From a virus: DNA of 62,693 nt. Shown here piece by piece: positions 1 to 62,693 of this stretch. A program made the position numbers and the translations under genes. The notes beneath the pieces are model-generated. The model had not been told where the DNA came from. It worked only from the letters and a program-made list of their open reading frames with translations, and ran no database searches. Location: positions 1-62,693 of IMG/VR virus record IMGVR_UViG_3300047379_001393; one strand, 5' to 3'. Position 1 is the stretch's first letter; each line of letters begins with the position of its first letter.

Positions 1-57
1 ATGTTCCATAAATACGGCTTAACTGATAAAGAAATCAACGAATTAAATCATAAATGA
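1..57 (+). CDS. C-terminal end of an upstream gene (partial)
   Basis: An open frame runs from the first base of the window to a TGA at 55-57 and encodes the short tail MFHKYGLTDKEINELNHK. The window cuts the gene, so the true start is outside. The stop overlaps the next start codon in an ATGA arrangement (54-57), which indicates translational coupling to the following glycan gene and the same transcription unit. The 18 visible residues are not enough to name a family. Confidence 0.5.
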   Translation: MFHKYGLTDKEINELNHK

Positions 58-863
58 TTGATAAAAAAATAGCCATATGCTTCAGAGGAAAGTGTCTTGA
101 CGAAAACATACATTGGGCTACAGGCGCGCCCAGGAAAACAGATTACAATAAAACTTTAATTTCCATAAGAAATAATTTAATAAAAACTAACCCACATTAC
201 AATTTTGATATATACTTGCACGGCTGGATATCCAAAGAAGCTGACCCAAACAAGATAGAGTCAGATTTTAATGCAAAAGCAAGTAAACTTGATAAACAGA
301 TAGACTTCTCTCCGTATTATAAAAGAATTAAAAATTATAGAGAAATATTACAATCCAGGTTTAGCCACTTACATAGAAAGAACCAATATTCTTACAATGA
401 TATAAATTTTTTTGATTATTTTAACAATATATTTTCATATGCATATAGCATATCTAACACAGTAAAATTAATAAGTCATCCCGAAAATTACGACTTAATA
501 ATAAATACTAGATACGATATAAATTTAACGCACACTGTCGAATTGGATTCCTTAAGTAGAGATAAAATCTATACAGATAATGTATCAGAAAATCACGGCC
601 CGCTATTCTACGGAGACTTTATCCATATATCAAAACCAAGCATTGGCATGAAGTGGAAAAGTTTCTTTGATTGCGTTTCAGAGAATATATTTCTTCAGAA
701 CGATTTTAAAACATGGGCAAAAAATATAATAAAGAACGGTGCATCAGGAAAAAAAGATCACGGCTTGTACTCTCCTCAAATGATATACTCCTACTTCTCC
801 CAAACACATACGCCACATAAAAGCGTTTTTCCAAAAATTAACTCAACACTTTTCAGATATTAA
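54..863 (+). CDS. hypothetical protein, glycosyltransferase-like context
   Basis: This 269-residue protein starts at an ATG overlapping the upstream stop (ATGA). No signal peptide or membrane segment is visible. The N-terminus (KKIAICFRGKCLD) looks like the first beta strand of a Rossmann-type fold, and a segment near residues 145-155 (YDLIINTRYDINLT) resembles the nucleotide-sugar/metal-binding region of small phage glycan proteins, but I cannot place it in a named family. It lies two bases upstream of a sugar nucleotidyltransferase fusion and heads a run of glycan genes, so a role in sugar transfer or glycan decoration is inferred from context only. Confidence 0.5.
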   Translation: MIDKKIAICFRGKCLDENIHWATGAPRKTDYNKTLISIRNNLIKTNPHYNFDIYLHGWISKEADPNKIESDFNAKASKLDKQIDFSPYYKRIKNYREILQSRFSHLHRKNQYSYNDINFFDYFNNIFSYAYSISNTVKLISHPENYDLIINTRYDINLTHTVELDSLSRDKIYTDNVSENHGPLFYGDFIHISKPSIGMKWKSFFDCVSENIFLQNDFKTWAKNIIKNGASGKKDHGLYSPQMIYSYFSQTHTPHKSVFPKINSTLFRY

Positions 864-865
864 TA

Positions 866-2287
866 ATGATAAAAGCAGTACTATTTGATCTAGATGGAGT
901 TCTTGTCGACTCAAGAGAAATGCATTACCTGGCGTTAAATAAAGCGCTAGAATATATAGATCCAAAATTTATAATCAAAAGAGAAGAGCATCTATCTACT
1001 TTTGACGGTTTACCAACAACAAGTAAACTTAATAAATTAACAGAAACAAAAGGTTTGCCAAAAGATCTTTACGATAAAGTATGGAAGCTTAAGCAAAAAT
1101 TTACAGTTGAAGCAATAAACGAGCAGTATTCTGTAGATGAGAGATTGTGCAGTATACTTAAAAATTTAAAGAAAAAAGGCATCAAGATGTGCGTTTGCTC
1201 TAATTCCATTAGGGAAACTACAAAAATGATACTTTTAAGAAAGGGACTTATAGAGTATATTGAATTTTTTATAACTAACGAAGACGTAAGAAATCCAAAA
1301 CCCAACCCCGAGATGTACTTGAGGGCAATGATACGACTTGAATTATCACCTAAAGAATGCGTTATAGTAGAAGATTCTCATGTTGGAAGGAAGGCGGCTA
1401 TACTATCAGGAGCTAATCTCTGCGCTGTGATAAATCCAAATGATGTCGAATTATCTAAAATAGAACATATTATACAGAAAGCAAATGATAAATCAAAATT
1501 TAACCCCAAATGGCAAGGAGGCAAAATGAACGTACTTATACCAATGGCTGGAGCGGGATCCAGATTCAAAAAAGCTGGATATACATTCCCTAAACCATTA
1601 ATTGAAGTCAGAGGCCAACCAATGATACAGGCGGTTGTCAATAATATAAATATTGACGCAAAACATATCTTTATAGTGCAAAAGGAACACTTTAAAAAGT
1701 ATAACCTAAAAGAAACTTTAAATGCAATATCACCAGGTTGTGATATCGTAATAGTAGAAGGAGTAACTGAAGGCGCAGCTTGCACGACCCTACTAGCTAA
1801 AGACCTAATAAATAACAATGAACCCTTATTGATAGCAAACTCAGATCAATTTGTAGAATGGGACAGCAATCAATTCATGTATTCAATGATAGGAGACACT
1901 ATTGACGGAGGTATACTAACATTCTATTCCACACATCCCAAATGGAGCTATGCAAAACTAAATGATGACGGTTTTGTTTCGGAGGTTCAAGAAAAAAAAC
2001 CTATAAGTGATAAGGCTACAGTAGGTATTTACTATTGGACAAAAGGCTCGGATTACGTAAAATACGCAGAGCAAATGATCCAAAATGACACAAGAGTAAA
2101 CAACGAGTTTTACGTATGCCCTGTTTATAATGAAGCGATTAAAGATAATAAAAAAATAAAAATCTTCGATATTCCTAAGATGTGGGGATTAGGAACCCCA
2201 GAAGATTTAAATTACTTCTTAGAGCATCAAGGAAAGGAAGATTCTGATCCGGATATGTGGGCAAATACTCCCAACCCTAATGAATAA
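866..2287 (+). CDS. HAD-family phosphatase fused to sugar nucleotidyltransferase
   Basis: This 473-residue protein has two domains. Residues 1 to about 205 are a HAD hydrolase: motif I DLDGVLVDS near residue 8 with the nucleophile Asp, a CSNS motif II, and a KPNPEMY and VEDSHVG pair for motifs III/IV. Residues from about 221 are a nucleotidyltransferase starting MNVLIPMAGAGSRF, with the glycine-rich NTP-binding loop and a KPL motif, as in sugar-1-phosphate nucleotidylyltransferases. By family knowledge such a fusion would dephosphorylate a sugar phosphate and activate a sugar-1-phosphate as an NDP-sugar. A strong internal ribosome site (AAGGAGG at 1515-1521) precedes an in-frame ATG at 1526, exactly at the second domain, so a free nucleotidyltransferase may also be made. 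The 3' end overlaps the cupin gene by 8 nt. The substrate cannot be told from sequence. Confidence 0.88.
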   Translation: MIKAVLFDLDGVLVDSREMHYLALNKALEYIDPKFIIKREEHLSTFDGLPTTSKLNKLTETKGLPKDLYDKVWKLKQKFTVEAINEQYSVDERLCSILKNLKKKGIKMCVCSNSIRETTKMILLRKGLIEYIEFFITNEDVRNPKPNPEMYLRAMIRLELSPKECVIVEDSHVGRKAAILSGANLCAVINPNDVELSKIEHIIQKANDKSKFNPKWQGGKMNVLIPMAGAGSRFKKAGYTFPKPLIEVRGQPMIQAVVNNINIDAKHIFIVQKEHFKKYNLKETLNAISPGCDIVIVEGVTEGAACTTLLAKDLINNNEPLLIANSDQFVEWDSNQFMYSMIGDTIDGGILTFYSTHPKWSYAKLNDDGFVSEVQEKKPISDKATVGIYYWTKGSDYVKYAEQMIQNDTRVNNEFYVCPVYNEAIKDNKKIKIFDIPKMWGLGTPEDLNYFLEHQGKEDSDPDMWANTPNPNE

Positions 2288-2606
2288 GTTTAACCTGAAA
2301 GAATTCACAAGAGGTTGGTTTGTTGGTAATTTTAATCCCTCGCTAATCAAGACCAACGATGTTGAAGTTGGAGTAAAGGAATATAAAGCTGGAGACTATG
2401 AAGAATTCCACCACCACAAGGTTTCAACAGAAATTACTTGCATTACAAAAGGAGAAGTGGAAATGAATGGAGCAAGATATAAGGCAGGAGATATTATTGA
2501 AATAAAACCGCTTGAAGGTACAGACTTCAAAGCTATTACAGACAGCCAAAACGTTGTGATTAAGATTCCTGGAGCAAATAACGATAAATACTTAGGCGAA
2601 GCATGA
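2280..2606 (+). CDS. cupin-fold protein (small sugar-metabolism type)
   Basis: This 108-residue protein has a single cupin domain. A metal-binding motif is visible as EEFHHHKVSTEITCITKGEV (two or three His and a Glu), with a second GDIIEIKPLEGTDF motif. Single-domain cupins next to nucleotidyltransferases often act as sugar isomerases, epimerases or sensors in phage and bacterial glycan loci. The gene overlaps the HAD-nucleotidyltransferase by 8 nt and the next gene by ATGA (2603-2606), so all are co-translated. The exact reaction is not determinable. Confidence 0.8.
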   Translation: MNKFNLKEFTRGWFVGNFNPSLIKTNDVEVGVKEYKAGDYEEFHHHKVSTEITCITKGEVEMNGARYKAGDIIEIKPLEGTDFKAITDSQNVVIKIPGANNDKYLGEA

Positions 2607-3025
2607 TTCTAGTATCTCATAGAGGAAATATTTCTGGACCAAACCCAGAAAACGAAAACCACCCAGATTACATAACAGAAGCTCTTTCGAGAGGATTTGA
2701 TGTGGAGGTGGATGTATGGGGAGATAAAGAATTATGGCTTGGCCATGATAAGCCTCAATATAAATGTCCTACTAGCTTCCTTATTAACAACTATCAAAAA
2801 TTATGGATTCATTGTAAAAACTTAGCAGCTATAGATATATTATCTGAGTTCAAGGTCTTAAATTATTTTTGGCATCAAAATGACGACTTTACCTTAACTT
2901 CTAAAAACTTTATATGGACATACCCAGGTAAGTATGTCTGCAATAAAAGTGTTTTAGTGATAGACGATGCAAGAGAATATGCAGGACCAATTTGTTTCGG
3001 GCTTTGTTCGGATTACCTCAAGTGA
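2603..3025 (+). CDS. glycerophosphodiester phosphodiesterase-like protein
   Basis: This 140-residue protein starts MILVSHRGNISGPNPENENH, matching the HRG...NPEN signature at the start of the GDPD TIM-barrel family. It is followed by VEVDVWGDKELWLGHD, which fits the E-x-D and H-D metal and catalytic residues of that family. At 140 residues it is about half the size of a usual GDPD, so it is a short family member or a specialised relative. It is coupled to the cupin gene (ATGA) and to the downstream gene (GTGA). In this glycan cluster it could cleave a phosphodiester in a surface polymer; this is inference. Confidence 0.7.
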   Translation: MILVSHRGNISGPNPENENHPDYITEALSRGFDVEVDVWGDKELWLGHDKPQYKCPTSFLINNYQKLWIHCKNLAAIDILSEFKVLNYFWHQNDDFTLTSKNFIWTYPGKYVCNKSVLVIDDAREYAGPICFGLCSDYLK

Positions 3026-3888
3026 ATGATACAAATATATTTTCTAAAAAATATTTCGACCATAATTATCATTTAAGTTATAGTCAAAGATTTTATCATA
3101 AATTCCTAACCTCATACTTATTAAGTATGGAGAGTTATATCGAAACTGTCTCCATAATTATTCAAGGAAAATTAAACAAAAGATCCATAGATACTATACC
3201 AGAATACTTAAAATACGGAGAAGTAATTGTTAGCTGCTGGGAAAATGACGACCTTTCTATGCTAGATAAGTATAAAGATAAAATTAAAATTATCGTAAAC
3301 AAATATTCAAGCGCAAAAACCAAGCAAAAAAAAACAGGAAGTCAAGCTCCTTGGATTTTTCAAAATTTAACAACACTAAATGGATTAAAGGTTGCTAATG
3401 GTTATCTATGTATTAAATTAAGATCGGACGAGAGCTACCCAGTGCTAGATCCATTAATAAATAAATTTAAATACAATAGAGACACAAAAGATCCAAGTAC
3501 AAATTTATATAATCACAATAAAATAATAACATCCAACATTTATTTTAGGAACGACAGGCACAGCAAATTTCATCCATCTGATCATATAATAGCTGGAACA
3601 AAAAACCGTATGTTAGAGTCATTTAAACTATCCAACACGTACTGCTATAAACCACACACTGAATTTCCAGAACAATTAATTGCACATGCAGTTATAAATA
3701 GTTACATAGACCCTATATTAAAAAAAACAAACAAAGCTAACCTTCAAAATTCCAAAGAGCTAATGAAAAAACATTTTGATATAATCAGAATAAGAGATCT
3801 ACCCAATCATGTATGGACTTCCAGCTATCGAAAATATGACGCTCTATACAATGAGGAAGATTGGTGCCATGATATAAATTCTATATAA
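3022..3888 (+). CDS. WavE-like lipopolysaccharide synthesis protein
   Basis: The most plausible start is GTG at 3022, whose GTGA overlaps the upstream stop. The frame stays open upstream to a TTG at 2992, but that stretch lies wholly inside the previous gene. The protein is about 288 residues. From about residue 35 it reads ESYIETVSIIIQGKLNKRS and then EYLKYGEVIVSCWEND, typical of the start of WavE-family proteins (Vibrio LPS core synthesis). A KLRSDE motif in the middle may be the sugar/metal-binding region. It ends the first part of the glycan cluster, and a promoter for the next gene follows at once. WavE proteins are thought to be glycosyltransferases, though the reaction is poorly characterised. 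Confidence 0.72.
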   Translation: MNDTNIFSKKYFDHNYHLSYSQRFYHKFLTSYLLSMESYIETVSIIIQGKLNKRSIDTIPEYLKYGEVIVSCWENDDLSMLDKYKDKIKIIVNKYSSAKTKQKKTGSQAPWIFQNLTTLNGLKVANGYLCIKLRSDESYPVLDPLINKFKYNRDTKDPSTNLYNHNKIITSNIYFRNDRHSKFHPSDHIIAGTKNRMLESFKLSNTYCYKPHTEFPEQLIAHAVINSYIDPILKKTNKANLQNSKELMKKHFDIIRIRDLPNHVWTSSYRKYDALYNEEDWCHDINSI

Positions 3889-3895
3889 AAAATAG

Positions 3896-3923
3896 TTGAT
3901 AAAATAAATACAGGACATATAAT
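3896..3923 (+). promoter_or_regulatory. sigma70-type promoter for the gene at 3932
   Basis: TTGATA (3896-3901), a 16 bp spacer and TATAAT (3918-3923). The ATG at 3932 begins 8 nt after the -10 box, so the transcript should start at or next to the start codon (leaderless). A palindrome covers the -10 box. Confidence 0.65.
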
Positions 3924-3930
3924 CCTGTAT
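3908..3930. promoter_or_regulatory. operator-like inverted repeat over the -10 box
   Basis: Two perfect 8-bp arms, ATACAGGA (3908-3915) and TCCTGTAT (3923-3930), are separated by 7 nt that contain most of the TATAAT box. The position over the -10 region suits a repressor operator. An RNA hairpin role is less likely because transcription should start at about its right edge. Confidence 0.5.
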
Positions 3931-3931
3931 C

Positions 3932-4501
3932 ATGAGTATTTCACTTTACAAACCAAATAGTAAAAATACAGGCTGCGCCTTTAATTTTAAAATAGGAGTA
4001 AATAAAAGCAGAGAACCTGTTATTTACGCCAGTGCAATTCAGCAATATAGTTGGGACGACAAAAAGAAGACGGGAAATTTTTCTGGAAACGGTAGTGACC
4101 CAGACAAGAGAATTAATTTAAAATTTACAGAATTCGAAATTGGCGGAATAATAAGCTCGTTCAAGCATAGAAACGATTTTTCAACCTTCCATTCTTTTGA
4201 GGATAATAAAACATCAATTAAATGCACGCCTTGGGATAAGAAAACAAAAGTAAAGCAGGGCGATAAAGATGCGTGGATAACATTACCAGCATTTGGTATT
4301 AACGTTACAAGAAACGGTAATCAGATCTTTAGGATACCCCTAGAACCCGGTGAGGTAGAAAATTTATCTCAATTTTTCTATTTTTACTTATCTGAATTAT
4401 ACAAGCATAGAAGAAAAGAAGAGATTAAAAGGCTTAAAGAATCAAGACCCTCAAGTCCACAAGTTAGTTCTAGCTCAAGTGGCCAAGAGGCTCCTTTTTA
4501 A
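3932..4501 (+). CDS. putative single-stranded DNA-binding protein
   Basis: This 189-residue soluble protein has a basic, aromatic-rich body of about 150 residues (for example INLKFTEFEIGGIISSF and GKINVTR-like strands), a charged linker (YKHRRKEEIKRLKE) and a low-complexity Ser-rich tail ending GQEAPF. The order of compact beta-rich domain, flexible Ser-rich linker and terminal Pro-Phe resembles single-stranded DNA-binding proteins, whose C-terminal tip recruits partners, but the tip here has only one acidic residue. It could equally be a PC4/Whirly-like nucleic-acid binder. It has its own promoter with an operator-like palindrome inside an operon of glycan genes, which suggests separate regulation. 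The stop overlaps the next ATG (TAATG). Confidence 0.4.
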   Translation: MSISLYKPNSKNTGCAFNFKIGVNKSREPVIYASAIQQYSWDDKKKTGNFSGNGSDPDKRINLKFTEFEIGGIISSFKHRNDFSTFHSFEDNKTSIKCTPWDKKTKVKQGDKDAWITLPAFGINVTRNGNQIFRIPLEPGEVENLSQFFYFYLSELYKHRRKEEIKRLKESRPSSPQVSSSSSGQEAPF

Positions 4502-6408
4502 TGAAAAAGAAAAAGGTACTAATTCATAGTAATCACTGTAAAGCTTATACAGGTTTCGGTAAGAATGCCAAAAATATCTTACTTCATTTACATAAAACTG
4601 GTAAGTATGAAATTATAGAATTTGCTAATGGAAAAAGATGGGGAGATCCATCCTTAAAATTATTACCCTGGAAATCTCAAGGGTCATTACCTAGCGACCC
4701 ATCAACCTTACAAAAGATAAATCAAGATCAAGCACTAGCTCGAAACGCTGGCTACGGCGGACAAACAATTGATAAAATCATAGAACAAGAAAAACCAGAT
4801 CTATACATAGGCGTAGAAGACATATGGGCTTTCTCTGGGTATACCAGTAGAAAATGGTGGAATAAAATAAATTGCATGATATGGACAACGCTTGATAGCC
4901 TACCCATTCTACCAGAAGCAGTAAACAACGCATCTAAAATTAAAAATTATTTTACGTGGTCTTCATTTGCGTCAAAATCTTTAAACAAATCAGGACATGA
5001 TCATGTAAAAACTCTCCACGGAGCAGTTGATGACACTAATTTCTACAAACTAAGTGAAGATAAAAGAATAAATCTTAGAAATAAAAATAATATAGATCAA
5101 AACGACTTTATTATCGGTTTTGTTTTCAGAAATCAATTAAGAAAATCCGTACCTAATCTACTTGAAGGTTACAAAACATTTTGCAAACAAAATCCTGAGT
5201 GCAAAGCTAAACTACTACTGCACACACATTGGAAAGAAGGCTGGGACATACCTAGACTAATAGAAGAAAAAGGTATTGATCCAAAAAATATTTTAACCAC
5301 ATATGTTTGCGAGCACTGTAAGAATTTTGAAATCAAACCTTACGAAGAGGAAAAGAAAGACTGTAAATTATGTGGGGCAGAAAAAAGCCAAGTTACACCA
5401 AATACTAAATTAGGAGTAACCGAAGAACAGTTAAATGAAATTTATAACTTGATGGATGTATACTGCCACCCATTTACCAGTGGTGGTCAAGAAATACCAA
5501 TCCAAGAAGCTAAATTAGCAGAGTTAATTACTTTAGTCACAAACTATAGTTGTGGAGAAGATTGTTGCACTGAAGACAGCGCAGGTCTTCCATTAAACTG
5601 GTCAGAGTATAGAGAGCCCGGCACTCAATTCATTAAGGCTAGTACTAAACCAGAAAGTATCGCAAGTCAACTCAAAAAAGTCTATAAAATGAAAAAATCG
5701 AAAAGGCTAGAGCTTGGCAGGTTAGCAAGAGAATTCGTAATCAAAAATTATAGCGTTAATTCTGTAGGTAAGCAATTAGAATCAATAATAGACAGTATGC
5801 CTGAAGTCGACTGGGATTTTGACTTTAAACCAATAGAAAAAAACCCTCATTATGAACCACCACAAATTAAAAATGATGGAGATTTCATTAAAGATATATA
5901 CATAAACATCCTACAACTTGAAGTTTCTGAATCAGACGAAGGCTTCAAGCACTGGATGCAAAGACTATCTTCTGATATGTCTCGAGATGATGTACTTAAT
6001 CATTTCAGAAAAGTAGCTCTAAACGAAAATAAGAAATCAGAAAAAATAGACTTTAAAGATATTCTAGATAAAAACGATGAAGACAATAGATTATTATTCT
6101 GCATGCCCGAGAGTATAGGTGATATATATATGTGCACATCTTTATTAAAAAATATAAAACAATTATATCCAAAATATAATATCTATTTTGCAACAAAACC
6201 TGAGTACTTTCAAATACTAGAAGGTAATCCTTATATACATAAAGTAATCCCTTATAGTAAAGCTCTAGATAACTTACCTGCAATGGAAGGACAATCGCAT
6301 CATAAAGGCTTTTTTGAAATAGCCTTTCTACCTTTTATAGGAACCCAAAGAATATTAAATTATATGCACAACGGAAAAGATAAAATACAATTTGACTTAT
6401 GCACCTAA
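4501..6408 (+). CDS. multidomain glycosyltransferase: GT4, linker domain and N-terminal half of GT9
   Basis: This is a 635-residue protein. Residues 1 to about 430 are a GT4-type (GT-B fold) glycosyltransferase, with a glycine-rich N-terminal loop (AYTGFGKNAKNILLHL) and a C-terminal nucleotide-sugar site (HPFTSGGQEIPIQEAKLAE, an E-x7-E type motif). A Cys4 zinc-ribbon-like insert (CEHC and CKLC, about residues 270-292) sits inside it. Residues about 455-510 (IYINILQLEVSESDEGFKHW) resemble the short helical DUF4214 repeat. From about residue 530 (LLFCMPESIGDIYMCTSLL) it reads like the N-terminal Rossmann half of a GT9 heptosyltransferase, but the frame ends at TAA 6406-6408. The other half lies in the next ORF. 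It probably adds several sugars to one glycan. Confidence 0.8.
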   Translation: MKKKKVLIHSNHCKAYTGFGKNAKNILLHLHKTGKYEIIEFANGKRWGDPSLKLLPWKSQGSLPSDPSTLQKINQDQALARNAGYGGQTIDKIIEQEKPDLYIGVEDIWAFSGYTSRKWWNKINCMIWTTLDSLPILPEAVNNASKIKNYFTWSSFASKSLNKSGHDHVKTLHGAVDDTNFYKLSEDKRINLRNKNNIDQNDFIIGFVFRNQLRKSVPNLLEGYKTFCKQNPECKAKLLLHTHWKEGWDIPRLIEEKGIDPKNILTTYVCEHCKNFEIKPYEEEKKDCKLCGAEKSQVTPNTKLGVTEEQLNEIYNLMDVYCHPFTSGGQEIPIQEAKLAELITLVTNYSCGEDCCTEDSAGLPLNWSEYREPGTQFIKASTKPESIASQLKKVYKMKKSKRLELGRLAREFVIKNYSVNSVGKQLESIIDSMPEVDWDFDFKPIEKNPHYEPPQIKNDGDFIKDIYINILQLEVSESDEGFKHWMQRLSSDMSRDDVLNHFRKVALNENKKSEKIDFKDILDKNDEDNRLLFCMPESIGDIYMCTSLLKNIKQLYPKYNIYFATKPEYFQILEGNPYIHKVIPYSKALDNLPAMEGQSHHKGFFEIAFLPFIGTQRILNYMHNGKDKIQFDLCT

Positions 6409-7580
6409 TAGAACAATATGCACTATCTTGCGGCGTTAAAATTGATAAGCCTCATATAGAAACCTCATTTTTCCCAGTTTCTTCGGAAAAATATATTACC
6501 ATACATGCTAGTAGCGGAATGGAGTCAAAAAACTATGATTACTATAATGATGTTATAGAAATGATACATCCATACCTCAAAGAAAATAATATAAACATCA
6601 TACAAATAGGTTCTAAAGATGATGAGAAATTAAATAATTGCGAACATCTAAATGGTTCAACGACGATAAGGCAAACTGCGCATGTTATACAAAACAGTTT
6701 ACTTCATTTTGGTAACGATTCATTCTCCACCCATGTTGCTTCTGGATTTAATAAAAAAATTGTTTGTCTGTATGGAATTCTATACAAAGAATGTTGTGGC
6801 CCATACTGGGGAGATAAAACAAATCATGTACTACTTGAATCTCACAGAAATGGATCGAAAGCTTCTTTTTCGAATAAAGAGTTTCCGAAATCTGTTAATT
6901 TAATAAAACCAGAAGAAGTTGCAAGAGGTGTGTTAGATTTATTAGATATAGAGAACCAACTTCACAATATAGAAACTATACACATAGGAAAAGGTTACCA
7001 CGTTCCTTCTTTGTCCGTAGTACCTAACCATATAATGCCTTCTAATTTTGCTCCTGGACAACCTGTTAATATATGGGGTCATGAGTTTTTTGATGAGCAA
7101 AACATTATGCAATGGGCTTATAATAGAAAATGTAACATCTTTCTCGATCAACCCATGTCAGTCAAGTACTTAAATATTATACGCAATAACATAAACCAAA
7201 TCAATTATTACGTATCCAAAGATACAGACCCAAAATACTTTAAAGTACTAGAAAGGGGCGGAGTGAAATTTAAATTAATATGCAAAGAAGAAGAGAGCTT
7301 GAATGATCTGCGACTTAAATTTTTCGATTGGGACATTCATTTTATACAAAAAACAACAAAAAAAGATGTTGACAATGTAAAAAAACTATGTAATAATACT
7401 CGTTATCAAAGTAAGATACAAATTATATCAAACGCAAAAATATATAACAGTAAAGCTGCATGGAAAAATGACGTGCAAAATAGCGATACAGTTATAGATT
7501 GCCCAGAGTTCTGGGAACAAATAAACTCAATTAAACTTTATAACGAAAAACAATATGACGACAAAAACAGCAACAGATAA
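6399..7580 (+). CDS. C-terminal half of GT9 heptosyltransferase-like domain plus unknown C-terminal domain
   Basis: This 393-residue protein starts at an ATG that overlaps the upstream stop by 10 nt. Residues 1 to about 185 continue a GT9 fold in the right place: an interdomain strand (YITIHASSG), a substrate-site segment (NIIQIGSKDDEK) and the conserved DSFSTHVASGFNKKIVCLYG region of GT9 enzymes. Residues about 190-393 are a second globular part (NIWGHEFFDEQNIMQW and following) that I do not recognise. Together with the end of the upstream ORF it makes one GT9 unit, so this is either a true gene fission held together by coupling or a frameshift. The 3' end overlaps the next gene by 26 nt. 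Confidence 0.75.
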   Translation: MHLIEQYALSCGVKIDKPHIETSFFPVSSEKYITIHASSGMESKNYDYYNDVIEMIHPYLKENNINIIQIGSKDDEKLNNCEHLNGSTTIRQTAHVIQNSLLHFGNDSFSTHVASGFNKKIVCLYGILYKECCGPYWGDKTNHVLLESHRNGSKASFSNKEFPKSVNLIKPEEVARGVLDLLDIENQLHNIETIHIGKGYHVPSLSVVPNHIMPSNFAPGQPVNIWGHEFFDEQNIMQWAYNRKCNIFLDQPMSVKYLNIIRNNINQINYYVSKDTDPKYFKVLERGGVKFKLICKEEESLNDLRLKFFDWDIHFIQKTTKKDVDNVKKLCNNTRYQSKIQIISNAKIYNSKAAWKNDVQNSDTVIDCPEFWEQINSIKLYNEKQYDDKNSNR

Positions 7581-8376
7581 TTCCGTAACATTCGAATCAG
7601 AAGTCTCAGTAAAACAAGCTCAAAAGTCAATACCTAAAAAATATGTAAACGGCCCAGGGCGTTTTTGTCGAAATGAATTCGGCCTACTAAATGAAGTGAG
7701 TTATGACTTTGATGAAGACGGTTCCGTTAACTGGAGGTCAATGATTAAAGATGAGCACTTATTTCCAAATAAGTCGTGGTTTGATCTTCGCAAGAAAGAT
7801 GTGCCAAGAAGTATTGATGGGCTTAAAGATCATCAACTACTAATTAAACTTTCCGGAATTAAAGAACTTGCTAAACTCAGAGGTTTTTCTGACGTTTCCT
7901 ATGAAGTAGTTAAATGTGAGCCCGATCATGTAGCTGTAATTTGTAGAGTTACATTTTTACCCAACTACGAAACAGGAAGTAAAACGGTAACCTTTCAAGA
8001 TATGGCAAACGCTACACTCAATAACACAAGCAGCTTCGCAACTAAATTCCTAGAAACTATTGCGTGTAATCGAGCTTTTGTTCGTTGTGTCAGAAACTTC
8101 CTCAATGTACATATTGTTGGTGATGATGAAATAGATAAGTCATCTAACAATAGTAATACCCAAGTTAATATATCGGCATCATTAACTCCATACTCAATGA
8201 TAGAAAACTTAGCTAAAGATAAACTAAGTTGTTCTAACTTCGAAGAATTCAAAGTTGTCCTTAGAGACTGGTGGGCTTCAGGTAAATATAAAAACGATGA
8301 AGTCAAAAACTGGAATGAGTACTCAGATATTCCTGCAACACAAGCAAGAATATTAATGAAAGTAATTAACAGTTAG
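7555..8376 (+). CDS. hypothetical protein, possibly a Rad52-like single-strand annealing protein
   Basis: This 273-residue protein has no membrane segment. A central part has a conserved-looking order: GIKELAKLRGFSDVSYEV, then VAVICRVTFLP, then FATKFLETIACNRAFVRCVRNFL and an acidic HIVGDDEID. The order of curved strands followed by an Ala/Arg helix is reminiscent of Rad52/Sak-type annealing proteins, where a K-x-x-E...T/N-x-A-x-x-R-x-x-R helix follows, but the likeness is weak and I would not assign it firmly. It ends convergently with the S74 gene, overlapping it by 11 nt, and no terminator is visible between them. It is the last gene of the left plus-strand block. Confidence 0.4.
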   Translation: MTTKTATDNSVTFESEVSVKQAQKSIPKKYVNGPGRFCRNEFGLLNEVSYDFDEDGSVNWRSMIKDEHLFPNKSWFDLRKKDVPRSIDGLKDHQLLIKLSGIKELAKLRGFSDVSYEVVKCEPDHVAVICRVTFLPNYETGSKTVTFQDMANATLNNTSSFATKFLETIACNRAFVRCVRNFLNVHIVGDDEIDKSSNNSNTQVNISASLTPYSMIENLAKDKLSCSNFEEFKVVLRDWWASGKYKNDEVKNWNEYSDIPATQARILMKVINS

Positions 8377-9001
8377 CTTTAGCCTCAAGATTAGAAAGGC
8401 GCTCTTCTAAAATATCAATTTTTTTTTGCTGATCTTTTATAGCGCCAACCAGTAAAGCAGTAACTCGATCATACTTAACTGCTTTAAAGCCATTATCCCT
8501 AGTAACAACTATTTCAGGAGCAACCTTTTCTACTTGCTGAGCAATAAGACCAATATCATGACCACTGTAAGTTCCTTGTTTATTATTCCAGTCAAACTCG
8601 ACAGCGTCAAGGGATAAAATTTTATCTAAAGGTTTATCAATAGAAATTATATTATCTTTTAATTTTTCATCGGAAGAAGTGAAAGCGATAACATCACCTA
8701 AACTATGTACTCCATTTAAACATCCAATATAAAAAGCATGATCTTTTGTAGCTAAAGTATTTATTCCGATCACATGACAATTTATTTTATCCTCAATTCT
8801 ATTATTAAAACCTTGAATAATACTAGAAGATCTGGAATTTTTAATTACATTATTTTGGCCACCCAAAATAACATTAACCGCATCGTAACCTCCACCAAAA
8901 AGACTTGAGTCTGACGGAGGTGCGGGATTAACAATTTCAGTAGAATCAAAAGATCCGCCGGATTCTATTACGGAAGGTATATTTACATCAGGATTAGACA
9001 T
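8366..9001 (-). CDS. stand-alone fibre tip with S74 intramolecular chaperone
   Basis: This is a 211-residue protein. Residues about 30-90 (NVILGGQNNVIKNSRSSSII and GFNNRIEDK) are short beta repeats of trimeric head-fibre type. From about residue 107 (TSSDEKLKDNIISID) it is a Peptidase_S74 chaperone, with the conserved S-D-x-x-L-K start at which self-cleavage occurs in family members, DIGLIAQQVEKVAPEIV, and a C-terminal coiled coil (KKIDILEERLSNLEAK). The S74 domain trimerises fibres and is cut off after folding. Here it stands 15 nt after the giant fibre gene, which shows no S74 domain itself, so it may fold that fibre's tip in trans or be a separate small tip protein. It closely resembles the end of the fibre at 43484-45400. 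Confidence 0.85.
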   Translation of the reverse strand: MSNPDVNIPSVIESGGSFDSTEIVNPAPPSDSSLFGGGYDAVNVILGGQNNVIKNSRSSSIIQGFNNRIEDKINCHVIGINTLATKDHAFYIGCLNGVHSLGDVIAFTSSDEKLKDNIISIDKPLDKILSLDAVEFDWNNKQGTYSGHDIGLIAQQVEKVAPEIVVTRDNGFKAVKYDRVTALLVGAIKDQQKKIDILEERLSNLEAKANC

Positions 9002-9016
9002 TATATTTTATATTAA

Positions 9017-12000
9017 TTAAATTAAATTCAGAAGTCCAGAATCATTATTAGAATAGTATTTACCCATCATGCTAGGGTTAGTAAAACCATTATAAATAAA
9101 AATCCAATTTTCTGTTGACGATAAAAACAACCAATGCCCATTAATAGAATATACATTACTAACAAAAGTCCAACCGTATATTGTTGAGCCTTGCGTTGAA
9201 TGTACATACATCCAGAAATTTATTTCCGGACTGACCTCCTCGGTATATAATGCATTTACATCTAAAGGTGGTTGCCCTGCAGTCCACTTATTAGAATCCT
9301 CTGGAAGCGGCGTGGTTTCAGAATTAGCTTCGGTACAATAATATAAATGACTAATATTATTTATATTTCTTGTAACGATATCATTTACCTCATAACTATC
9401 CCCAGATTGCCATACTTTGGCATCCAATATTCTCCTCCAATATTTATTACCATAAAACACAATTGCATCTTTAGGGATCTCATTGGGAACTGTTAAGGGA
9501 GAAGACCAAACCCCATAATATTTATAATCTGAACCCCTAAATCTCGGAAGTAAAAACACAGACATATCTTTATTATTATAAAAAGCATTTTTAATTTCCA
9601 ACCACTTGTTATGATCATTAAATGCGGATATATCTCCCCTCAATAAATTCTGAGGGCAATAAACTTCTTTACCTAACTTAGAATTTTCCAACACATAACC
9701 ATCTTGACCTAGGTGTACTGGAGTTGGAGATACATCGGTAACAATCGCTTTTTCACCAAATCTACCTAAAACCTTAAAAGATATTGGAGAAAAATCATAG
9801 TCAAAAACTATACTACGATCTTCTGTGGAATAAATATTATTAATATAAGTCCCAAAATCAATAACTGGTGGATTATATTCTATATGATTATATCTACCGG
9901 CAGATACTGACTGAAGGCTTCCTCCTTCAATTTTATTAAAGCTGCCAGCCCCAATCATGTTAGCTCCAGCGTGACCACTAGTTGATTCTGGCATTTCGTT
10001 CTTATATCCTGCGCATATTACAGAAAAATTATCTCCCACATTATTATCAAATCCACCAACTATCGTAGAAAATCTGCCAGTTATATCATTATATGCGCCA
10101 CCCACAATACTAGAAGCAAGACCATGAAATCCGCCGTAACCAGTTATATTCTGATTATACCCTCCCCCTATAAATGTAGCATTAGGTCCATCCATACTAT
10201 AAAAATCAACATCTGTTCTAGGAACATTATTGAGGGTTAATGTCCCCTTGATTTCTATTTTATTCTCTTGACCATTAAACCTAATATAAGATTCATCACT
10301 ACCCACATCAAATTTTGGATTAGGTAAATTATTTTCCAATTCATTACCCAAAAAGAAGCCTGTGACACCATTAGCATATTCTTTACCGACTGTTTTAATG
10401 ACACCTCCGTGACCAACATATTGATTGCTGGGATTAAGTTCTCCCTCCCCCATAGTTAGCGTTCTTGTTATAATTGCGTCTTCAGCTAATAAAAGTCTAG
10501 TTGCTACAGATTCAAATTGCGCTCCAAAAGTTTTCCAATAAAAAGAATTGGTACTTATACTAGGATCCATATGACCGACACTTGAAGGTCCACTACTATT
10601 TATTGCCATATAAAAAGTATTGTTAGTGTCTCTAAATACTACGTCACCACGCAAATCTTCTACTTCGTTAGCTCCATCTAGAACCCCTATATAATCCTTA
10701 TCAGGGCTCCATATACCTCTAAACACAGGAGACCTCCCGGTTGGTCCTGGAGCTCCATCAGATAATAAACTTATAGAATTTACATGCTCAATTCCTTGCT
10801 CAATTCCCGATGCAAATATAACTAAAGAACTTAAAAAAGAAGGGTTTTGACTCTGAATCATTGCATCGAAACCAGTGACATCAAATATAGCAGTAGCCTT
10901 TTTTATATTATTATCAAACCCCCCATAAACACCAAAGCTTGCATCAGAAGATGTTAGTGTTGGGTCATACTTAAATCCACTTATATCATACTTTCCATTA
11001 TTATGGTCTGTATATGAAATATATTCATAACCTCCAGGACTTGTTACCTTAAATCTAACTTGGTTTGAATCAATAGAGCTGTTTCTGTAATAAGCGGATA
11101 TCTTTGAGGAAGCGCTTGCGTCTTGAGGAACAAGGGCGTTTGAGGCATCTTCTACATAATCAAAATAATTAGGTTCGCAAGATAAAGACATCAAGGTAAA
11201 TTCTGTACCGTCTTTTTGCCTTATATTTCCTTCTATAGTAAGATCTCCATCATCGAAATATAAACGTCCATTATCTGCGGCAAATACAAAAGATCCATCA
11301 CCACTAATCGCAAATCCATCAGGCTGACTGCTTGCTGGCTCAACTAATCCAGGAAAGCCTGCGCTTCTAATTTGTCCACTTAAATTATTTCCGCCAACCT
11401 GTATATCTTGACCATATATTTCTGCAGACCTAATTTTATCTGCCGTAAGATTATGTACTTTTGCGTTAGTTATTGCTGCGTTCTGTATATGAGCTGTACC
11501 TATAGTAGCGTTAGCAAAAGCGTGCCACATTGGAGTAGCGGTTCCTAAAGAATTTCTCGCAATTATAAAGTCATGTTCGGGTCCGAGTAGATTAGGTTTA
11601 CTTTCATCAACGCCTATGCTCTGACCTTCTCCGGCAGGATGATAATAAGAAGTGTCATAATTTCCGGTGTAATAAATACTCCTTAAAGGATTATTGATTC
11701 CCCTAGGTCCATCATCAAGACCCTCTAGATCAGCTCCATTTAAACCAACAAGACCTAATTCTATTTTTTGATCTTCTGTCAGTGGAGTAATACTTTCCCC
11801 ATGAGTAGGGATTTTACCTGTCGCGCTCCAATAAATAAAAGGGTCAGTCGTTTCCCCTGGGCCAATAACATATCCAGTTCCATTATAATATATAAAATGC
11901 CTATCCCAAGAAACAGACGGTGCTTGAGGAGTATTATCTTTAAATGGATCATTAGGGATTAATGATAAAACATTTGGAAAAACCTCTGTAATATTTTGCT

Positions 12001-15000
12001 CAAAATCTTGAATATCAGTGGTTTCCATTTGACCTAAAATAAGATCTAATCCCTTTACATCGATCAGACTTGTATCTCCATCCCCCATAAAAGGCCCTTT
12101 ATTGCCCCCATTATCTACAGGTCTAATCCAAAAATATTTTCTTTGATTTGTTTTTCCTTTATATATAGCATCTAAATTACTTGGCCTACTAGCAGTAATA
12201 TTTAATATTCTCTCAGCATTACCTATCCCATCAGCGGGATCTTCTATTTCACTTAACAATGGACCTATAGAGGAAAGAGGTTGGCCAATTCTATTGTAAC
12301 CTGTATTCTCCAAGTGCGTTAGATTTTTATTTAAAGCTGGAAATTTTAAAACATCGTCATTTGAAGCCCAGATCTCATAGTATTTTATGTCCCTAGGAAC
12401 TAAACCTGGATTTCCGATAGTCGTTACAGGTGAATCCCAATTCAAAAAATACGTTTCAAAAGATGTGTCTCCTTCAAAATTCTCAACAGGGCCAGGTACA
12501 TAATTATCTATCAGGTTTTCAGATACAGGCCCAGGTGGCAGACTAGGATCTTCATTACTGTAACCTTTGGGGTATATTCTGACGTAACCGTCAACACTAT
12601 ACAAATCTCCAGAACCAAAGTCATCAAAAGGTAATATCTTATAGTAATACCCAGTCATCTCCTCGTCTATAGGAGGAGGATTTTCCGGGCCGTCATCCAC
12701 TATTGTATTTACATTTGTACCAAAAGTAGCGTCTGCTGGACCAAACGTACTTTTAACAAAAGTAGCAGCCCCAGTACCAGGTAAACCCTCGCTATCCAAT
12801 ATACTAAAATTTTCATCCTCAGATCGATATAAATGAACTTTGGTTGTTTTTTCTCTTGACTCAGAAGCGTAATTAAAATGAAATTTAGTTTTAGTGACTT
12901 CACTAAAAGAATCCACTCTAAAAGTTCGATCTAAAATACTAGGCTCTTGATTTACCCCTATTATTCTTTCTGTTTGAATTGGATTGCCTAGGTTATCCAA
13001 AAGTGCAATCTCGAAACCAATAGATCTTTTACCGCTCTCAGGTATACCTTTGTGCCCGAAAATTACATTTTGATAATTCGAACTTCTTTCCCATATGGGC
13101 ATCCAATGAGATTGGATATAATTGATATCCCCGACGCCAGCAGACTCTGTCTGGGCGTAAACAGGAGACCCAGTGGGTTCATCTTGCAAGGCTTTATAAA
13201 CCATACCTTCGTCAAAAACTAGATCATTAATTTTGTAAGATACACTTTGATCATATCCACTAATACTTATATCGAAACTATCGGAAGATTTAGGGTTCTG
13301 CAAAATCCAAGTACTCGAATCTAAAACAGGAGACCCTACTATAGGCGCACTAACATCCCTATCAACTTTAAATATACTTTCTGCATAATCAACTGATTCT
13401 TTAGCTAAAGACCAATAGGAATTATTTAAAGAAGGGGTTACGGCTTGCGGTTGATTCTTTAAAGCTTTATATATCTCACCATTATATAAAACTAAATTAC
13501 CAACATAATACCCCCTACTAGGATTAAATATTTCAGCGGACACATTAGGTAAGACAACTAAGTCTCCGGAGCTATAATCATGATTCTGGTTAAAAAAATC
13601 AGAGGAATACTCTGGCCCAAAATTTTGATTAACAATATATATATTATTTTCATATTGAACAGCATCAGAATATAATGAATTATTATTGAATAAATAATTT
13701 TGATTAGATTGCCAATCTTGATATTCTGGTTTAATATACGGGGATTGTATAGAATTATTCGCCTTTACCTCAAAGATTTTATCTTCACTACCAATAACGT
13801 GAAGAGGCCCACTTGTTTTCGAGTAAGCTACAGACGGATCGAAGTCTATAAGATCTTCGGGGAATCCTCCTCTTTTATATAATTGATTATTTAATTCTCT
13901 AGTATATTCATAAGAGTAAAATATTCTTGCGTTATGTAAGTTTGTTTCTATATTCTTTTCTAATAGATCACCAACAAAAGCTGACGATAGATCATTTCCA
14001 TAAGTGATAGGAGCTACAAACCTTTCAGTGTCTGCGTCAAACAAATGCCCACTAAAACCCAATAACCTAGGCACATCTGATTCAGATAGAATAAACCTCT
14101 CATTTTGTAAATCGACAGCATTACCATCGCTATCAATAGCACCCCAAGAGAATATTAAATCATCCTTTCTTTCTCTGTAAGAAAGATTTTGTATTTGAAT
14201 AAACGAAGTAAAATCTTTAAGGTCCCCACCAACAGTTAATCCTTCTTCGGAAATATTATAATTTACTCCCGTACCAAAACCATCTACTGGCTGAATTCCA
14301 TAATAATAAGAAAGTCCAAAAACCTGATCATAAGAAAAGCTATTATTCTGAACGTAACCATTAACTAAGAAAAAATCATCTACAGGTTCTTCAAGTTTTT
14401 CCCAATAACTTGAATTATTAGGAGATTTTGAAGATGAAGCTGTATGTTCAGAAATTGATCTGTATACAAAACCATCAGAATATTTTACAAATTGCCCCTG
14501 TTGATAATTTTTGTTTGGAATATTTTTCCAATCCCCAGCATCTTTTAGTTTATTATAATATTCATAATTATCAACTATACTACTAGATGAATATAAGGTT
14601 TTATCTCTAGGTAAAGCCAAACCGCTTACTCTAGCATCAATAAAGTCTGTATCAGAAGAGTTCCAGGAAAATAAAACAGACGACCCATTCATTTCACTTG
14701 AAAAACTATTAAAAACAGGAGCAGGGTTTATTCCAGTTAAAAGACCAGTGCAAGTTCTACCGAAAGAATCGTGGGCAACTATTTCAATAGAATTTATTCT
14801 TTCTAAAGATAAATCCTGAAAGGTGCCTGGGCCTAAATTTAATTGAAAATCTCTATAGAAATTTAAAGCTTCTCCTGGGTCCGCCGAGCTTAATTCTCTC
14901 TCCATATCTGGAGAATCATTCAAAACTTGTTCAGATATTAAATTACCCTGCTGCCCTGCATATATTTTAATTTCAAAATGATCAAAAAAAGTATCATTCA

Positions 15001-15475
15001 ATAATTCAGAATTTAAAGACTTACCTTCATTAGCGTGACCAATAGGAGGTACTAGGTCCCACTTTAACTGAATATCCTTGCCGACAAACTCGGAATTGAC
15101 AATTAATTTATCACCTTCAAAGAGAGGGCTATATTCATTAACGCTCCCTATATTAGCTTTTTCTGGTAAATTATCAATTCTTAAATTAGAAAAGGTAAAT
15201 GTTCCATCGAATTCTGGAGCACTAATACTTATTGTATCTTGAATAAATTCAGATCTTATACCTATTTGACTTACGGCAAACACCCTGACATTAAAAATCC
15301 CATAATTACCATATAAAGGAATAATTTTATCACAAGTTTCCCCAACTTCATCGACTAGTTTACTCCCTATGCCTAAATTATGAGTAAAAGAATAGTTATC
15401 TGATGTACCGACAACTTCGTATGAAGCGCTTAAATCCATCACTTCGAATTGAATCCCTATCGTTGTTGAAGACAT
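9017..15475 (-). CDS. giant tail fibre / receptor-binding protein
   Basis: This 2152-residue protein is encoded directly after the J-like gene (TAATG overlap at 15475). The N-terminal two thirds contain fibronectin-III-like stretches (PVFNSFSSEMNGSSVLFSWN, DFTSFIQIQNLSYRERKD, VENFEGDTSFETYFLNWDSP), as in the C-terminal parts of lambda-J-type proteins. Several short CBM5/12-like modules with a W...Y..GD.V...Y pattern are visible (YQQGQFVKYSDGFVYRS, YYVGNLVLYNGEIYKAL, VNDIVTRNINNISHLYYC). A middle part (AHIQNAAITNAKVHNLTADKI) matches the conserved segment found in many J and fibre proteins. Near the end are YadA-head-like repeats (ATFIGGGYNQNITGYGG, SIVGGAYNDITGRF, TIVGGFDNNVG) and a Trp-rich terminus. 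It probably reads sugars on the host surface. No S74 domain is present. Confidence 0.85.
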   Translation of the reverse strand: MSSTTIGIQFEVMDLSASYEVVGTSDNYSFTHNLGIGSKLVDEVGETCDKIIPLYGNYGIFNVRVFAVSQIGIRSEFIQDTISISAPEFDGTFTFSNLRIDNLPEKANIGSVNEYSPLFEGDKLIVNSEFVGKDIQLKWDLVPPIGHANEGKSLNSELLNDTFFDHFEIKIYAGQQGNLISEQVLNDSPDMERELSSADPGEALNFYRDFQLNLGPGTFQDLSLERINSIEIVAHDSFGRTCTGLLTGINPAPVFNSFSSEMNGSSVLFSWNSSDTDFIDARVSGLALPRDKTLYSSSSIVDNYEYYNKLKDAGDWKNIPNKNYQQGQFVKYSDGFVYRSISEHTASSSKSPNNSSYWEKLEEPVDDFFLVNGYVQNNSFSYDQVFGLSYYYGIQPVDGFGTGVNYNISEEGLTVGGDLKDFTSFIQIQNLSYRERKDDLIFSWGAIDSDGNAVDLQNERFILSESDVPRLLGFSGHLFDADTERFVAPITYGNDLSSAFVGDLLEKNIETNLHNARIFYSYEYTRELNNQLYKRGGFPEDLIDFDPSVAYSKTSGPLHVIGSEDKIFEVKANNSIQSPYIKPEYQDWQSNQNYLFNNNSLYSDAVQYENNIYIVNQNFGPEYSSDFFNQNHDYSSGDLVVLPNVSAEIFNPSRGYYVGNLVLYNGEIYKALKNQPQAVTPSLNNSYWSLAKESVDYAESIFKVDRDVSAPIVGSPVLDSSTWILQNPKSSDSFDISISGYDQSVSYKINDLVFDEGMVYKALQDEPTGSPVYAQTESAGVGDINYIQSHWMPIWERSSNYQNVIFGHKGIPESGKRSIGFEIALLDNLGNPIQTERIIGVNQEPSILDRTFRVDSFSEVTKTKFHFNYASESREKTTKVHLYRSEDENFSILDSEGLPGTGAATFVKSTFGPADATFGTNVNTIVDDGPENPPPIDEEMTGYYYKILPFDDFGSGDLYSVDGYVRIYPKGYSNEDPSLPPGPVSENLIDNYVPGPVENFEGDTSFETYFLNWDSPVTTIGNPGLVPRDIKYYEIWASNDDVLKFPALNKNLTHLENTGYNRIGQPLSSIGPLLSEIEDPADGIGNAERILNITASRPSNLDAIYKGKTNQRKYFWIRPVDNGGNKGPFMGDGDTSLIDVKGLDLILGQMETTDIQDFEQNITEVFPNVLSLIPNDPFKDNTPQAPSVSWDRHFIYYNGTGYVIGPGETTDPFIYWSATGKIPTHGESITPLTEDQKIELGLVGLNGADLEGLDDGPRGINNPLRSIYYTGNYDTSYYHPAGEGQSIGVDESKPNLLGPEHDFIIARNSLGTATPMWHAFANATIGTAHIQNAAITNAKVHNLTADKIRSAEIYGQDIQVGGNNLSGQIRSAGFPGLVEPASSQPDGFAISGDGSFVFAADNGRLYFDDGDLTIEGNIRQKDGTEFTLMSLSCEPNYFDYVEDASNALVPQDASASSKISAYYRNSSIDSNQVRFKVTSPGGYEYISYTDHNNGKYDISGFKYDPTLTSSDASFGVYGGFDNNIKKATAIFDVTGFDAMIQSQNPSFLSSLVIFASGIEQGIEHVNSISLLSDGAPGPTGRSPVFRGIWSPDKDYIGVLDGANEVEDLRGDVVFRDTNNTFYMAINSSGPSSVGHMDPSISTNSFYWKTFGAQFESVATRLLLAEDAIITRTLTMGEGELNPSNQYVGHGGVIKTVGKEYANGVTGFFLGNELENNLPNPKFDVGSDESYIRFNGQENKIEIKGTLTLNNVPRTDVDFYSMDGPNATFIGGGYNQNITGYGGFHGLASSIVGGAYNDITGRFSTIVGGFDNNVGDNFSVICAGYKNEMPESTSGHAGANMIGAGSFNKIEGGSLQSVSAGRYNHIEYNPPVIDFGTYINNIYSTEDRSIVFDYDFSPISFKVLGRFGEKAIVTDVSPTPVHLGQDGYVLENSKLGKEVYCPQNLLRGDISAFNDHNKWLEIKNAFYNNKDMSVFLLPRFRGSDYKYYGVWSSPLTVPNEIPKDAIVFYGNKYWRRILDAKVWQSGDSYEVNDIVTRNINNISHLYYCTEANSETTPLPEDSNKWTAGQPPLDVNALYTEEVSPEINFWMYVHSTQGSTIYGWTFVSNVYSINGHWLFLSSTENWIFIYNGFTNPSMMGKYYSNNDSGLLNLI

Positions 15476-18400
15476 TATGAAGTAAGATCGCTTAAGATTA
15501 AATTTTGAGGAGGTTCAGGTAAACGCATATCTGCTTGTGGAGGAATAGGCACTGTCGGAACCTTAATAGGTAAATTTTTATCTATAGATTCAAACTTTGA
15601 CTTATTATATTCTAAACCTACAACTTCATATTTTCTATATTCCATTTCCTTTACAGATAAAACCCTAAAAGCTTGTGACTGAAAATGCCTCAAAGATATG
15701 TTTTTGATTGACTCTGTGTAAAAAATCGACCCACTATCCGAAACATTGGTAGACTGAATTATTGAGGCTGCGGATTCTGAATCAAATAACTCTACTTCGT
15801 CATCATTAACAAAAGCTGTACTCCATTTTGCATTCATAATAGAATTAAGAGAATCACTACCAGACGTAAATCCAGAAATTTCTATAACCCTATTTCTATA
15901 CAAGTCCAACCCATGACCTTCAGGTAATCTTATTTTAATACAGTCTTTTTTGGTTAAAGAGCTTGTTTCGCTCAAAAACTCAACAGAACTTATTAAGCTT
16001 GAATGGTAAGCTGGATTAGAAGACTTATCAGAGTTAGTTAAAGAAACTTCTGTTTCTTCAGGAGGAGAGTCATTATAAAATTCATCAACTAAACCCATAT
16101 GGTAAGCGCTTTGAGAAATTACCCAATAACCCGCAGGGGAAGTGGAAACTTTTAAAACTTTATACTCACCACCTTCAGCGAGGATTATATCTTGCCCTGA
16201 CAAATAATCATGCTGGTCATCATATATAAAAAATATACCAACCTTACCGCCACTAATTTCATCATCATCATTACCAATACGCTCAACATACATCCATTTC
16301 TCTTCGCTATTAGACCACCAAAAATTATAATGCAAAGATTCATTCGTTGACACCCACCCGACACCCGTCCACCAGAACCAAAAAAACTCATCGACATTAG
16401 CTCTATCATCTTTCATGGAGCCAATATATATCCAGCCCATATATTGCCCATAAAACCATTCCTTACTACCCGAGAACCACACAGGTCCAAATATACTTGT
16501 ATCATACCAACTACTAGCTTTATCAAGGGTTTTGATAATAAATAAATTATTCATATTACTAGGCAAAGAAGTGGCTCCGGAAACTTGAGATCCATATAAA
16601 CCCTGAATATAGTAAGCTGATCCTATCTCAACTTGGTTAATATAGGATTGAGTAATCTCCCTGCCTCTATTATTTATTTTCTCTATACATAGAAAATGAT
16701 CTCCGCCTATATTATCAAAATTATCCCGTCCAGCATCAAGAATCTTAAGAACATTGATCCCATCAACAGAAACTTGAAGGGTGTGTTCGGTAGAGTTTAT
16801 CACATAATACGAAAAAGTTCCTATTCTATTTTTTTGCAAACCCAAAGGAAGAACGCCTTCCGAAACGAACCTAACCCTATCACCATCCTCCAACCCATGA
16901 TTATATATTCTTATTTTACTTGCATCGCTTTCAACCAGGAACGGCAACTTAACCATCAACTCAGAAATTATAGATGATTGTCCTTGAGGTCCTTTTATTT
17001 CTATAGAGGGATTATAATTTAACACTCCTTGGAATTTTACAATTTGAGGAGCTGGAGAAGCTATAGACCTTATTTCTTCATCTTGATCTTCACTAGATTT
17101 ATGATGAGGCGCCCTCTCATTTAATTCTAAATCTGTAATAGTAGGCATACCTACATTTACAGTTATATCAACTTTATCGATCGCGATTAAATCTCTGGCT
17201 GATTTATCAATTAAAAAATAATCAGATCCATCATTAAATTTACTGACATCCAATAATCTACCACTCATATTTCTCCCAGCACGCGATTCATCAGATACCT
17301 CAATAATACATCCCGGATACAAATAAGATGCCTCCTCTGAAGCGGTGAATGAAACTTGCTCAACCTCAACTTGAGAGCTCATTAAAAACCACTTGGCTAA
17401 CCTTCTTGCTTGAGTTTCCGAGGTTATACCTAAACCCATTACTTCTTTTTGTTGGTACCCAAATAACCTCATTCCGTCAGAATCTTCTTCATACACCATA
17501 TCAGGGGCAAAGTTCTTATCCTTATTATTAAATCTAATAAGAACAGCTGTAAATTTTTTGTTTTTTTCTGTTCCAGAATAAATAAATCCTTTCTCACGAG
17601 AAACATTAGAATTATTAAACAGCATAATTGGATTTTTTTCGCTATCCTGAAGGGTAATTATTTTTCCAAAACTATAACCAACTAAACCTCTAAAAACTGA
17701 AGCTATATTATTCATAGCCTGAATAGCCTCCGTTTTTTCGTTTAAATACATATTGCAAGTAAACCTACTCTCTACAATGGGGTGACTAATTTGAGCACAG
17801 CAAGCTCCCACAGTATAATGATAACCTTCTTCATAAAAAGTTGCAGGGTTATCTAGAAGATTAGGGCCATAAAGAGTGACTGTTTTTGCTGAGGGGTCGC
17901 TAGACTTTATCACTCTCTCTACAATTTTAACATTGCCCTTTCTAATAGCAGATTTTCTAGCGAAATCCTCTTTTTCATCCAAAGAAAAAATTCCGCTCCC
18001 TCCGTGCTGATATACAAAAAGAGCAATTTTTGCACCGCGCATTGAATCTCCGTTACCAAATTCTTTAATAAACTGGTGTTCATCTAAGGTTTCATAATCA
18101 TCAACAGAAACAACCCTATTAGCTTTATCCACGAAATAACTTTTTTTATAAATTAAAACATCAAAAGACCCCAGCTCACCATCCTCAGGGTCATCATGTT
18201 CTATGTTATTACAAACAAATGATCTTGGGAAATGTGTTGCGGTTTCGATTGGATACCTAGTTTCGACTAACTCATCACAGTATTTGGCTACTTGATAAAG
18301 TTGCCACTTATCTATATTATATTGCTCAAGACCATATTTACCAAGCCCATATCTTGGATTTTGAACTAAATCAAAAAAGATCCAAGCGGGATTATCCGTC

Positions 18401-20451
18401 CAAAATTTAAATTTATCAGATATTGAACTAAGGGGATCATCAAAACCTATTAAGTCTCCAGCAGCATCGACCGACTGACCTTTAAATAAACCATCCCACG
18501 GCCCCTTATAAGTTTTGGACAGCGGATCATAATTGGAGGGGATTAATACTTTTTTTAACTTTACATGATAAGTTCTATTTGGAATTGATTTAAAATTTTT
18601 ACTATCAAAAGTTATTTTAACCATAGCTGTATCTGGGTATAGCATTGGGCTCAAAATTCTTTCTTGAACAGTGTGTATTTTTAATTGCCTCTGAGCAGCT
18701 ATTCCTCCTACGTTAGTCAGCGTAGACCCAGGTCTATCAAAACACGAATAGTATGGGGCTTTTTTATTTTTTCCGCTCTTCTTTTTATGCTTAGCTGATG
18801 GGTCATATTCAGAACTTAATTTAACAACAGAAATGACTGTTGCGCCCCTCATTTGGTCAAAATTTTCTAAAGGATCAAACTCGAATTCAACATCAAAATT
18901 ACAAGAGCTAGTTATCCCCCATACAATAAAAAATCCCCTAGGATCTATAAATAATCCGCCAGGATCACTATTTTGTGATTTTATGTAAGTGTCTACGGGA
19001 CTTTCTTCGTTGGAAAAAAATATTCCTGTTGAAGTATCAGGATTAATATGTTCCGAGTCATGCCATTTCCTGAATATACTCTGTTCGTTTTGCGATAAAA
19101 ATTCCTGAGCCAGCTCATCAATAGTCCTATTTCTATTTGTCCAAGAGGATTTTAAATTAATAATTTTAGTATAGCAATTAAGATAAGTGCTACCCTCTTG
19201 AGCCCACTCAGATTTAGCTGAAGAATTTGAGCCAGCTACATTAATAGCGTTTTTAATTTTTTCTAAAGTCGAAAAAGTTTGCCCATTTATCTTTATAGAT
19301 AACACCCTAGAACGCCCAACTTCTAAAATATTTTCACTTTTCCCGTTCCTAGATATTGTGATCGCAAACCTAATTGAATTAAATATAGTAGCCCCGTCAT
19401 CCATGCTCTGAGTTAGTGCCGCAGAAAGAGAAACATTAAATTTTGAGACATATTGATTCCTGGATGCATGACTAAACATCTTAGCTCCCTGAGTAAGAGC
19501 TTCGCTAATATCAACGTATTCTGATTTAGGTTTTCCAACATCACCATCTTGATAAGGGCTGGGACCAAAGCAACCCATATTATATTCAGTTAATAAAGAA
19601 ACTTCTGGGGATAAAACCTTAGATTGGCTAGCGGAGCCATCCTTGAATTCGGGGAGGATTCCTCGTTCGTTTAAAACATAATTAAATATATCTTTACCGT
19701 TGACAGAGCTTTTAATTGGTACATTATTTAAAAATATTCCAGCCCTAATATCACCTTCGGATATAGCTCCACCATTTTGATTAACGAATCCTTCTATTGG
19801 ACCCTCAGATATAATATCTAAGTACTCAACGTCAGTAAAGCTTTCTAGAACATACTTAACTGAATGAGTGCGCTCATCTAACCTTGAGTTTGTATTTTTT
19901 GCATCTACATTTATAGACCCCACTTTAAGCCTTCCGTAACCAATAGGAACAACAATTCCTTGCGCTTGCCTATTCTTGGAAGAGCTTAATAGGTAAGATT
20001 TAGTGGAAATTTGTTTGCCAGGTTTAGGCGGCTCTGGAGGTTTGAATAATGCATTAATAGCATAACTTACCGCAACAGAAACTAATGTCATCACGAGAAC
20101 CTTTCCCCAAGAAATGGATGCTACAACTCCAGCTATAGCAGTTATACTAGAAACAACCGCCCCTCCTTGAGCGACTGGAACTAAGTGCAGTTCCTCTTTT
20201 TTAAAATTTAAATCCATATATTCTTTATGAAATACAGAATTATCCAATTCTTCTTGAGACTTTATCTTAGCAGGATCTTTAGTGAAAACAGCGTACTCTT
20301 GGCCTTCTTTTTTTGCGTCGATTACATATTTTATAAAACCTTCGTTATTAGATTCTAAAGCAATCATTATCTCCGGGAGATTTTTAGCGTGAAGCTCAAA
20401 TTTCCTCCCAAATCTTTTACCTAAAGACCCATGTAAATATACCTTTTTCAT
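15475..20451 (-). CDS. J: tail tip protein: gpI-like domain fused to gpJ-like host specificity protein
   Basis: This is a 1658-residue protein. Residues 1 to about 140 resemble lambda tail assembly protein I: a ubiquitin-like start (KVYLHGSLGKRFGRKFELHA), then a hydrophobic Gly/Ala stretch (ITAIAGVVASISWGKVLVMT). From about residue 150 it matches the lambda J tail-tip/host specificity family (RQAQGIVVPIGYGRLKVGS, NVPIKSSVNGKDIFNY, WIFFDLVQNPRYGLGKYG, then ADMAN-type strands such as KSYFVDKANRVVSVDDYE). J forms the trimeric cone closing the tail tube. Residues about 1315-1390 are an unusual Trp-rich module (GWIYIGSM, FFWFWWTGVGW). The order M-L-K-I/J and the tight overlaps match lambda. It is preceded by a late-type promoter motif and a palindrome. 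Confidence 0.88.
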   Translation of the reverse strand: MKKVYLHGSLGKRFGRKFELHAKNLPEIMIALESNNEGFIKYVIDAKKEGQEYAVFTKDPAKIKSQEELDNSVFHKEYMDLNFKKEELHLVPVAQGGAVVSSITAIAGVVASISWGKVLVMTLVSVAVSYAINALFKPPEPPKPGKQISTKSYLLSSSKNRQAQGIVVPIGYGRLKVGSINVDAKNTNSRLDERTHSVKYVLESFTDVEYLDIISEGPIEGFVNQNGGAISEGDIRAGIFLNNVPIKSSVNGKDIFNYVLNERGILPEFKDGSASQSKVLSPEVSLLTEYNMGCFGPSPYQDGDVGKPKSEYVDISEALTQGAKMFSHASRNQYVSKFNVSLSAALTQSMDDGATIFNSIRFAITISRNGKSENILEVGRSRVLSIKINGQTFSTLEKIKNAINVAGSNSSAKSEWAQEGSTYLNCYTKIINLKSSWTNRNRTIDELAQEFLSQNEQSIFRKWHDSEHINPDTSTGIFFSNEESPVDTYIKSQNSDPGGLFIDPRGFFIVWGITSSCNFDVEFEFDPLENFDQMRGATVISVVKLSSEYDPSAKHKKKSGKNKKAPYYSCFDRPGSTLTNVGGIAAQRQLKIHTVQERILSPMLYPDTAMVKITFDSKNFKSIPNRTYHVKLKKVLIPSNYDPLSKTYKGPWDGLFKGQSVDAAGDLIGFDDPLSSISDKFKFWTDNPAWIFFDLVQNPRYGLGKYGLEQYNIDKWQLYQVAKYCDELVETRYPIETATHFPRSFVCNNIEHDDPEDGELGSFDVLIYKKSYFVDKANRVVSVDDYETLDEHQFIKEFGNGDSMRGAKIALFVYQHGGSGIFSLDEKEDFARKSAIRKGNVKIVERVIKSSDPSAKTVTLYGPNLLDNPATFYEEGYHYTVGACCAQISHPIVESRFTCNMYLNEKTEAIQAMNNIASVFRGLVGYSFGKIITLQDSEKNPIMLFNNSNVSREKGFIYSGTEKNKKFTAVLIRFNNKDKNFAPDMVYEEDSDGMRLFGYQQKEVMGLGITSETQARRLAKWFLMSSQVEVEQVSFTASEEASYLYPGCIIEVSDESRAGRNMSGRLLDVSKFNDGSDYFLIDKSARDLIAIDKVDITVNVGMPTITDLELNERAPHHKSSEDQDEEIRSIASPAPQIVKFQGVLNYNPSIEIKGPQGQSSIISELMVKLPFLVESDASKIRIYNHGLEDGDRVRFVSEGVLPLGLQKNRIGTFSYYVINSTEHTLQVSVDGINVLKILDAGRDNFDNIGGDHFLCIEKINNRGREITQSYINQVEIGSAYYIQGLYGSQVSGATSLPSNMNNLFIIKTLDKASSWYDTSIFGPVWFSGSKEWFYGQYMGWIYIGSMKDDRANVDEFFWFWWTGVGWVSTNESLHYNFWWSNSEEKWMYVERIGNDDDEISGGKVGIFFIYDDQHDYLSGQDIILAEGGEYKVLKVSTSPAGYWVISQSAYHMGLVDEFYNDSPPEETEVSLTNSDKSSNPAYHSSLISSVEFLSETSSLTKKDCIKIRLPEGHGLDLYRNRVIEISGFTSGSDSLNSIMNAKWSTAFVNDDEVELFDSESAASIIQSTNVSDSGSIFYTESIKNISLRHFQSQAFRVLSVKEMEYRKYEVVGLEYNKSKFESIDKNLPIKVPTVPIPPQADMRLPEPPQNLILSDLTS

Positions 20452-20455
20452 TCCT

Positions 20456-20470
20456 TATACCTTAGGTATA
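20456..20470. promoter_or_regulatory. 15-bp palindrome in the leader of the J-like gene
   Basis: TATACCT-T-AGGTATA has perfect 7-bp arms around one base. On the minus strand it lies between the GTGTATTATA motif and the ATG at 20451, and its right arm adjoins the ribosome-binding sequence (AAGG). It could be an operator or a small RNA hairpin controlling translation. Confidence 0.4.
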
Positions 20471-20476
20471 ATACAC
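20467..20476 (-). promoter_or_regulatory. late-type promoter motif upstream of the J-like gene
   Basis: The minus strand reads GTGTATTATA, matching the GTGTATAAATA-like motif found before other structural genes. It ends 15 nt upstream of the start codon. The match is partial. Confidence 0.4.
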
Positions 20477-20784
20477 TATTTTTTTAAAAAATAAAAATCA
20501 TCATTTTTAAGACTATATATCAGAAAAGGAATATCCACCTCTTTTTGAGATCTTATATCCATAAAAGAAGGATTTGCAGAACAATTTATATGAGAATGAT
20601 ATATGCAGTCAGGATCAACTTCAATAATTTCCAAGGGATTAATAAGGAAATTATTTACCTTACTAGGGCTAATGTTCTCGCATTTTATCACACGCATATC
20701 TTTAATAAACCCACAGCATTCTTGTTCTTTATTTTTAAGACATTCTTTTCTAACATCATCGTAAACTTTACTAGAAAAAATCAT
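20476..20784 (-). CDS. JAB/MPN metalloprotease, gpK-like, without NlpC/P60 domain
   Basis: This 102-residue protein carries a full JAMM zinc-protease motif: E22 in QECCGF, H63-S-H65, seven residues, S73 and D76. In lambda, gpK joins such a JAB domain to an NlpC/P60 peptidoglycan-cutting domain and works at the tail tip. Here only the JAB half is present, and no NlpC/P60 partner is seen in this window. By position between the L-like and I/J-like genes it is the K counterpart. Its start overlaps the end of the gpL gene by 4 nt. All catalytic residues are present, so it is likely active in tail-tip maturation. Confidence 0.88.
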   Translation of the reverse strand: MIFSSKVYDDVRKECLKNKEQECCGFIKDMRVIKCENISPSKVNNFLINPLEIIEVDPDCIYHSHINCSANPSFMDIRSQKEVDIPFLIYSLKNDDFYFLKK

Positions 20785-21869
20785 CCTTCCACAGGAAAGT
20801 TTTCTGTACCGGGAAAACCCCCAAACCTCAAACCTGGATAAGTCTTATGAGATTTATTATAATCAGACAAACCTTCATCGTCAGAAAACCTTAAAGAGCA
20901 AGACCCAAGAGTTCTTTTGCATTCATCTTTCAACCAATATTTTTTATCAAAAAATGGGTGATGTCTTTTGGGTTCATTGTGTTTTTGAATACATACAAAA
21001 ACTTGAGGAGTACTTCTGTAAGGATTAGATGAATGTTTCCCTATAATTTTAACCATATCTCCAACTTCATAATTTTTAGGATCGCCTACAGAACCTTCTT
21101 TTCCATAAACATTCCACTCCTTAATTTCATCAATCCCATCAACTGTTTTATCTATAGAACCTAAATCCTCATCATTACTATTCTCTGAAAACCCTTTAAT
21201 TAAACTCGTTCCGTCAGAAGTTTCTAACGGTAAACCTTTATAACCACAACCAATACTACACCTATAAGTCCAACCGCAATAAGAAGACATAACACTTCTT
21301 GCGGGGACATAAGATCCTTCAAGCTCTAGAGCAGAAACTAGCTCTAGTTCAATCATATCTTTTTGCTCAATTGTTTTTTTGTTTACAAAAAATACATCAT
21401 CATCAAAATGAGTATCTGCATTAGGAGTCCCAAAATGGGTGTCACCAAAAAAGTTTTTATTTCTATTTAAATAATTATCTCCATCAAGAAACTTAGAAAA
21501 AGTCCTCTTCCTGATTACTGTGCAATTTGCGAAATCTTTATTAAGTTTAAATATTAAAGAAAATATTCCATCTGGATTAGCTATCCTCAATTTAGGCCTA
21601 GGTAATCGACCATTACCAACTTTTTCAAAACCTTCTGCCTCTATAGGTAAAGGTTGATACCCATTACCCTGCCAATATACAGGATTTGTTCCATTTATCA
21701 TTGCACAGAATCTATAAACTGCAGATTCTCCAAAGTTAATATCAGAAACGTATTTTAAGCTTTCGATGTTTTCCTGCAATATACTAAAGTCAATTTCAAA
21801 CAGCTCAATTACTGTGTCAGGAGAAATAGACATCATTTGTTTAGAAAGCTGCGAAGAAGACTCACTCAT
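20781..21869 (-). CDS. L: minor tail protein L-like (iron-sulfur type)
   Basis: This 362-residue protein has the cysteine pattern of lambda gpL: CGWTYRCSIGCGYKG followed much later by CKRTLGSCSLRF. In lambda gpL such cysteines bind a [4Fe-4S] cluster at the tail tip. The N-terminal half (VIELFEIDFSI, NGTNPVYWQGNGYQPLPIE, RLPRPKLRIANPDG) also fits the family. Compared with lambda L (about 230 residues) it is longer, mainly through an inserted stretch between the cysteine clusters that contains YEVGDMVKIIGKHSSNPYRS. It overlaps the M-like gene by 8 nt and the JAB gene by 4 nt. Confidence 0.88.
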   Translation of the reverse strand: MSESSSQLSKQMMSISPDTVIELFEIDFSILQENIESLKYVSDINFGESAVYRFCAMINGTNPVYWQGNGYQPLPIEAEGFEKVGNGRLPRPKLRIANPDGIFSLIFKLNKDFANCTVIRKRTFSKFLDGDNYLNRNKNFFGDTHFGTPNADTHFDDDVFFVNKKTIEQKDMIELELVSALELEGSYVPARSVMSSYCGWTYRCSIGCGYKGLPLETSDGTSLIKGFSENSNDEDLGSIDKTVDGIDEIKEWNVYGKEGSVGDPKNYEVGDMVKIIGKHSSNPYRSTPQVFVCIQKHNEPKRHHPFFDKKYWLKDECKRTLGSCSLRFSDDEGLSDYNKSHKTYPGLRFGGFPGTENFPVEG

Positions 21870-24800
21870 GATCTAAATATATCCTAAACAATCCTTCGTG
21901 AGGACTAAACCTATCATTACTCTCGACAGAAAAAGTTTGATCTTGATAACCATCTAACTTAGATAATATAATTTGACCAGAAGAATTTCCATTATTATTG
22001 GTATAATCAATAAAATTATCATTTTCATCAACCAGAAAAGATTCTATACTTGACGACGCAGATGCAGAATAAATTACATCAGCATAACCCTTACTACCCC
22101 CAGGCAAAGTGTTAGTTTTATTTAACTTAATGAATTCTTCAATAACGAAATAATTACATGGCTCAGAGGGTAAAAGCTTGCCATTTACTTTGTCGGTCAT
22201 ATTTTTAATGTCACCGTTATTTTTCTGAAGGAATTTTTTAATCTTATTACCGCTTGAGTTAATAGTATGAAATACCTGCCCACCGTGTGCGCCAGGAACA
22301 AAGTCATCAACCAATCTTATTTTTTGCTCAGACAGCGAGAACGGTAGGGAATTATCGAGCGGCAGGTTATACTCATAGCTTGACTTATTCATACTATTGC
22401 TTTGTGCATAAATAATAGGCACATCTGAGTTTTCTTGACCAAGGAAACTAAAAGAGGCCAAAGAGCTAGCTCCCATCGTAATTGACTGTATAATAAGATC
22501 CTCACCGCCGTTGTTCTTGAAATACATTCTTTTGCGAAAAGGTTTGTTTTGATCTATGTCTTCGTCTTCTGTTTTATGAGCAAAAGTTACAGGTTTAGTA
22601 AATGTTATATTAGGCCCACCAACCAATGGTTGGGTTGAGAAATTATTTAACTTTTCTGCTTCGAAATTAAAAGGATACTGTCTGAATTGAGCGCGTATAC
22701 TATGATTATCCTTATAGTTGTAGATATGATTCCATTTTGTGCATATAAAATTTTGAGGAGTTTCGTAAGGGGCGGGCGGAGAAAATAAAAAAGGGATATA
22801 ACCCAAATGATTCTCAAGAAAATGTAATATAGCACGAGCTTCCTCGTCAGATCTATTATTAAAAGATAAATCTAAAGTTAATAAACTTTCATTAATTCCA
22901 TCTTCATATATTTGAATATACTTCGATTTCATTGTTGATCGTTGCAGTCTAGGCTGCTGTCCAACCGAAAGTCCTAACGAAGGCTTCCACAAAAATTCTC
23001 TAGTCCAATAGTCCTTGTTTAAATCAGAATATTTTCCACTCTCTCGAGTCCAATTCTCGTTTCTTACAACAGGGCTCTTTCCGGTCACACTCTCATCGCT
23101 ATGCCAGTAGTAGTATTGATTATTGATGTCCGAAAAAGCTATATCATTTTTAAAATAAAATTCATTTCCATCATATGTATCAGCAGTTTTAACAAATAAA
23201 GTCTCACCTCTATTTAATATAGAAGTATTATAATTAGTTAAAGTAAGAGATATATCATTACTATCTTCAAAATTTAAAGAATGAGAAAAGTTTTCACAAT
23301 AAAATGTTTTAGTTTGATTATCAATATTATCATAAGGATGAAAAGTGGCATTGCCGTCCCAGCGGAAACCAGATATACCTTGAGAGTATTTTAACCAGCT
23401 AGCATTTCTATCTTTATCTTGTTGACCTAAATGGTTTTCCAAAAAATGGATAATTGCATTTGCTTCTCGATTATTCCTATTTTTAAAACTTAAATTCGCC
23501 TTAAAATTAAAATTATTTATTGAAGCTGGAAATATTTTATAATAACCATTTCCATATCTAATCTCTACATTTTTAGTTTCAAAACTTACTGATGAGCCAT
23601 AATCTGCGTCAAAGAAAAATTTATCAGTCACCCAGCTAGAACTACCTTCAGGATCTTCATTAATTGCAGTTAAAGATATTGCATAATCATTAGCTACTTC
23701 ATATTCGTCGATAGTAACATTACTTGATACTCCCTGCACATGAATTCTATCTACTTTTCCATCACCAATTCTTTCTTGAACGTCTTCTTGGGGTTTTGTC
23801 TTGGGTGTCTGATTTTCTGTTGTGGTTTTTCCTAAATAAAAATCAACGTTCCCGCCTTCATTACCAAATGCGTAATATTCTTCGTTGGTATAATTATAGA
23901 AAATGGTTCCATAATTCGGATTACTACTTTTATACAAATATGCCCAGCCAGTATCTCCGACTACATCATTATAGCTAGAAATCTCAAAATCCTCCTTACC
24001 TAGCGAGTATATATAAGTACCCCTTCTACTAAAAGAGGATTTTTCATTCAACAAACTATACTCTTTAGAGTTAATTTCTAATGCCTCATAAGAATCAATA
24101 AAATTAAAAGTATCCCTTAAATTATCTCCGTCTCTATCTGTTAACAAAACAAAATCATCAGAGTCTAAATTTGAATTATATATATCACTAGAATCTTTGA
24201 TTGAATAATTTCTGGTCGGTTCTACATACAAAAAGCTATTGCTGCCTGGAACATTATTACCTATTTTGGATCTATCGGCAAACAGCCACACGCCCTGGCT
24301 TTGATTTATTTTATTATCATTGGGTTCTTCACCGAGCATAAAAAACCAAACCCTTTCATACTTTTTATCCGGAACGATATATAACCAACCTAATTTAGGG
24401 CTAAATATCCACCCATTTGCCACCTCCGCATAATAAAAATCAGTTGCATTCAATTCTATCGAACCTTCGCCCGCATTAGATTTTATAAACCACGTAGATT
24501 CGTACCAATTTTTCACGAAAGCGTCTTTACCTAAACCTAAAACATCTCCGTCATCAACTATTTTCGATTTTTCAGCTAAATTTTTAAAATCTGAATGATC
24601 GAGGGATAAAGTTTCACCTTCCCATTGAGACTTTAAATTGACTGCCGACTCTCCATCTAAAATATTACCATCAATATCAGTTAAAAACACCGAGTCTCCA
24701 TCAAATGAATCGTAAATCGATCCATTATACCTAGATATTATAACTTTGGAATCTAGCGCGTCTAATAATGTTCCATCTGATGAAGAAAGAGAAGATATAT

Positions 24801-25191
24801 AATCCTTTTCTATATCCAAAACATTATACACGCCAGAAGCATTTTGCTCGCAACCCCTCAATATAACAGTCTGACCGATTTTTAAATTTTGACCGAGAAC
24901 ATCAAACAAAGAATAATCATCATAAATGTAATGGGAATCCCTTCCGCCAACTATAGGGCCATCGGGATCTAAAGTAAATCGCCCACTTCCAGATATGTAA
25001 GCTCCTCCTCCATATGTCATATCGTCTGTTGCATAATAAAAGAGCCCGTCTCCTGTATTATATACAAAATCAAACTTCTTATAATCAACTCCAGATTGAA
25101 AATTACCTAAATAGTTACTTACGTGAGATAATCTTTCACTATTATACTGGGAATTAATACTTTGATTATATATTGGATGATTATAACTCAT
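21862..25191 (-). CDS. M: large tail tip protein with two gpM-like domains
   Basis: This is a 1109-residue protein. Two copies of the lambda minor tail protein M domain are visible. The first, about residues 534-650, has EIRYGNGYYKIFPASINNF and a HFLENHLGQQ segment, ending SLTLTNYN. The second, about residues 747-850, has KYIQIYEDGINESLLTLDL, HFLENHLGYIPFLFSPPAPY and CTKWNH. Lambda M is about 109 residues and single-domain. The first 500 residues hold repeated small beta modules, including a Trp-rich one (ANGWIFSPKLGWLYIVPDKK). The last 250 residues are a separate beta-rich part. Position between the tube-like proteins and gpL fits the M slot of the tail tip. The 3' end overlaps the L-like gene by 8 nt. 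Confidence 0.8.
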   Translation of the reverse strand: MSYNHPIYNQSINSQYNSERLSHVSNYLGNFQSGVDYKKFDFVYNTGDGLFYYATDDMTYGGGAYISGSGRFTLDPDGPIVGGRDSHYIYDDYSLFDVLGQNLKIGQTVILRGCEQNASGVYNVLDIEKDYISSLSSSDGTLLDALDSKVIISRYNGSIYDSFDGDSVFLTDIDGNILDGESAVNLKSQWEGETLSLDHSDFKNLAEKSKIVDDGDVLGLGKDAFVKNWYESTWFIKSNAGEGSIELNATDFYYAEVANGWIFSPKLGWLYIVPDKKYERVWFFMLGEEPNDNKINQSQGVWLFADRSKIGNNVPGSNSFLYVEPTRNYSIKDSSDIYNSNLDSDDFVLLTDRDGDNLRDTFNFIDSYEALEINSKEYSLLNEKSSFSRRGTYIYSLGKEDFEISSYNDVVGDTGWAYLYKSSNPNYGTIFYNYTNEEYYAFGNEGGNVDFYLGKTTTENQTPKTKPQEDVQERIGDGKVDRIHVQGVSSNVTIDEYEVANDYAISLTAINEDPEGSSSWVTDKFFFDADYGSSVSFETKNVEIRYGNGYYKIFPASINNFNFKANLSFKNRNNREANAIIHFLENHLGQQDKDRNASWLKYSQGISGFRWDGNATFHPYDNIDNQTKTFYCENFSHSLNFEDSNDISLTLTNYNTSILNRGETLFVKTADTYDGNEFYFKNDIAFSDINNQYYYWHSDESVTGKSPVVRNENWTRESGKYSDLNKDYWTREFLWKPSLGLSVGQQPRLQRSTMKSKYIQIYEDGINESLLTLDLSFNNRSDEEARAILHFLENHLGYIPFLFSPPAPYETPQNFICTKWNHIYNYKDNHSIRAQFRQYPFNFEAEKLNNFSTQPLVGGPNITFTKPVTFAHKTEDEDIDQNKPFRKRMYFKNNGGEDLIIQSITMGASSLASFSFLGQENSDVPIIYAQSNSMNKSSYEYNLPLDNSLPFSLSEQKIRLVDDFVPGAHGGQVFHTINSSGNKIKKFLQKNNGDIKNMTDKVNGKLLPSEPCNYFVIEEFIKLNKTNTLPGGSKGYADVIYSASASSSIESFLVDENDNFIDYTNNNGNSSGQIILSKLDGYQDQTFSVESNDRFSPHEGLFRIYLDHE

Positions 25192-26111
25192 TTAATAACC
25201 TCCTTAATAGTTATCTGAGCTTTCGCATATTGCCCTTCGCTAATAGACATAGTTTCAGAGTGAATTTTGCCTGTCGATGAAAATTTAGCTATTTTCTCTC
25301 CAGTTAAACCGTAAAGATATGCGGTGATAGTAGAGTCAGCTAAATTTTTTGCTATAGCACCATTTTGCTGGTCACCATAAGGGTTTAAATTAGGAATCAT
25401 TTCATTTGCTTCGACAGTCATTTCGCTCTGAATATTTTCAGCAGTAATTCTAAAAGGAGTGGATCCTTGAGGCCTTGTATTAACAGAAGTATGCTCATTA
25501 TCCCTAATATGGCTGTGTACTTTTCTTTCGACTACTATATTATATTTTAAATTACTAATTTCAAATTGTCGACCTATAGCTGTTTCAGCAGTTTGATTAC
25601 TTATTTTCATTTCGCCAAAAGATTGCAGCCCGTGACCAAAGTCTACTAAAGATTTAGCGAACCTACCTCTTGCCTCTCTATACCTTTGAATTGTTCCATA
25701 TATATCATAACTCGCAGTAGCTATAATATTTTTATAAGGAGATAAACTAAAACTGAAATTTTTTAAATAAGCTGCATCAAACTTATATCTACCTACTATA
25801 TTATCATTAATAGGAGCATCACTCATTCCAGCCTTTATTTCAAACATTCTTTCTATATTATTAGGATTACCATTAACAGTAAATGTTTCAGCTGATATAT
25901 AAAAATTAATATCTAATTTACCTTGCAAAATCCCAATTGGCGAAAATTTAACAAATTCCGTTTTTGCTCCCCTAAGGTCTTGATCGAAGTCTCCATATAT
26001 TCTTTCTTCGCTAAGCTTGGGAGCTATAGAAAGATTCGCCGAACTCACCATGAGGTTTTTACCTCCAAGCTGCACCCTACCATCTTCAAATCTTAAAAAT
26101 GGTGCACTCAT
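25188..26111 (-). CDS. tail-tube-type protein, paralogue 1
   Basis: This 307-residue protein is predicted to be all beta. It has the shared pattern of this phage's four tube-like proteins: an early strand-rich part with LEGKLDINFYIS-type sequence, then FDAAYLKNFSFSLSPYKNI and TASYDIYG, and a late NIVVERKV/TVEANEM half that repeats the fold. It overlaps both neighbours by 4 nt and lies directly after a second paralogue and the tape measure. It is probably a baseplate-proximal tube-like ring (distal tail protein role) rather than the main tube. The assignment rests on paralogy and position. Confidence 0.6.
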   Translation of the reverse strand: MSAPFLRFEDGRVQLGGKNLMVSSANLSIAPKLSEERIYGDFDQDLRGAKTEFVKFSPIGILQGKLDINFYISAETFTVNGNPNNIERMFEIKAGMSDAPINDNIVGRYKFDAAYLKNFSFSLSPYKNIIATASYDIYGTIQRYREARGRFAKSLVDFGHGLQSFGEMKISNQTAETAIGRQFEISNLKYNIVVERKVHSHIRDNEHTSVNTRPQGSTPFRITAENIQSEMTVEANEMIPNLNPYGDQQNGAIAKNLADSTITAYLYGLTGEKIAKFSSTGKIHSETMSISEGQYAKAQITIKEVIK

Positions 26112-26989
26112 GACACAGGGTTATGCAATGTATCATAACCTTTATAACTTAAAGATATGGACATTTCTCCGTCTATTGATGCATTCACTGATTCACCAAT
26201 TAAACGAACATTATTTCCAGTAAATGAATTTATCATTTCGTTTGTCTGAGCGTCTCTAATATCAATAACAACACTACTCTTTGGCGCAGATTGCAACCTA
26301 TCCTTAATTTCTCTGATCTCGTATTGATCAGCGATCATGGTGAAGTTTATATCTGTCTCGATTGGATATTGAGTATCTACTTGTACAGCTGCCAGATTTT
26401 TAACTGATGGACCTGTATTTGTATCCCAGTCTTGAGCATCACCTTTAGGTATCGCATATACTGGATTTAGATTCAAAGTTCTAGTATATGAAAAATCGCT
26501 AATTGCATCAACAGTAAAATCGCTAACTCTTACAGATATAGATGATTGGTCCGGAAACTTTATTGGTGGATGAGCCCTAGTTATGCCTTCGTTATATACC
26601 CCGCTACCTAATTCGCCATATACAGTTATATCGGTTTGTATTTCAGGTATAGCTCCCACAGTACAAGAAACGGAATAACGGTTTATCTTGGCTTTATTAA
26701 AACCAAACCCCTTTGTGTTATTGTCGTACATTATGGCTCCGCTAATTTCGTTTTCATCAAAAGTGTATTTACCGATAGAGTTTACATCTAGCAATGGATC
26801 TCTGCTTACCATTGTTCGGCTGATAGAAAAATTTCCTTCCAGTGGGGCATCAATAAGAGCGTCAATAAATCCAACACCTGCTACTCTTACAGGTTTTTCC
26901 GCTATACCATAACTACCATCAACTGATTGAACACCAGATAAATTGTATCCATTAATAATAACGGTTTGCTCGTAATTTGAATAACTCAC
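26108..26989 (-). CDS. tail-tube-type protein, paralogue 2
   Basis: This 293-residue beta-rich protein begins EQTVIINGYNLSGVQSVDG and contains INRYSVSCTVGAIPEIQTDI, which aligns by eye with SNYSIEASVGSMPTASVTV of the protein at 37594 and TNYSYNAEVGSLPTASISY of the one at 38936. A second internal half starts at ISVRVSDFTVDAISDFSY. Like its neighbour it probably forms a ring between tube and tail tip. It overlaps the tape measure stop and the downstream gene start by 4 nt each, so the cassette is fully coupled. Confidence 0.6.
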   Translation of the reverse strand: MSYSNYEQTVIINGYNLSGVQSVDGSYGIAEKPVRVAGVGFIDALIDAPLEGNFSISRTMVSRDPLLDVNSIGKYTFDENEISGAIMYDNNTKGFGFNKAKINRYSVSCTVGAIPEIQTDITVYGELGSGVYNEGITRAHPPIKFPDQSSISVRVSDFTVDAISDFSYTRTLNLNPVYAIPKGDAQDWDTNTGPSVKNLAAVQVDTQYPIETDINFTMIADQYEIREIKDRLQSAPKSSVVIDIRDAQTNEMINSFTGNNVRLIGESVNASIDGEMSISLSYKGYDTLHNPVS

Positions 26990-29900
26990 TTGGTATCCTC
27001 AAGCAGACCTCCAGGCCTTTGTTCCTCTGCGATAACTTGCATAACTTGTTTTTTGATTTGATCAGATAGAGCCTTCATTCTTTCTGCAGAGTTATCATTT
27101 TTTTCTTGTGAATCTTCACCCCCCATAGATTCGCCCGAAGACTCTTTTCCTCCCGATAAATTGACAGAGATATTAATGTTATTAGTGTTCCCTCCAGAAG
27201 TTGAGCTTTCTGATTTATCTGAAATCGGAGAGGCCTCTCCACCATCATAAAACTTTCCTGCGTTTATTTGATCAAGCAAAGGTTTGCCCATTTGTCTCGC
27301 AGAACTAGCCTTAATAACATACTCTCCTTCACTAAGCATTGCAGGAATTTGATCGATACCAGACTTACCAGATATGTAGCCGCCTGAAGCGTATTTTTGA
27401 ATTTTGCCACCTAGAGAATTTCCGTCCCCAAACCAACTAAAAGGATTCCAGCTTCTGACAGGAGTAGAGTTGTAACCGCCAATATCTGTTCCAGGAGCAT
27501 AAGACACATTTTGCCCAAAACTATCAACGCCCATTCTAGTCCCCTTAGGAGTATTGGCGCCATATCCAGCAGCTTTAGCTTCTCCTGTTCTTGCGCCTCC
27601 ACTGTTAAATGCAGACGAAATTGCGAAAGTCGCAGCTGTAGAAATTAAAGAGCTAATCAACTGATGTCGTTTAGCTTTTTTCTCGTAAGCCTCTTGCTTT
27701 CTTTTTTGTCTAGCTTCCATTACTACACCCATCATATTAGCTCCTTCTTCAAGTTGTCGATTATCGGCTTGACTATAGAAAAATCCAGACATTGGCATCT
27801 TAGAATATCTTTTTCCCGTATCGACTCTTTCTAAACCGCCTTGACTAACCACGGGTCGACCGTTTACTGTTTCTCTCCTACGATTTAATCCTAGCATTCT
27901 TTGAGCTTGCGAATGCATGGGGGCAGATCCTCCGGCAGAGTACCCTGGAATTTTTCCTTTTGCGTTAATTTGATGCATAAAGCTTCCGCCGTATTTATTT
28001 ACAGCTCCAGCGTTCATTAAATATTCTCCATTTGAAACTTTAGCTGGAACACTGCCACCTTTAGAATAGTTTCTGACACTACCTCCTTGATTGAAGCCCA
28101 TAGCTCCAACAACTTGATTGGCCATTGCAGTTAGTAGGGCATTTCTAATAGCAGATAAAAAACCAACCGCAATTCCTTGAAGTGTATCACCCAAATCCTT
28201 ACTTCGATCCATTGCAGCTTCCATCGCTCCGACTAAACCATCGCGAAAATGATTTGCAGTTATTGTGCCTAGTTGATAATCTAAAGTTTCTGCGTCTTCA
28301 AGCATTTGTTTTCCTGCGTCTTTAAACGCATTACCGAAAGCTCCAGGTCCAGTTTGATGAGCTCTTGTAGCAGCAACTCGCTGTTTTTCTATTTCAAGAA
28401 GAGTCCGAGATGCAGAGACTTCTTTTTTTGTTTCTTTGTTTAGTATTTTTTTCTTTTGATCTATCTCGTCTAGCTTCTTGATTCTTTCATCTTCGTCTTT
28501 AATTAAAGCTTCGTAGTCTTCTTTTTCTGCATTAGTGAAATTATTATCATATGTATCAGGAACATAACCCTCTCCCTTTTTGTATATTTGGGCATCTTTT
28601 CCCTTCATACCTTTAAATCTTTTTTGATATTCCAAAAACCGTTCTTGTTCAAGAGCTTCTGGGCTAGCATTTAGCTTTGCCATTTGATCTTGCTCATCTT
28701 CTCTCAGTTTTTTTATTTTTTCTTCTAAAGCAAATTGTTTTTCTCGTATAGCAAAGGCCTCTCGTTCTTGCTTAGTTTGATATCCTGGGCCAACAGCTAA
28801 ACCCCTCTGGGCTGCCGCTACTTGATTATCAAATCCTCGTATTTTTTGGGTTGATTGCAGAGCTCTAGAGTTCATTTCATTAATTCTCTGCATATCAGCA
28901 AGCGACTGCTTTCTTTCTGCAAGTATTAAATTAACTTCTTGCTCTGCGTTTGCTAAATCTTTAGCTGAATCTCTAGTTTTTTCTGCGACCTCTAAGTTGT
29001 CAATTCTCTTTTGTAATTCTGTTTCGAGAATCTTTGTCACAATTGATTCCTGACCCTCTTGACCCTTAAGAACATCCATTGCATCTAAAATTTCTTTAAG
29101 TCCCATCGAGCTAACTTTATTAGTTAGATCTTGATTCTTCATATTTTCATCTCCTAAATGAATTTTAAAAGCTGTAGATAGAGACGGGCTATCTTTTATT
29201 TTTTGAAGCAGCCCTGTTTTTGTTTGGGCGTCGATTTGCGCCGCAGTTCCTTTGTAAGCTTCAGTGGCTTTATTGATTGCTTCTGTATGTTTATATGAAG
29301 CTTTCTGCCTTTCGGTGATAGAGCTTCCGATTATTTTTTGCTCAAGTTTTAAGGTTTGGCTTTGTTTTGCATAAGTTGCTTGTATTTCTAACTGCTGCAT
29401 TTTAGCTTTTTGCTGTGCAGTGAGCATAGCTTTTTGAAAGTTTAAGGCAAGGATAACACCATCTTTAAGTTTATTATTTTCATTATTTATTTTTTCTTGT
29501 TCAAGATTATAAGCCTCCATACCATTTAGCATTTCTACTCTTAACGATTCGAGGGCAATTTGTTGGTTTTCTGTTTTTGGATCTAATACGCCTTGCTCTC
29601 GAAGCATTTTCTCATATTCAGCGCCAGTCATAGCCTTTTTTTCTTCCGAGAATTTTATTCCATCTTCGCCAACACCTTCAATTTGCTTGAACAACTGTTT
29701 ACCTTCAAGATCTTTTAAGTATTTACTAATTATGCCCCCTTGACCTTGAGATGTTTCTCTAAAGTCCCGTCTCATGTGGGCTGTTCGCACTTCAGAGCTA
29801 TCTCCATAAATATAACTTTCAAGAGGTCTACCATTAGGTCCGTACTCAAATTTTGGTAGCTTTTTACGCATACTTTCCATTTCAGATGATGACATTTGAG

Positions 29901-32900
29901 ACATCGTCTCTCCTATAAATTCTGCGGGTAAAGCTTGAGCTATTTGTTTGCCGACTTCGGATGCACGTTGTTTCTCTGCATCCCTAGCTTCGTTAATAGA
30001 GGACACTAAGCCAGAAAAAGCTCCAACTGTTGCTCCTATTGCTGTCCCTAAAGGTCCAAACATCATGCCCATAGAGGCGCCCATACCTGCCCCAGATAAT
30101 GTTCCCCCTATCGCTTTACCTGTAGTTCCACCAATAGAGTCTTCTAAAAACCCTGCGGCCATAGGAAGCCCCATCATTAAACCCATCTGTCCACCCGTGC
30201 TGCCAAGAGCTCGACCCATGGTTGTTTTAGAAAATCTTTCGTTTGCGTTTCTTAATCCTAGAGATCTAGTAGTCCTACCTCTTGCGTTATTGAGTCTATC
30301 AATAGTGGAAATACTTTTTCTTAATCTTTGATTAACTTCTTGTTGAGCGCTGCTTCCAAGGTGATAGTTGCTAGCTATTTTTTGCGCAGATTTATTTAAT
30401 TGATCTAGAGTTCTATTGCCTTGTTTATAAGAATCAATTCTTTTCTTGAGGTGAGCGTTGGCCTGTTTGGCCAAATCATTTGCTTTCTCCTGCTCTATAG
30501 ATCCAAAATCTCCAGGTTTAAATATTGCGTAATTTGGCACATAACCTTTTGCTCCAAATACATCTTTTAATCCGTTTGGTTCGTCACGAGTATTAGTTAC
30601 CCCAAGACCAATTGGATTACCTTTATTCATCAAAGCTGGGTGCGATCCTACTCTGATTTGAGAAACGGGAATTCCTGCATCTCGTTCTCTACCTATTGCA
30701 TCAGATAATGGGTTTGCGAAATTAGGAATATGACCATAAGATCTTCCAGTAAAATGATTTCTTAAAATTTCTCTAGCTTTTGCTGAATTTATTAGAGCGG
30801 ATCCATCAAAAATATATTCACTGGCAATTTTTTTTGCCATACTAAAATAATTAGGGTCTTGACGTTCAGAAGCTTTATAGTCTGCTCGCTTACCAGGTAT
30901 ACCTCCAAATAAGTCACTCAGTTCTTTGTTAACCGAATGAACATCAAAATCTCCTCCGGCAAAATTTGAGCCCAAAACATCTTGACTGGATTCTAATTTA
31001 AGGCCTTCATTAAGTGCTGCTTCAAATATAGAACCATAAGCTGAACCCATTGCGCCTTTAGCTCCAGAACCTCCATCCTTTAATCTTTTTTTTACATTCT
31101 CAGAATTCAAAAGAGTTGGAGTCCCTAGTACTCGAGACATATATTTAGAAGCAGAAGAGACCATGGAATCAAATATATCTTTATGTATTCCACCATATTC
31201 ATCCTCAGCTTCTCCTTGTAAATTTTTTGGCCCCCTAACTTTCCATTTTGCAGTTGTATTACCAAGTAATTGAGAAGATACACTTTCAGTGACTGGGACA
31301 TTGGCGCCTAAAACTTTTTGAACTAATTTTTTAGACAATGAGTCTCTTCCAGCTTTTTTACTAATATTTTGAGATGCGTTAGGGTTTTTAACTCCCCCCG
31401 GCACCAACATTGTTATATCTGAGTTTGCATCAAATATATCTTTGACCACCGTTGATAATAACGGATTGACCTGACCTTTTTTTGAACCTATTCCCGCCCC
31501 ACTCCTCCGAGAAAAATTAGGAACAAACCCTTTAGCTGCGTACGGATCAAATCCATGTACAGACCCAAATGCTTGCTGATAATTTTCGCCTGCCTTACTA
31601 GACAGAGGAGGCATTATTGCTGGCTGACTTAATCCCGAGAATGTTTTTACTTTTTCTGCGCTATTATAAATAACAGATCCTTCGCCAGGCATATCCATTG
31701 ATCGAATACTTCCTGCGGCATATCCACCACGAGCGGCTTGCTCTCTTTCTGGATTTGCGAAATTCGGTATATGACCGTAAGCTCTTCCTCTGCGGGGAGA
31801 TAGATTAGCTCCAAATCCTTTTGAGTACAAGGTTGATGCAGTGCTTTTTGCTATAGAATCCAAAGCTTTCGCTTCAGACACTTGCATTTTTAACAGACCA
31901 AGAATAACTTTTTCTTTTTCTGTCCTAGAAATATCTGTACGCAACATTTCCTTGCTCAACTCAGAACTTCTACCAAATAAGCCTACAAGAGATGATTGGA
32001 TTACCTTTTGTTTCTGGGCTTCACTGGTCACACCAATCAATGAAGTTAAACTTTCTCTAGTAAAACTTGCAGCTTTTAAAAATAGCTTTCCGAAAACAGC
32101 GGTCATTATAACAAGCCCTGGGCCGCTAATCACGTTACCCATGCCTTTCAAAAAGCCGTTTGCAAACTTGCTACCACTATCTTCCCCATCCCCAAGCAGT
32201 CCAGATAAGCCTTCTACTCCGCTTTTAACTATGCTTAGAACTTTTTCTATTCCTGGAGCAAGCATAATTTCTCCTATTTGAGCAGATACTTCTTTGATAG
32301 CTAGTCCAGTTTCGGTTGCCATCGCAGCCATTGTTTGGCGTAATTGTTCATTTTTATCAATAGCTTCTGTCGTTGCTCCAGCAGAAATTTGAGTTGCATT
32401 TGCAAGAATACCATTTTGTTTGGCGGCGTCACCAAGAACAGCTTTCAAAACGTTGATTTGGAAAACGCCACCTACAGTTTGCGCAATTTGAGCTTTTTGA
32501 GCTTCAGATAAATGATCAAATGTATTAGCTAAATCAGTAAGTATTTTTTTAGCTCCAAGAGTTTTGCCTTCAATATCCCTAACTGCAATACCTAGATTTT
32601 CTAATTGATTTAATGTATCAGTTCTTCCGATACGAGTAAAAATTGTTTTAAAGGAGTTACCAATAACTTTACCGCCTCGAGCAGTTTGTTGCTGTGCGGC
32701 AGTAACTAAACCGATAAGTTCATCAATATCAACTCCAGCGCCTTTTGCAGCTGCACCGGTTCTGGCGATAGCATCAGCAAAATCTTCTGCGCTAACCGCA
32801 AACTTAACGTCAACTGCGGCAAATTTACTTACTAATTGAGTAGTGTCTTTAATTTGACTACCATAAGTATTCATTGCGGCAGTTAAAGATTTAACTGCTT

Positions 32901-33399
32901 CCGCAGAGTCCATTCCTGTTAATCGAGTTAGAATCAATGCATCTTTTGTACGCTTTAAAGATTCTTCTACGTTTAAGCCTTGACGAGCATACTCTGTTGC
33001 TGCATCAGCAGCGATTTTAAATGCCGCACCAGTTTCTTTGGCAACTTTAAATAAGCCATCGCTAAAATCATCTAGATTCTTAGAGCTCAAGCCCATAACA
33101 ACATTAATGTCTGCAAGAGCTTTTTCGACTTCAACCATATTTTTCACCATGCCCTTAAATGCATCTGCGACACCATTTATAATCGCCATAGACGCACCAA
33201 AAGCTATAATACGAGCATTAGCGGCCTCCATAGATTTACTGAATTCATCAGCAGCTCTCTTCATGTTTCCTAAAGGCTGTGTTGCACCCTTATCATCAAC
33301 CGATATTTTAATCGGTTGGCGCCGTATTCTATTTATGGCAGACTGAACCGCTGCCTCAAGAGGTTGTGTATTACCGTGTACGTCAAGATTGATAGCCAT
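26986..33399 (-). CDS. tail tape measure protein with embedded nuclease-like region
   Basis: This is a 2137-residue protein. Residues about 50-400 match the TP901-type tape measure core (AFGASMAIINGVADAFKGMV, AATEYARQGLNVEESLKRTK, LIGLVTAAQQQTARGGKVIG). Four motifs of the type G-[HFY]-[IV]-P-N-[FY] occur near residues 540, 625, 890 and 950. Between the second and third, about residues 650-870, is a region unlike a tape measure, with GSIFEAALNEGL and GKRADYKAS, resembling a PD-(D/E)XK nuclease core. A Gly-rich hydrophobic stretch near 1040-1120 (MGASMGMMFGPLGTAIGATV) may be the membrane-inserting part. Long coiled coils follow, and the C-terminus has GYISGKSGIDQIPAMLSEGE, a motif often seen near tape measure ends. 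At about 0.15 nm per residue the length predicts a tail of roughly 300 nm. Confidence 0.9.
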   Translation of the reverse strand: MAINLDVHGNTQPLEAAVQSAINRIRRQPIKISVDDKGATQPLGNMKRAADEFSKSMEAANARIIAFGASMAIINGVADAFKGMVKNMVEVEKALADINVVMGLSSKNLDDFSDGLFKVAKETGAAFKIAADAATEYARQGLNVEESLKRTKDALILTRLTGMDSAEAVKSLTAAMNTYGSQIKDTTQLVSKFAAVDVKFAVSAEDFADAIARTGAAAKGAGVDIDELIGLVTAAQQQTARGGKVIGNSFKTIFTRIGRTDTLNQLENLGIAVRDIEGKTLGAKKILTDLANTFDHLSEAQKAQIAQTVGGVFQINVLKAVLGDAAKQNGILANATQISAGATTEAIDKNEQLRQTMAAMATETGLAIKEVSAQIGEIMLAPGIEKVLSIVKSGVEGLSGLLGDGEDSGSKFANGFLKGMGNVISGPGLVIMTAVFGKLFLKAASFTRESLTSLIGVTSEAQKQKVIQSSLVGLFGRSSELSKEMLRTDISRTEKEKVILGLLKMQVSEAKALDSIAKSTASTLYSKGFGANLSPRRGRAYGHIPNFANPEREQAARGGYAAGSIRSMDMPGEGSVIYNSAEKVKTFSGLSQPAIMPPLSSKAGENYQQAFGSVHGFDPYAAKGFVPNFSRRSGAGIGSKKGQVNPLLSTVVKDIFDANSDITMLVPGGVKNPNASQNISKKAGRDSLSKKLVQKVLGANVPVTESVSSQLLGNTTAKWKVRGPKNLQGEAEDEYGGIHKDIFDSMVSSASKYMSRVLGTPTLLNSENVKKRLKDGGSGAKGAMGSAYGSIFEAALNEGLKLESSQDVLGSNFAGGDFDVHSVNKELSDLFGGIPGKRADYKASERQDPNYFSMAKKIASEYIFDGSALINSAKAREILRNHFTGRSYGHIPNFANPLSDAIGRERDAGIPVSQIRVGSHPALMNKGNPIGLGVTNTRDEPNGLKDVFGAKGYVPNYAIFKPGDFGSIEQEKANDLAKQANAHLKKRIDSYKQGNRTLDQLNKSAQKIASNYHLGSSAQQEVNQRLRKSISTIDRLNNARGRTTRSLGLRNANERFSKTTMGRALGSTGGQMGLMMGLPMAAGFLEDSIGGTTGKAIGGTLSGAGMGASMGMMFGPLGTAIGATVGAFSGLVSSINEARDAEKQRASEVGKQIAQALPAEFIGETMSQMSSSEMESMRKKLPKFEYGPNGRPLESYIYGDSSEVRTAHMRRDFRETSQGQGGIISKYLKDLEGKQLFKQIEGVGEDGIKFSEEKKAMTGAEYEKMLREQGVLDPKTENQQIALESLRVEMLNGMEAYNLEQEKINNENNKLKDGVILALNFQKAMLTAQQKAKMQQLEIQATYAKQSQTLKLEQKIIGSSITERQKASYKHTEAINKATEAYKGTAAQIDAQTKTGLLQKIKDSPSLSTAFKIHLGDENMKNQDLTNKVSSMGLKEILDAMDVLKGQEGQESIVTKILETELQKRIDNLEVAEKTRDSAKDLANAEQEVNLILAERKQSLADMQRINEMNSRALQSTQKIRGFDNQVAAAQRGLAVGPGYQTKQEREAFAIREKQFALEEKIKKLREDEQDQMAKLNASPEALEQERFLEYQKRFKGMKGKDAQIYKKGEGYVPDTYDNNFTNAEKEDYEALIKDEDERIKKLDEIDQKKKILNKETKKEVSASRTLLEIEKQRVAATRAHQTGPGAFGNAFKDAGKQMLEDAETLDYQLGTITANHFRDGLVGAMEAAMDRSKDLGDTLQGIAVGFLSAIRNALLTAMANQVVGAMGFNQGGSVRNYSKGGSVPAKVSNGEYLMNAGAVNKYGGSFMHQINAKGKIPGYSAGGSAPMHSQAQRMLGLNRRRETVNGRPVVSQGGLERVDTGKRYSKMPMSGFFYSQADNRQLEEGANMMGVVMEARQKRKQEAYEKKAKRHQLISSLISTAATFAISSAFNSGGARTGEAKAAGYGANTPKGTRMGVDSFGQNVSYAPGTDIGGYNSTPVRSWNPFSWFGDGNSLGGKIQKYASGGYISGKSGIDQIPAMLSEGEYVIKASSARQMGKPLLDQINAGKFYDGGEASPISDKSESSTSGGNTNNINISVNLSGGKESSGESMGGEDSQEKNDNSAERMKALSDQIKKQVMQVIAEEQRPGGLLEDTK

Positions 33400-33421
33400 A
33401 TTACCTTATTCCTTATTAAGG

Positions 33422-33432
33422 TAAATATACAC
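33422..33432 (-). promoter_or_regulatory. late-type promoter motif upstream of the tape measure gene
   Basis: The minus strand reads GTGTATATTTA, followed by a 22-nt leader containing AATAAGGAATAAGG (ribosome-binding AAGG, twice) before the ATG at 33399. It suggests that the tape measure gene has its own promoter in the otherwise continuous minus-strand operon. Confidence 0.45.
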
Positions 33433-33438
33433 TAAATA

Positions 33439-34425
33439 TTATCCTACTCCATGTAATTTCATTAAATCTTGCATATTTAAAGTGCCGCCTTTTTTCTTAG
33501 CTTCTTCATGCAAGCTCACCCCGCCCTTTGGTTTTTCGATTCCTAGGTACTCGTAGTCTTCATCCTTTGCGCCAACAAGTGTTCCTGCAGCTCCTTTAGA
33601 TAGTTTATTTTTCGCTTTGTCTCTTTCTTCTTTTGAGCTACTTCCAAACTCTAATAATTTAGCAGGATCTTTTTTTATACTCTCTGGTATATTTTCATTT
33701 GTATCAAATATATTTTTTATTACTCTAGTATAAACAATTAATCTTACTTGATTATATGTTAATGCACAAAATGGCTTTCCATAAAATTGTATACTATCTT
33801 CAGCAAAACTTAAATATGGACTATAAAAATCTTCTAGTATTGTATATTGTATACTTTCTTCAGTGAATCCGTTAAAAATTTCATTATAATTAAATATATA
33901 TTTTTTAATATCACGATCTTCTAATTCATCATATACTTCTTCACTAAATAATATTTCTTTTAAATCTTTATCTTTGTAAAAACTTTTAATCATATAAAAA
34001 TCATTCATACGATCTTTTGCATATTTTTCACAAGTATTACCAATAAGCGAAGCTTTATGATTCTCTAATTCATTTAGATTAGTTTGCTCTTTCTCTATCA
34101 ACTCAGACTGTTTGTCTATCGTGCTCTTAAGAACCATTTTGTTTCTTGCTGTTTTTAAATTCTCAAGAAACATTTTCTTCTTCTCAATCTCTTTATCCTT
34201 CGATTCGCTCCATTCTCCTTCTTTCATGAGAAAGTCTATCATATCTTTCTCGGTAGGAACACCTCTTTTCTCGGCGATTTTAAAATATTTTTGCTCGACT
34301 TCTTCTAGTTCAACCTGATCATGAGGCGTGAGATGTTTAATATAAACAAAATCTTCTTCAATTATAGCTGTGGAATATCCACGAACTATATCTCTAAATA
34401 TTTTTCTGCGCGCTACAGTTTCCAC
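33439..34425 (-). CDS. putative tail assembly protein upstream of the tape measure
   Basis: This 328-residue protein is highly charged and alpha-helical, with a strong coiled-coil stretch (about residues 85-130, KSTIDKQSELIEKEQTNLNE). The start is GTG at 34425, five bases after the previous stop; an ATG nearby is out of frame. No catalytic motif is seen. Position just before the tape measure gene fits tail assembly chaperones, which coat the tape measure during assembly. Unlike lambda G/GT there is no overlapping frame, so a frameshift product is not indicated. The C-terminus (KGGTLNMQDLMKLHGVG) looks like a short linear peptide. Confidence 0.5.
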   Translation of the reverse strand: METVARRKIFRDIVRGYSTAIIEEDFVYIKHLTPHDQVELEEVEQKYFKIAEKRGVPTEKDMIDFLMKEGEWSESKDKEIEKKKMFLENLKTARNKMVLKSTIDKQSELIEKEQTNLNELENHKASLIGNTCEKYAKDRMNDFYMIKSFYKDKDLKEILFSEEVYDELEDRDIKKYIFNYNEIFNGFTEESIQYTILEDFYSPYLSFAEDSIQFYGKPFCALTYNQVRLIVYTRVIKNIFDTNENIPESIKKDPAKLLEFGSSSKEERDKAKNKLSKGAAGTLVGAKDEDYEYLGIEKPKGGVSLHEEAKKKGGTLNMQDLMKLHGVG

Positions 34426-34430
34426 GCATA

Positions 34431-35252
34431 CTAAACCTTGCCTTCTTCTATGTCGTCATCTAACTTTTTGAAATCAGCGTTAGATACTGCGCCAGAGCTG
34501 TAATACCAAAAACTGTATAAAGCAGCCACTTTACCGCCAACGATATCATAAAGTTCGTCACCTTCCTCTTCAAGCTCATAATACCTTTCGAGCTTTTGTT
34601 CGAAATCGTTACCTGCAAATAAAGGCACCAACTCATCACTATCTTCTTTTTGGGTATAAGTTAAATGAAGAATGTACCACTGAATCACTTTATTTTCTGC
34701 GCGAACATCTGCAGTGTGATTAAATAAATTAGAATATGAAGTTTCAACATCAACAATATTTCTTCTAAGATCAGTAATTTCTTCTGAAATTTCGTCAAGT
34801 CTTTTTTGGTTTTCTTCTGAAATTTTACTTTTAATTCTGATACGCTCGCTTTCTTGGGCGAGTTCTCCGTATTTAACATACATTTTAGTTAAAGCTTTAG
34901 CATCCTCTTCTGGCAATAATCCTCCCGTATCACTATATTTTTTAGCGAGCATAGCTTTAGTTAAAATACCCTTCTTAACGCACTTACTCATCTCCACGCT
35001 AAACTCTAGCTCTGCATCTTCTATTTGCCTGCGAGTAGGTTGCTTCATCACTAATCTATATGGAACGCTTTCTTCGATCTCTTTAGTTACAGAAACTTCT
35101 TCTTTTTCTCCAGTTTCTTCGTTTTTGATTTTTTTAGTTTCTGTTTTCTTGACTTTCTCTTTTTTTTCAAAAGTAAAGCTATAAATCTCGCGAAGCTTTT
35201 TGCGAGTATCGTTCATTGTTGGAGTTTTTTCTAATGTTGCTGAGTCTGCCAT
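34431..35252 (-). CDS. putative tail assembly chaperone
   Basis: This 273-residue protein is very acidic/basic and helical, without cysteine-rich or membrane features. The N-terminus has a Lys/Glu-rich low-complexity stretch (TKKIKNEETGEKEEVSV). A central coiled coil (SEENQKRLDEISEEITDLRR) is followed by an acidic C-terminus (DDDIEEGKV). It lies between a small protein and the second putative chaperone, ahead of the tape measure gene, which is where tail assembly chaperones are found. Function is inferred from position only. Confidence 0.5.
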   Translation of the reverse strand: MADSATLEKTPTMNDTRKKLREIYSFTFEKKEKVKKTETKKIKNEETGEKEEVSVTKEIEESVPYRLVMKQPTRRQIEDAELEFSVEMSKCVKKGILTKAMLAKKYSDTGGLLPEEDAKALTKMYVKYGELAQESERIRIKSKISEENQKRLDEISEEITDLRRNIVDVETSYSNLFNHTADVRAENKVIQWYILHLTYTQKEDSDELVPLFAGNDFEQKLERYYELEEEGDELYDIVGGKVAALYSFWYYSSGAVSNADFKKLDDDIEEGKV

Positions 35253-35259
35253 AATCTTA

Positions 35260-35547
35260 TTATTTAAATGTGAATCCTATAGTATAATTATCTAATTCTG
35301 TTTCAATATTTCTAATAGTTTCGTTACCAATATCTAAAGTTCGTTTTCTTAAATATTGCAACTTTTCTTCGTCGAAATAATTAGCTTGATCAATAATAGG
35401 GCTGCAGCCTTCAGGGAGATTTTTTTTGAGTTTTTCGAAATGAATTTGATGCTCGTTATGTAAATCTTCAAGCATAACGAGGAAACCCTTAAAAAGGGAA
35501 ACCGTACTCCTTTGACAGGACTTTTTGAAAATGCCTTCTGCGTCCAT
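35260..35547 (-). CDS. small protein at the head of the minus-strand tail operon
   Basis: The frame stays open to 35577, but the ATG at 35547 (MDAEGIFKKSCQRS) is preferred. It gives a 95-residue protein and leaves a leader with AAGG in front and a late-type GTGTATTAA motif 20 nt upstream. The sequence is helical and charged (LHNEHQIHFEKLKKNL) and has no recognised domain. As first gene of the operon leading to the tail chaperones and tape measure it probably has a structural or assembly role. Confidence 0.55.
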   Translation of the reverse strand: MDAEGIFKKSCQRSTVSLFKGFLVMLEDLHNEHQIHFEKLKKNLPEGCSPIIDQANYFDEEKLQYLRKRTLDIGNETIRNIETELDNYTIGFTFK

Positions 35548-35566
35548 ATACCTTATACCTACAAAG

Positions 35567-35575
35567 TTAATACAC
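35567..35575 (-). promoter_or_regulatory. late-type promoter motif for the minus-strand tail operon
   Basis: GTGTATTAA on the minus strand, 20 nt before the ATG at 35547. The leader AGGTATAAGG resembles the leader of the J-like gene at 20451. It is divergent from a plus-strand motif 16 nt away. Confidence 0.45.
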
Positions 35576-35590
35576 AAAAAATATACTTTA

Positions 35591-35601
35591 GTGTAAAGTT
35601 A
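35591..35601 (+). promoter_or_regulatory. late-type promoter motif for the plus-strand neck genes
   Basis: GTGTAAAGTTA ends three bases before the ATG at 35605. It shares GTGTA and A/T-rich continuation with the other late-type motifs and would give a nearly leaderless mRNA. The match is weaker than at 40087 or 55112. Confidence 0.35.
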
Positions 35602-35604
35602 GTT

Positions 35605-36072
35605 ATGGCAGAATTTCTATCACCTTCTGAGAGAGCCGCTATTGCAGCTAATTTAATCGACCTCCATGATACATTTGGTAGGGATATTGTTGTATACAAA
35701 GAAGCTCAAAAAGTAATTGTAAGCACAAATCCAAATTATAATTATTTATATAATACAGGAGGAGCAACGAACGAAAGCGTTGAGAATGTTCCTATAAGAA
35801 AAGTATTCAAAGCAAGAATAAGATACGACACAGACAGGAGCTTAGAGTATTTTGGTGAAACCGATTCTCAAATTAAAATTGACAGACCAGACGCGAGTAG
35901 TTTAGTGAGGATAAAATTAAAAATCGAGGACTATGATTACATAAAAGAAGCTAAAAGAATTGAACTCGATGGAAGAATGTTCAGGGTAGAGTCTGACCCA
36001 AGAGCTCACGGATTATTTGACGTTGTTCAATTTTACACTCTCTATCTTAGACCATTAGAGGCTCATGTCTAA
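35605..36072 (+). CDS. putative head-tail connector / neck protein
   Basis: The frame is open from 35512, but the ATG at 35605 (MAEFLSPSERAAIAANLIDL) is preferred because the promoter motif lies just before it and the upstream part overlaps the divergent gene. The protein has 155 residues. A helical start is followed by beta strands (KARIRYDTDRSLEYFGETDS, RMFRVESDPRAHGLFDVVQF), the order seen in small head-closure and tail-completion proteins. It overlaps the next gene by 8 nt. The call is structural inference from size, fold pattern and position next to the tail tube gene. Confidence 0.5.
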   Translation: MAEFLSPSERAAIAANLIDLHDTFGRDIVVYKEAQKVIVSTNPNYNYLYNTGGATNESVENVPIRKVFKARIRYDTDRSLEYFGETDSQIKIDRPDASSLVRIKLKIEDYDYIKEAKRIELDGRMFRVESDPRAHGLFDVVQFYTLYLRPLEAHV

Positions 36073-36694
36073 ATTCACAAACAGGTCTGTCAAAAACAGT
36101 ATACAAAGACAACTTAGATCAGATAAAGATCTAAATTTACAAATTCGTGTTTTAATAGAAAAACAATTTAAAGCAGCTCATCAAAAATTATTAAACGACT
36201 TCAACAAGCATGCAATCACAAGAGAACTGAAAGTCGGAGAAGGCTCTCCAAATTACAGTGGAGGGCTAAGAGAAGGAAACCTTTTTGGTTTTATAGGTTT
36301 CCAATCAGGTTTTGATCCAGTCGCGCCAATAGAAAAATTATTGGTGCAAGCTAATATTTTAATCAAACAAAGAAAAGTCATGAGATCTGGTTTAACTTGG
36401 GCTTATGCAGTAAATATAGCATCAATAAATGATCTTTACAAAATAACTCCAATGCCTTGGGCTACTGGCTCAAGTTGGTTAAGAGAGTTAGAGGGTCGCG
36501 GCATTCCAAATCTAGGTCAATATATGTATGTTGATGCTAAAAGCAGTCGATCCACAGAGGGTATACAAGCAGGAAATCGATCGGGAGGCAGATTAAGAAT
36601 GGAATATATAAAGCCTCTGCTTGAAGAATTTGAAAAAAACTTAAACAATATTAGTGGCGCACAAAAAATTTCTGCGCGCAATTTTAGACCATGA
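36065..36694 (+). CDS. putative tail completion / neck protein
   Basis: This 209-residue protein has a helical N-terminus (LNLQIRVLIEKQFKAAHQKL) and a conserved-looking central stretch (MPWATGSSWLRELEGRGIPN). It ends in a helix (MEYIKPLLEEFEKNLNNI). The arrangement is like HK97-gp10-type tail completion proteins but somewhat longer. It overlaps both neighbours (8 nt upstream, 4 nt downstream), so the three plus-strand genes are co-translated. No enzymatic motif is seen. Confidence 0.45.
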   Translation: MSKFTNRSVKNSIQRQLRSDKDLNLQIRVLIEKQFKAAHQKLLNDFNKHAITRELKVGEGSPNYSGGLREGNLFGFIGFQSGFDPVAPIEKLLVQANILIKQRKVMRSGLTWAYAVNIASINDLYKITPMPWATGSSWLRELEGRGIPNLGQYMYVDAKSSRSTEGIQAGNRSGGRLRMEYIKPLLEEFEKNLNNISGAQKISARNFRP

Positions 36695-37539
36695 AACCAC
36701 AATTCCAGCACGAAGTAACAACAAGCTTTATGTTATGGGCTGATAATTTTCTACTGAGAAAGGGAGAAGCTTATACAAACTATACATCAACACTTTATCC
36801 AAACACAAGCGATGACAGATTAAGCGCTGGACTCATAAGTTACAGCAGTCCTCATAAACAGTGGGTTTTTGACAGCAGTATTGAGGGGGCTAATATACCA
36901 AACGGAATAGATGATAACGGAAATTTTATTCCGAGAGACACTAATGGGCTAAAATTAGATTTTGATAACGGCCGGGCGATCTTAGATAGCTCATTTGGTA
37001 ATTCTAAAAATGGAATTAAAGCAACATATTCTGTGAAAGATTTTAATTTTTACATAACAAATCAAAGCGAAGAACAGCTAATTATAGACAGTAAGTTCGA
37101 TATTAATGATAGATTCAAACAAGACTTGGGAGGTATAGCTCCATACAAACAAGTTATACCAGCTATTTTTGTCAACTCTGAAACGTCAGAAAATCAACCA
37201 TATGCTTTCGGCGGAGAAGATAAAACATCAACAAATATAAGATGCGTTGTTTTTGCGGAAAATACATATCAACTTGATGGAGCGCTCTCTATCTTTAATG
37301 ATTCAAAAAATGAAGTTTATATAAAATTAAGCTTCGAAGATTATCCCATGAATGAATATGGAGACGTTATAGATTTTAATTATAAACAACTTTCATCAAA
37401 TTCTAAACAACAATATTTTCATATAGAAGGTGTTACAGTTTCTAAACTAAGTGATAGAATAAATAAAAATATAGATCCAGCTTTATTTGTTGGATTTATT
37501 GATTTTCAAATTACAAATTTAAGATTTCCTCGATCATAA
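36691..37539 (+). CDS. hypothetical structural protein, neck region
   Basis: This 282-residue beta-rich protein has no signal peptide or membrane segment. Its start (KPQFQHEVTTSFMLWADNFL) is followed by a Gly/Asn/Asp-rich beta body. It lies between the completion-like protein and the likely major tail tube protein, the place of a tail terminator or collar protein, but the sequence itself does not prove this. The 55 nt after it hold the next promoter-like motif and no further gene. Confidence 0.45.
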   Translation: MKPQFQHEVTTSFMLWADNFLLRKGEAYTNYTSTLYPNTSDDRLSAGLISYSSPHKQWVFDSSIEGANIPNGIDDNGNFIPRDTNGLKLDFDNGRAILDSSFGNSKNGIKATYSVKDFNFYITNQSEEQLIIDSKFDINDRFKQDLGGIAPYKQVIPAIFVNSETSENQPYAFGGEDKTSTNIRCVVFAENTYQLDGALSIFNDSKNEVYIKLSFEDYPMNEYGDVIDFNYKQLSSNSKQQYFHIEGVTVSKLSDRINKNIDPALFVGFIDFQITNLRFPRS

Positions 37540-37560
37540 TTCCCTTTTTAAAATAAAAAA

Positions 37561-37569
37561 TGTAATAAA
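37561..37569 (+). promoter_or_regulatory. weak late-type promoter motif before the tail tube gene
   Basis: TGTAATAAA lies in the 54-nt gap before the ATG at 37594, followed by GGAAGAA. It lacks the leading G of the fuller motif and is a weak candidate, but the gap and the following strong terminator suggest separate transcription of the tube gene. Confidence 0.3.
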
Positions 37570-37593
37570 GGAAGAACCCAACCAATTTATATT

Positions 37594-38886
37594 ATGTCAG
37601 ACACACACAGAGCACGAGTAATTTATCAAAGTGAAGCCTTATATGCTGGTACAGTTGATGCTACAGGGCATCATTTCAGCACCTCCTCTGATTGGAGTAC
37701 TAGAGCTGATTACAAAACACACGCAACCTACGCAGACGCCGTAGCAGAGGGAGACCCTATTCGCACAGGGGTACAGCAATTAAGACGAGTACAAAGCGCA
37801 AACTACAGCTTTTCAATCAATAGGCAAGATGTAAATCAATTTGGTCAGTTAGGAAGAATCGACTCTGTCGCTATTGATCCTCCAACAGTCACTCTTGATT
37901 TCTCATATTACATCACAAACGGAATTAACGAAAGAATTTTAGGCATGAACGTTCTAGGAGAGCAGAGCGCTTTGGCTGATGAAATTGTTGACGGTTTAGT
38001 TTGTGGCGATCCAATAGGGCATGACGGAACAAATTTCTTTATACTCACAACTTGTGAAGGGCATGACGCGGTAAGCAATAAAGATATGGATAGCATGAAA
38101 ACTGTTATAGCTTTAGGTAATGGTTACGTTTCAAATTACTCTATTGAGGCATCTGTAGGCTCTATGCCTACAGCTAGTGTCACTGTTGACGGTTTAAATC
38201 TAAAGAGCTACACAGGAACACAAGCCTTACCGATTCCATCTATTAATACAGAATACGGAATTCCTGTTGATGGAGTTGAGTTTAGTATTCCTCCCGCAGT
38301 TAGTGGAGTTTTAAATGATAGCGCTCCAGATTTAGATGATGAAGTAGAAGGATGGGCTTGCTTGCGCCCAGGAGACATCACAATGTCTCTTGGTACGGAT
38401 GGTCGAGCAGGCGAATTTGAAGCTCTTCCAGGAGCAGACGCTCCATATGATTACACTCATGGGTCTGCACACATTCAAAGTTTCTCGATTGACGTACCGC
38501 TTTCTAGATCAGTGCTCAATAGATTAGGAAGTCCATATGGCTATGCTAGAGTAGTGGATTATCCAGTCAATGTATCAGTTAGCGTTAACGCTATCATGGC
38601 AGACCTCAAAGAAGGGAATGTTGCAGATCTCATTTGGGACACAGAAGAGCACGACCTTGTTTTTACTCTTCGTGAGCCCGAACCATATGGAACAGGAAAA
38701 AAAGCTGTAGAATATAGAGTTAAAGGAGCTTTGTTAGAGGGAGAATCTTTCAGCTCTTCTATCGGAGACAATAAATCAGTAGACCTTACTTTTACAGCTC
38801 AAATTGGTGGCCCAGAAGATTTAGCTAGAGGTTTAATGATTTCCGGATCAAGAAACGCTTTAACGATCACTGGCGAGTTCGCTTAA
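37594..38886 (+). CDS. probable major tail tube protein (paralogue 3)
   Basis: This 430-residue protein is the largest of four tube-like paralogues. The shared pattern is visible: RQDVNQFGQLGRIDSVAIDP, a DFSYYITNGINERILG strand, then SNYSIEASVGSMPTASVTVD, a Pro-rich linker and a second half beginning HIQSFSIDVPLSRSVLNRLG. It is the only one with a gap before it, a promoter-like motif and a strong terminator right after it. Its sequence is also less A/T-skewed, with more frequent GCA/GGA-type codons by eye. This points to high expression, hence the major tube subunit. The paralogue at 38936 ends facing it across the terminator. Confidence 0.65.
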   Translation: MSDTHRARVIYQSEALYAGTVDATGHHFSTSSDWSTRADYKTHATYADAVAEGDPIRTGVQQLRRVQSANYSFSINRQDVNQFGQLGRIDSVAIDPPTVTLDFSYYITNGINERILGMNVLGEQSALADEIVDGLVCGDPIGHDGTNFFILTTCEGHDAVSNKDMDSMKTVIALGNGYVSNYSIEASVGSMPTASVTVDGLNLKSYTGTQALPIPSINTEYGIPVDGVEFSIPPAVSGVLNDSAPDLDDEVEGWACLRPGDITMSLGTDGRAGEFEALPGADAPYDYTHGSAHIQSFSIDVPLSRSVLNRLGSPYGYARVVDYPVNVSVSVNAIMADLKEGNVADLIWDTEEHDLVFTLREPEPYGTGKKAVEYRVKGALLEGESFSSSIGDNKSVDLTFTAQIGGPEDLARGLMISGSRNALTITGEFA

Positions 38887-38906
38887 TTTCATCTTAATCA
38901 TAACTC

Positions 38907-38934
38907 AAAAAAGCCCACTTTAGTGGGCTTTTTT
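38907..38934. terminator. bidirectional intrinsic terminator
   Basis: AAAAAAGCCCACTTT followed by AGTGGGCTTTTTT: a GC-rich stem (GCCCACT/AGTGGGC) with six A before and six T after, so it works in both directions. It lies between the stops of two convergent tail tube paralogues (38886 and 38936) and is the clearest terminator in the window. Confidence 0.9.
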
Positions 38935-38935
38935 G

Positions 38936-40057
38936 TTATATCCGAAAAATTCTCAAACCTTTAGAAGAGCTTACTCCAAATTGGAAAGAAGATGATACCG
39001 TTGATTGACCTCCAATTTGATTGGAGAAGGATTGAGATTTAAGTTGTGCATGATCAATTTGAATATTACTTATTACAGACGATAAAGAAAGTATACCTTT
39101 ATGATGATATCGATCAGTATGTTTAATTAGTATTTCATATCGCGCACCTTCTCTAAAAAAAGATTCTATTTCCCCTTCGGAATATTCTCTCAATATCATA
39201 TCAATTTCAGCAGACCCAATAATTGGTAGCTTTAATTTTCTATCAAAAACATAGTTACTTCCAAACCCATATATATCTTGACGATCAATTGGTATATTTA
39301 CAGAAATACTTTGTATCGCGGCAGACAAGCTTTCGATAGGAGATCCTCCATGATCTCCAGCTTCCTTTGATATCTCTATAATCATATCTCCAGGCATGAC
39401 AGCATTACCTTCATCAACAATCTCTTCTTCAAAACTTTGCGAGTCCAAGAATAATTCTTCGCTAGAAAAGTAATTATCAACACCGAGACTCACAGAAGGT
39501 AAAGTCGGAAGCTCTGAAGGGTTATAAATATCAAATTTCATATTACTTCCTGCATAAGAAATAGAGGCTGTAGGTAAAGATCCGACCTCAGCATTGTAAG
39601 AGTAATTAGTTAAAAAACAGTTACCCATGCCAATAATATGATATCCAGAAAACCCATCATCAGGAACAAAATTTAAATCTCTATGTTTTACGTCACTTGC
39701 TGCGACAATAATAATATTCGTATCATCAGTCGTTGGCGCATCAAAATAATTCTTTAATATGCTTGCGTCAGAATATGTATACAAGCCAATAGTAGATTCA
39801 TTCTCTCCGCTAGAGAACAAATAATTAATATCGCACGTAATTTCTGGTTGTCGGACTATGGGGGAGTCGAGATTTCTTTGAACAAGGCTATCGGAACCTA
39901 TTTGAGCCACATCTAATGTAGGATGATTAAATTCGTAGTTCAGACCCTGCAATCTTATAAGATTCCCTGAGGTTGTCCCATTGTCTTTATATGCAGGAAA
40001 ATCAGTTACTAAAACACCGAATTTTTCATATGTAAATCTTACTGGAGTGCAGCCCAT
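38936..40057 (-). CDS. tail-tube-type protein, paralogue 4
   Basis: This 373-residue beta-rich protein aligns by eye with the protein at 37594: APTLDVAQIGSDSLVQR-type start, CFLTNYSYNAEVGSLPTASI, then a second half AAIQSISVNIPIDRQDIYGF and a final QSFSNQIGGQSTVSSSFQFG that matches ESFSSSIGDNKSVDLTFTAQ of its paralogue. It faces the major tube gene across a shared terminator, which suggests inverted duplication. It may form a variant ring at a tube end or a decoration. The upstream GTGTAATC motif ends 6 nt before the ATG. Confidence 0.62.
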   Translation of the reverse strand: MGCTPVRFTYEKFGVLVTDFPAYKDNGTTSGNLIRLQGLNYEFNHPTLDVAQIGSDSLVQRNLDSPIVRQPEITCDINYLFSSGENESTIGLYTYSDASILKNYFDAPTTDDTNIIIVAASDVKHRDLNFVPDDGFSGYHIIGMGNCFLTNYSYNAEVGSLPTASISYAGSNMKFDIYNPSELPTLPSVSLGVDNYFSSEELFLDSQSFEEEIVDEGNAVMPGDMIIEISKEAGDHGGSPIESLSAAIQSISVNIPIDRQDIYGFGSNYVFDRKLKLPIIGSAEIDMILREYSEGEIESFFREGARYEILIKHTDRYHHKGILSLSSVISNIQIDHAQLKSQSFSNQIGGQSTVSSSFQFGVSSSKGLRIFRI

Positions 40058-40063
40058 TAATCT

Positions 40064-40071
40064 GATTACAC
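40064..40071 (-). promoter_or_regulatory. weak late-type promoter motif for the gene at 38936-40057
   Basis: GTGTAATC on the minus strand begins 14 nt and ends 6 nt before the ATG. It is a weak match, divergent from the good motif at 40087. Confidence 0.3.
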
Positions 40072-40086
40072 CTTTTCATCTATTAA

Positions 40087-40097
40087 GTGTATAAATA
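40087..40097 (+). promoter_or_regulatory. late-type promoter for the fibre genes
   Basis: GTGTATAAATA is the best copy of the late-type motif and contains TATAAATA, the T4 late promoter consensus. The fibre gene ATG at 40109 follows 11 nt later. Confidence 0.6.
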
Positions 40098-40108
40098 AAA
40101 GACCCGCC

Positions 40109-41515
40109 ATGCCTAATAAAAGAATATCAGATCTAAACGAAACAAAAAAGTTATACAATTATAACACCGAGGGATTTCGCAGTAGCGCAAAACTATATGA
40201 TAACCCCTCAGACGAAGAATCATTTTTATTGCTAGCTAGAACAAAAATTCAAAATGAAAAAGTAAAATTCAAACGAATAAAAGGCTCTTTATTAGATAAT
40301 GCTTTATATTTGACAGGAAAGCAGCTTGTTAGTGGCTCAAAAACGTTTGCAAATTCATGTACATTTTTAAGCAGAACAAATGTCAGCGAGATTATAGACA
40401 AAACATTAAATGGAGATATTAGTGGAAATATTTTTGTAGGAGAGTCGGGCTTGTTTCAAAATATGGGTATAGGAAAATCTTTTTCTGAAAGATCAGATGA
40501 GCCCGAATATACCTTAGATATATCAGGAGATTCTTGTTTTTTTGGAGATTTAACGCAAACAGGAGACTTTTTTCAGAGTGGAGATTTTTTGCGCATAGGA
40601 GAATCCAAGCAAATTGGTGATACCGTAATCTTTGGAGATAAAACAGTAACTGAAAATATATACGCTAAAGAGAATATATTCCACTATCAAGACTTAGATA
40701 CATTTATAAATTTTCAAAAAGAGTCTACTTCTATACAAGCCGGAGATGATGCTCGAATTGAAATTCAAAATTCGGGCAATCAAATAATATTTGATACATC
40801 AAACCAAGAACAAGTTAGGCTTACAGAAAGTGGGAGGCTAGCGATAAACAACGCAGATCCGCTAGGTCAGCTTTCAGTTACAGGTAAAACTTTTATACAA
40901 GATATATTTGTTTTTGACGAAGCAACTCAAGCTTTCACAAGAGTATATGGAGGAAGAAGTGAAAACATTTCATTTAAAACGCAATTACTCGACGGAGCAG
41001 ATAAACAAAATATACTTTTACCAAAACAATTTCACTCAAAACCAATTATCTCTGCAGTATTGGAAAATAAAAACGGCGGAGTTATTATACCTATATGCAT
41101 TGAAAACGTAACAAAAAATGATTTCGATATTAAACTCGGATCGATTCTAACAAGCAGAGATTATTATCTTCACACCATTGCACTTGAGCCTACATTTCAT
41201 GATGGAGTGAATTCAGTGCATTACGAAAACTATCCGAATGTGACTTGTCTTGATCCTGCGAACAACAGATATAACATTCAACGATTTTCCACGCAAGTTC
41301 AAGAAGAATCTGACGAAGTTCAAATATTTTTTCCGTTTGGGTTTAAAGAAACGCCTTCTGTATCAGTTACGATAGAGGGTCCAAACAATATTGTTCCGTA
41401 TACAATATCTAGTGTAAATAATGATTCATATAAAATTATTTTCGGAACTAAGGTGAATCAAAATTACACAATACATACTTTTTCAAGCAAGCCGGGCTTT
41501 ACTAGATTAGGGTAA
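40109..41515 (+). CDS. tail fibre / appendage protein A
   Basis: This 468-residue protein begins with a conserved head-like stretch (SLLDNALYLTGKQLVSGSKT, GDISGNIFVGESGLFQNMGI) shared with the next gene. It then has a shaft of short repeats (GDLTQTGDFFQSGDFLRIGE) typical of trimeric beta-helical fibres, a RLTESGRLAINNADPLGQLS motif common in fibres, and two C-terminal tandem domains (QNILLPKQFHSKPIISAVLE and EVQIFFPFGFKETPSVSVTI). No S74 domain is seen. It ends in a TAATG overlap with its paralogue. It is probably a virion appendage; receptor binding by the twin C-terminal domains is inferred. Confidence 0.7.
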   Translation: MPNKRISDLNETKKLYNYNTEGFRSSAKLYDNPSDEESFLLLARTKIQNEKVKFKRIKGSLLDNALYLTGKQLVSGSKTFANSCTFLSRTNVSEIIDKTLNGDISGNIFVGESGLFQNMGIGKSFSERSDEPEYTLDISGDSCFFGDLTQTGDFFQSGDFLRIGESKQIGDTVIFGDKTVTENIYAKENIFHYQDLDTFINFQKESTSIQAGDDARIEIQNSGNQIIFDTSNQEQVRLTESGRLAINNADPLGQLSVTGKTFIQDIFVFDEATQAFTRVYGGRSENISFKTQLLDGADKQNILLPKQFHSKPIISAVLENKNGGVIIPICIENVTKNDFDIKLGSILTSRDYYLHTIALEPTFHDGVNSVHYENYPNVTCLDPANNRYNIQRFSTQVQEESDEVQIFFPFGFKETPSVSVTIEGPNNIVPYTISSVNNDSYKIIFGTKVNQNYTIHTFSSKPGFTRLG

Positions 41516-43458
41516 TGAATAAAGACAACAGAATATCCAATTTACCAGAGAATTTTAATCTTTACTCGAATAAGGTTGAACCATTTCCCCATAAACCTGC
41601 CCAACCGATAGATCCAACTCAAAGCGATGATGACGTTCTATTTTTGATTACAAAATCCGGATCACATAACGAAAAAATTACATATTCAAATTTAAAATCA
41701 TCTATATTAGATAACACTGTTTTCCTAACAGGAGATCAATTAATTAGTGGCGAAAAGACTTTCGCTGATACATGCACATTCCAAGATACAGTTTATGTAC
41801 ATGAAGTCATTGATATTACTGAAACCGGAGATATTAGTGGGAATATTTTCGTTGGAGAAACTGGATTATTTGAGAAAGTTGGAGTCGGATTACATTTTAC
41901 AGACAGAAGAATATTGAAAGAAGTATACTCAGACTTTCCAGATAATGAAGATGGTTATCTAGAATATGATTTCGGTGGAGGTATAGACCCACAGACGTAT
42001 AGCGGTGGTTTAGATTTTGTTGACGGCGCTCCTGATTTCTCAACATCGGTCTCGTCTTACCCTTTATATGAACCATCTGGATGGTATAACTCAAATATAC
42101 CTATTTCTCAACAAAATAACGAAGAAGATCTATCGTTAGATAACAACCTTTTAAGCCCTGATTATATTCATAGAGAAATGCGAGGATCTTGGGCTGGTAT
42201 TTCGTTTGAAGAGGCGTTTTACTACAAATCATTTTCTATTTTTCATTCAGGCCTAGATCATTGCGCCGAAAACTTAAAAGTCGTTGCATCAAATAACGAT
42301 GTAGACTGGAATATCATACATCATATATCAGGACTTAAAACCGGCGATTATAATACGGGAAATCAAGCTTCAACTTTTACATTAGATGATTTTTATCCGC
42401 AAAAATATTCTCACTATAGATTAGTTGCAGAAAAAGTTATATCAGGAAACTTTTGGCAGTTTAATCATTTTAATTTTTCTGGACTAGAATTCGACTTACG
42501 GAGAAAAAGTGTTGACCCACAGTATACCTTGCATGTTTCTGGAGATTCTTGTTTTCTCGGGGACATTACCCACACTGGATTTGGGAGACAAAGTGGAAAT
42601 TTATACAGAATAGGAAATACAACTCAAACAGGAGACTCTTATATAGATGGAAATGAAACAGTAACAGGAGACATTTATGTAGGAGAAACAATTTACCATT
42701 TAAACAATGAAGATACTTATATTAGGTTTAAAGAAGATGATATTAAAATTCAAGCTGGAACTGGAGCAAAACTAACGCTTAGCGAATCAGGTAATAACAA
42801 AATACAATTCTATACAAGCGGTATCGAACAAATGCGTATAAATGAAAGCGGATTTGTCGGAATAAATACGGCAACTCCTTTTGCGGAATTATGCGTAACT
42901 GGAGACTCTTATTTAGAATGCGTTTTCACTACAGGTGAAGATGGGAGATGGGAGAGAGTTTTCGGTGGATCTGATGAAGACATTTCTTTTGTCACAGAAT
43001 TACCCAAAGGTCAAGACAGCTATCAGATAGATTTTCCAAAAACTTTTGGCATTGATCCGTCCGTAACATTGACTATGGAAAATAATATGGGTGGACCAAT
43101 TATTCCGTATTGTATCTCTGGAGTAAATAATTTTCAGTATCATATTAATTTTGCCTCTAATTTATTAAATGACGGATACAAGATTCATACCCTTGCTAGG
43201 CCAACAGGTCACTTATCATTAAATAAAACGACTACGCAATCTTTTATTCAAGAAATTTTTCCTGAGCCCGGAAAAGATATATATGAAATATTTTATCCTC
43301 AAGCTTTTCATACAAACCCAGTTGTATCCGCGACATTAGAGCATGAAAACATTATAATACCTTTCGTTATATCCGGAATTCAGCAGGATTCATTTAAAGT
43401 AGTACTAGGTAGAGAGCTTTACGACAACTGTAAAATTCACATTCATGCTGTACGTTAG
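41515..43458 (+). CDS. tail fibre / appendage protein B with inserted discoidin-like domain
   Basis: This 647-residue protein is a paralogue of the previous one: the shared start (SILDNTVFLTGDQLISGEKT, GDISGNIFVGETGLFEKVGV) and the shared shaft and twin C-terminal domains (KGQDSYQIDFPKTFGIDPSV, IYEIFYPQAFHTNPVVSATL). About 200 residues (about 132-330) are inserted between head and shaft. The insert has MRGSWAGISFEEAFYYKSFS, NLKVVASNNDVDWNIIHHIS and YSHYRLVAEKVISGNFWQFN, resembling F5/8-type C (discoidin) carbohydrate-binding domains. It probably binds glycans. It overlaps gene A by one base of the stop. Confidence 0.72.
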   Translation: MNKDNRISNLPENFNLYSNKVEPFPHKPAQPIDPTQSDDDVLFLITKSGSHNEKITYSNLKSSILDNTVFLTGDQLISGEKTFADTCTFQDTVYVHEVIDITETGDISGNIFVGETGLFEKVGVGLHFTDRRILKEVYSDFPDNEDGYLEYDFGGGIDPQTYSGGLDFVDGAPDFSTSVSSYPLYEPSGWYNSNIPISQQNNEEDLSLDNNLLSPDYIHREMRGSWAGISFEEAFYYKSFSIFHSGLDHCAENLKVVASNNDVDWNIIHHISGLKTGDYNTGNQASTFTLDDFYPQKYSHYRLVAEKVISGNFWQFNHFNFSGLEFDLRRKSVDPQYTLHVSGDSCFLGDITHTGFGRQSGNLYRIGNTTQTGDSYIDGNETVTGDIYVGETIYHLNNEDTYIRFKEDDIKIQAGTGAKLTLSESGNNKIQFYTSGIEQMRINESGFVGINTATPFAELCVTGDSYLECVFTTGEDGRWERVFGGSDEDISFVTELPKGQDSYQIDFPKTFGIDPSVTLTMENNMGGPIIPYCISGVNNFQYHINFASNLLNDGYKIHTLARPTGHLSLNKTTTQSFIQEIFPEPGKDIYEIFYPQAFHTNPVVSATLEHENIIIPFVISGIQQDSFKVVLGRELYDNCKIHIHAVR

Positions 43459-43468
43459 AAGAAAACTT

Positions 43469-43479
43469 GTGTAATAAAT
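43469..43479 (+). promoter_or_regulatory. late-type promoter motif before the S74 fibre
   Basis: GTGTAATAAAT in the 25-nt gap ends 4 nt before the ATG at 43484. A nearly leaderless transcript is expected. Confidence 0.45.
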
Positions 43480-43483
43480 TAAG

Positions 43484-45400
43484 ATGATCTCACAACATTT
43501 ATTTACTTCCGATCAGATTAGCGGTAAAATACTGCTTATCGACGAAATTAGCACTGATAATTTAAATATAGCTAATGACCTAGATGTTGGAGGATCAATC
43601 TCCTGCACTGGATCTCTAGGTCTAGGTATATCTCACCCGAACTACAAGCTCCACGTTATAGGTGACACGAATATAGAAGGAGACTTAACAGTTATTGGTG
43701 AATCAAATTTTAATGGAGATGTAAATATTTCTGGAGCCTTAGCAGTTGAAGAGGAAGCTATCTTTGACGGAGACGTTACCGCTAATGAAAATGTTACGAT
43801 CAAGAAAGATCTTGCAGTTAGCGGAAATTCCACTTTTAACGGAGACGTTACCGCTAATGAAAATGTTACGATCAATAAAGATCTTACAGTTAACGGAGAT
43901 TCGATTTTCGAAGGAGACGTTACCGCTAATGAAAATGTTACGATCAATAAAGATCTTACAGTTAACGGAGATTCGATTTTCGAAGGAGACGTTACCGCTA
44001 ATGAAAATGTTACGATCGAAGGGGACACAATTTTTAATGGAAATGTTGAATTTGAAGGAGATGATCCTTTAATAGTTAAAAACGGAATTCTTGAAATTCT
44101 CGAAGCAGTATCTGCCCCGACATTAGTACAAAATAAACTTTATAATTTAAATGGCAGTCTCTTCTGGAGTGGGGTAGATATACTAAACAGTTCTGACACA
44201 ATTGCCGAACTAGAAGACACAAATATCTCCTCTCAAGGAAACGGAGAATTATTAATATATAACGACACTTTAGATAAATGGGTTAACGCAAATTTAATTG
44301 CAGGAACGAATGTATCTTTACAGTTCTCATCTTCTAATTCTAATATAACAATTTCTTCTTCAGATATAGATGTATCTTTAGCTAATTTAAAAAACAAATT
44401 ATCTTCAAATCTTGGCACGCTTACTATCGGAGACTCAAATGATGTTGTAAAAATAAATGGTTCTCTAGAAGTCATCGGAACAACAACAACAAATAATGTT
44501 GAAGTAGTATCAACAAGTAATGGTGTTGTCTTTGAAGGTTCTGCGATAGATAATTTTGAAGGAACGTTAAAGGCGGGAACATTGAACGCAGATCGCACTT
44601 ATATTTTACCAAATAAAGACGGCACAATCGCAATGACTGGTGACATACCTACAAACGTCAATCAATTAGTGAATGACGCAGGATATTTAACTAGCCACCC
44701 TAATATTTCAGCGGCAAGTTCGTCAAATAACAGCGGAAGAACTTACGTACAAGATATAACACTAGATAGTAATGGTCACGTAACTTCGATTGCAACAGCA
44801 ACAGAAACAGTGGTCGATACAAACTTTGACACGACCTATTCCGCAGGAACCCATTTAAACCTAGACTCTACAACATTTTCTGTAAAAAGAGATCTTCGAG
44901 GGGCGGGAACTAATCCGAGCGAAGGTGTTTATGCTATTGGGCAAAATACTCAGAGTTATTTTATAATTCACGGTATTCTTGGGGGAATTAGTGCAGACAC
45001 CTATTTAGGGGGAACGCATGTATCAAGATTAAAAGCGAATGGCGATCTTCACGTTGATGGAGATGTCGTAGCTTTTTCTACTGCGGCATCCGACGAAAAA
45101 TTAAAAGATAATATAAACACCATAGATAATGCTCTTTATAAAGTAAATAAATTAAGAGGCGTAGAGTTTGAGTGGAATACAACCTCCAGAAAAGGAGAGA
45201 AAGACATAGGTGTTGTAGCTCAAGAGGTTGCAGAAGTTTTACCTGAAATTGTTCGCGAAAAAACTCCATGCGTTGGAGAGTTTTGTGAAAATACAGAAAA
45301 ATATAAAACAGTAGATTATCAAAAATTAACAGCAGTTTTAATTGAAGCCGTAAAAGAGCTTTCTGCTGAAGTAGAAGATTTAAAGAAAAAATTATCTTGA
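43484..45400 (+). CDS. tail fibre with S74 intramolecular chaperone
   Basis: This 638-residue protein has an N-terminal short head and a shaft of 24-residue repeats (GDVTANENVTINKDLTVNGD) of left-handed beta-helix type. A middle part (NKLYNLNGSLFWSGVDI, RTYILPNKDGTIAMTGD) is common in fibres of this kind. A C-terminal Peptidase_S74 chaperone starts at Ser in AASDEKLKDNINTID (Ser codon 45089-45091), continues KDIGVVAQEVAEVLPEIV and ends in a coiled coil. In the family the chaperone is cut off by itself before that Ser-Asp after trimerisation. The last 4 nt of the gene overlap the -35 box of the following promoter. Confidence 0.88.
   Translation: MISQHLFTSDQISGKILLIDEISTDNLNIANDLDVGGSISCTGSLGLGISHPNYKLHVIGDTNIEGDLTVIGESNFNGDVNISGALAVEEEAIFDGDVTANENVTIKKDLAVSGNSTFNGDVTANENVTINKDLTVNGDSIFEGDVTANENVTINKDLTVNGDSIFEGDVTANENVTIEGDTIFNGNVEFEGDDPLIVKNGILEILEAVSAPTLVQNKLYNLNGSLFWSGVDILNSSDTIAELEDTNISSQGNGELLIYNDTLDKWVNANLIAGTNVSLQFSSSNSNITISSSDIDVSLANLKNKLSSNLGTLTIGDSNDVVKINGSLEVIGTTTTNNVEVVSTSNGVVFEGSAIDNFEGTLKAGTLNADRTYILPNKDGTIAMTGDIPTNVNQLVNDAGYLTSHPNISAASSSNNSGRTYVQDITLDSNGHVTSIATATETVVDTNFDTTYSAGTHLNLDSTTFSVKRDLRGAGTNPSEGVYAIGQNTQSYFIIHGILGGISADTYLGGTHVSRLKANGDLHVDGDVVAFSTAASDEKLKDNINTIDNALYKVNKLRGVEFEWNTTSRKGEKDIGVVAQEVAEVLPEIVREKTPCVGEFCENTEKYKTVDYQKLTAVLIEAVKELSAEVEDLKKKLS
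43769..44017 (+). repeat. 72-bp in-frame tandem repeat in the fibre shaft
   Basis: Units start at 43769, 43841, 43913 and 43985, each beginning GGAGACGTTACC. The second to fourth units agree almost base for base, whereas the first differs at several positions. The unit is 24 codons, so copy number changes the shaft length without breaking the frame. The identity indicates recent expansion. Confidence 0.9.
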
Positions 45401-45425
45401 CTTTTATAGCTAAATTAGCTATAAT
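45397..45425 (+). promoter_or_regulatory. sigma70-type promoter with operator-like palindrome
   Basis: TTGACT (45397-45402), 17 bp, TATAAT (45420-45425); ATG at 45432 starts 6 nt later. A perfect inverted repeat, TATAGCTAA-A-TTAGCTATA (45405-45423), fills the spacer and enters the -10 box, as expected for a repressor site. Confidence 0.75.
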
Positions 45426-45431
45426 TGTCGC

Positions 45432-45986
45432 ATGGTAAAATTCGAAGAAAAAAATCTATTGTATAAAACCAAGTGTTATTTGGTTGGCCATATGCAGTAT
45501 GTCAGTGGTCGTAATTGGAGAGAAGAAGTAACCGAAAAGCTAAAAACTTTAAGCATTACATGCTTCGACCCTTATAAAAAACCTTTTATTAAAGATGTCG
45601 AAGAAGATGAAGCTCAAAGAGTAGAAATGGAAACTTGGATGAAGACAAAGCAGTACGATAGAGTAACCGAAAGAATGAAAACTGTACGAGCATACGATTT
45701 AAATCTTGTCGATAGAAGTGATTTTATTATAGCGCATCTTGTACCAGAGGTAGCTAGCTGGGGAAGCGCAGAAGAAATCGTGACAGCAGTAAGAGAGAAA
45801 AAACCCGTCTTCGTCAGCATGGAAGGGGGTAAAACTAAAACTCCTTTATGGATGCTTGGTATGTTTCCGCATAAATATATTTATAATAGTATCGAAGAAA
45901 TAGTAGAAATGCTACATGCTATTGATGCAGGAAGCAAACCCATTGATTCAGATCGATGGAGACTATTAAAAAAAGAATTCAGATGA
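45432..45986 (+). CDS. nucleoside 2-deoxyribosyltransferase-like protein
   Basis: This 184-residue protein begins with a Rossmann-like strand (YLVGHMQYVSGRNWREEV), then VRAYDLNLVDRSDFIIAHL and SWGSAEEIVTAVREKKPVFV, matching the nucleoside deoxyribosyltransferase-like fold, where the Asp and Glu pair act in transfer or hydrolysis of the N-glycosidic bond. Such proteins in phages salvage or clean up nucleosides. The Glu in GSAEE is a plausible nucleophile. It is the first gene of the metabolism block, with its own leaderless promoter and operator-like site. A 40-residue membrane peptide gene is coupled behind it. Confidence 0.68.
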   Translation: MVKFEEKNLLYKTKCYLVGHMQYVSGRNWREEVTEKLKTLSITCFDPYKKPFIKDVEEDEAQRVEMETWMKTKQYDRVTERMKTVRAYDLNLVDRSDFIIAHLVPEVASWGSAEEIVTAVREKKPVFVSMEGGKTKTPLWMLGMFPHKYIYNSIEEIVEMLHAIDAGSKPIDSDRWRLLKKEFR

Positions 45987-46105
45987 TAGAGACCCTAGCT
46001 TCAGCCTATTTCGAACTCTTTCCTGGAGACTGGCTATTTGGAGGAATAATTTCAACAGTTATTTATTATTTTAAATTCAAAAAAGACGATGATTTTTATG
46101 GATAA
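45983..46105 (+). CDS. 40-residue single-pass membrane peptide
   Basis: The ATG at 45983 overlaps the upstream stop (ATGA), and the frame ends at TAA 46103-46105. It encodes MIETLASAYFELFPGDWLFG and then IISTVIYYFKFKKDDDFYG: one membrane helix followed by a charged tail. The stop lies inside the next gene start. No family is recognised; coupling on both sides supports it as a real gene. Confidence 0.5.
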   Translation: MIETLASAYFELFPGDWLFGGIISTVIYYFKFKKDDDFYG

Positions 46106-47072
46106 GCAGTATAAATATTCGGATATTGTACTCGTTCCTGAGTACAGCGAATGTTTAAGTAGGTCAGAATGCGGCACAAGCATCAATTTCTGCGGTTTTA
46201 AATTCAAGCTTCCAATTATTCCAGCTAACATGCAGTCTGTAATTAATATGGATTTAGCTAAATGGTTGAGTGAAAACGATTATTTTTATGTCATGCATAG
46301 ATTCAACAATGACCTTGCTGATAATGTAGCTATTGCAAATGCAGAAAACTGGAAACTAATATCTTTTAGCGTAGGAGTTCAAGATCCAGATCAAGATAAA
46401 ATATATAAAATAAAAAAACGCGGAGATGTTGTTGACTTTTTAACAATAGATATCGCACATGGTCATTCAAAAAAAATGATTGAGATGATCAAGTTCATCA
46501 AGAAAGAATTACCTAATACAAAAATTATTGCAGGAAATGTAGCAACAAAGCAGGCTGTTATTGATTTAGCTAATGCTGGCGCAGATGTGGTAAAAGTTGG
46601 AATTGGTCAAGGTTCTCCATGTACAACAAAAGATAAAACTGGATTTACATTACCAATGTTTAGTTGCGTTAAATCTTGCGCTAAAGTATATATCGGAGAA
46701 GATGAAAATAACTTACAAAAAGTTCCAATTATTGCTGACGGAGGAATTAAATGCAATGGAGATATAGCAAAAGCTATGGTTGCGGGAGCAGACATGGCAA
46801 TGGCTGGAGGTTTGTTCGCAAGTTGTATGGATAGCCCTGCTTCAGTTGTAGAAATTAATGGAGAGTTTCATAAGGCTTATTTTGGATCAGCGAGCTACGA
46901 AAATAAAAAACATCGGAATCATATCGAAGGTAAATTAAATAAAATTAAAAACAACGGAATGACATACGAGCAAAAATTAAAAGAAATAAAACAAGATCTA
47001 CAAAGCTCTATATCATATGCTGGAGGCAAAGATATTAATATTTTACAAAAAACCAAATATTTATATCAATAA
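46098..47072 (+). CDS. guaC: GMP reductase-like enzyme (IMPDH/GMPR family)
   Basis: This is about 324 residues; an in-frame ATG at 46089 would add three. It is a TIM-barrel with the family hallmark loop VKVGIGQGSPCTTKDKTG, whose Cys forms the covalent purine intermediate. Other family parts are IIAGNVATKQAV, IIADGGIKCNGDIAKAMVAG and a C-terminal YFGSAS phosphate site. It lacks the two CBS domains of IMP dehydrogenase, and the K-x-K-T-G after the catalytic loop favours GMP reductase (GMP + NADPH to IMP + NH3). IMP dehydrogenase activity cannot be excluded. It would shift the host guanine nucleotide pool. Confidence 0.82.
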   Translation: MDKQYKYSDIVLVPEYSECLSRSECGTSINFCGFKFKLPIIPANMQSVINMDLAKWLSENDYFYVMHRFNNDLADNVAIANAENWKLISFSVGVQDPDQDKIYKIKKRGDVVDFLTIDIAHGHSKKMIEMIKFIKKELPNTKIIAGNVATKQAVIDLANAGADVVKVGIGQGSPCTTKDKTGFTLPMFSCVKSCAKVYIGEDENNLQKVPIIADGGIKCNGDIAKAMVAGADMAMAGGLFASCMDSPASVVEINGEFHKAYFGSASYENKKHRNHIEGKLNKIKNNGMTYEQKLKEIKQDLQSSISYAGGKDINILQKTKYLYQ

Positions 47073-47075
47073 GAC

Positions 47076-47104
47076 TTGACATTTATATTTTTATATACTA
47101 TAAT
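47076..47104 (+). promoter_or_regulatory. perfect consensus sigma70 promoter
   Basis: TTGACA (47076-47081), 17 bp spacer, TATAAT (47099-47104); the ATG at 47112 begins 7 nt later. The promoter starts 3 nt after the stop of the GMP reductase gene and should drive the small genes and probably the tmRNA. Confidence 0.85.
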
Positions 47105-47111
47105 CTTTCAC

Positions 47112-47288
47112 ATGAACAAAGCAACAGCAAAACAAATTCGTAAAATATTAAATTACGACCCAAACTTTTCTGATGCAACGCAAAAGCGAGTATATTCTCG
47201 CGCCAAAAAACAATACAACAAATTAAGTAAAGGAGCAAGACCTCTATTCTTGCAAGAATTGTATAATTTATATAATCAATCTAAATAA
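47112..47288 (+). CDS. small basic protein of unknown function
   Basis: It has 58 residues and starts at the ATG at 47112 (MNKATAKQIRKILNYDPNFS); an upstream TTG in frame would lie within the promoter and is rejected. The protein is Lys/Arg-rich and helical with YSRAKKQYNKLSKGARPLFL. Expression from a perfect promoter with a leaderless start suggests early, strong expression. No family is recognised; nucleic-acid binding is a guess from charge. Confidence 0.6.
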   Translation: MNKATAKQIRKILNYDPNFSDATQKRVYSRAKKQYNKLSKGARPLFLQELYNLYNQSK

Positions 47289-47290
47289 TT

Positions 47291-47620
47291 ATGAGTAATC
47301 AAACACAAGAAAAACAAGATTCAAAGTGGCGCAGTAGAGAGCTTGGAGCTCTTTGGGTGCGAAGTGGTAAAAGCCAGAAGTACCTTTCTGGAAGTATTAA
47401 TGTTGAAACTATGCCTGGAGTTACAGAGCAACTTAAAGTTGTTGTATTTACCAATAAGGGTAGAGAGAAAAACGAAAAAGCTCCAGATTATGTTATCTAT
47501 AGATCTGAAGAGCAAGCTCAACAAGATGTAGATAAGGTAGCTCAGGCTGCAGCTGAAGAAGTTCAGACCGCACAACCAAGTGTATCTAAAGATGAGGACA
47601 TTCCTGAGGAATTGTTCTGA
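47291..47620 (+). CDS. DUF736-like protein with SSB-type acidic tail
   Basis: This 109-residue protein has a beta body (RELGALWVRSGKSQKYLSGS, then KVVVFTNKGREKNEKAPDYV) typical of the small DUF736-type family found in phages and mobile elements. A Gln/Ala-rich linker leads to an acidic end, KDEDIPEELF, which resembles the partner-binding tip of single-stranded DNA-binding proteins (DDDIPF). It lies 2 nt after the previous gene and 18 nt before the tmRNA. A role as a DNA-associated protein is inferred. Confidence 0.6.
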   Translation: MSNQTQEKQDSKWRSRELGALWVRSGKSQKYLSGSINVETMPGVTEQLKVVVFTNKGREKNEKAPDYVIYRSEEQAQQDVDKVAQAAAEEVQTAQPSVSKDEDIPEELF

Positions 47621-47638
47621 TTGATCTTTAACATTTAT

Positions 47639-48004
47639 GGGCGTGTACTGGATTCGATTTAAATTGAATTTGTATACTGCAAGTAGGAGTGTGTCTGGCT
47701 CCTTTAAAAGGCACAAACCATTACTCGGCAAAAATCTTAGTAATGTTGAAAGCTTCGCTCCAAAAAGCGAAGTTTTCGCTTTGGCAGCATAACGTCTGTC
47801 GCCTCGCAACCTTTGACGCAGATAGAAGGATTGCGGGGTTACCAATCTGCAAAACAGAAAAAGTTTTCTTGAATCACAAACTGTAAATAATTGAAACAAG
47901 AAGTTGGATGTTAATATCATAACTATAAAAAAAATTAACTAAACTTGTAGATGTATATTATTGAAAATTTAAAGACGGGAGTTCGACTCTCCCCACGTCC
48001 ACCA
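47639..48004 (+). ncRNA. ssrA: transfer-messenger RNA (tmRNA)
   Basis: This is a complete one-piece tmRNA. The acceptor stem is GGGCGUG (47639-47645) paired with CACGUCC (47994-48000), followed by an encoded ACCA (48001-48004). The 5' part has the conserved CUGGAUUCGA. The T arm is GGGAG-UUCGACU-CUCCC. Pseudoknot 1 is visible as UGUGUCU pairing with AGGCACA around the GGAG/CUCC stem. The tag frame begins at the resume codon GGC (47727) and runs to TAA (47790-47792), coding GKNLSNVESF followed by APKSEVFALAA. The LAA end is the usual protease signal. A perfect 7-bp hairpin, CUUCGCU/AGCGAAG, lies inside the tag frame. At 21 codons the tag is about twice the usual length. It rescues stalled ribosomes; why a phage keeps it is open. 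Confidence 0.96.
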
Positions 48005-48012
48005 ATTTTTAA

Positions 48013-48324
48013 ATGAATTTTTTTAAAAAACTAAAAAGCTTTCTTCCGATTAAAATAACGGGAGCTCAAAAAGAGAAAGAGAAAGAGAAAGAAGAAGATA
48101 TATTTTATTTTATACTGCATAAATTAACCCAGCAAAAAAGAAATCTTAGCAATAAACCCCCCGACTTAAATGAAAAAGAATGGCTTGATGCAGTAAATAT
48201 TATGATATTTGCATTTAGCGCAAAAAAAAATAATAGATTAAAATCTCGAGCAAGATCAAAAAGACAGCAACCAAAAATCCAGAAAGGATTTATGTTATTT
48301 CAACGATATATCAAATATTTATAA
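48013..48324 (+). CDS. hypothetical basic protein
   Basis: This 103-residue protein begins 9 nt after the tmRNA. It is very Lys-rich with a charged low-complexity stretch (KEKEKEKEEDIFYF), a conserved-looking LNEKEWLDAVNIMIFAF and a basic C-terminus (RLKSRARSKRQQPK). No membrane segment or known motif. A DNA- or RNA-binding role is possible from charge only. Confidence 0.55.
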   Translation: MNFFKKLKSFLPIKITGAQKEKEKEKEEDIFYFILHKLTQQKRNLSNKPPDLNEKEWLDAVNIMIFAFSAKKNNRLKSRARSKRQQPKIQKGFMLFQRYIKYL

Positions 48325-48325
48325 T

Positions 48326-48490
48326 ATGACAGAAGAATACGAAGAAGAAAAAGAAATTATTTTCGAGCCGGATGACGCTCTTATTTTAGCATTAAATGAA
48401 GTCAATAACTTGCGAGAATTAATGGAAGAGCAAAGTTCTGAAATTGAGAAGCTAAAACAAGACCTCCTTTCTTTAAAGAAAAATTCTTAA
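48326..48490 (+). CDS. small acidic coiled-coil protein
   Basis: It has 54 residues from the ATG at 48326, one base after the previous stop. The sequence is MTEEYEEEKEIIFEPDDALI, then LALNEVNNLRELMEEQSSEI and a Lys-rich end: an acidic start and a leucine-zipper-like coiled coil. The stop lies 4 nt before a promoter. No family is recognised. Confidence 0.5.
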   Translation: MTEEYEEEKEIIFEPDDALILALNEVNNLRELMEEQSSEIEKLKQDLLSLKKNS

Positions 48491-48494
48491 AAGC

Positions 48495-48523
48495 TTGACA
48501 TACGTTAAGTTTTATGGCATAAT
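48495..48523 (+). promoter_or_regulatory. sigma70-type promoter
   Basis: TTGACA (48495-48500), 17 bp, CATAAT (48518-48523); the ATG at 48532 begins 8 nt after the -10 box, so a leaderless transcript is expected. Confidence 0.75.
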
Positions 48524-48531
48524 AATGTCAT

Positions 48532-48804
48532 ATGAAAAAAATCTCATTAAACAAAGATGGTACTCCGCGCAAACGCCGTAATTCAGGCAAAAAAAGCGGT
48601 CTAGCTATTGTGTCCTTGTCGATTGACGAAATCCTAGAACTCGCATCGCAAGAAGTTTCCTCCGTTCCTGTTAGTGAAGATTGGGTCAAAGGGCGACTTT
48701 ACGCAAATTATCTTGCGAATAAGAAAGTTTCCAATGATTTCTCAGATCTTCAATCAGTGGAAGACAAAATTGAATACGCTATTACATCTTTTGGCAATGA
48801 ATAA
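48532..48804 (+). CDS. hypothetical protein with basic N-terminus
   Basis: It has 90 residues. The start is strongly basic (SLNKDGTPRKRRNSGKKSGL), like an AT-hook or nucleic-acid-binding tail. A helical acidic part (LSIDEILELASQEVSSVPV) follows, then a Trp-containing region. Leaderless start from a good promoter. It overlaps the RuvB-like gene by 8 nt, so the two are coupled and may work together. No named family. Confidence 0.55.
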   Translation: MKKISLNKDGTPRKRRNSGKKSGLAIVSLSIDEILELASQEVSSVPVSEDWVKGRLYANYLANKKVSNDFSDLQSVEDKIEYAITSFGNE

Positions 48805-49723
48805 TTATTTTTCACACTTAATTGGCCAAGATAACGTTAAGAAAAAGCTTAACTTTTATCTAAAAGCTTATCACGCAACAAGCGTTTGCCCGTTTCTTAA
48901 CTTGGTGGGAGCTAAGGGCTTGGGTAAAACTTTGTTTGCCAAAGAATTCGCAAAAAATCTTAACAATAAAGACGGAAGCAAAAGACCTTTCCTTGAATTA
49001 AATTGTTCAACAATAAAGAACAACGCTCAGTTTTTCGAGCAGGTCTTTATTCCGATCATTATGAATAATGAGATAACAATCTTATTCGATGAAGCTCATG
49101 CCTTACCTAAAGATTTAACTATGGCGTTTCTTACGATCTTTAATACAGAGAAGGCCAACACAAAAGAATTTGTATACGATGATCAAACTTTTGTTTTTGA
49201 TTTCACCAAGCAAACTTTTATTTTTGCGACAACAGAAAGTGATAAGTTATTTCCGCCCTTAAAGGACAGATTGAGCACAGTTGATTTTGAGCAATATTCT
49301 TTTGAAAATTTGTCCGACATTATCAAACTTAATTGTGAAGGCGTTCACTTTACTAAAGATGCACTAGATGCTCTTTCCCTTACCGTTCGTGGTAACGCGA
49401 GAAACGCAGTAATGAGATCAAAAGAAATTGTTTTATATTGCGAGTCAGAGAATAAGAATACATTCGATCTTGACGATTATGCAAGTCTTACAGATTTACT
49501 AGGAATTTTACCTCATGGCATCACATGCACTGAAAAGCAAATTTTAGAGATCTTATCTGATAGGGGTAGTTGCAAACTTCAAACATTATCTGCGGTGACA
49601 GGTTTAAGCCCAACATCCTTGCGGAGGGATCATGAAATCTATCTTCTTAGGAAAAACTTCATTCAAATCGATGGAGAACGCAAGATCACTAATTTTGGTA
49701 AAAAATTAATACAATCATTATAA
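48797..49723 (+). CDS. ruvB: RuvB-like AAA+ Holliday junction branch migration ATPase
   Basis: It has 308 residues from the ATG at 48797; the frame stays open to 48674, but that part overlaps the upstream gene. It starts like RuvB (HLIGQDNVKKKLNFYLKA). Walker A G38-AKGLGK-T45, Walker B ITILFDEAH (D98, E99) and sensor 1 FIFATTE are intact, and NAVMR stands where an arginine-rich sensor-2 region occurs. The C-terminus (LSAVTGLSPTSLRRDHEIYL, IQIDGERKITNFGKK) is a winged helix in the same place as RuvB's. RuvB drives branch migration on a RuvA-bound junction. No RuvA is seen. A clamp-loader-like role is possible but less likely. Confidence 0.85.
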   Translation: MNNYFSHLIGQDNVKKKLNFYLKAYHATSVCPFLNLVGAKGLGKTLFAKEFAKNLNNKDGSKRPFLELNCSTIKNNAQFFEQVFIPIIMNNEITILFDEAHALPKDLTMAFLTIFNTEKANTKEFVYDDQTFVFDFTKQTFIFATTESDKLFPPLKDRLSTVDFEQYSFENLSDIIKLNCEGVHFTKDALDALSLTVRGNARNAVMRSKEIVLYCESENKNTFDLDDYASLTDLLGILPHGITCTEKQILEILSDRGSCKLQTLSAVTGLSPTSLRRDHEIYLLRKNFIQIDGERKITNFGKKLIQSL

Positions 49724-49724
49724 T
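49695..49724 (+). promoter_or_regulatory. possible sigma70-type promoter
   Basis: TTGGTA (49695-49700), 18 bp, TATAAT (49719-49724), inside the end of the RuvB-like gene; the ATG at 49733 begins 8 nt later. The -35 box and spacer are weaker than in the other copies. Confidence 0.45.
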
Positions 49725-49732
49725 AATATAAC

Positions 49733-49921
49733 ATGAAAGAAAAACAAAAAGTATATGTCGTTACAAGGAATTCTAGGAGAACAGAAGAAAAGAACTACTC
49801 TAACAAAAAAGATGCTGACGCAAGAGCAGCTAAATTAGTAAAAGTTTTAAAAGAATGGAAAGATCCTGATCAAAAACGTGTAAAGGTTATTGAAACAGAT
49901 AACCCAGCAAAAATACGGTAG
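49733..49921 (+). CDS. small basic protein of unknown function
   Basis: This 62-residue protein begins MKEKQKVYVVTRNSRRTEEK. It is beta-hairpin-like, then a Lys/Arg-rich helix (KDADARAAKLVKVLKEWKDP). The last base of its stop codon is the first base of the next gene's GTG. It resembles small phage proteins of unknown function; no motif is recognised. Confidence 0.55.
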   Translation: MKEKQKVYVVTRNSRRTEEKNYSNKKDADARAAKLVKVLKEWKDPDQKRVKVIETDNPAKIR

Positions 49922-50427
49922 TGTTAAACGAAAAATCTAATTACAAAAATATCTTTGAAGAATCAGCGTCTCAGCGCGGCTATATTCCCCGCAAGCGATC
50001 TAGTGAGGATGTAAACTGCAAAAATGTATCTCACATTCTCACAGGGAAAAAGAAAGACGGTGGCGCCATCAAAATTAAAGTTGACCTCAAGAAAATAAAA
50101 AACATAAAACAAGACCAGAACTGGTTATGGATTGAGTTTAAAAATGCAAGCGGCAGAGAAGGCTGGATACATGGTGACGCGCACTTTGTAGTTTTCGAGC
50201 GCAAAAAAGATTTTATTTTCGTAAACAGAAAAGAATTATTATCATGGATCGGATCTTCTAATAAAGTTAGATATGATTTACCATTTGTGAATCTAGCTAA
50301 AAAAGCCAAGTACAGAGTTTATAAACGTTCAGATAAAAAAGATGAAATTACCCAAATTAAAGTGGATGATATCAGAAATCTAAAGTCCTTTCAGATCTGG
50401 AAAAAACCTGATGGCGAATCAAGCTGA
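49921..50427 (+). CDS. PD-(D/E)XK-like nuclease candidate
   Basis: This 168-residue protein starts at GTG (49921), sharing one base with the upstream stop. Residues about 60-95 read QNWLWIEFKNASGREGWIHG and DAHFVVFERKKDFIFV, an E-x-K core with flanking acidic residues and strand pattern like the PD-(D/E)XK fold seen in phage nucleases. It is followed by a KYRVYKRSDKKDE basic region. It overlaps the deaminase gene by 17 nt and lies between RuvB-like and resolvase-like genes, which suits a DNA-processing role. The assignment is by motif and context only. Confidence 0.5.
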   Translation: MLNEKSNYKNIFEESASQRGYIPRKRSSEDVNCKNVSHILTGKKKDGGAIKIKVDLKKIKNIKQDQNWLWIEFKNASGREGWIHGDAHFVVFERKKDFIFVNRKELLSWIGSSNKVRYDLPFVNLAKKAKYRVYKRSDKKDEITQIKVDDIRNLKSFQIWKKPDGESS

Positions 50428-50848
50428 ACTAGATAAAGCTTATATAAAAATGTCTAAAATTTGGGCTTCGCTTTCTACAGCAAAGAGGAAAAAAGTTGGA
50501 TGCTTGATAGTAAAAAACGGAGCTATAATTTCTGATGGCTATAATGGCACTCCGAAAGGCTTCGATAATCAATGTGAAAGACAAGTACCTCATTTTTGCT
50601 GGACTCAAGAAGAAACTGCTCCAGAAGTTCTTCATGCAGAAAGTAATGCTATAACAAAGCTTGCCAAATCTACTCAATCTAGCGTAGGAGCCACATTATA
50701 TACTACCGCCTCACCATGCATTGATTGCGCTAAATTGATTATACAATCAGATATTCTTAGGGTTGTATATAATGAATTGTACAAAAACTCACAGGGAGTA
50801 GATTTATTAAAAAAAGCAAATATATTAGTAGAAGCTTGCGAAATTTAA
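50411..50848 (+). CDS. dCMP deaminase
   Basis: This 145-residue protein has the zinc deaminase signature HAESNAITKLAK (catalytic Glu beside His) and PCIDCAKLIIQS (two Cys). The SKIWASLSTAKRKKVGCLIV start and GYNGTPKGFDNQCE substrate loop match phage dCMP deaminases. It makes dUMP from dCMP, the substrate for thymidylate synthesis, and works with the dUTPase encoded at 52203-52622. It overlaps the upstream gene by 17 nt. Confidence 0.92.
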   Translation: MANQAELDKAYIKMSKIWASLSTAKRKKVGCLIVKNGAIISDGYNGTPKGFDNQCERQVPHFCWTQEETAPEVLHAESNAITKLAKSTQSSVGATLYTTASPCIDCAKLIIQSDILRVVYNELYKNSQGVDLLKKANILVEACEI

Positions 50849-50861
50849 ACTACCATCTGGC

Positions 50862-51425
50862 ATGATAGAAGGTATTTCAATTATTATTATACTCATACTG
50901 TGCTATATTGTATATAGCAAACAGCCTCAAGACTTAACTGACGTAGATAAGTTAAGAGATGAAAATGAATTTTTAAAATTAAAATTAAATGAGAATAATC
51001 AAGAGTCAAAGCATAGAGAAGATAATTTAACAAAAATTATTAATGAATTGCAAACATCTATTCCTAAAGATAGAGAAGATTTTCAAAAGAGAAGCGATCT
51101 TCAGTCGCAGCAGATTAAAGAGCTTCAGGAGAGGCTTGATAGTGAGACTGAGGCTCGCAAGAAAGTTCTTTCGCAGAAGAAGAGCGGGGAGGTCAGGCTT
51201 GGACATATAGCGGAGACCCTAGCCCCCTTCTTGGATCAATTTGAATTTGACCCAGAGAGATGTTCTTTTATGGGTAAACCGATTGACTATATATCATTCG
51301 GAGATGATGAGATAACTTTTATAGAAGTAAAAAGCGGTAACGCACAATTAAATCAAAGACAAAGACAAATTAAACAACTAGTACAACAAAAAGCAATATC
51401 ATGGAAAGAAGTGAGGATAAAATGA
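50862..51425 (+). CDS. membrane-anchored Holliday-junction-resolvase-like endonuclease
   Basis: It has 187 residues: an N-terminal membrane helix (MIEGISIIIILILCYIVYSK), a long coiled coil (residues about 30-105) and a C-terminal nuclease domain. The domain reads RLGHIAETLAPFLDQFEFDP, then DYISFGDDEITFIEVKSGNA with the D...E-x-K core, and ends LNQRQRQIKQLVQQKA. This matches the family of endonucleases distantly related to archaeal Holliday junction resolvases. It would cut branched DNA while tethered to the membrane. It starts 13 nt after the deaminase and ends ATGA-coupled to the next gene. Confidence 0.82.
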   Translation: MIEGISIIIILILCYIVYSKQPQDLTDVDKLRDENEFLKLKLNENNQESKHREDNLTKIINELQTSIPKDREDFQKRSDLQSQQIKELQERLDSETEARKKVLSQKKSGEVRLGHIAETLAPFLDQFEFDPERCSFMGKPIDYISFGDDEITFIEVKSGNAQLNQRQRQIKQLVQQKAISWKEVRIK

Positions 51426-52198
51426 GTTTTGATTTATTAAAATTTCTCAAAGAACTTAAGGGTAAAAAAATTATCTACACGCCAAATCCAGGGAATGCGG
51501 GAGATAGCTTAATTGCTTCGAGCACTTTAGATATATTCAAAAAGATTAATTTAGACTTCGAAATCCAAAACCCTAAAAACAAATTTAACAAAAAAACAAT
51601 TATCTATGGAGGAGGAGGGAATCTAATAGATAAATATGATAATTTAAGAAATTTTTTATGGAAAAATCTTAAAGATAATCGAATAATTGTTTTGCCCCAC
51701 ACATTTAGTCACTGCGACAAATTATTAAATCGCATAGGTAGTAATGTAACATTAATCGCAAGAGAAAGAGTTTCATTCGATTACATCAAAACGCATATGC
51801 GATACCCCGAGAATGCTTTGCTTTCAGATGACATGGCATTCCACCTTGATAATTTAGACTTCTACATAAATGAACCTAATGCAGGTATATGTAATGTCTT
51901 TAGGTTAGATAAGGAAAAGACAAGTGTTGATATACCTGACAACAATAAGGATGTATCAGCGGATTTTATTTTTAAACAGAATACTTTAAATGAAAGTCAT
52001 ATAAAAATTTCTGCAGATAATTTACTTCGCTATCTATCTAAATTCGAGGAGATCAATACAAATCGACTACATGTAGGTATAGCTGGCTCACTTTTAGGAA
52101 GAAAAGTTAATCTCTTCCCTAATTCATATTATAAAAACGAAGCGGTCTTCTCTTTCTCAATTAAAAATAAGTATAAAAATACATCATTTATAAATTAA
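51422..52198 (+). CDS. polysaccharide pyruvyl transferase-like protein
   Basis: It has 258 residues from the ATG at 51422, overlapping the upstream stop (ATGA) behind a GAGG; an in-frame ATG at 51401 is less likely. The start is NPGNAGDSLIASSTLDIF, followed by KTIIYGGGGNLIDKYDN and a C-terminal TNRLHVGIAGSLLGRKVNLF, all hallmarks of the polysaccharide pyruvyl transferase (CsaB-like) fold. The enzyme moves a pyruvyl ketal from phosphoenolpyruvate onto a sugar. It is isolated from the two glycan clusters, among DNA genes. It adds an acidic group to a glycan in known members. Confidence 0.82.
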   Translation: MSFDLLKFLKELKGKKIIYTPNPGNAGDSLIASSTLDIFKKINLDFEIQNPKNKFNKKTIIYGGGGNLIDKYDNLRNFLWKNLKDNRIIVLPHTFSHCDKLLNRIGSNVTLIARERVSFDYIKTHMRYPENALLSDDMAFHLDNLDFYINEPNAGICNVFRLDKEKTSVDIPDNNKDVSADFIFKQNTLNESHIKISADNLLRYLSKFEEINTNRLHVGIAGSLLGRKVNLFPNSYYKNEAVFSFSIKNKYKNTSFIN

Positions 52199-52202
52199 TG
52201 CA

Positions 52203-52622
52203 ATGAAACTCAAAATCAAAAAATTAAACGAACGCGCAGAAATTCCTTTTTATGCGAAGGATGGAGATGCGGGTATGGATTTAGTGGCAACAAATCTTGT
52301 TCGAACAGGAAAATTTTCCGAATATGGAACAGATTTAGCAATAGAAATTCCTAAAGGTTATGTTGGTTTACTTTTTCCGAGATCAAGTATTTCAAAAACA
52401 GATCATTACTTGCGCAACTCTGTCGGAGTTATAGACTCTGGATATCGCGGAGAGATTAAATTACGTATGAGTATTCCTGCCTTGGGAGAAACTGAATATC
52501 TAATTGGAGATAAAGTTGGTCAATTAATTATTATGAAGCTACCTTGGGTAGAGATCGAAGAAGTAGACGAATTGTCGGAAACTGATCGAGGCGAAGGTGG
52601 ATTTGGAAGCACAGGAAGTTAA
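52203..52622 (+). CDS. dut: dUTPase (deoxyuridine 5'-triphosphate nucleotidohydrolase)
   Basis: This 139-residue protein has all five trimeric dUTPase motifs in order: GDAGMDLVA, PRSSISK, GVIDSGYRGEIKLRM with the catalytic Asp, GDKVGQLIIMKLP, and the glycine-rich C-terminal arm RGEGGFGSTGS. It hydrolyses dUTP to dUMP and pyrophosphate, which keeps uracil out of phage DNA and feeds dTMP synthesis. It works alongside the dCMP deaminase, and the pyrophosphatase at 54274 could remove the pyrophosphate. It starts 4 nt after the previous gene. Confidence 0.95.
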   Translation: MKLKIKKLNERAEIPFYAKDGDAGMDLVATNLVRTGKFSEYGTDLAIEIPKGYVGLLFPRSSISKTDHYLRNSVGVIDSGYRGEIKLRMSIPALGETEYLIGDKVGQLIIMKLPWVEIEEVDELSETDRGEGGFGSTGS

Positions 52623-52658
52623 TTTAATAAATAATAAAAACATATATAGTCAAAGACC

Positions 52659-53621
52659 ATGTCTTATAAAAATAAAGAAGAAAAAAAAGCATACCAAAAG
52701 GCTTATCGCGAAGCCAACAAAGAGAAAATCGCAACGCAGAGAAAAGTTTATTACGAAGCAAACAAAGAGAAAATCGCAGAGGCCAAAAAGGCTTATCGCG
52801 AAGCCAACAAAGAGAAAATTTCAGAGGCCAAAAAGGCTTATTACGAAGCTAACAAAGAAAAAATCGCAAAGCGAGGCCAAGCTTATCGCAAAGTCAACAA
52901 AGATAAAATTTTAGATTACCAAAAGACTTATCGTGAAGCTAACAAAGAAAAAATCTCAAAGCGAGACAAGGCTTATCGTGAAGCCAACAAAGAGAAAATT
53001 TCAGATTACCAAAAGACTTATCATGAAGCTAATAGAGAAAAAATCTTAAAACAACAAAAGTTGTATCGTGAAGCCAACAAAGAAAAAATTACAGATCAAA
53101 TAAAAGCGTATCGCGAAGCCAACAAAGACAAAATTTCAGAGAACCGAAAGGCTTATTACGAAGCCAACAAAGACAACATCTTAGATAAGGTAAAGGTTTA
53201 TTATAAGGGTAATAGAGAGAAAATTATAGAAAAACAGAAGGCTTACATGAAACAAAGGCGAGCAAAAGACCCCATTTTTAGACTAAAAATGAATTATAGA
53301 CGATCTTGCCTCACAGCATTTGAATCAATAGGTCAGAAAAAAAACAACAAATCATTAAAACTTCTTGGCTTAAAGACATGGCAAGAATTATCTGAACATT
53401 TATCTAAACAATTTTACGATCACCCCGAAACAGGTGAAGAAATGACTTTTGATAATCATGGATTTTATGGTTGGCATATAGATCATATCATTCCATTATC
53501 CACCGCTAAAACCGAGGAAGACATAATTAAACTTTGTCACTATACAAATCTTCAACCCTTATGGGCAGAGGATAATCTAAGTAAAAATAATAAAATCCTT
53601 GACATTAAACCCAATATATGA
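52659..53621 (+). CDS. HNH endonuclease with 15-residue repeat arm
   Basis: It has 320 residues. Residues about 14-193 are twelve copies of a 15-residue unit of type KAYREANKEKISEAK, a highly basic long helix with a period compatible with a right-handed coiled coil (15 residues over four turns). The C-terminal part (about residues 225-320) carries the HNH core GWHIDHIIPLSTAKTEEDI, with TNLQPLWAEDNLSKNNK supplying the final Asn/His-type residues. HNH homing-type enzymes often have such Lys-rich N-terminal repeats. It nicks or cuts DNA. A promoter for the next gene overlaps its end. Confidence 0.82.
   Translation: MSYKNKEEKKAYQKAYREANKEKIATQRKVYYEANKEKIAEAKKAYREANKEKISEAKKAYYEANKEKIAKRGQAYRKVNKDKILDYQKTYREANKEKISKRDKAYREANKEKISDYQKTYHEANREKILKQQKLYREANKEKITDQIKAYREANKDKISENRKAYYEANKDNILDKVKVYYKGNREKIIEKQKAYMKQRRAKDPIFRLKMNYRRSCLTAFESIGQKKNNKSLKLLGLKTWQELSEHLSKQFYDHPETGEEMTFDNHGFYGWHIDHIIPLSTAKTEEDIIKLCHYTNLQPLWAEDNLSKNNKILDIKPNI
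52698..53237 (+). repeat. 45-bp tandem repeat, twelve diverged copies
   Basis: Copies of a 45-bp (15-codon) unit are spaced exactly 45 bp apart; unit starts are seen at 52698, 52743 and 52788 and continue to about 53237. The copies have diverged at the third and some first positions, so this is an older array than the 72-bp fibre repeat. It encodes the basic helical arm of the HNH protein. Confidence 0.85.
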
Positions 53622-53627
53622 GATAAT
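53599..53627 (+). promoter_or_regulatory. sigma70-type promoter
   Basis: TTGACA (53599-53604), 17 bp, GATAAT (53622-53627), overlapping the end of the HNH gene. The ATG at 53634 starts 6 nt after the -10 box (leaderless). Confidence 0.75.
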
Positions 53628-53633
53628 ACTAGC

Positions 53634-53882
53634 ATGTTCAATATTAAATCAAAGTTAAAAAACAAAGTTAAAAAAAGTCAAGACCAACGTTATTTCGTAG
53701 TATACAAGAATGCAGAAGATGAGGTAAAGACTTATGAAATCGGTAGGCCTCAATTAGGAGATTCGTTTGGAAACAGAGAGGAAGAAAGAAACAATATTGG
53801 ATTCAAAGCTTTTTGCTTTGGTCGCCAAGAAGTTCGTTCTTTTCGCCACGATAGAATCGTTTCTCTTACTCGCGCATCGTGA
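53634..53882 (+). CDS. small WYL-like domain protein
   Basis: This 82-residue protein reads YFVVYKNAEDEVKTYEIG and then FKAFCFGRQEVRSFRHDRIV, which matches the Sm-like WYL fold: a first strand pair, then the conserved C/H-x-R-x-E-x-R-x-F-R-x-D-R-I strand. In bacteria WYL domains are ligand-sensing parts of regulators of phage defence and DNA damage. Here no DNA-binding domain is attached, so it may be a sensor or a decoy. Leaderless start from a good promoter. Coupled to the next gene through GTGA. Confidence 0.6.
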   Translation: MFNIKSKLKNKVKKSQDQRYFVVYKNAEDEVKTYEIGRPQLGDSFGNREEERNNIGFKAFCFGRQEVRSFRHDRIVSLTRAS

Positions 53883-54085
53883 GAGGAGCTATTTTAAATT
53901 ACTCTCTCAATAAATTTTGTCCTTTATTGATTATAGGGTTCTTACTTTTTTATAATTTCGGTTATGCAAAGTTTGAGCCCTATACCATTTTGGGCTTAGT
54001 TTATTTTATAGAGAAATTTAATTTCAATGTCGGATATTCTGTAGCTTATTGCGAGTGCCACGGAATAGATTTGAAAAATCAATAA
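53879..54085 (+). CDS. small membrane protein
   Basis: It has 68 residues starting at GTG (GTGA overlap with the upstream stop). It contains one clear membrane segment (NKFCPLLIIGFLLFYNFGYA) and a possible second one (PYTILGLVYFIEKFNF), ending in a Cys-containing tail. No family is recognised. Its 3' end overlaps the next small gene. Confidence 0.45.
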   Translation: MRGAILNYSLNKFCPLLIIGFLLFYNFGYAKFEPYTILGLVYFIEKFNFNVGYSVAYCECHGIDLKNQ

Positions 54086-54267
54086 AGTTCAAGCTTGACG
54101 TAGAACAACTACAATTTTTTTCAAAATGCTTAGAAGAATTATCTAAGCTTTCTGTAGAATTATTGCAAGCAATTAATAAAGTAAACAAAAACAATAATAA
54201 AAAAATTCTATCAGAGATAGAAGATGCAAAAAAGTATTTAAAAGAACTAAAGAGCGTGTTATTATAG
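54049..54267 (+). CDS. small coiled-coil protein
   Basis: It has up to 72 residues. The start is uncertain: TTG at 54049 or GTG at 54055, both inside the end of the previous gene. From FEKSIKFKLDVEQLQFFSKC on, the protein is a continuous amphipathic helix (LEELSKLSVELLQAINKVNK) with a Lys-rich C-terminus. No known motif; 6 nt before the pyrophosphatase. Confidence 0.4.
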   Translation: MRVPRNRFEKSIKFKLDVEQLQFFSKCLEELSKLSVELLQAINKVNKNNNKKILSEIEDAKKYLKELKSVLL

Positions 54268-54273
54268 GGTGTA

Positions 54274-54807
54274 ATGACTAGAAACAATCTTTTTATGCCC
54301 GCAAACTTATTTAATATATCTCAGCCAAAAAATTTCCCCGAAAGCATTTACGCTGTAGTGGAAATTCCAAAAGGAACAAACGTAAAATACGAATATGATC
54401 ATATTAATGGTTATTTTTTGTATGATAGAGCCCTGCTTAGTCCAATGATTTATCCTTCTAGTTATGGTTTTATCCCTCAAACCATGGCAGAGGATAATGA
54501 TCCGCTAGATGTGCTTGTATATAATAGCATGCCTATCGATAGAGGTGTGGCGGTAAAATGCAGACCGCTTGGTTATTTATCCATGATAGATAATGGAGAT
54601 GTAGATCATAAGGTACTTGCGATCCCTGAATCTCATATCAGGAAACACACATCCTTAGAAGATATAGATAATTTATTTCTACAGCTATGTGAAAACTTTT
54701 TTGCAAATTATAAAAGATTATCTAACCACAAACATATAGAAACAGAAACCTTCGGGTGGAAAGGTACAGAAGAAGCTTTAGATTTGATTAAAAAGTGTAC
54801 TATTTAA
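54274..54807 (+). CDS. ppa: inorganic pyrophosphatase, family I
   Basis: This 177-residue protein carries the family I signature: a YAVVEIPKGTNVKYEYD start, YPSSYGFIPQTMAEDNDPLD with its cluster of metal-binding Asp residues, CRPLGYLSMIDNGDVDHKVL, and a C-terminal FGWKGTEEAL. It hydrolyses pyrophosphate to two phosphates in the cytoplasm. In a phage it would drive nucleotide polymerisation and NDP-sugar synthesis forward and clear the product of dUTPase. All key residues look present. It is close in length to bacterial enzymes (about 175). Confidence 0.93.
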   Translation: MTRNNLFMPANLFNISQPKNFPESIYAVVEIPKGTNVKYEYDHINGYFLYDRALLSPMIYPSSYGFIPQTMAEDNDPLDVLVYNSMPIDRGVAVKCRPLGYLSMIDNGDVDHKVLAIPESHIRKHTSLEDIDNLFLQLCENFFANYKRLSNHKHIETETFGWKGTEEALDLIKKCTI

Positions 54808-54808
54808 T

Positions 54809-54874
54809 ATGCTAGCTATTTTACTATTATCAATTTTATATAGTTTTTGTGTTTACGAAAAGTATAAATGGTAA
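54809..54874 (+). CDS. 21-residue hydrophobic peptide
   Basis: An ATG at 54809, one base after the pyrophosphatase stop, opens MLAILLLSILYSFCVYEKYKW with TAA at 54872-54874. It is a single membrane helix with a basic end. Its stop overlaps the start of the lipoprotein gene. It could be a small membrane partner of the lipoprotein; too short to be sure it is a gene. Confidence 0.3.
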   Translation: MLAILLLSILYSFCVYEKYKW

Positions 54875-55095
54875 AAATTATGCCGTCTGCGCAGAATTTA
54901 ATCATATTTTTATTTTTAGTTACTTCATGCGCCCACAAAAAAGATTTGAAACCCAAGAACGCTCTATTTCTGCAAAACAATAAAAACTGGAGCGCGGTAT
55001 ACGAGCGCGAACTCAAATCAGCCTTAGAAAACGAAGACCACGCTGCTTTTTATTTTTTTTGGCCAGAATACTTAAAAGCTCTAGAAGAGCAATAA
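54868..55095 (+). CDS. small lipoprotein
   Basis: It has up to 75 residues. The start at 54868 or the in-frame ATG at 54880 leads into IIFLFLVTSCAHKKDLK, a lipoprotein signal peptide with lipobox L-V-T-S-C. The mature part (about 55 residues) is charged. Size and type fit an outer-membrane spanin (Rz1-like) or a superinfection-exclusion lipoprotein, but no matching inner-membrane spanin is seen nearby. 31 nt before the next gene. Confidence 0.55.
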   Translation: MVKIMPSAQNLIIFLFLVTSCAHKKDLKPKNALFLQNNKNWSAVYERELKSALENEDHAAFYFFWPEYLKALEEQ

Positions 55096-55111
55096 AAATT
55101 AACGATTATTT

Positions 55112-55121
55112 GTGTATAAAT
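55112..55121 (+). promoter_or_regulatory. late-type promoter before the second glycan cluster
   Basis: GTGTATAAAT, with T4-late-like TATAAAT, ends 5 nt before the ATG at 55127. It should drive the five glycan genes to 60855 as one operon and predicts an almost leaderless transcript. Confidence 0.55.
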
Positions 55122-55126
55122 GAATA

Positions 55127-57415
55127 ATGAATTTTAAAACATTCTTCATAAATTTAAAAGATAACCCTCAGCCCTGGCATAAGGCTCAAAATTTATTTTC
55201 TCTTCTCCCCGAAGAGATGGGTGATACCTTAGAACGTATTTCAGCGATAGACACAAGGCAAAGCTTAGATATATTACAGCAATTCGGATTAACCTTGAAC
55301 CCCGTTGGTTTAATGAATAATTTGCATTTTTCTCAAAATGCTGGGGAAGTTGGGTGTTTCCTTAGTCATTATACAGCTTGGAATAAAATTATCGAACAAG
55401 ATTTAGATCTTGCATTAATCCTAGAAGATGATATCGTAATTAGTGATGCGTTAAATTTCTTAATCCACAATATAGATCTAGAAGATGTTGATTTTATTAA
55501 CTTAAACGCAAGAAATTCATCTTTTAATTCATTAAATTTTTGCGGATCAGAAGCATATATACTCTCTAAACTCGGAGCGAAAAAGCTAATAGACTTAATC
55601 AAAAATTGCTCCGCAATGCAAGGCAACATTGAACCTGATTTTAATTTAGAAGAAAAACAAAAATTTAATTTTGAACTACAGAATTCAATTATAGCACCAG
55701 TTGACAAATTTCTCGGATACTGCACCTCTAATAATTTAAAGGACGAGATTAGACTTTCTTACCAATGTATTCCGATTATAGATTTATGTAAAATATCTTC
55801 TAGTCAATCTTCCGTAAATTCTGATTTTTCTCAAAAATCTTATACGGATTTTTCAAATGAAGAATTAGAATCTTTTATAAATTCAGATAATTTTCGTTTT
55901 TGGGATAAAAAATACTCAGTATCTTTGTGCATTTGCACTTTTGACAATTATCGACAATTAAAAAACACACTGCAATCTGCGCTTAATCAAAATTATAATT
56001 TTTTTGAAATAATTATACTGGATAACACTTCTCAAGAAATGTTGAAACTTAATCCGTATAAAGAAAATCGAAGGCACAAGCTTCTTCATTTTTGCCAAAA
56101 CCAAGATAATATTAGATACATACATGAACCTCTAGCTAATCTCTCTAAAGCGAGGAACCGATGTATTGAAGTCTCTGAGAATGATTTGATTTATTTTATT
56201 GATGACGATGTAATTTTGGATAAAAACGCAATACAATCTATGTCTAAAGAATTTAATACGCATAATCTTGTGTCCGTAGTAGGGGGTAAAGTTTTGTCTG
56301 TATGGCCAAACGACGAAAAACCAGAGTGGCTCAATGAGGAACATGCAAAATATTACTCCGAAGTAGATCATGGAGAAAACAGAGTTTTAATAAATAGTCG
56401 TCGCGAATTAAATTTAGTTGGAGCGAATATATGTTTTAAAAAATCAATTTTTCAAAAAGTGGGTGACTTTGACCCAGCCCTTGGAAGAAGAGGGTCGCTA
56501 CTTTTATCCGGAGAAGAGGACGACATGATTCAAAAAATCTTAAACATCGGAGCTTATGTCAAATATTCTCCCGCTCCCATTGTTCACCACATCATTAACA
56601 AGGAAAGGTGCGACAAACAATGGTTAAGAAAACGAATTTTTTGGCAGGGTATCACTGGAAAATCCCTCGGAATAGAAATGTCTTTTGATAAATCTTATTT
56701 AAGAAAAAATATCAAGTCCCTATTTAAGGAAGGTTGTGATTTTTCCACGCAAATAGAATTAATTTCTCAACTGACCAGCTTTCTGTCTCAAGGAGGACTT
56801 CAAGAAGAATTTATGTATACAGATTTTAAAAAAGCTTTCGTGATCTCTATAAATGAAAATAAACTTAAAAAATACAAAAACATAAATTTTATAGAACCTT
56901 TTGTGGGCATTGATACTAGAAAAAATTATAAAGAAATTGTATCCCAATATGGATTTAAAGAAGAAGTAGAGCCTAAATGGCAAGAGCATTTTTACACAAA
57001 GAGCGGAGGTAATGGGCCAGGTGCTTTTGGATGCTCTCTGAGTCATTTTATGTTGTGGAAAAGCATCTCGCAGGAAAAAAATAACAATGATTGGTTTCTA
57101 ATATTAGAAGACGATGCCTGCGTGGAGGATGTAATTGAATTTTCAAAAAATCCAAAAATTGATTTTAATGACTTTGACCTTATTAACCTCAACAACAGAC
57201 CCAAACCATGGAAAGAGTTCGATGGGTCTGATGCTTATTTAATTAAGGTGGAAACTGCAAAAAAAATAATAGATTATTGTGGAGACGAAATTATTGCTCC
57301 AGCAGATAAAATTCTATTTGACCCAAATTATTTTCGCGGTCAATATGACATAAAATACTTTCACCACAAAAGCATAGGAATGGCAGAAGACTGGAAAGAC
57401 TCTAGCTTACAATAA
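55127..57415 (+). CDS. three-domain glycosyltransferase: GT25, GT2, GT25
   Basis: This is a 762-residue protein. Residues 1-225 are a GT25-type LPS glycosyltransferase (FFINLKDNPQPWHKAQNL, GEVGCFLSHYTAWNKI, LALILEDDIV). Residues about 262-500 are a GT2 enzyme (YSVSLCICTFDNYRQLKNTL, LSKARNRCIEVSENDLIYFI then DDDV as the DXD motif, and GEEDDMIQKIL). Residues about 568-762 are a second GT25 domain (AFVISINENKLKKYKN, AFGCSLSHFMLWKSI, WFLILEDDACVED). All three catalytic acidic motifs are intact, so one chain could add three sugars in order. First gene of the operon; overlaps the next gene by one base. Confidence 0.9.
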   Translation: MNFKTFFINLKDNPQPWHKAQNLFSLLPEEMGDTLERISAIDTRQSLDILQQFGLTLNPVGLMNNLHFSQNAGEVGCFLSHYTAWNKIIEQDLDLALILEDDIVISDALNFLIHNIDLEDVDFINLNARNSSFNSLNFCGSEAYILSKLGAKKLIDLIKNCSAMQGNIEPDFNLEEKQKFNFELQNSIIAPVDKFLGYCTSNNLKDEIRLSYQCIPIIDLCKISSSQSSVNSDFSQKSYTDFSNEELESFINSDNFRFWDKKYSVSLCICTFDNYRQLKNTLQSALNQNYNFFEIIILDNTSQEMLKLNPYKENRRHKLLHFCQNQDNIRYIHEPLANLSKARNRCIEVSENDLIYFIDDDVILDKNAIQSMSKEFNTHNLVSVVGGKVLSVWPNDEKPEWLNEEHAKYYSEVDHGENRVLINSRRELNLVGANICFKKSIFQKVGDFDPALGRRGSLLLSGEEDDMIQKILNIGAYVKYSPAPIVHHIINKERCDKQWLRKRIFWQGITGKSLGIEMSFDKSYLRKNIKSLFKEGCDFSTQIELISQLTSFLSQGGLQEEFMYTDFKKAFVISINENKLKKYKNINFIEPFVGIDTRKNYKEIVSQYGFKEEVEPKWQEHFYTKSGGNGPGAFGCSLSHFMLWKSISQEKNNNDWFLILEDDACVEDVIEFSKNPKIDFNDFDLINLNNRPKPWKEFDGSDAYLIKVETAKKIIDYCGDEIIAPADKILFDPNYFRGQYDIKYFHHKSIGMAEDWKDSSLQ

Positions 57416-58089
57416 TGAAAATTCCAAAAATAATTCACTATTGCTGGTTTGGCAAGGGTCAAAAAAACGAACTGATTAAAAAATGTATCAATAGCTGGAA
57501 AATTCATTTGCCAGACTATAAAATTATAGAGTGGAATGAAGATAATATTTATGAAACTCATCCGTACCTAGAAAGCTGCCTGATCAATAAAAATTGGTCA
57601 AACGCATCAAATTATTGGAGGTGCGAATGCCTTAAAAAATTCGGCGGTATTTACTTTGATACAGATGTAGAAGTTTTTAAAAGTTTTAATTCACTTCTTG
57701 ATGACAAATGTTTTCTTGGATTTCAGGTATCTGGACTAGATCACCTCAATAAACTGAGCTCGCTCGGATTAGATGCTGATAAAGAATTAGTTAATGGCGC
57801 GATAATTGGGGCTCAAAGAAATCACCGTTTTATAAATTTACTCAAAGAATATGTGATTAATCATTTTGACGGAACAGAAAATTCCAATCTCTCTGGGCCA
57901 TTCTCAACTTCAGAAGTTTTAAAGTCTATTGGTTTAGATCTTTTTGATACATCCTCTTTAGGCGAAGGCGTAAAAATTTACAGCAATAAGTTTTTTTACC
58001 CAACGCCTTGGTGGGAGAGAGAGTTTGACGCCAAAAAAGATTTGTATAAAGAAACTTTTTGCGTCCATCACTGGACGCATCTCTGGTAA
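57415..58089 (+). CDS. GT32-type glycosyltransferase
   Basis: This 224-residue protein begins MKIPKIIHYCWFGKGQKNEL, the hallmark of the GT32/capsular polysaccharide family, and continues ASNYWRCECLKKFGGIYFDT with DTDVEVF carrying the DXD metal/sugar-nucleotide motif. The C-terminus ends in HHWTHLW, where family members have a conserved His-Trp. It transfers a hexose to a growing glycan. It overlaps the previous gene by one base (TAATG) and precedes the epimerase by 16 nt. Confidence 0.9.
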   Translation: MKIPKIIHYCWFGKGQKNELIKKCINSWKIHLPDYKIIEWNEDNIYETHPYLESCLINKNWSNASNYWRCECLKKFGGIYFDTDVEVFKSFNSLLDDKCFLGFQVSGLDHLNKLSSLGLDADKELVNGAIIGAQRNHRFINLLKEYVINHFDGTENSNLSGPFSTSEVLKSIGLDLFDTSSLGEGVKIYSNKFFYPTPWWEREFDAKKDLYKETFCVHHWTHLW

Positions 58090-58105
58090 TTTTACTTAAC
58101 ATATT

Positions 58106-59026
58106 ATGAAATTAAAAAACAAAAAAAAAGCACTAGTAACGGGAGGAGCTGGATTCATAGGCTCTCATGTGGTAGAACAACTTCTAGACTTGGATTTCAA
58201 AGTTGTTGTGGTTGACAACGAATCTTCGGATGTCCATGATCATTTTTATTGGAGAACTAATACCGAGAACCATAAGGTAGATATTTGCGATTATGAAAAA
58301 TTCAGCCCTTTATGCAAAGATGTAGAAGTAATTTTTCATCTCGCTGCAGAAGCCAGAATTCAACCAACTTTAGTTAATCCTATATTGGCCGCACAAAGTA
58401 ATACTGTAGGCACCTGTTGTGTTCTTCAGGCTGCTAGAGAAAATGGAGTTAAAAGAGTAGTATATAGCTCAACCTCTTCCGCCTATGGATTAAAAAATCC
58501 TTGCCCGCTCAAGGAAGATATGCCAAAAGATTGCTTGAATCCTTATTCAGTGACCAAAACTTCAGGCGAAGAGCTGTGTAAAATGTATACTAATCTTTTC
58601 GGCCTTGAAACGGTTTGTTTCCGATATTTTAATGTTTACGGGGAAAGGCAACCCTTGAAAGGGCAATACGCTCCACTTATAGGTATATTTTTTAGACAAA
58701 AATCAGAAGGGAAACCCATGACTATTGTTGGAGACGGAACGCAAAGAAGAGACTTTACTTATGTTAAAGATATTGCTCGTGCAAATATTTTGGCCGCAGA
58801 TTTAAGCAACAAAAAAGTTGTGGGCGAATTAATGAACTTAGGCACAGGAACTAATCACTCTGTTGTAGAAATTAAAGATTTAATAGGTGGCGATTTTGTA
58901 CATATTGAAGCCAGGCAGGGCGAAGCTAAAGAAACTCTTGCAGATAATAATAAAGCAAAGCAACTTTTAGAATGGGTTCCCAAACAAGACTTTGCAGAAT
59001 GGGTTCATCAAAACAAACCAAAATAA
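58106..59026 (+). CDS. NAD-dependent sugar-nucleotide epimerase/dehydratase
   Basis: This 306-residue protein is a short-chain dehydrogenase of the extended type: G-x-x-G-x-x-G as GGAGFIGSHVVEQLLDL near residue 12, VVVDNESS binding the NAD ribose, FHLAAEARIQP, the SSTSSAYG serine motif, and the catalytic Tyr-x-x-x-Lys in NPYSVTKTSGEELCK (about residues 147-151). The RYFNVYGERQ stretch follows the UDP-glucose 4-epimerase pattern. It would make the NDP-sugar for the transferases of this cluster. The stop overlaps the next gene region. Confidence 0.9.
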   Translation: MKLKNKKKALVTGGAGFIGSHVVEQLLDLDFKVVVVDNESSDVHDHFYWRTNTENHKVDICDYEKFSPLCKDVEVIFHLAAEARIQPTLVNPILAAQSNTVGTCCVLQAARENGVKRVVYSSTSSAYGLKNPCPLKEDMPKDCLNPYSVTKTSGEELCKMYTNLFGLETVCFRYFNVYGERQPLKGQYAPLIGIFFRQKSEGKPMTIVGDGTQRRDFTYVKDIARANILAADLSNKKVVGELMNLGTGTNHSVVEIKDLIGGDFVHIEARQGEAKETLADNNKAKQLLEWVPKQDFAEWVHQNKPK

Positions 59027-59027
59027 T

Positions 59028-60047
59028 GTGAAAGATTGCAAACAAAAAATAATTAAAAAAAATTTTTCATGTAATCCGAATCAAGATTCAATCACGTTAA
59101 TTTGCGTTTTTAGAGACGAAGAGCTATTAATACCTCATTTTATAAACTATTATGAAAAAATGGGGGTTTCTCATTTTATTTTTATAGACAATTCATCAAT
59201 AGATAAATCTATTGAAAAAATTTCAACTCACTGCACCAAAGATTATAGAATTGTAGAGAGAGTAGGAAATTATTCTCAAGCGAACTTCGGGGTGGATTGG
59301 GCGACAGAGGAGTTAGATTTATTTTGCAAAAATACTTGGTGCGGAGTAGTAGATATAGATGAATTTATTTTACTTCAAAACGATGCAAATTTTAATCAAT
59401 TAAAAAAAGAAATGCTCGCCTCTAAAGCGAATGTTTGTGAGTTTATTTTGTGTGAATTTTATCCGAAGTCTTTTCCTAAAAATGTCGAACCCTTTGATCC
59501 TTTCATCCACTCTGATTATTATGACAACTTCTATAATCCCGATTATTTTTCAACTAGATTCTATAAAAAAACTAATAAAGGTTCTTTTGGAATCTGGGGT
59601 GGACTCAGGAAGCGTATATTCTCAGAAACAATTTCAGAAAATAGAAAATACTGCTTAAACAAAAAACTTTTTTTTAATTATGATTTTTACAATCACTGCA
59701 AACTTTCAGCGGGAATGCATTGGCTAGACGACAAAAATGAACAAACAACTAATCAAAAAATCAAATATTTTGAGCATAAAAAAATAGTGGCGCATTTTAA
59801 ATTTGTAAAACCTGATATAATAAATTTCTTTAAAAAACGAATCAAAAGAAATCAAGATTGGCAAGGTTGCGAAGAATACAAAAGCTATGTAAAAAATTTT
59901 CAAACCTCCTTCTTCAAGGACGGGTTCAGCGAATCATTCCGCAATGTTAATGAATTATATCAAAAAACTTTAGACCCTTTAATGAATTATTTACCGACAG
60001 AAGATATAAGCAAATTTTCTATACAAGAGATTAAACCGCATGAATAA
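59028..60047 (+). CDS. GT92/GT2-like glycosyltransferase
   Basis: The preferred start is GTG at 59028 (339 residues), one base after the epimerase stop; an ATG in frame at 58992 would lie inside the epimerase gene. It reads ITLICVFRDEELLIPHFINY, then HFIFIDNSSIDKSIEKIST, and WCGVVDIDEFILL with the DID metal/sugar motif, then a GIWGGLRKRIF stretch and a HLKIVAHFKF-like end. This is the pattern of GT92/Glyco_tranf_2_4 enzymes. It overlaps the sulfotransferase by 8 nt. Confidence 0.78.
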   Translation: MKDCKQKIIKKNFSCNPNQDSITLICVFRDEELLIPHFINYYEKMGVSHFIFIDNSSIDKSIEKISTHCTKDYRIVERVGNYSQANFGVDWATEELDLFCKNTWCGVVDIDEFILLQNDANFNQLKKEMLASKANVCEFILCEFYPKSFPKNVEPFDPFIHSDYYDNFYNPDYFSTRFYKKTNKGSFGIWGGLRKRIFSETISENRKYCLNKKLFFNYDFYNHCKLSAGMHWLDDKNEQTTNQKIKYFEHKKIVAHFKFVKPDIINFFKKRIKRNQDWQGCEEYKSYVKNFQTSFFKDGFSESFRNVNELYQKTLDPLMNYLPTEDISKFSIQEIKPHE

Positions 60048-60855
60048 ATTAAAAGAAAAAATCGTATACATACATATCCCCAAATGCGCAGGAAATACTT
60101 TCTTCAGAGGTCTATCTGAGGCGAAAGATACTAAATTAGCAATGATGCAAGATTCGGTTGCGATTTACAATAGCACACAAGCTATTTATCCACACAACAA
60201 TAGAGATGAATTTGAGGCGCAGCTTCTTTTGACCAAGCAAACCTTACTTTCTTTTCATTTATTTCAGCCACACGAATTAATAGGGGGGCATTTTGTATTT
60301 AGTCCGATGATCTATAATAAGATGAAACATAGGGTTAATTTTTTCACTACGCTAAGGCACCCTAAAGAAAGATTAAAATCTCATATAACCTATTTACTTC
60401 TAGGCCACCCATTAAGAACAGGTAATAGGAAATTAGTTGAAAGCTTTTTAAATGGCGAGTTAGATATAGAAAAAGCGGTGTGGAATATTTTGCTCGGAGA
60501 GGAAATGGTTTGGTTGGCGAAATCGCAATCCTTATATCTTGGCGGACTTAATGATCGAGGGAAACCTGACTTGCAAAACTGCACATCAAATGCAATGAAT
60601 AACCTTCATCTGTTCGATCTTGTAGGATTAACCGAGAACCTTGATGAATTTGCGTTAAAATTTTATAAAAAATTCAATAAAAACTTTTCAATTTCATATT
60701 TGAATACGATAAAAGAGTCTAGCGAAAACAGCCCTTTAATTAAGAAGATTCATGATATAACAGATAATGATATTACGGCTAGAGATAAACTTGAGGAACT
60801 AAGCAAACAAGATATGATCTTGTATGAATACGCCCGTAAAGCAAATCTATCTTAG
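60040..60855 (+). CDS. carbohydrate sulfotransferase
   Basis: This 271-residue protein starts with the PAPS-binding loop of the Sulfotransfer_2 family (IVYIHIPKCAGNTFFRGL, residues about 9-25). It has the matching 3'-phosphate site in VNFFTTLRHPKERLKSHITY and a GGHFVF segment. Such enzymes move sulfate from PAPS to sugar hydroxyls. As last gene of the glycan operon it would cap the glycan with sulfate, together with the pyruvyl group from the enzyme at 51422 a second possible acidic modification. Sulfotransferases are uncommon in phages. Confidence 0.85.
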   Translation: MNKLKEKIVYIHIPKCAGNTFFRGLSEAKDTKLAMMQDSVAIYNSTQAIYPHNNRDEFEAQLLLTKQTLLSFHLFQPHELIGGHFVFSPMIYNKMKHRVNFFTTLRHPKERLKSHITYLLLGHPLRTGNRKLVESFLNGELDIEKAVWNILLGEEMVWLAKSQSLYLGGLNDRGKPDLQNCTSNAMNNLHLFDLVGLTENLDEFALKFYKKFNKNFSISYLNTIKESSENSPLIKKIHDITDNDITARDKLEELSKQDMILYEYARKANLS

Positions 60856-60867
60856 ATTAATATTTTA

Positions 60868-61227
60868 CTAACCCATATATATCAATCCTAATTTTTCAGA
60901 TATTGCTACTTTTTCCGATTTAGACATGCTGCAGAAAAAATTAGTAACATACTCCTGAATCCTTATTTCTCTTTTCTCTGGAGAACCATTAACCCAATCA
61001 AAAGTCAAAGAATGGGTTACATTATGTATTAAATAATTTTTGATTTCTTCATCCAGCAATTTACTATAAATTTCAATTTTTTCTTTTGTTGTCATGCTTT
61101 CGTATTTCATTTTCGCTTCTAACATGCACCCCGTTTTTCTCAAAACTTCCGAGGAAACTTGTGAAACCACAACGCATTCTTGATACAAATAATCAAGCAC
61201 CATTTGACGCTCTTTTGTTTTTAGCAT
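60868..61227 (-). CDS. hypothetical protein
   Basis: The frame is open to 61251, but the ATG at 61227 is preferred because a GTGTATATATT motif lies three bases upstream of it; the longer form would translate that motif. It has 119 residues, helical and charged: LKTKERQMVLDYLYQECVVV, then TTKEKIEIYSKLLDEEIKNY and a YVTNFFCSMSKSEKVAISEK end. No domain is recognised. It ends facing the sulfotransferase gene, 12 nt away. It is the only minus-strand gene in the right third of the window. Confidence 0.55.
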   Translation of the reverse strand: MLKTKERQMVLDYLYQECVVVSQVSSEVLRKTGCMLEAKMKYESMTTKEKIEIYSKLLDEEIKNYLIHNVTHSLTFDWVNGSPEKREIRIQEYVTNFFCSMSKSEKVAISEKLGLIYMG

Positions 61228-61230
61228 ATT

Positions 61231-61241
61231 AATATATACAC
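61231..61241 (-). promoter_or_regulatory. late-type promoter motif
   Basis: GTGTATATATT on the minus strand ends 3 nt before the ATG at 61227. It is divergent from the sigma70-type promoter at 61258, so the two classes meet back to back here. Confidence 0.45.
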
Positions 61242-61257
61242 TATCATTCATTTAAAC

Positions 61258-61286
61258 TTGACAATTTCAAAGGTCTAAGCTATAAT
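61258..61286 (+). promoter_or_regulatory. perfect consensus sigma70 promoter
   Basis: TTGACA (61258-61263), 17 bp, TATAAT (61281-61286). The ATG at 61287 touches the -10 box and cannot lie downstream of the transcription start; the ATG at 61293, 6 nt later, fits the spacing seen at six other promoters. Confidence 0.85.
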
Positions 61287-61292
61287 ATGGCT

Positions 61293-61553
61293 ATGTTCGA
61301 AGATGGTATAGCAAATGAATTTGAAGAAGCTCATCAAAAAGGATTGAACCGCGGATTCGATCTTGGATGGACTTATAAAGGTCAGTTTGATCGATCAATT
61401 ATTCGTGGTCACATCGATCAACTCAACAAACAAGAGAAAAAAGTGTCTGATCCAGAAACAATATTGAGAATACTATCTCAAAAAGATATTCTACGTCAAA
61501 CTTTGAGAGACATTGAAGGTCATCCCTGCAATAGAGAAAAAATATATAAATGA
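61293..61553 (+). CDS. hypothetical protein
   Basis: It has 86 residues from the ATG at 61293 (MFEDGIANEFEEAHQKGLNR); the in-frame ATG at 61287 abuts the promoter -10 box and is rejected. It has an acidic helix, then RGFDLGWTYKGQFDRSIIRG, a stretch that resembles small phage proteins of unknown role, and a charged end. No motif is recognised. Leaderless expression from a perfect promoter; ATGA-coupled to the next gene. Confidence 0.58.
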   Translation: MFEDGIANEFEEAHQKGLNRGFDLGWTYKGQFDRSIIRGHIDQLNKQEKKVSDPETILRILSQKDILRQTLRDIEGHPCNREKIYK

Positions 61554-61714
61554 ATAACTATACATTAGATATTTCTAAAGAAGAATGGATACAGGCTTTT
61601 GTCAATGAATGGGTCTTGAAGTGGTGCAAAAAAAATCACCCAGAAGTTTTCGAGCAAGCAAAACAAAAGTTATCTGAAATTTATGATGAAAAAACTACTA
61701 ATACTATTGATTAG
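61550..61714 (+). CDS. small hypothetical protein
   Basis: It has 54 residues: the ATG overlaps the upstream stop (61550-61553) and TAG is at 61712-61714. The sequence MNNYTLDISKEEWIQAFVNE is followed by WVLKWCKKNHPEVFEQAKQK, a Trp-rich helix. It overlaps the following lipoprotein gene by 32 nt. No family; the coupling supports it as a gene. Confidence 0.45.
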   Translation: MNNYTLDISKEEWIQAFVNEWVLKWCKKNHPEVFEQAKQKLSEIYDEKTTNTID

Positions 61715-61991
61715 CATAGCATTTTACGGCTGCAATGTAACAAAAAGCAAAAATAATACTATAAGCAAGTATATCCAAGGGCCAATTAATGAAATACAAA
61801 TTAATCCTGTACCACAGCCTTTTCATATGACGCACCCTTATGTGATCTGGGTGAATGGCGAAAGACTACCTATGTCCAGGCAAGATATTATTTTAGTTGC
61901 CAACGAATTTAATCTATCATTAGAGCCGCCAGAAGATACAGCCGAATTACACAATGGGGATGGCTGGCAGAATTTAGTACGATTTAAATAG
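61683..61991 (+). CDS. lipoprotein of unknown function
   Basis: It has 102 residues with a classic lipoprotein signal (MMKKLLILLISIAFYGCNVT, lipobox A-F-Y-G-C). The mature part has a Pro-rich stretch (NPVPQPFHMTHPYVIWVNGE) and an acidic end. It could be an outer-membrane phage lipoprotein (exclusion or spanin type), but nothing is specific. The start lies inside the upstream small gene, and a second ATG follows at once. Confidence 0.6.
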   Translation: MMKKLLILLISIAFYGCNVTKSKNNTISKYIQGPINEIQINPVPQPFHMTHPYVIWVNGERLPMSRQDIILVANEFNLSLEPPEDTAELHNGDGWQNLVRFK

Positions 61992-62008
61992 ACTTGCTGA
62001 AGATCTTT

Positions 62009-62020
62009 GTGTATATATAT
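62009..62020 (+). promoter_or_regulatory. late-type promoter motif
   Basis: GTGTATATATAT ends 3 nt before the ATG at 62024, the same layout as the motif at 61231-61241. A TTGCTG at 61994 could be an alternative -35 box but the spacing to an A/T hexamer is off. Confidence 0.4.
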
Positions 62021-62023
62021 TGC

Positions 62024-62693
62024 ATGAAGATAAAAACAACCAATACCTCTTATATTGGGTTGCCAATATGCCCAACGAGTTTTTTTAATACATCAACCGT
62101 CAATATAACTATTGATTGGGGAGATTCCACAACAGAATCATTTTCTTCACTAAGTGATAGTAATATCACTCAAGTAAATGATGGCTCTGGCAATGTAATT
62201 GCAAATATTTTCTGTCACAACTACTCATCTGCAGGTATTTATACAATAACCATTACTGGAGGTTTTGGAAGTGTTGGTAATGAAAAGTTGGCCTTTGTCC
62301 AACAATCAAAACAATCAAATGGAGATGCAGAAGATATTTCTGAATCTTTAGGAGACGCGTCTCTTTCAAAAATTACAGAAATAGAGGGTGGGTCTAATTT
62401 CTATATACATGGACAGGGCGACTTTAAAGGTTTCACTAATTTGACAAAAATAGACGACGGGGCATCCGCCTTGCTTTCAGATGCTCCTGCCTCGTCAATT
62501 GTTTTAAGCTCTAATTCAAGTGCAACCATGCTAATGGATAAAACTTTTGAAGATTGCTCCTCTCTGACAGATATTGATTTTGTGCCCGAAAGCATGACAA
62601 GCGCTCAATATACTTTTAAAAATTCATCTTATTCACCTGATCCATTATGGAAAATTCATGACAATTGGGATATGTCAAACGTAGTCAGCACAA
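62024..62693 (+). CDS. BspA/DUF285-like surface repeat protein (partial, runs off the window)
   Basis: The frame opens at the ATG at 62024 and stays open for 223 codons to the end of the window. It begins KTTNTSYIGLPICPTSFFNT and VNITIDWGDSTTESFSSLSD, a PKD-like or immunoglobulin-like strand pattern. Repeats of the BspA/DUF285 type follow: FKGFTNLTKIDDGASALLSD, MDKTFEDCSSLTDIDFVPES and HDNWDMSNVVST. In bacteria such repeats (D-M-S-N-V) form leucine-rich surface adhesins. In a phage it may be a fibre-related or cell-surface protein. No signal peptide is seen. Confidence 0.7.
   Translation, partial: MKIKTTNTSYIGLPICPTSFFNTSTVNITIDWGDSTTESFSSLSDSNITQVNDGSGNVIANIFCHNYSSAGIYTITITGGFGSVGNEKLAFVQQSKQSNGDAEDISESLGDASLSKITEIEGGSNFYIHGQGDFKGFTNLTKIDDGASALLSDAPASSIVLSSNSSATMLMDKTFEDCSSLTDIDFVPESMTSAQYTFKNSSYSPDPLWKIHDNWDMSNVVST

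Follow-up and report, generated by a model that had tools for sequence, protein, structure and literature searches.

The 62,693-nucleotide window, that is, the whole stretch of viral DNA that was analysed (IMG/VR record IMGVR_UViG_3300047379_001393), contains a complete one-piece tmRNA (ssrA) gene with a tag of 21 codons, part of which can fold into an in-frame hairpin upstream of helix 5. This is probably a functional phage tmRNA that depends on the AlaRS, SmpB and ClpXP of the host and carries a degron extended through the translated hairpin. The features behind this interpretation, all discerned in the sequence, are the tmRNA architecture, an open tag under coding selection, a conserved hairpin, helix 5, and no detectable phage SmpB. 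Genes for tmRNA are as such well known, and the hairpin built into the tag is an unusual variant.

A complete tmRNA gene in an uncultured phage lineage

The only Rfam match detected within the window with cmscan is to the tmRNA model RF00023, at positions 47639–48004 of the plus strand (127.1 bits, compared with a gathering score of 47; E = 2.6e-49). It spans the whole model (positions 1–374 of 374) and coincides exactly with the full one-piece phage tmRNA of the original prediction. ARAGORN, which had been suggested as a parallel check, reported no tmRNA in the window despite the full-length Rfam match, so that this check by itself would have missed the gene. The 5' strand of the acceptor stem, GGGCGUG (47639–47645), pairs with 47994–48000 (303 of 303 cells paired) and includes the G3-U wobble, an alanine identity element that is invariant in 43 of 43 homologues; the CCA end is encoded at 48002–48004. 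In the T arm (47977–47993), each of the five pairs shows double changes among the homologues. The ring of pseudoknots is complete: PK1 (47686–47714), with the second helix paired in 220 of 220 cells and double changes in 5 of its 5 pairs, is followed by PK2 (47802–47850; helices 8 and 9 of the covariation structure), PK3 (47854–47901; helices 10–12) and PK4 (47902–47939; helices 13–15), all on the plus strand. The covariation structure, obtained from 44 homologues, comprises the acceptor stem, T arm, helix 2, helix 5 and PK1 to PK4, with 86 pairs. Standard pairs make up 97.4% of its 3,779 cells, both partners change in 36 of the 86 pairs, and the structure as a whole has a covariation score of 0.296, against 0.146 when shuffled and at most 0.08 when slid. 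Because of the Rfam E-value and the covariation across the 86 pairs, a chance origin of the tmRNA match is excluded.

The comparison with related phages that had been proposed yielded 58 distinct complete homologues with tags of 19 to 40 codons, all at the same locus of one uncultured lineage of large phages (profile search over IMG/VR loci). The neighbouring AAA ATPase and a 184-aa protein, used as queries in the IMG/VR scans, gave 34 and 80 loci, respectively, and further loci were added for the profile search. Some contigs of the lineage reach 211 kb. The terminase (TerL) is at most ~28% identical to that of any INPHARED phage, and INPHARED contains only one distant relative of the 184-aa protein (30%), in a 595-kb uncultured phage, so that this lineage of large phages is without a close described relative in INPHARED. 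The terminase frame L145 (from the record of L051) contains one in-frame TAG, possibly a case of recoding, a frameshift, or an intron.

The tmRNA gene is flanked by two small ORFs without family matches, one of 109 aa (47291–47620, plus strand) that ends 18 b before it and one of 103 aa (48013–48324, plus strand) that starts 8 b after it; genes of the region include IMP dehydrogenase-like, deoxyribosyltransferase-like and RuvB/clamp-loader-like AAA ATPase genes. A promoter-like site, TTGACA-N17-TATAAT (12/12 matches; 47076–47104, plus strand), is located upstream of the 109-aa ORF and the tmRNA, 563 b from the latter, and of 115 homologous loci, which include near-duplicates, 64 have a 12/12 site of this type in the 900 b upstream. 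The main sigma factor of Bacteroidota recognises a different box, at -7/-33, so that the TTGACA/TATAAT type of promoter speaks against a Bacteroidota host. In the relative L002, a tRNA-Ser(GCT) gene (5645–5734, minus strand) adjoins the tmRNA.

Some homologues vary outside the tag. The same unusual T-arm variants recur in separate subclades (L007, L010, L018, L034, L042, L044, L045 and L047), with the loop AATCGAAG or with AGCGG..CCGCT, the latter followed by CCAAAA in three of four members. L007 and L010 differ at the 3' end of the tmRNA but share 99.5% identity over 580 b farther downstream; leftover CCACCA-like ends are found just downstream in L010 and in L042/L047. These 3'-end variants look like signs of recombination or insertion scars, and an integrase that could have caused the swaps was not found (no PF00589 match in 14 records). 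Furthermore, an insertion of 25–35 b between PK3 and PK4, such as CCACTGAGTATTCGGGGGCCTCAAGTTTGAGTG, which looks like an extra hairpin, is scattered over the family (L014, L020, L004, L106, L061, L054 and L057).

The tag frame and its hairpin

The tag starts with GGC at 47727 and extends over 21 sense codons, encoding GKNLSNVESFAPKSEVFALAA, to the TAA stop codon at 47790–47792 (frame 47727–47792, plus strand); both this length and the FALAA end agree with the original prediction. The resume context in the window is TTACTC followed by GGC, that is, U(-5) A(-4), and UA is found at -5,-4 in nearly all homologues. Among 48 homologous tags, none contains an in-frame stop codon, compared with 36 and 47 that do in the other two frames. 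In the groups with 20-, 21- and 31-codon tags, 39 changes are found in the last four codons, all of them synonymous, and the C-terminal ends kept among the members are ALAA, AMAA, AVAA or VA. The pN/pS values, 0.16 to 0.70 for the hairpin part and 0.23 to 0.40 for the whole tag, come from small numbers and are indicative only. By these patterns of change, the tag is under coding selection and is apparently translated. For members of the L004 type, ARAGORN gave the tag ANNYMATKTVLKLLA, a miscall; the homologous frame gives GNKNRVKAFGLKAKKLALAA.

The net charge of the tag varies across the family between -11, at 34 codons, and +10, at 31 codons. Tags of 34–40 codons (L104, L132 and L144) are strongly acidic, from -9 to -11, with one exception (L123, +7), and those of 31 codons (L102, L105, L107, L112, L131 and L133) are strongly basic, at +10, with one relative at +8. 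The acidic and the basic tags have a similar C-terminal degron.

Within the tag of the window, 47747–47759 pairs with 47766–47778 in a 13-bp hairpin with the loop CCAAAA (47747–47778, plus strand; dG -17.0, z -3.24 against synonymous recodings). The perfect CUUCGCU/AGCGAAG stem originally noticed is thus real and longer than claimed, whereas the alternative AGCGAA/UUCGCU stem is present as sequence but has its 3' copy (codons 17–18) only in the GKNLS subgroup and is not conserved. Taken column by column over all 44 sequences, the hairpin is paired in only 279 of 396 cells because the subclades do not align in this stretch; hence, the analysis was repeated within the 20 GK-type 21-codon tags. 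There, the covariation score is 0.522, against 0.240 (sd 0.023) when shuffled and at most 0.204 when slid, and 8 of 12 hairpin pairs show double changes. In one exchange, GCU...AGC becomes AGC...GCU, which turns FAPKSE into FSPKAE and preserves the stem. Homology of the hairpins across subclades (GNK-type and GK-type), where the columns are not alignable, is based on position.

Compared with their synonymous recodings, the tags of the family fold more stably: the mean z is -3.2, and p is below 0.05 in 40 of 48 distinct tags. The null uses the codon usage of the window, and the folded region excludes the first five and last three codons. The hairpins of some members (L015, L018 and L051) are weak, with z of about -1. 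The span of the hairpin tracks the length of the tag (r = 0.99), leaving ~31 nt, or ten codons, outside; this constancy is partly built in by the fold window, so that a test of tandem geometry with the helix 5 flank included is fairer. With this flank, 39 of 41 distinct tag peptides form helix 5, and the tandem of the hairpin and helix 5 is found in 26 of the 41 tags compared with 7.4% of 2,050 recodings. Two other measures were dropped: the count of pairs against recodings, given that most recodings pair somewhere, and the unconstrained fold of the tag alone, in which the 5' strand of helix 5 mispairs and which the tandem-geometry test replaced. We read the tag as a typical tag of ten codons to which a hairpin has been added in frame, after codon ~7 and before the ALAA end; covariation and folding energies indicate that selection acts on this fold as RNA, with the reading frame kept open.

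Alternative explanations and a proposed mechanism

The hairpin could simply be helix 5, shifted or lengthened, as in the Rfam alignment, where cmscan places it on the helix 5 columns, and the helix 5 of E. coli begins at a similar point, residue 108, which is ~18 nt beyond the first base of the resume codon at residue 90 (PMC1168896). However, the defining position of helix 5 is that of the stop codon in its loop (PMC1168896), and just downstream of the hairpin, there is a separate covarying helix of five pairs, GGCAG/CUGUC (47783–47800, plus strand), that carries the UAA stop codon in its loop, is paired in 218 of 220 cells, and shows double changes between A-U and G-C across homologues. Given that the stop codon is in the loop of this downstream helix, the hairpin of the tag is a helix in its own right, located ahead of helix 5; accordingly, the Rfam placement was rejected, and with both helices in one fold for 39 of 41 tags, we consider the shifted-helix explanation unlikely. 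Selection on the peptide, or codon bias, might also have produced the hairpin as a side effect, inasmuch as the tag encodes a peptide with partly conserved residues. This seems very unlikely, as folding is much poorer when the tag is recoded synonymously with the codon usage of the phage, and the swaps between A and S residues leave the stem intact.

With regard to origin, a recent capture of a host ssrA together with its tag would fit the view that phages gain ssrA from their hosts (PMC9004378), and long tags exist in a few bacteria, such as a Spirochaetales MAG with a 21-aa tag. Nevertheless, blastn against 991 bacterial genomes (395 Bacteroidota, 398 Pseudomonadota and 198 Spirochaetota) detected no near-identical copy and no full-length similarity, only pieces of up to ~75 b, the best being 78% identical over 68 b in the tRNA-like domain, and the 58 diverged copies at one phage locus point to long residence, which makes a recent capture improbable. 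Thus, of the two outcomes that had been named as refuting the prediction, failure of a covariance search did not occur, and no tmRNA close to that of the window turned up in ~990 genomes of three phyla. Relatives likewise gave no lead to the host, with no TerL above ~28% identity in INPHARED and no close tmRNA in the same ~990 genomes. In a Flavobacteriia MAG, one phage-like contig (L205) has a tmRNA with a 20-aa tag, GINNALSNFFGSAEEMPLAA, and a hairpin; the MAG has its own separate tmRNA, and the contig is probably a misbinned phage. It was discarded as a clue to the host since its tmRNA differs from the window family. Finally, the tmRNA could be decaying or serve as a decoy, titrating away SmpB or AlaRS instead of tagging, as proposed for phage DS6A; a phage tmRNA reduced to the tRNA-like domain inhibits tmRNA in E. 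coli (PMC11915505; PMC4131195). Here, by contrast, the tag frame is open in 48 of 48 cases, the degron end is invariant, and every pseudoknot is retained, so that such a role appears highly improbable.

Under the interpretation that we favour, a functional tmRNA that works with host factors, the gene would be transcribed from the host-type sigma-70 promoter together with the flanking small ORFs, processed at both ends, and charged with alanine by the host AlaRS via the G3-U pair. SmpB (PF01668) was not detected in any of 34 phage records, which are fragments beyond which an SmpB gene might lie, whereas the same search was positive in 10 control bacteria; a self-contained phage system, with the tmRNA and its own SmpB, is thus not apparent in these fragmentary records, although other huge phages carry SmpB (PMC7162821). 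Loaded with host SmpB, the tmRNA would enter stalled ribosomes and switch them to GGC at 47727, adding Ala and 21 residues that end in FALAA, and the tagged products would be recognised by ClpXP-like proteases of the host. The idea that the phage retags stalled products in its own way holds only in part: the C-terminal ClpXP-type degron is kept, so that the tagged products should still be degraded.

The extra length of the tag would come from the in-frame hairpin directly upstream of helix 5, which the ribosome would have to melt and translate. We favour a packing role, in which the hairpin keeps the long frame compact and outside the first ~19 nt to be loaded, and the tag could lengthen without enlargement of the tmRNA ring; the hairpin may also play a role in the timing or the proteolytic fate of the tagged proteins. 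A phage may maintain its own tmRNA because the host ssrA is lost with the host DNA, because of heavy early translation, or because of a preferred degron; the original suggestion that the leaderless, AT-rich mRNAs may need it is speculative. More tentatively, a translated hairpin beside helix 5 might be a general phage device that lengthens the degron (17 to 40 codons, charge -11 to +10), is kept by selection on fold and frame, and causes a fate of the tagged proteins, or a pause of the ribosome, that the host tmRNA does not bring about; we consider this possible but rather doubtful. To our knowledge, no rule has been formulated for the variation of tag length among tmRNAs. The lengthening rule suggested here is simple, namely, the added codons form a hairpin that follows the stretch loaded by the ribosome and precedes helix 5. 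The natural series of 19, 20, 21, 31, 34, 38 and 40 codons makes it possible to address the cost of translating a stable stem in trans-translation as well as the effect of a longer, charged degron on proteolysis.

Comparison with known tmRNAs

In the bacterial genomes sampled, the median tag length is 9 to 10 residues (30 tags from Bacteroidota, 28 from Gammaproteobacteria and 27 from Spirochaetota), in agreement with the 8–15 codons originally given as usual, and tags of at least 18 residues number 0, 0 and 2, respectively, one of the two being a likely miscall. The published range is 8–35 aa (PMC8012679), with a mode of 10 (PMC11915505). Thus, the 21-codon tag is unusual, not unprecedented, and the 38- and 40-codon members of the family are slightly beyond the published range.

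Phage-encoded tmRNAs are known from mycobacteriophages, as the original prediction noted, and extend well beyond them, to 402 of 18,146 phage genomes (133 unique; PMC9004378). Those of Bacillus phage G and the huge phage LR756511 have tags of only 13 and 9 aa, respectively, by ARAGORN, and are too distant for a full-length match to the family profile; the tmRNA of Melnitz, in contrast to the present one, is two-piece (PMC9004378). Since ARAGORN misses phage tmRNAs of the kind described here or assigns them wrong tags, they are probably undercounted. Two pattern scans of IMG/VR revealed diverged viral tmRNAs (below 75 bits to the family profile) with long tags, such as ANSDIDMEFAPSLAEADEILAKFGYVEEEELQLAA and AKRNLAKVSFLSARKNKSGNALVAA. 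In 14 such tags, the mean z is -4.6, and in 13 of the 14, the hairpin starts 18–20 nt past the first base of the resume codon; these tmRNAs, on other viral contigs, share the hairpin layout of the family.

Among bacteria and organelles, long tags are known in mycoplasmas and in the Odontella plastid. We also found tags of 18–25 residues in bacterial MAGs of Omnitrophota, Clostridia, Puniceicoccales and Spirochaetales, in a genome scan that required GAYT after CTGGATTY and therefore undercounts bacteria. These tags, of about 18–27 codons overall, resemble those of the phage family in length, but an in-tag hairpin more stable than in recodings is found only in Omnitrophota (z -4.3), with z between -0.5 and -1.5 for the other bacterial long tags (uniform codon null).

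The phage tmRNA shares with the bacterial one-piece tmRNA (RF00023), as exemplified by E. coli ssrA, the overall plan, the G3-U acceptor, the U(-5)A(-4) context of the resume codon, a helix 5 whose loop holds the stop codon, the four pseudoknots, and the ALAA end. Unlike the bacterial one-piece tmRNA, the phage family has tags of 19–40 rather than about 9–10 codons and, ahead of helix 5, a further hairpin that is translated.
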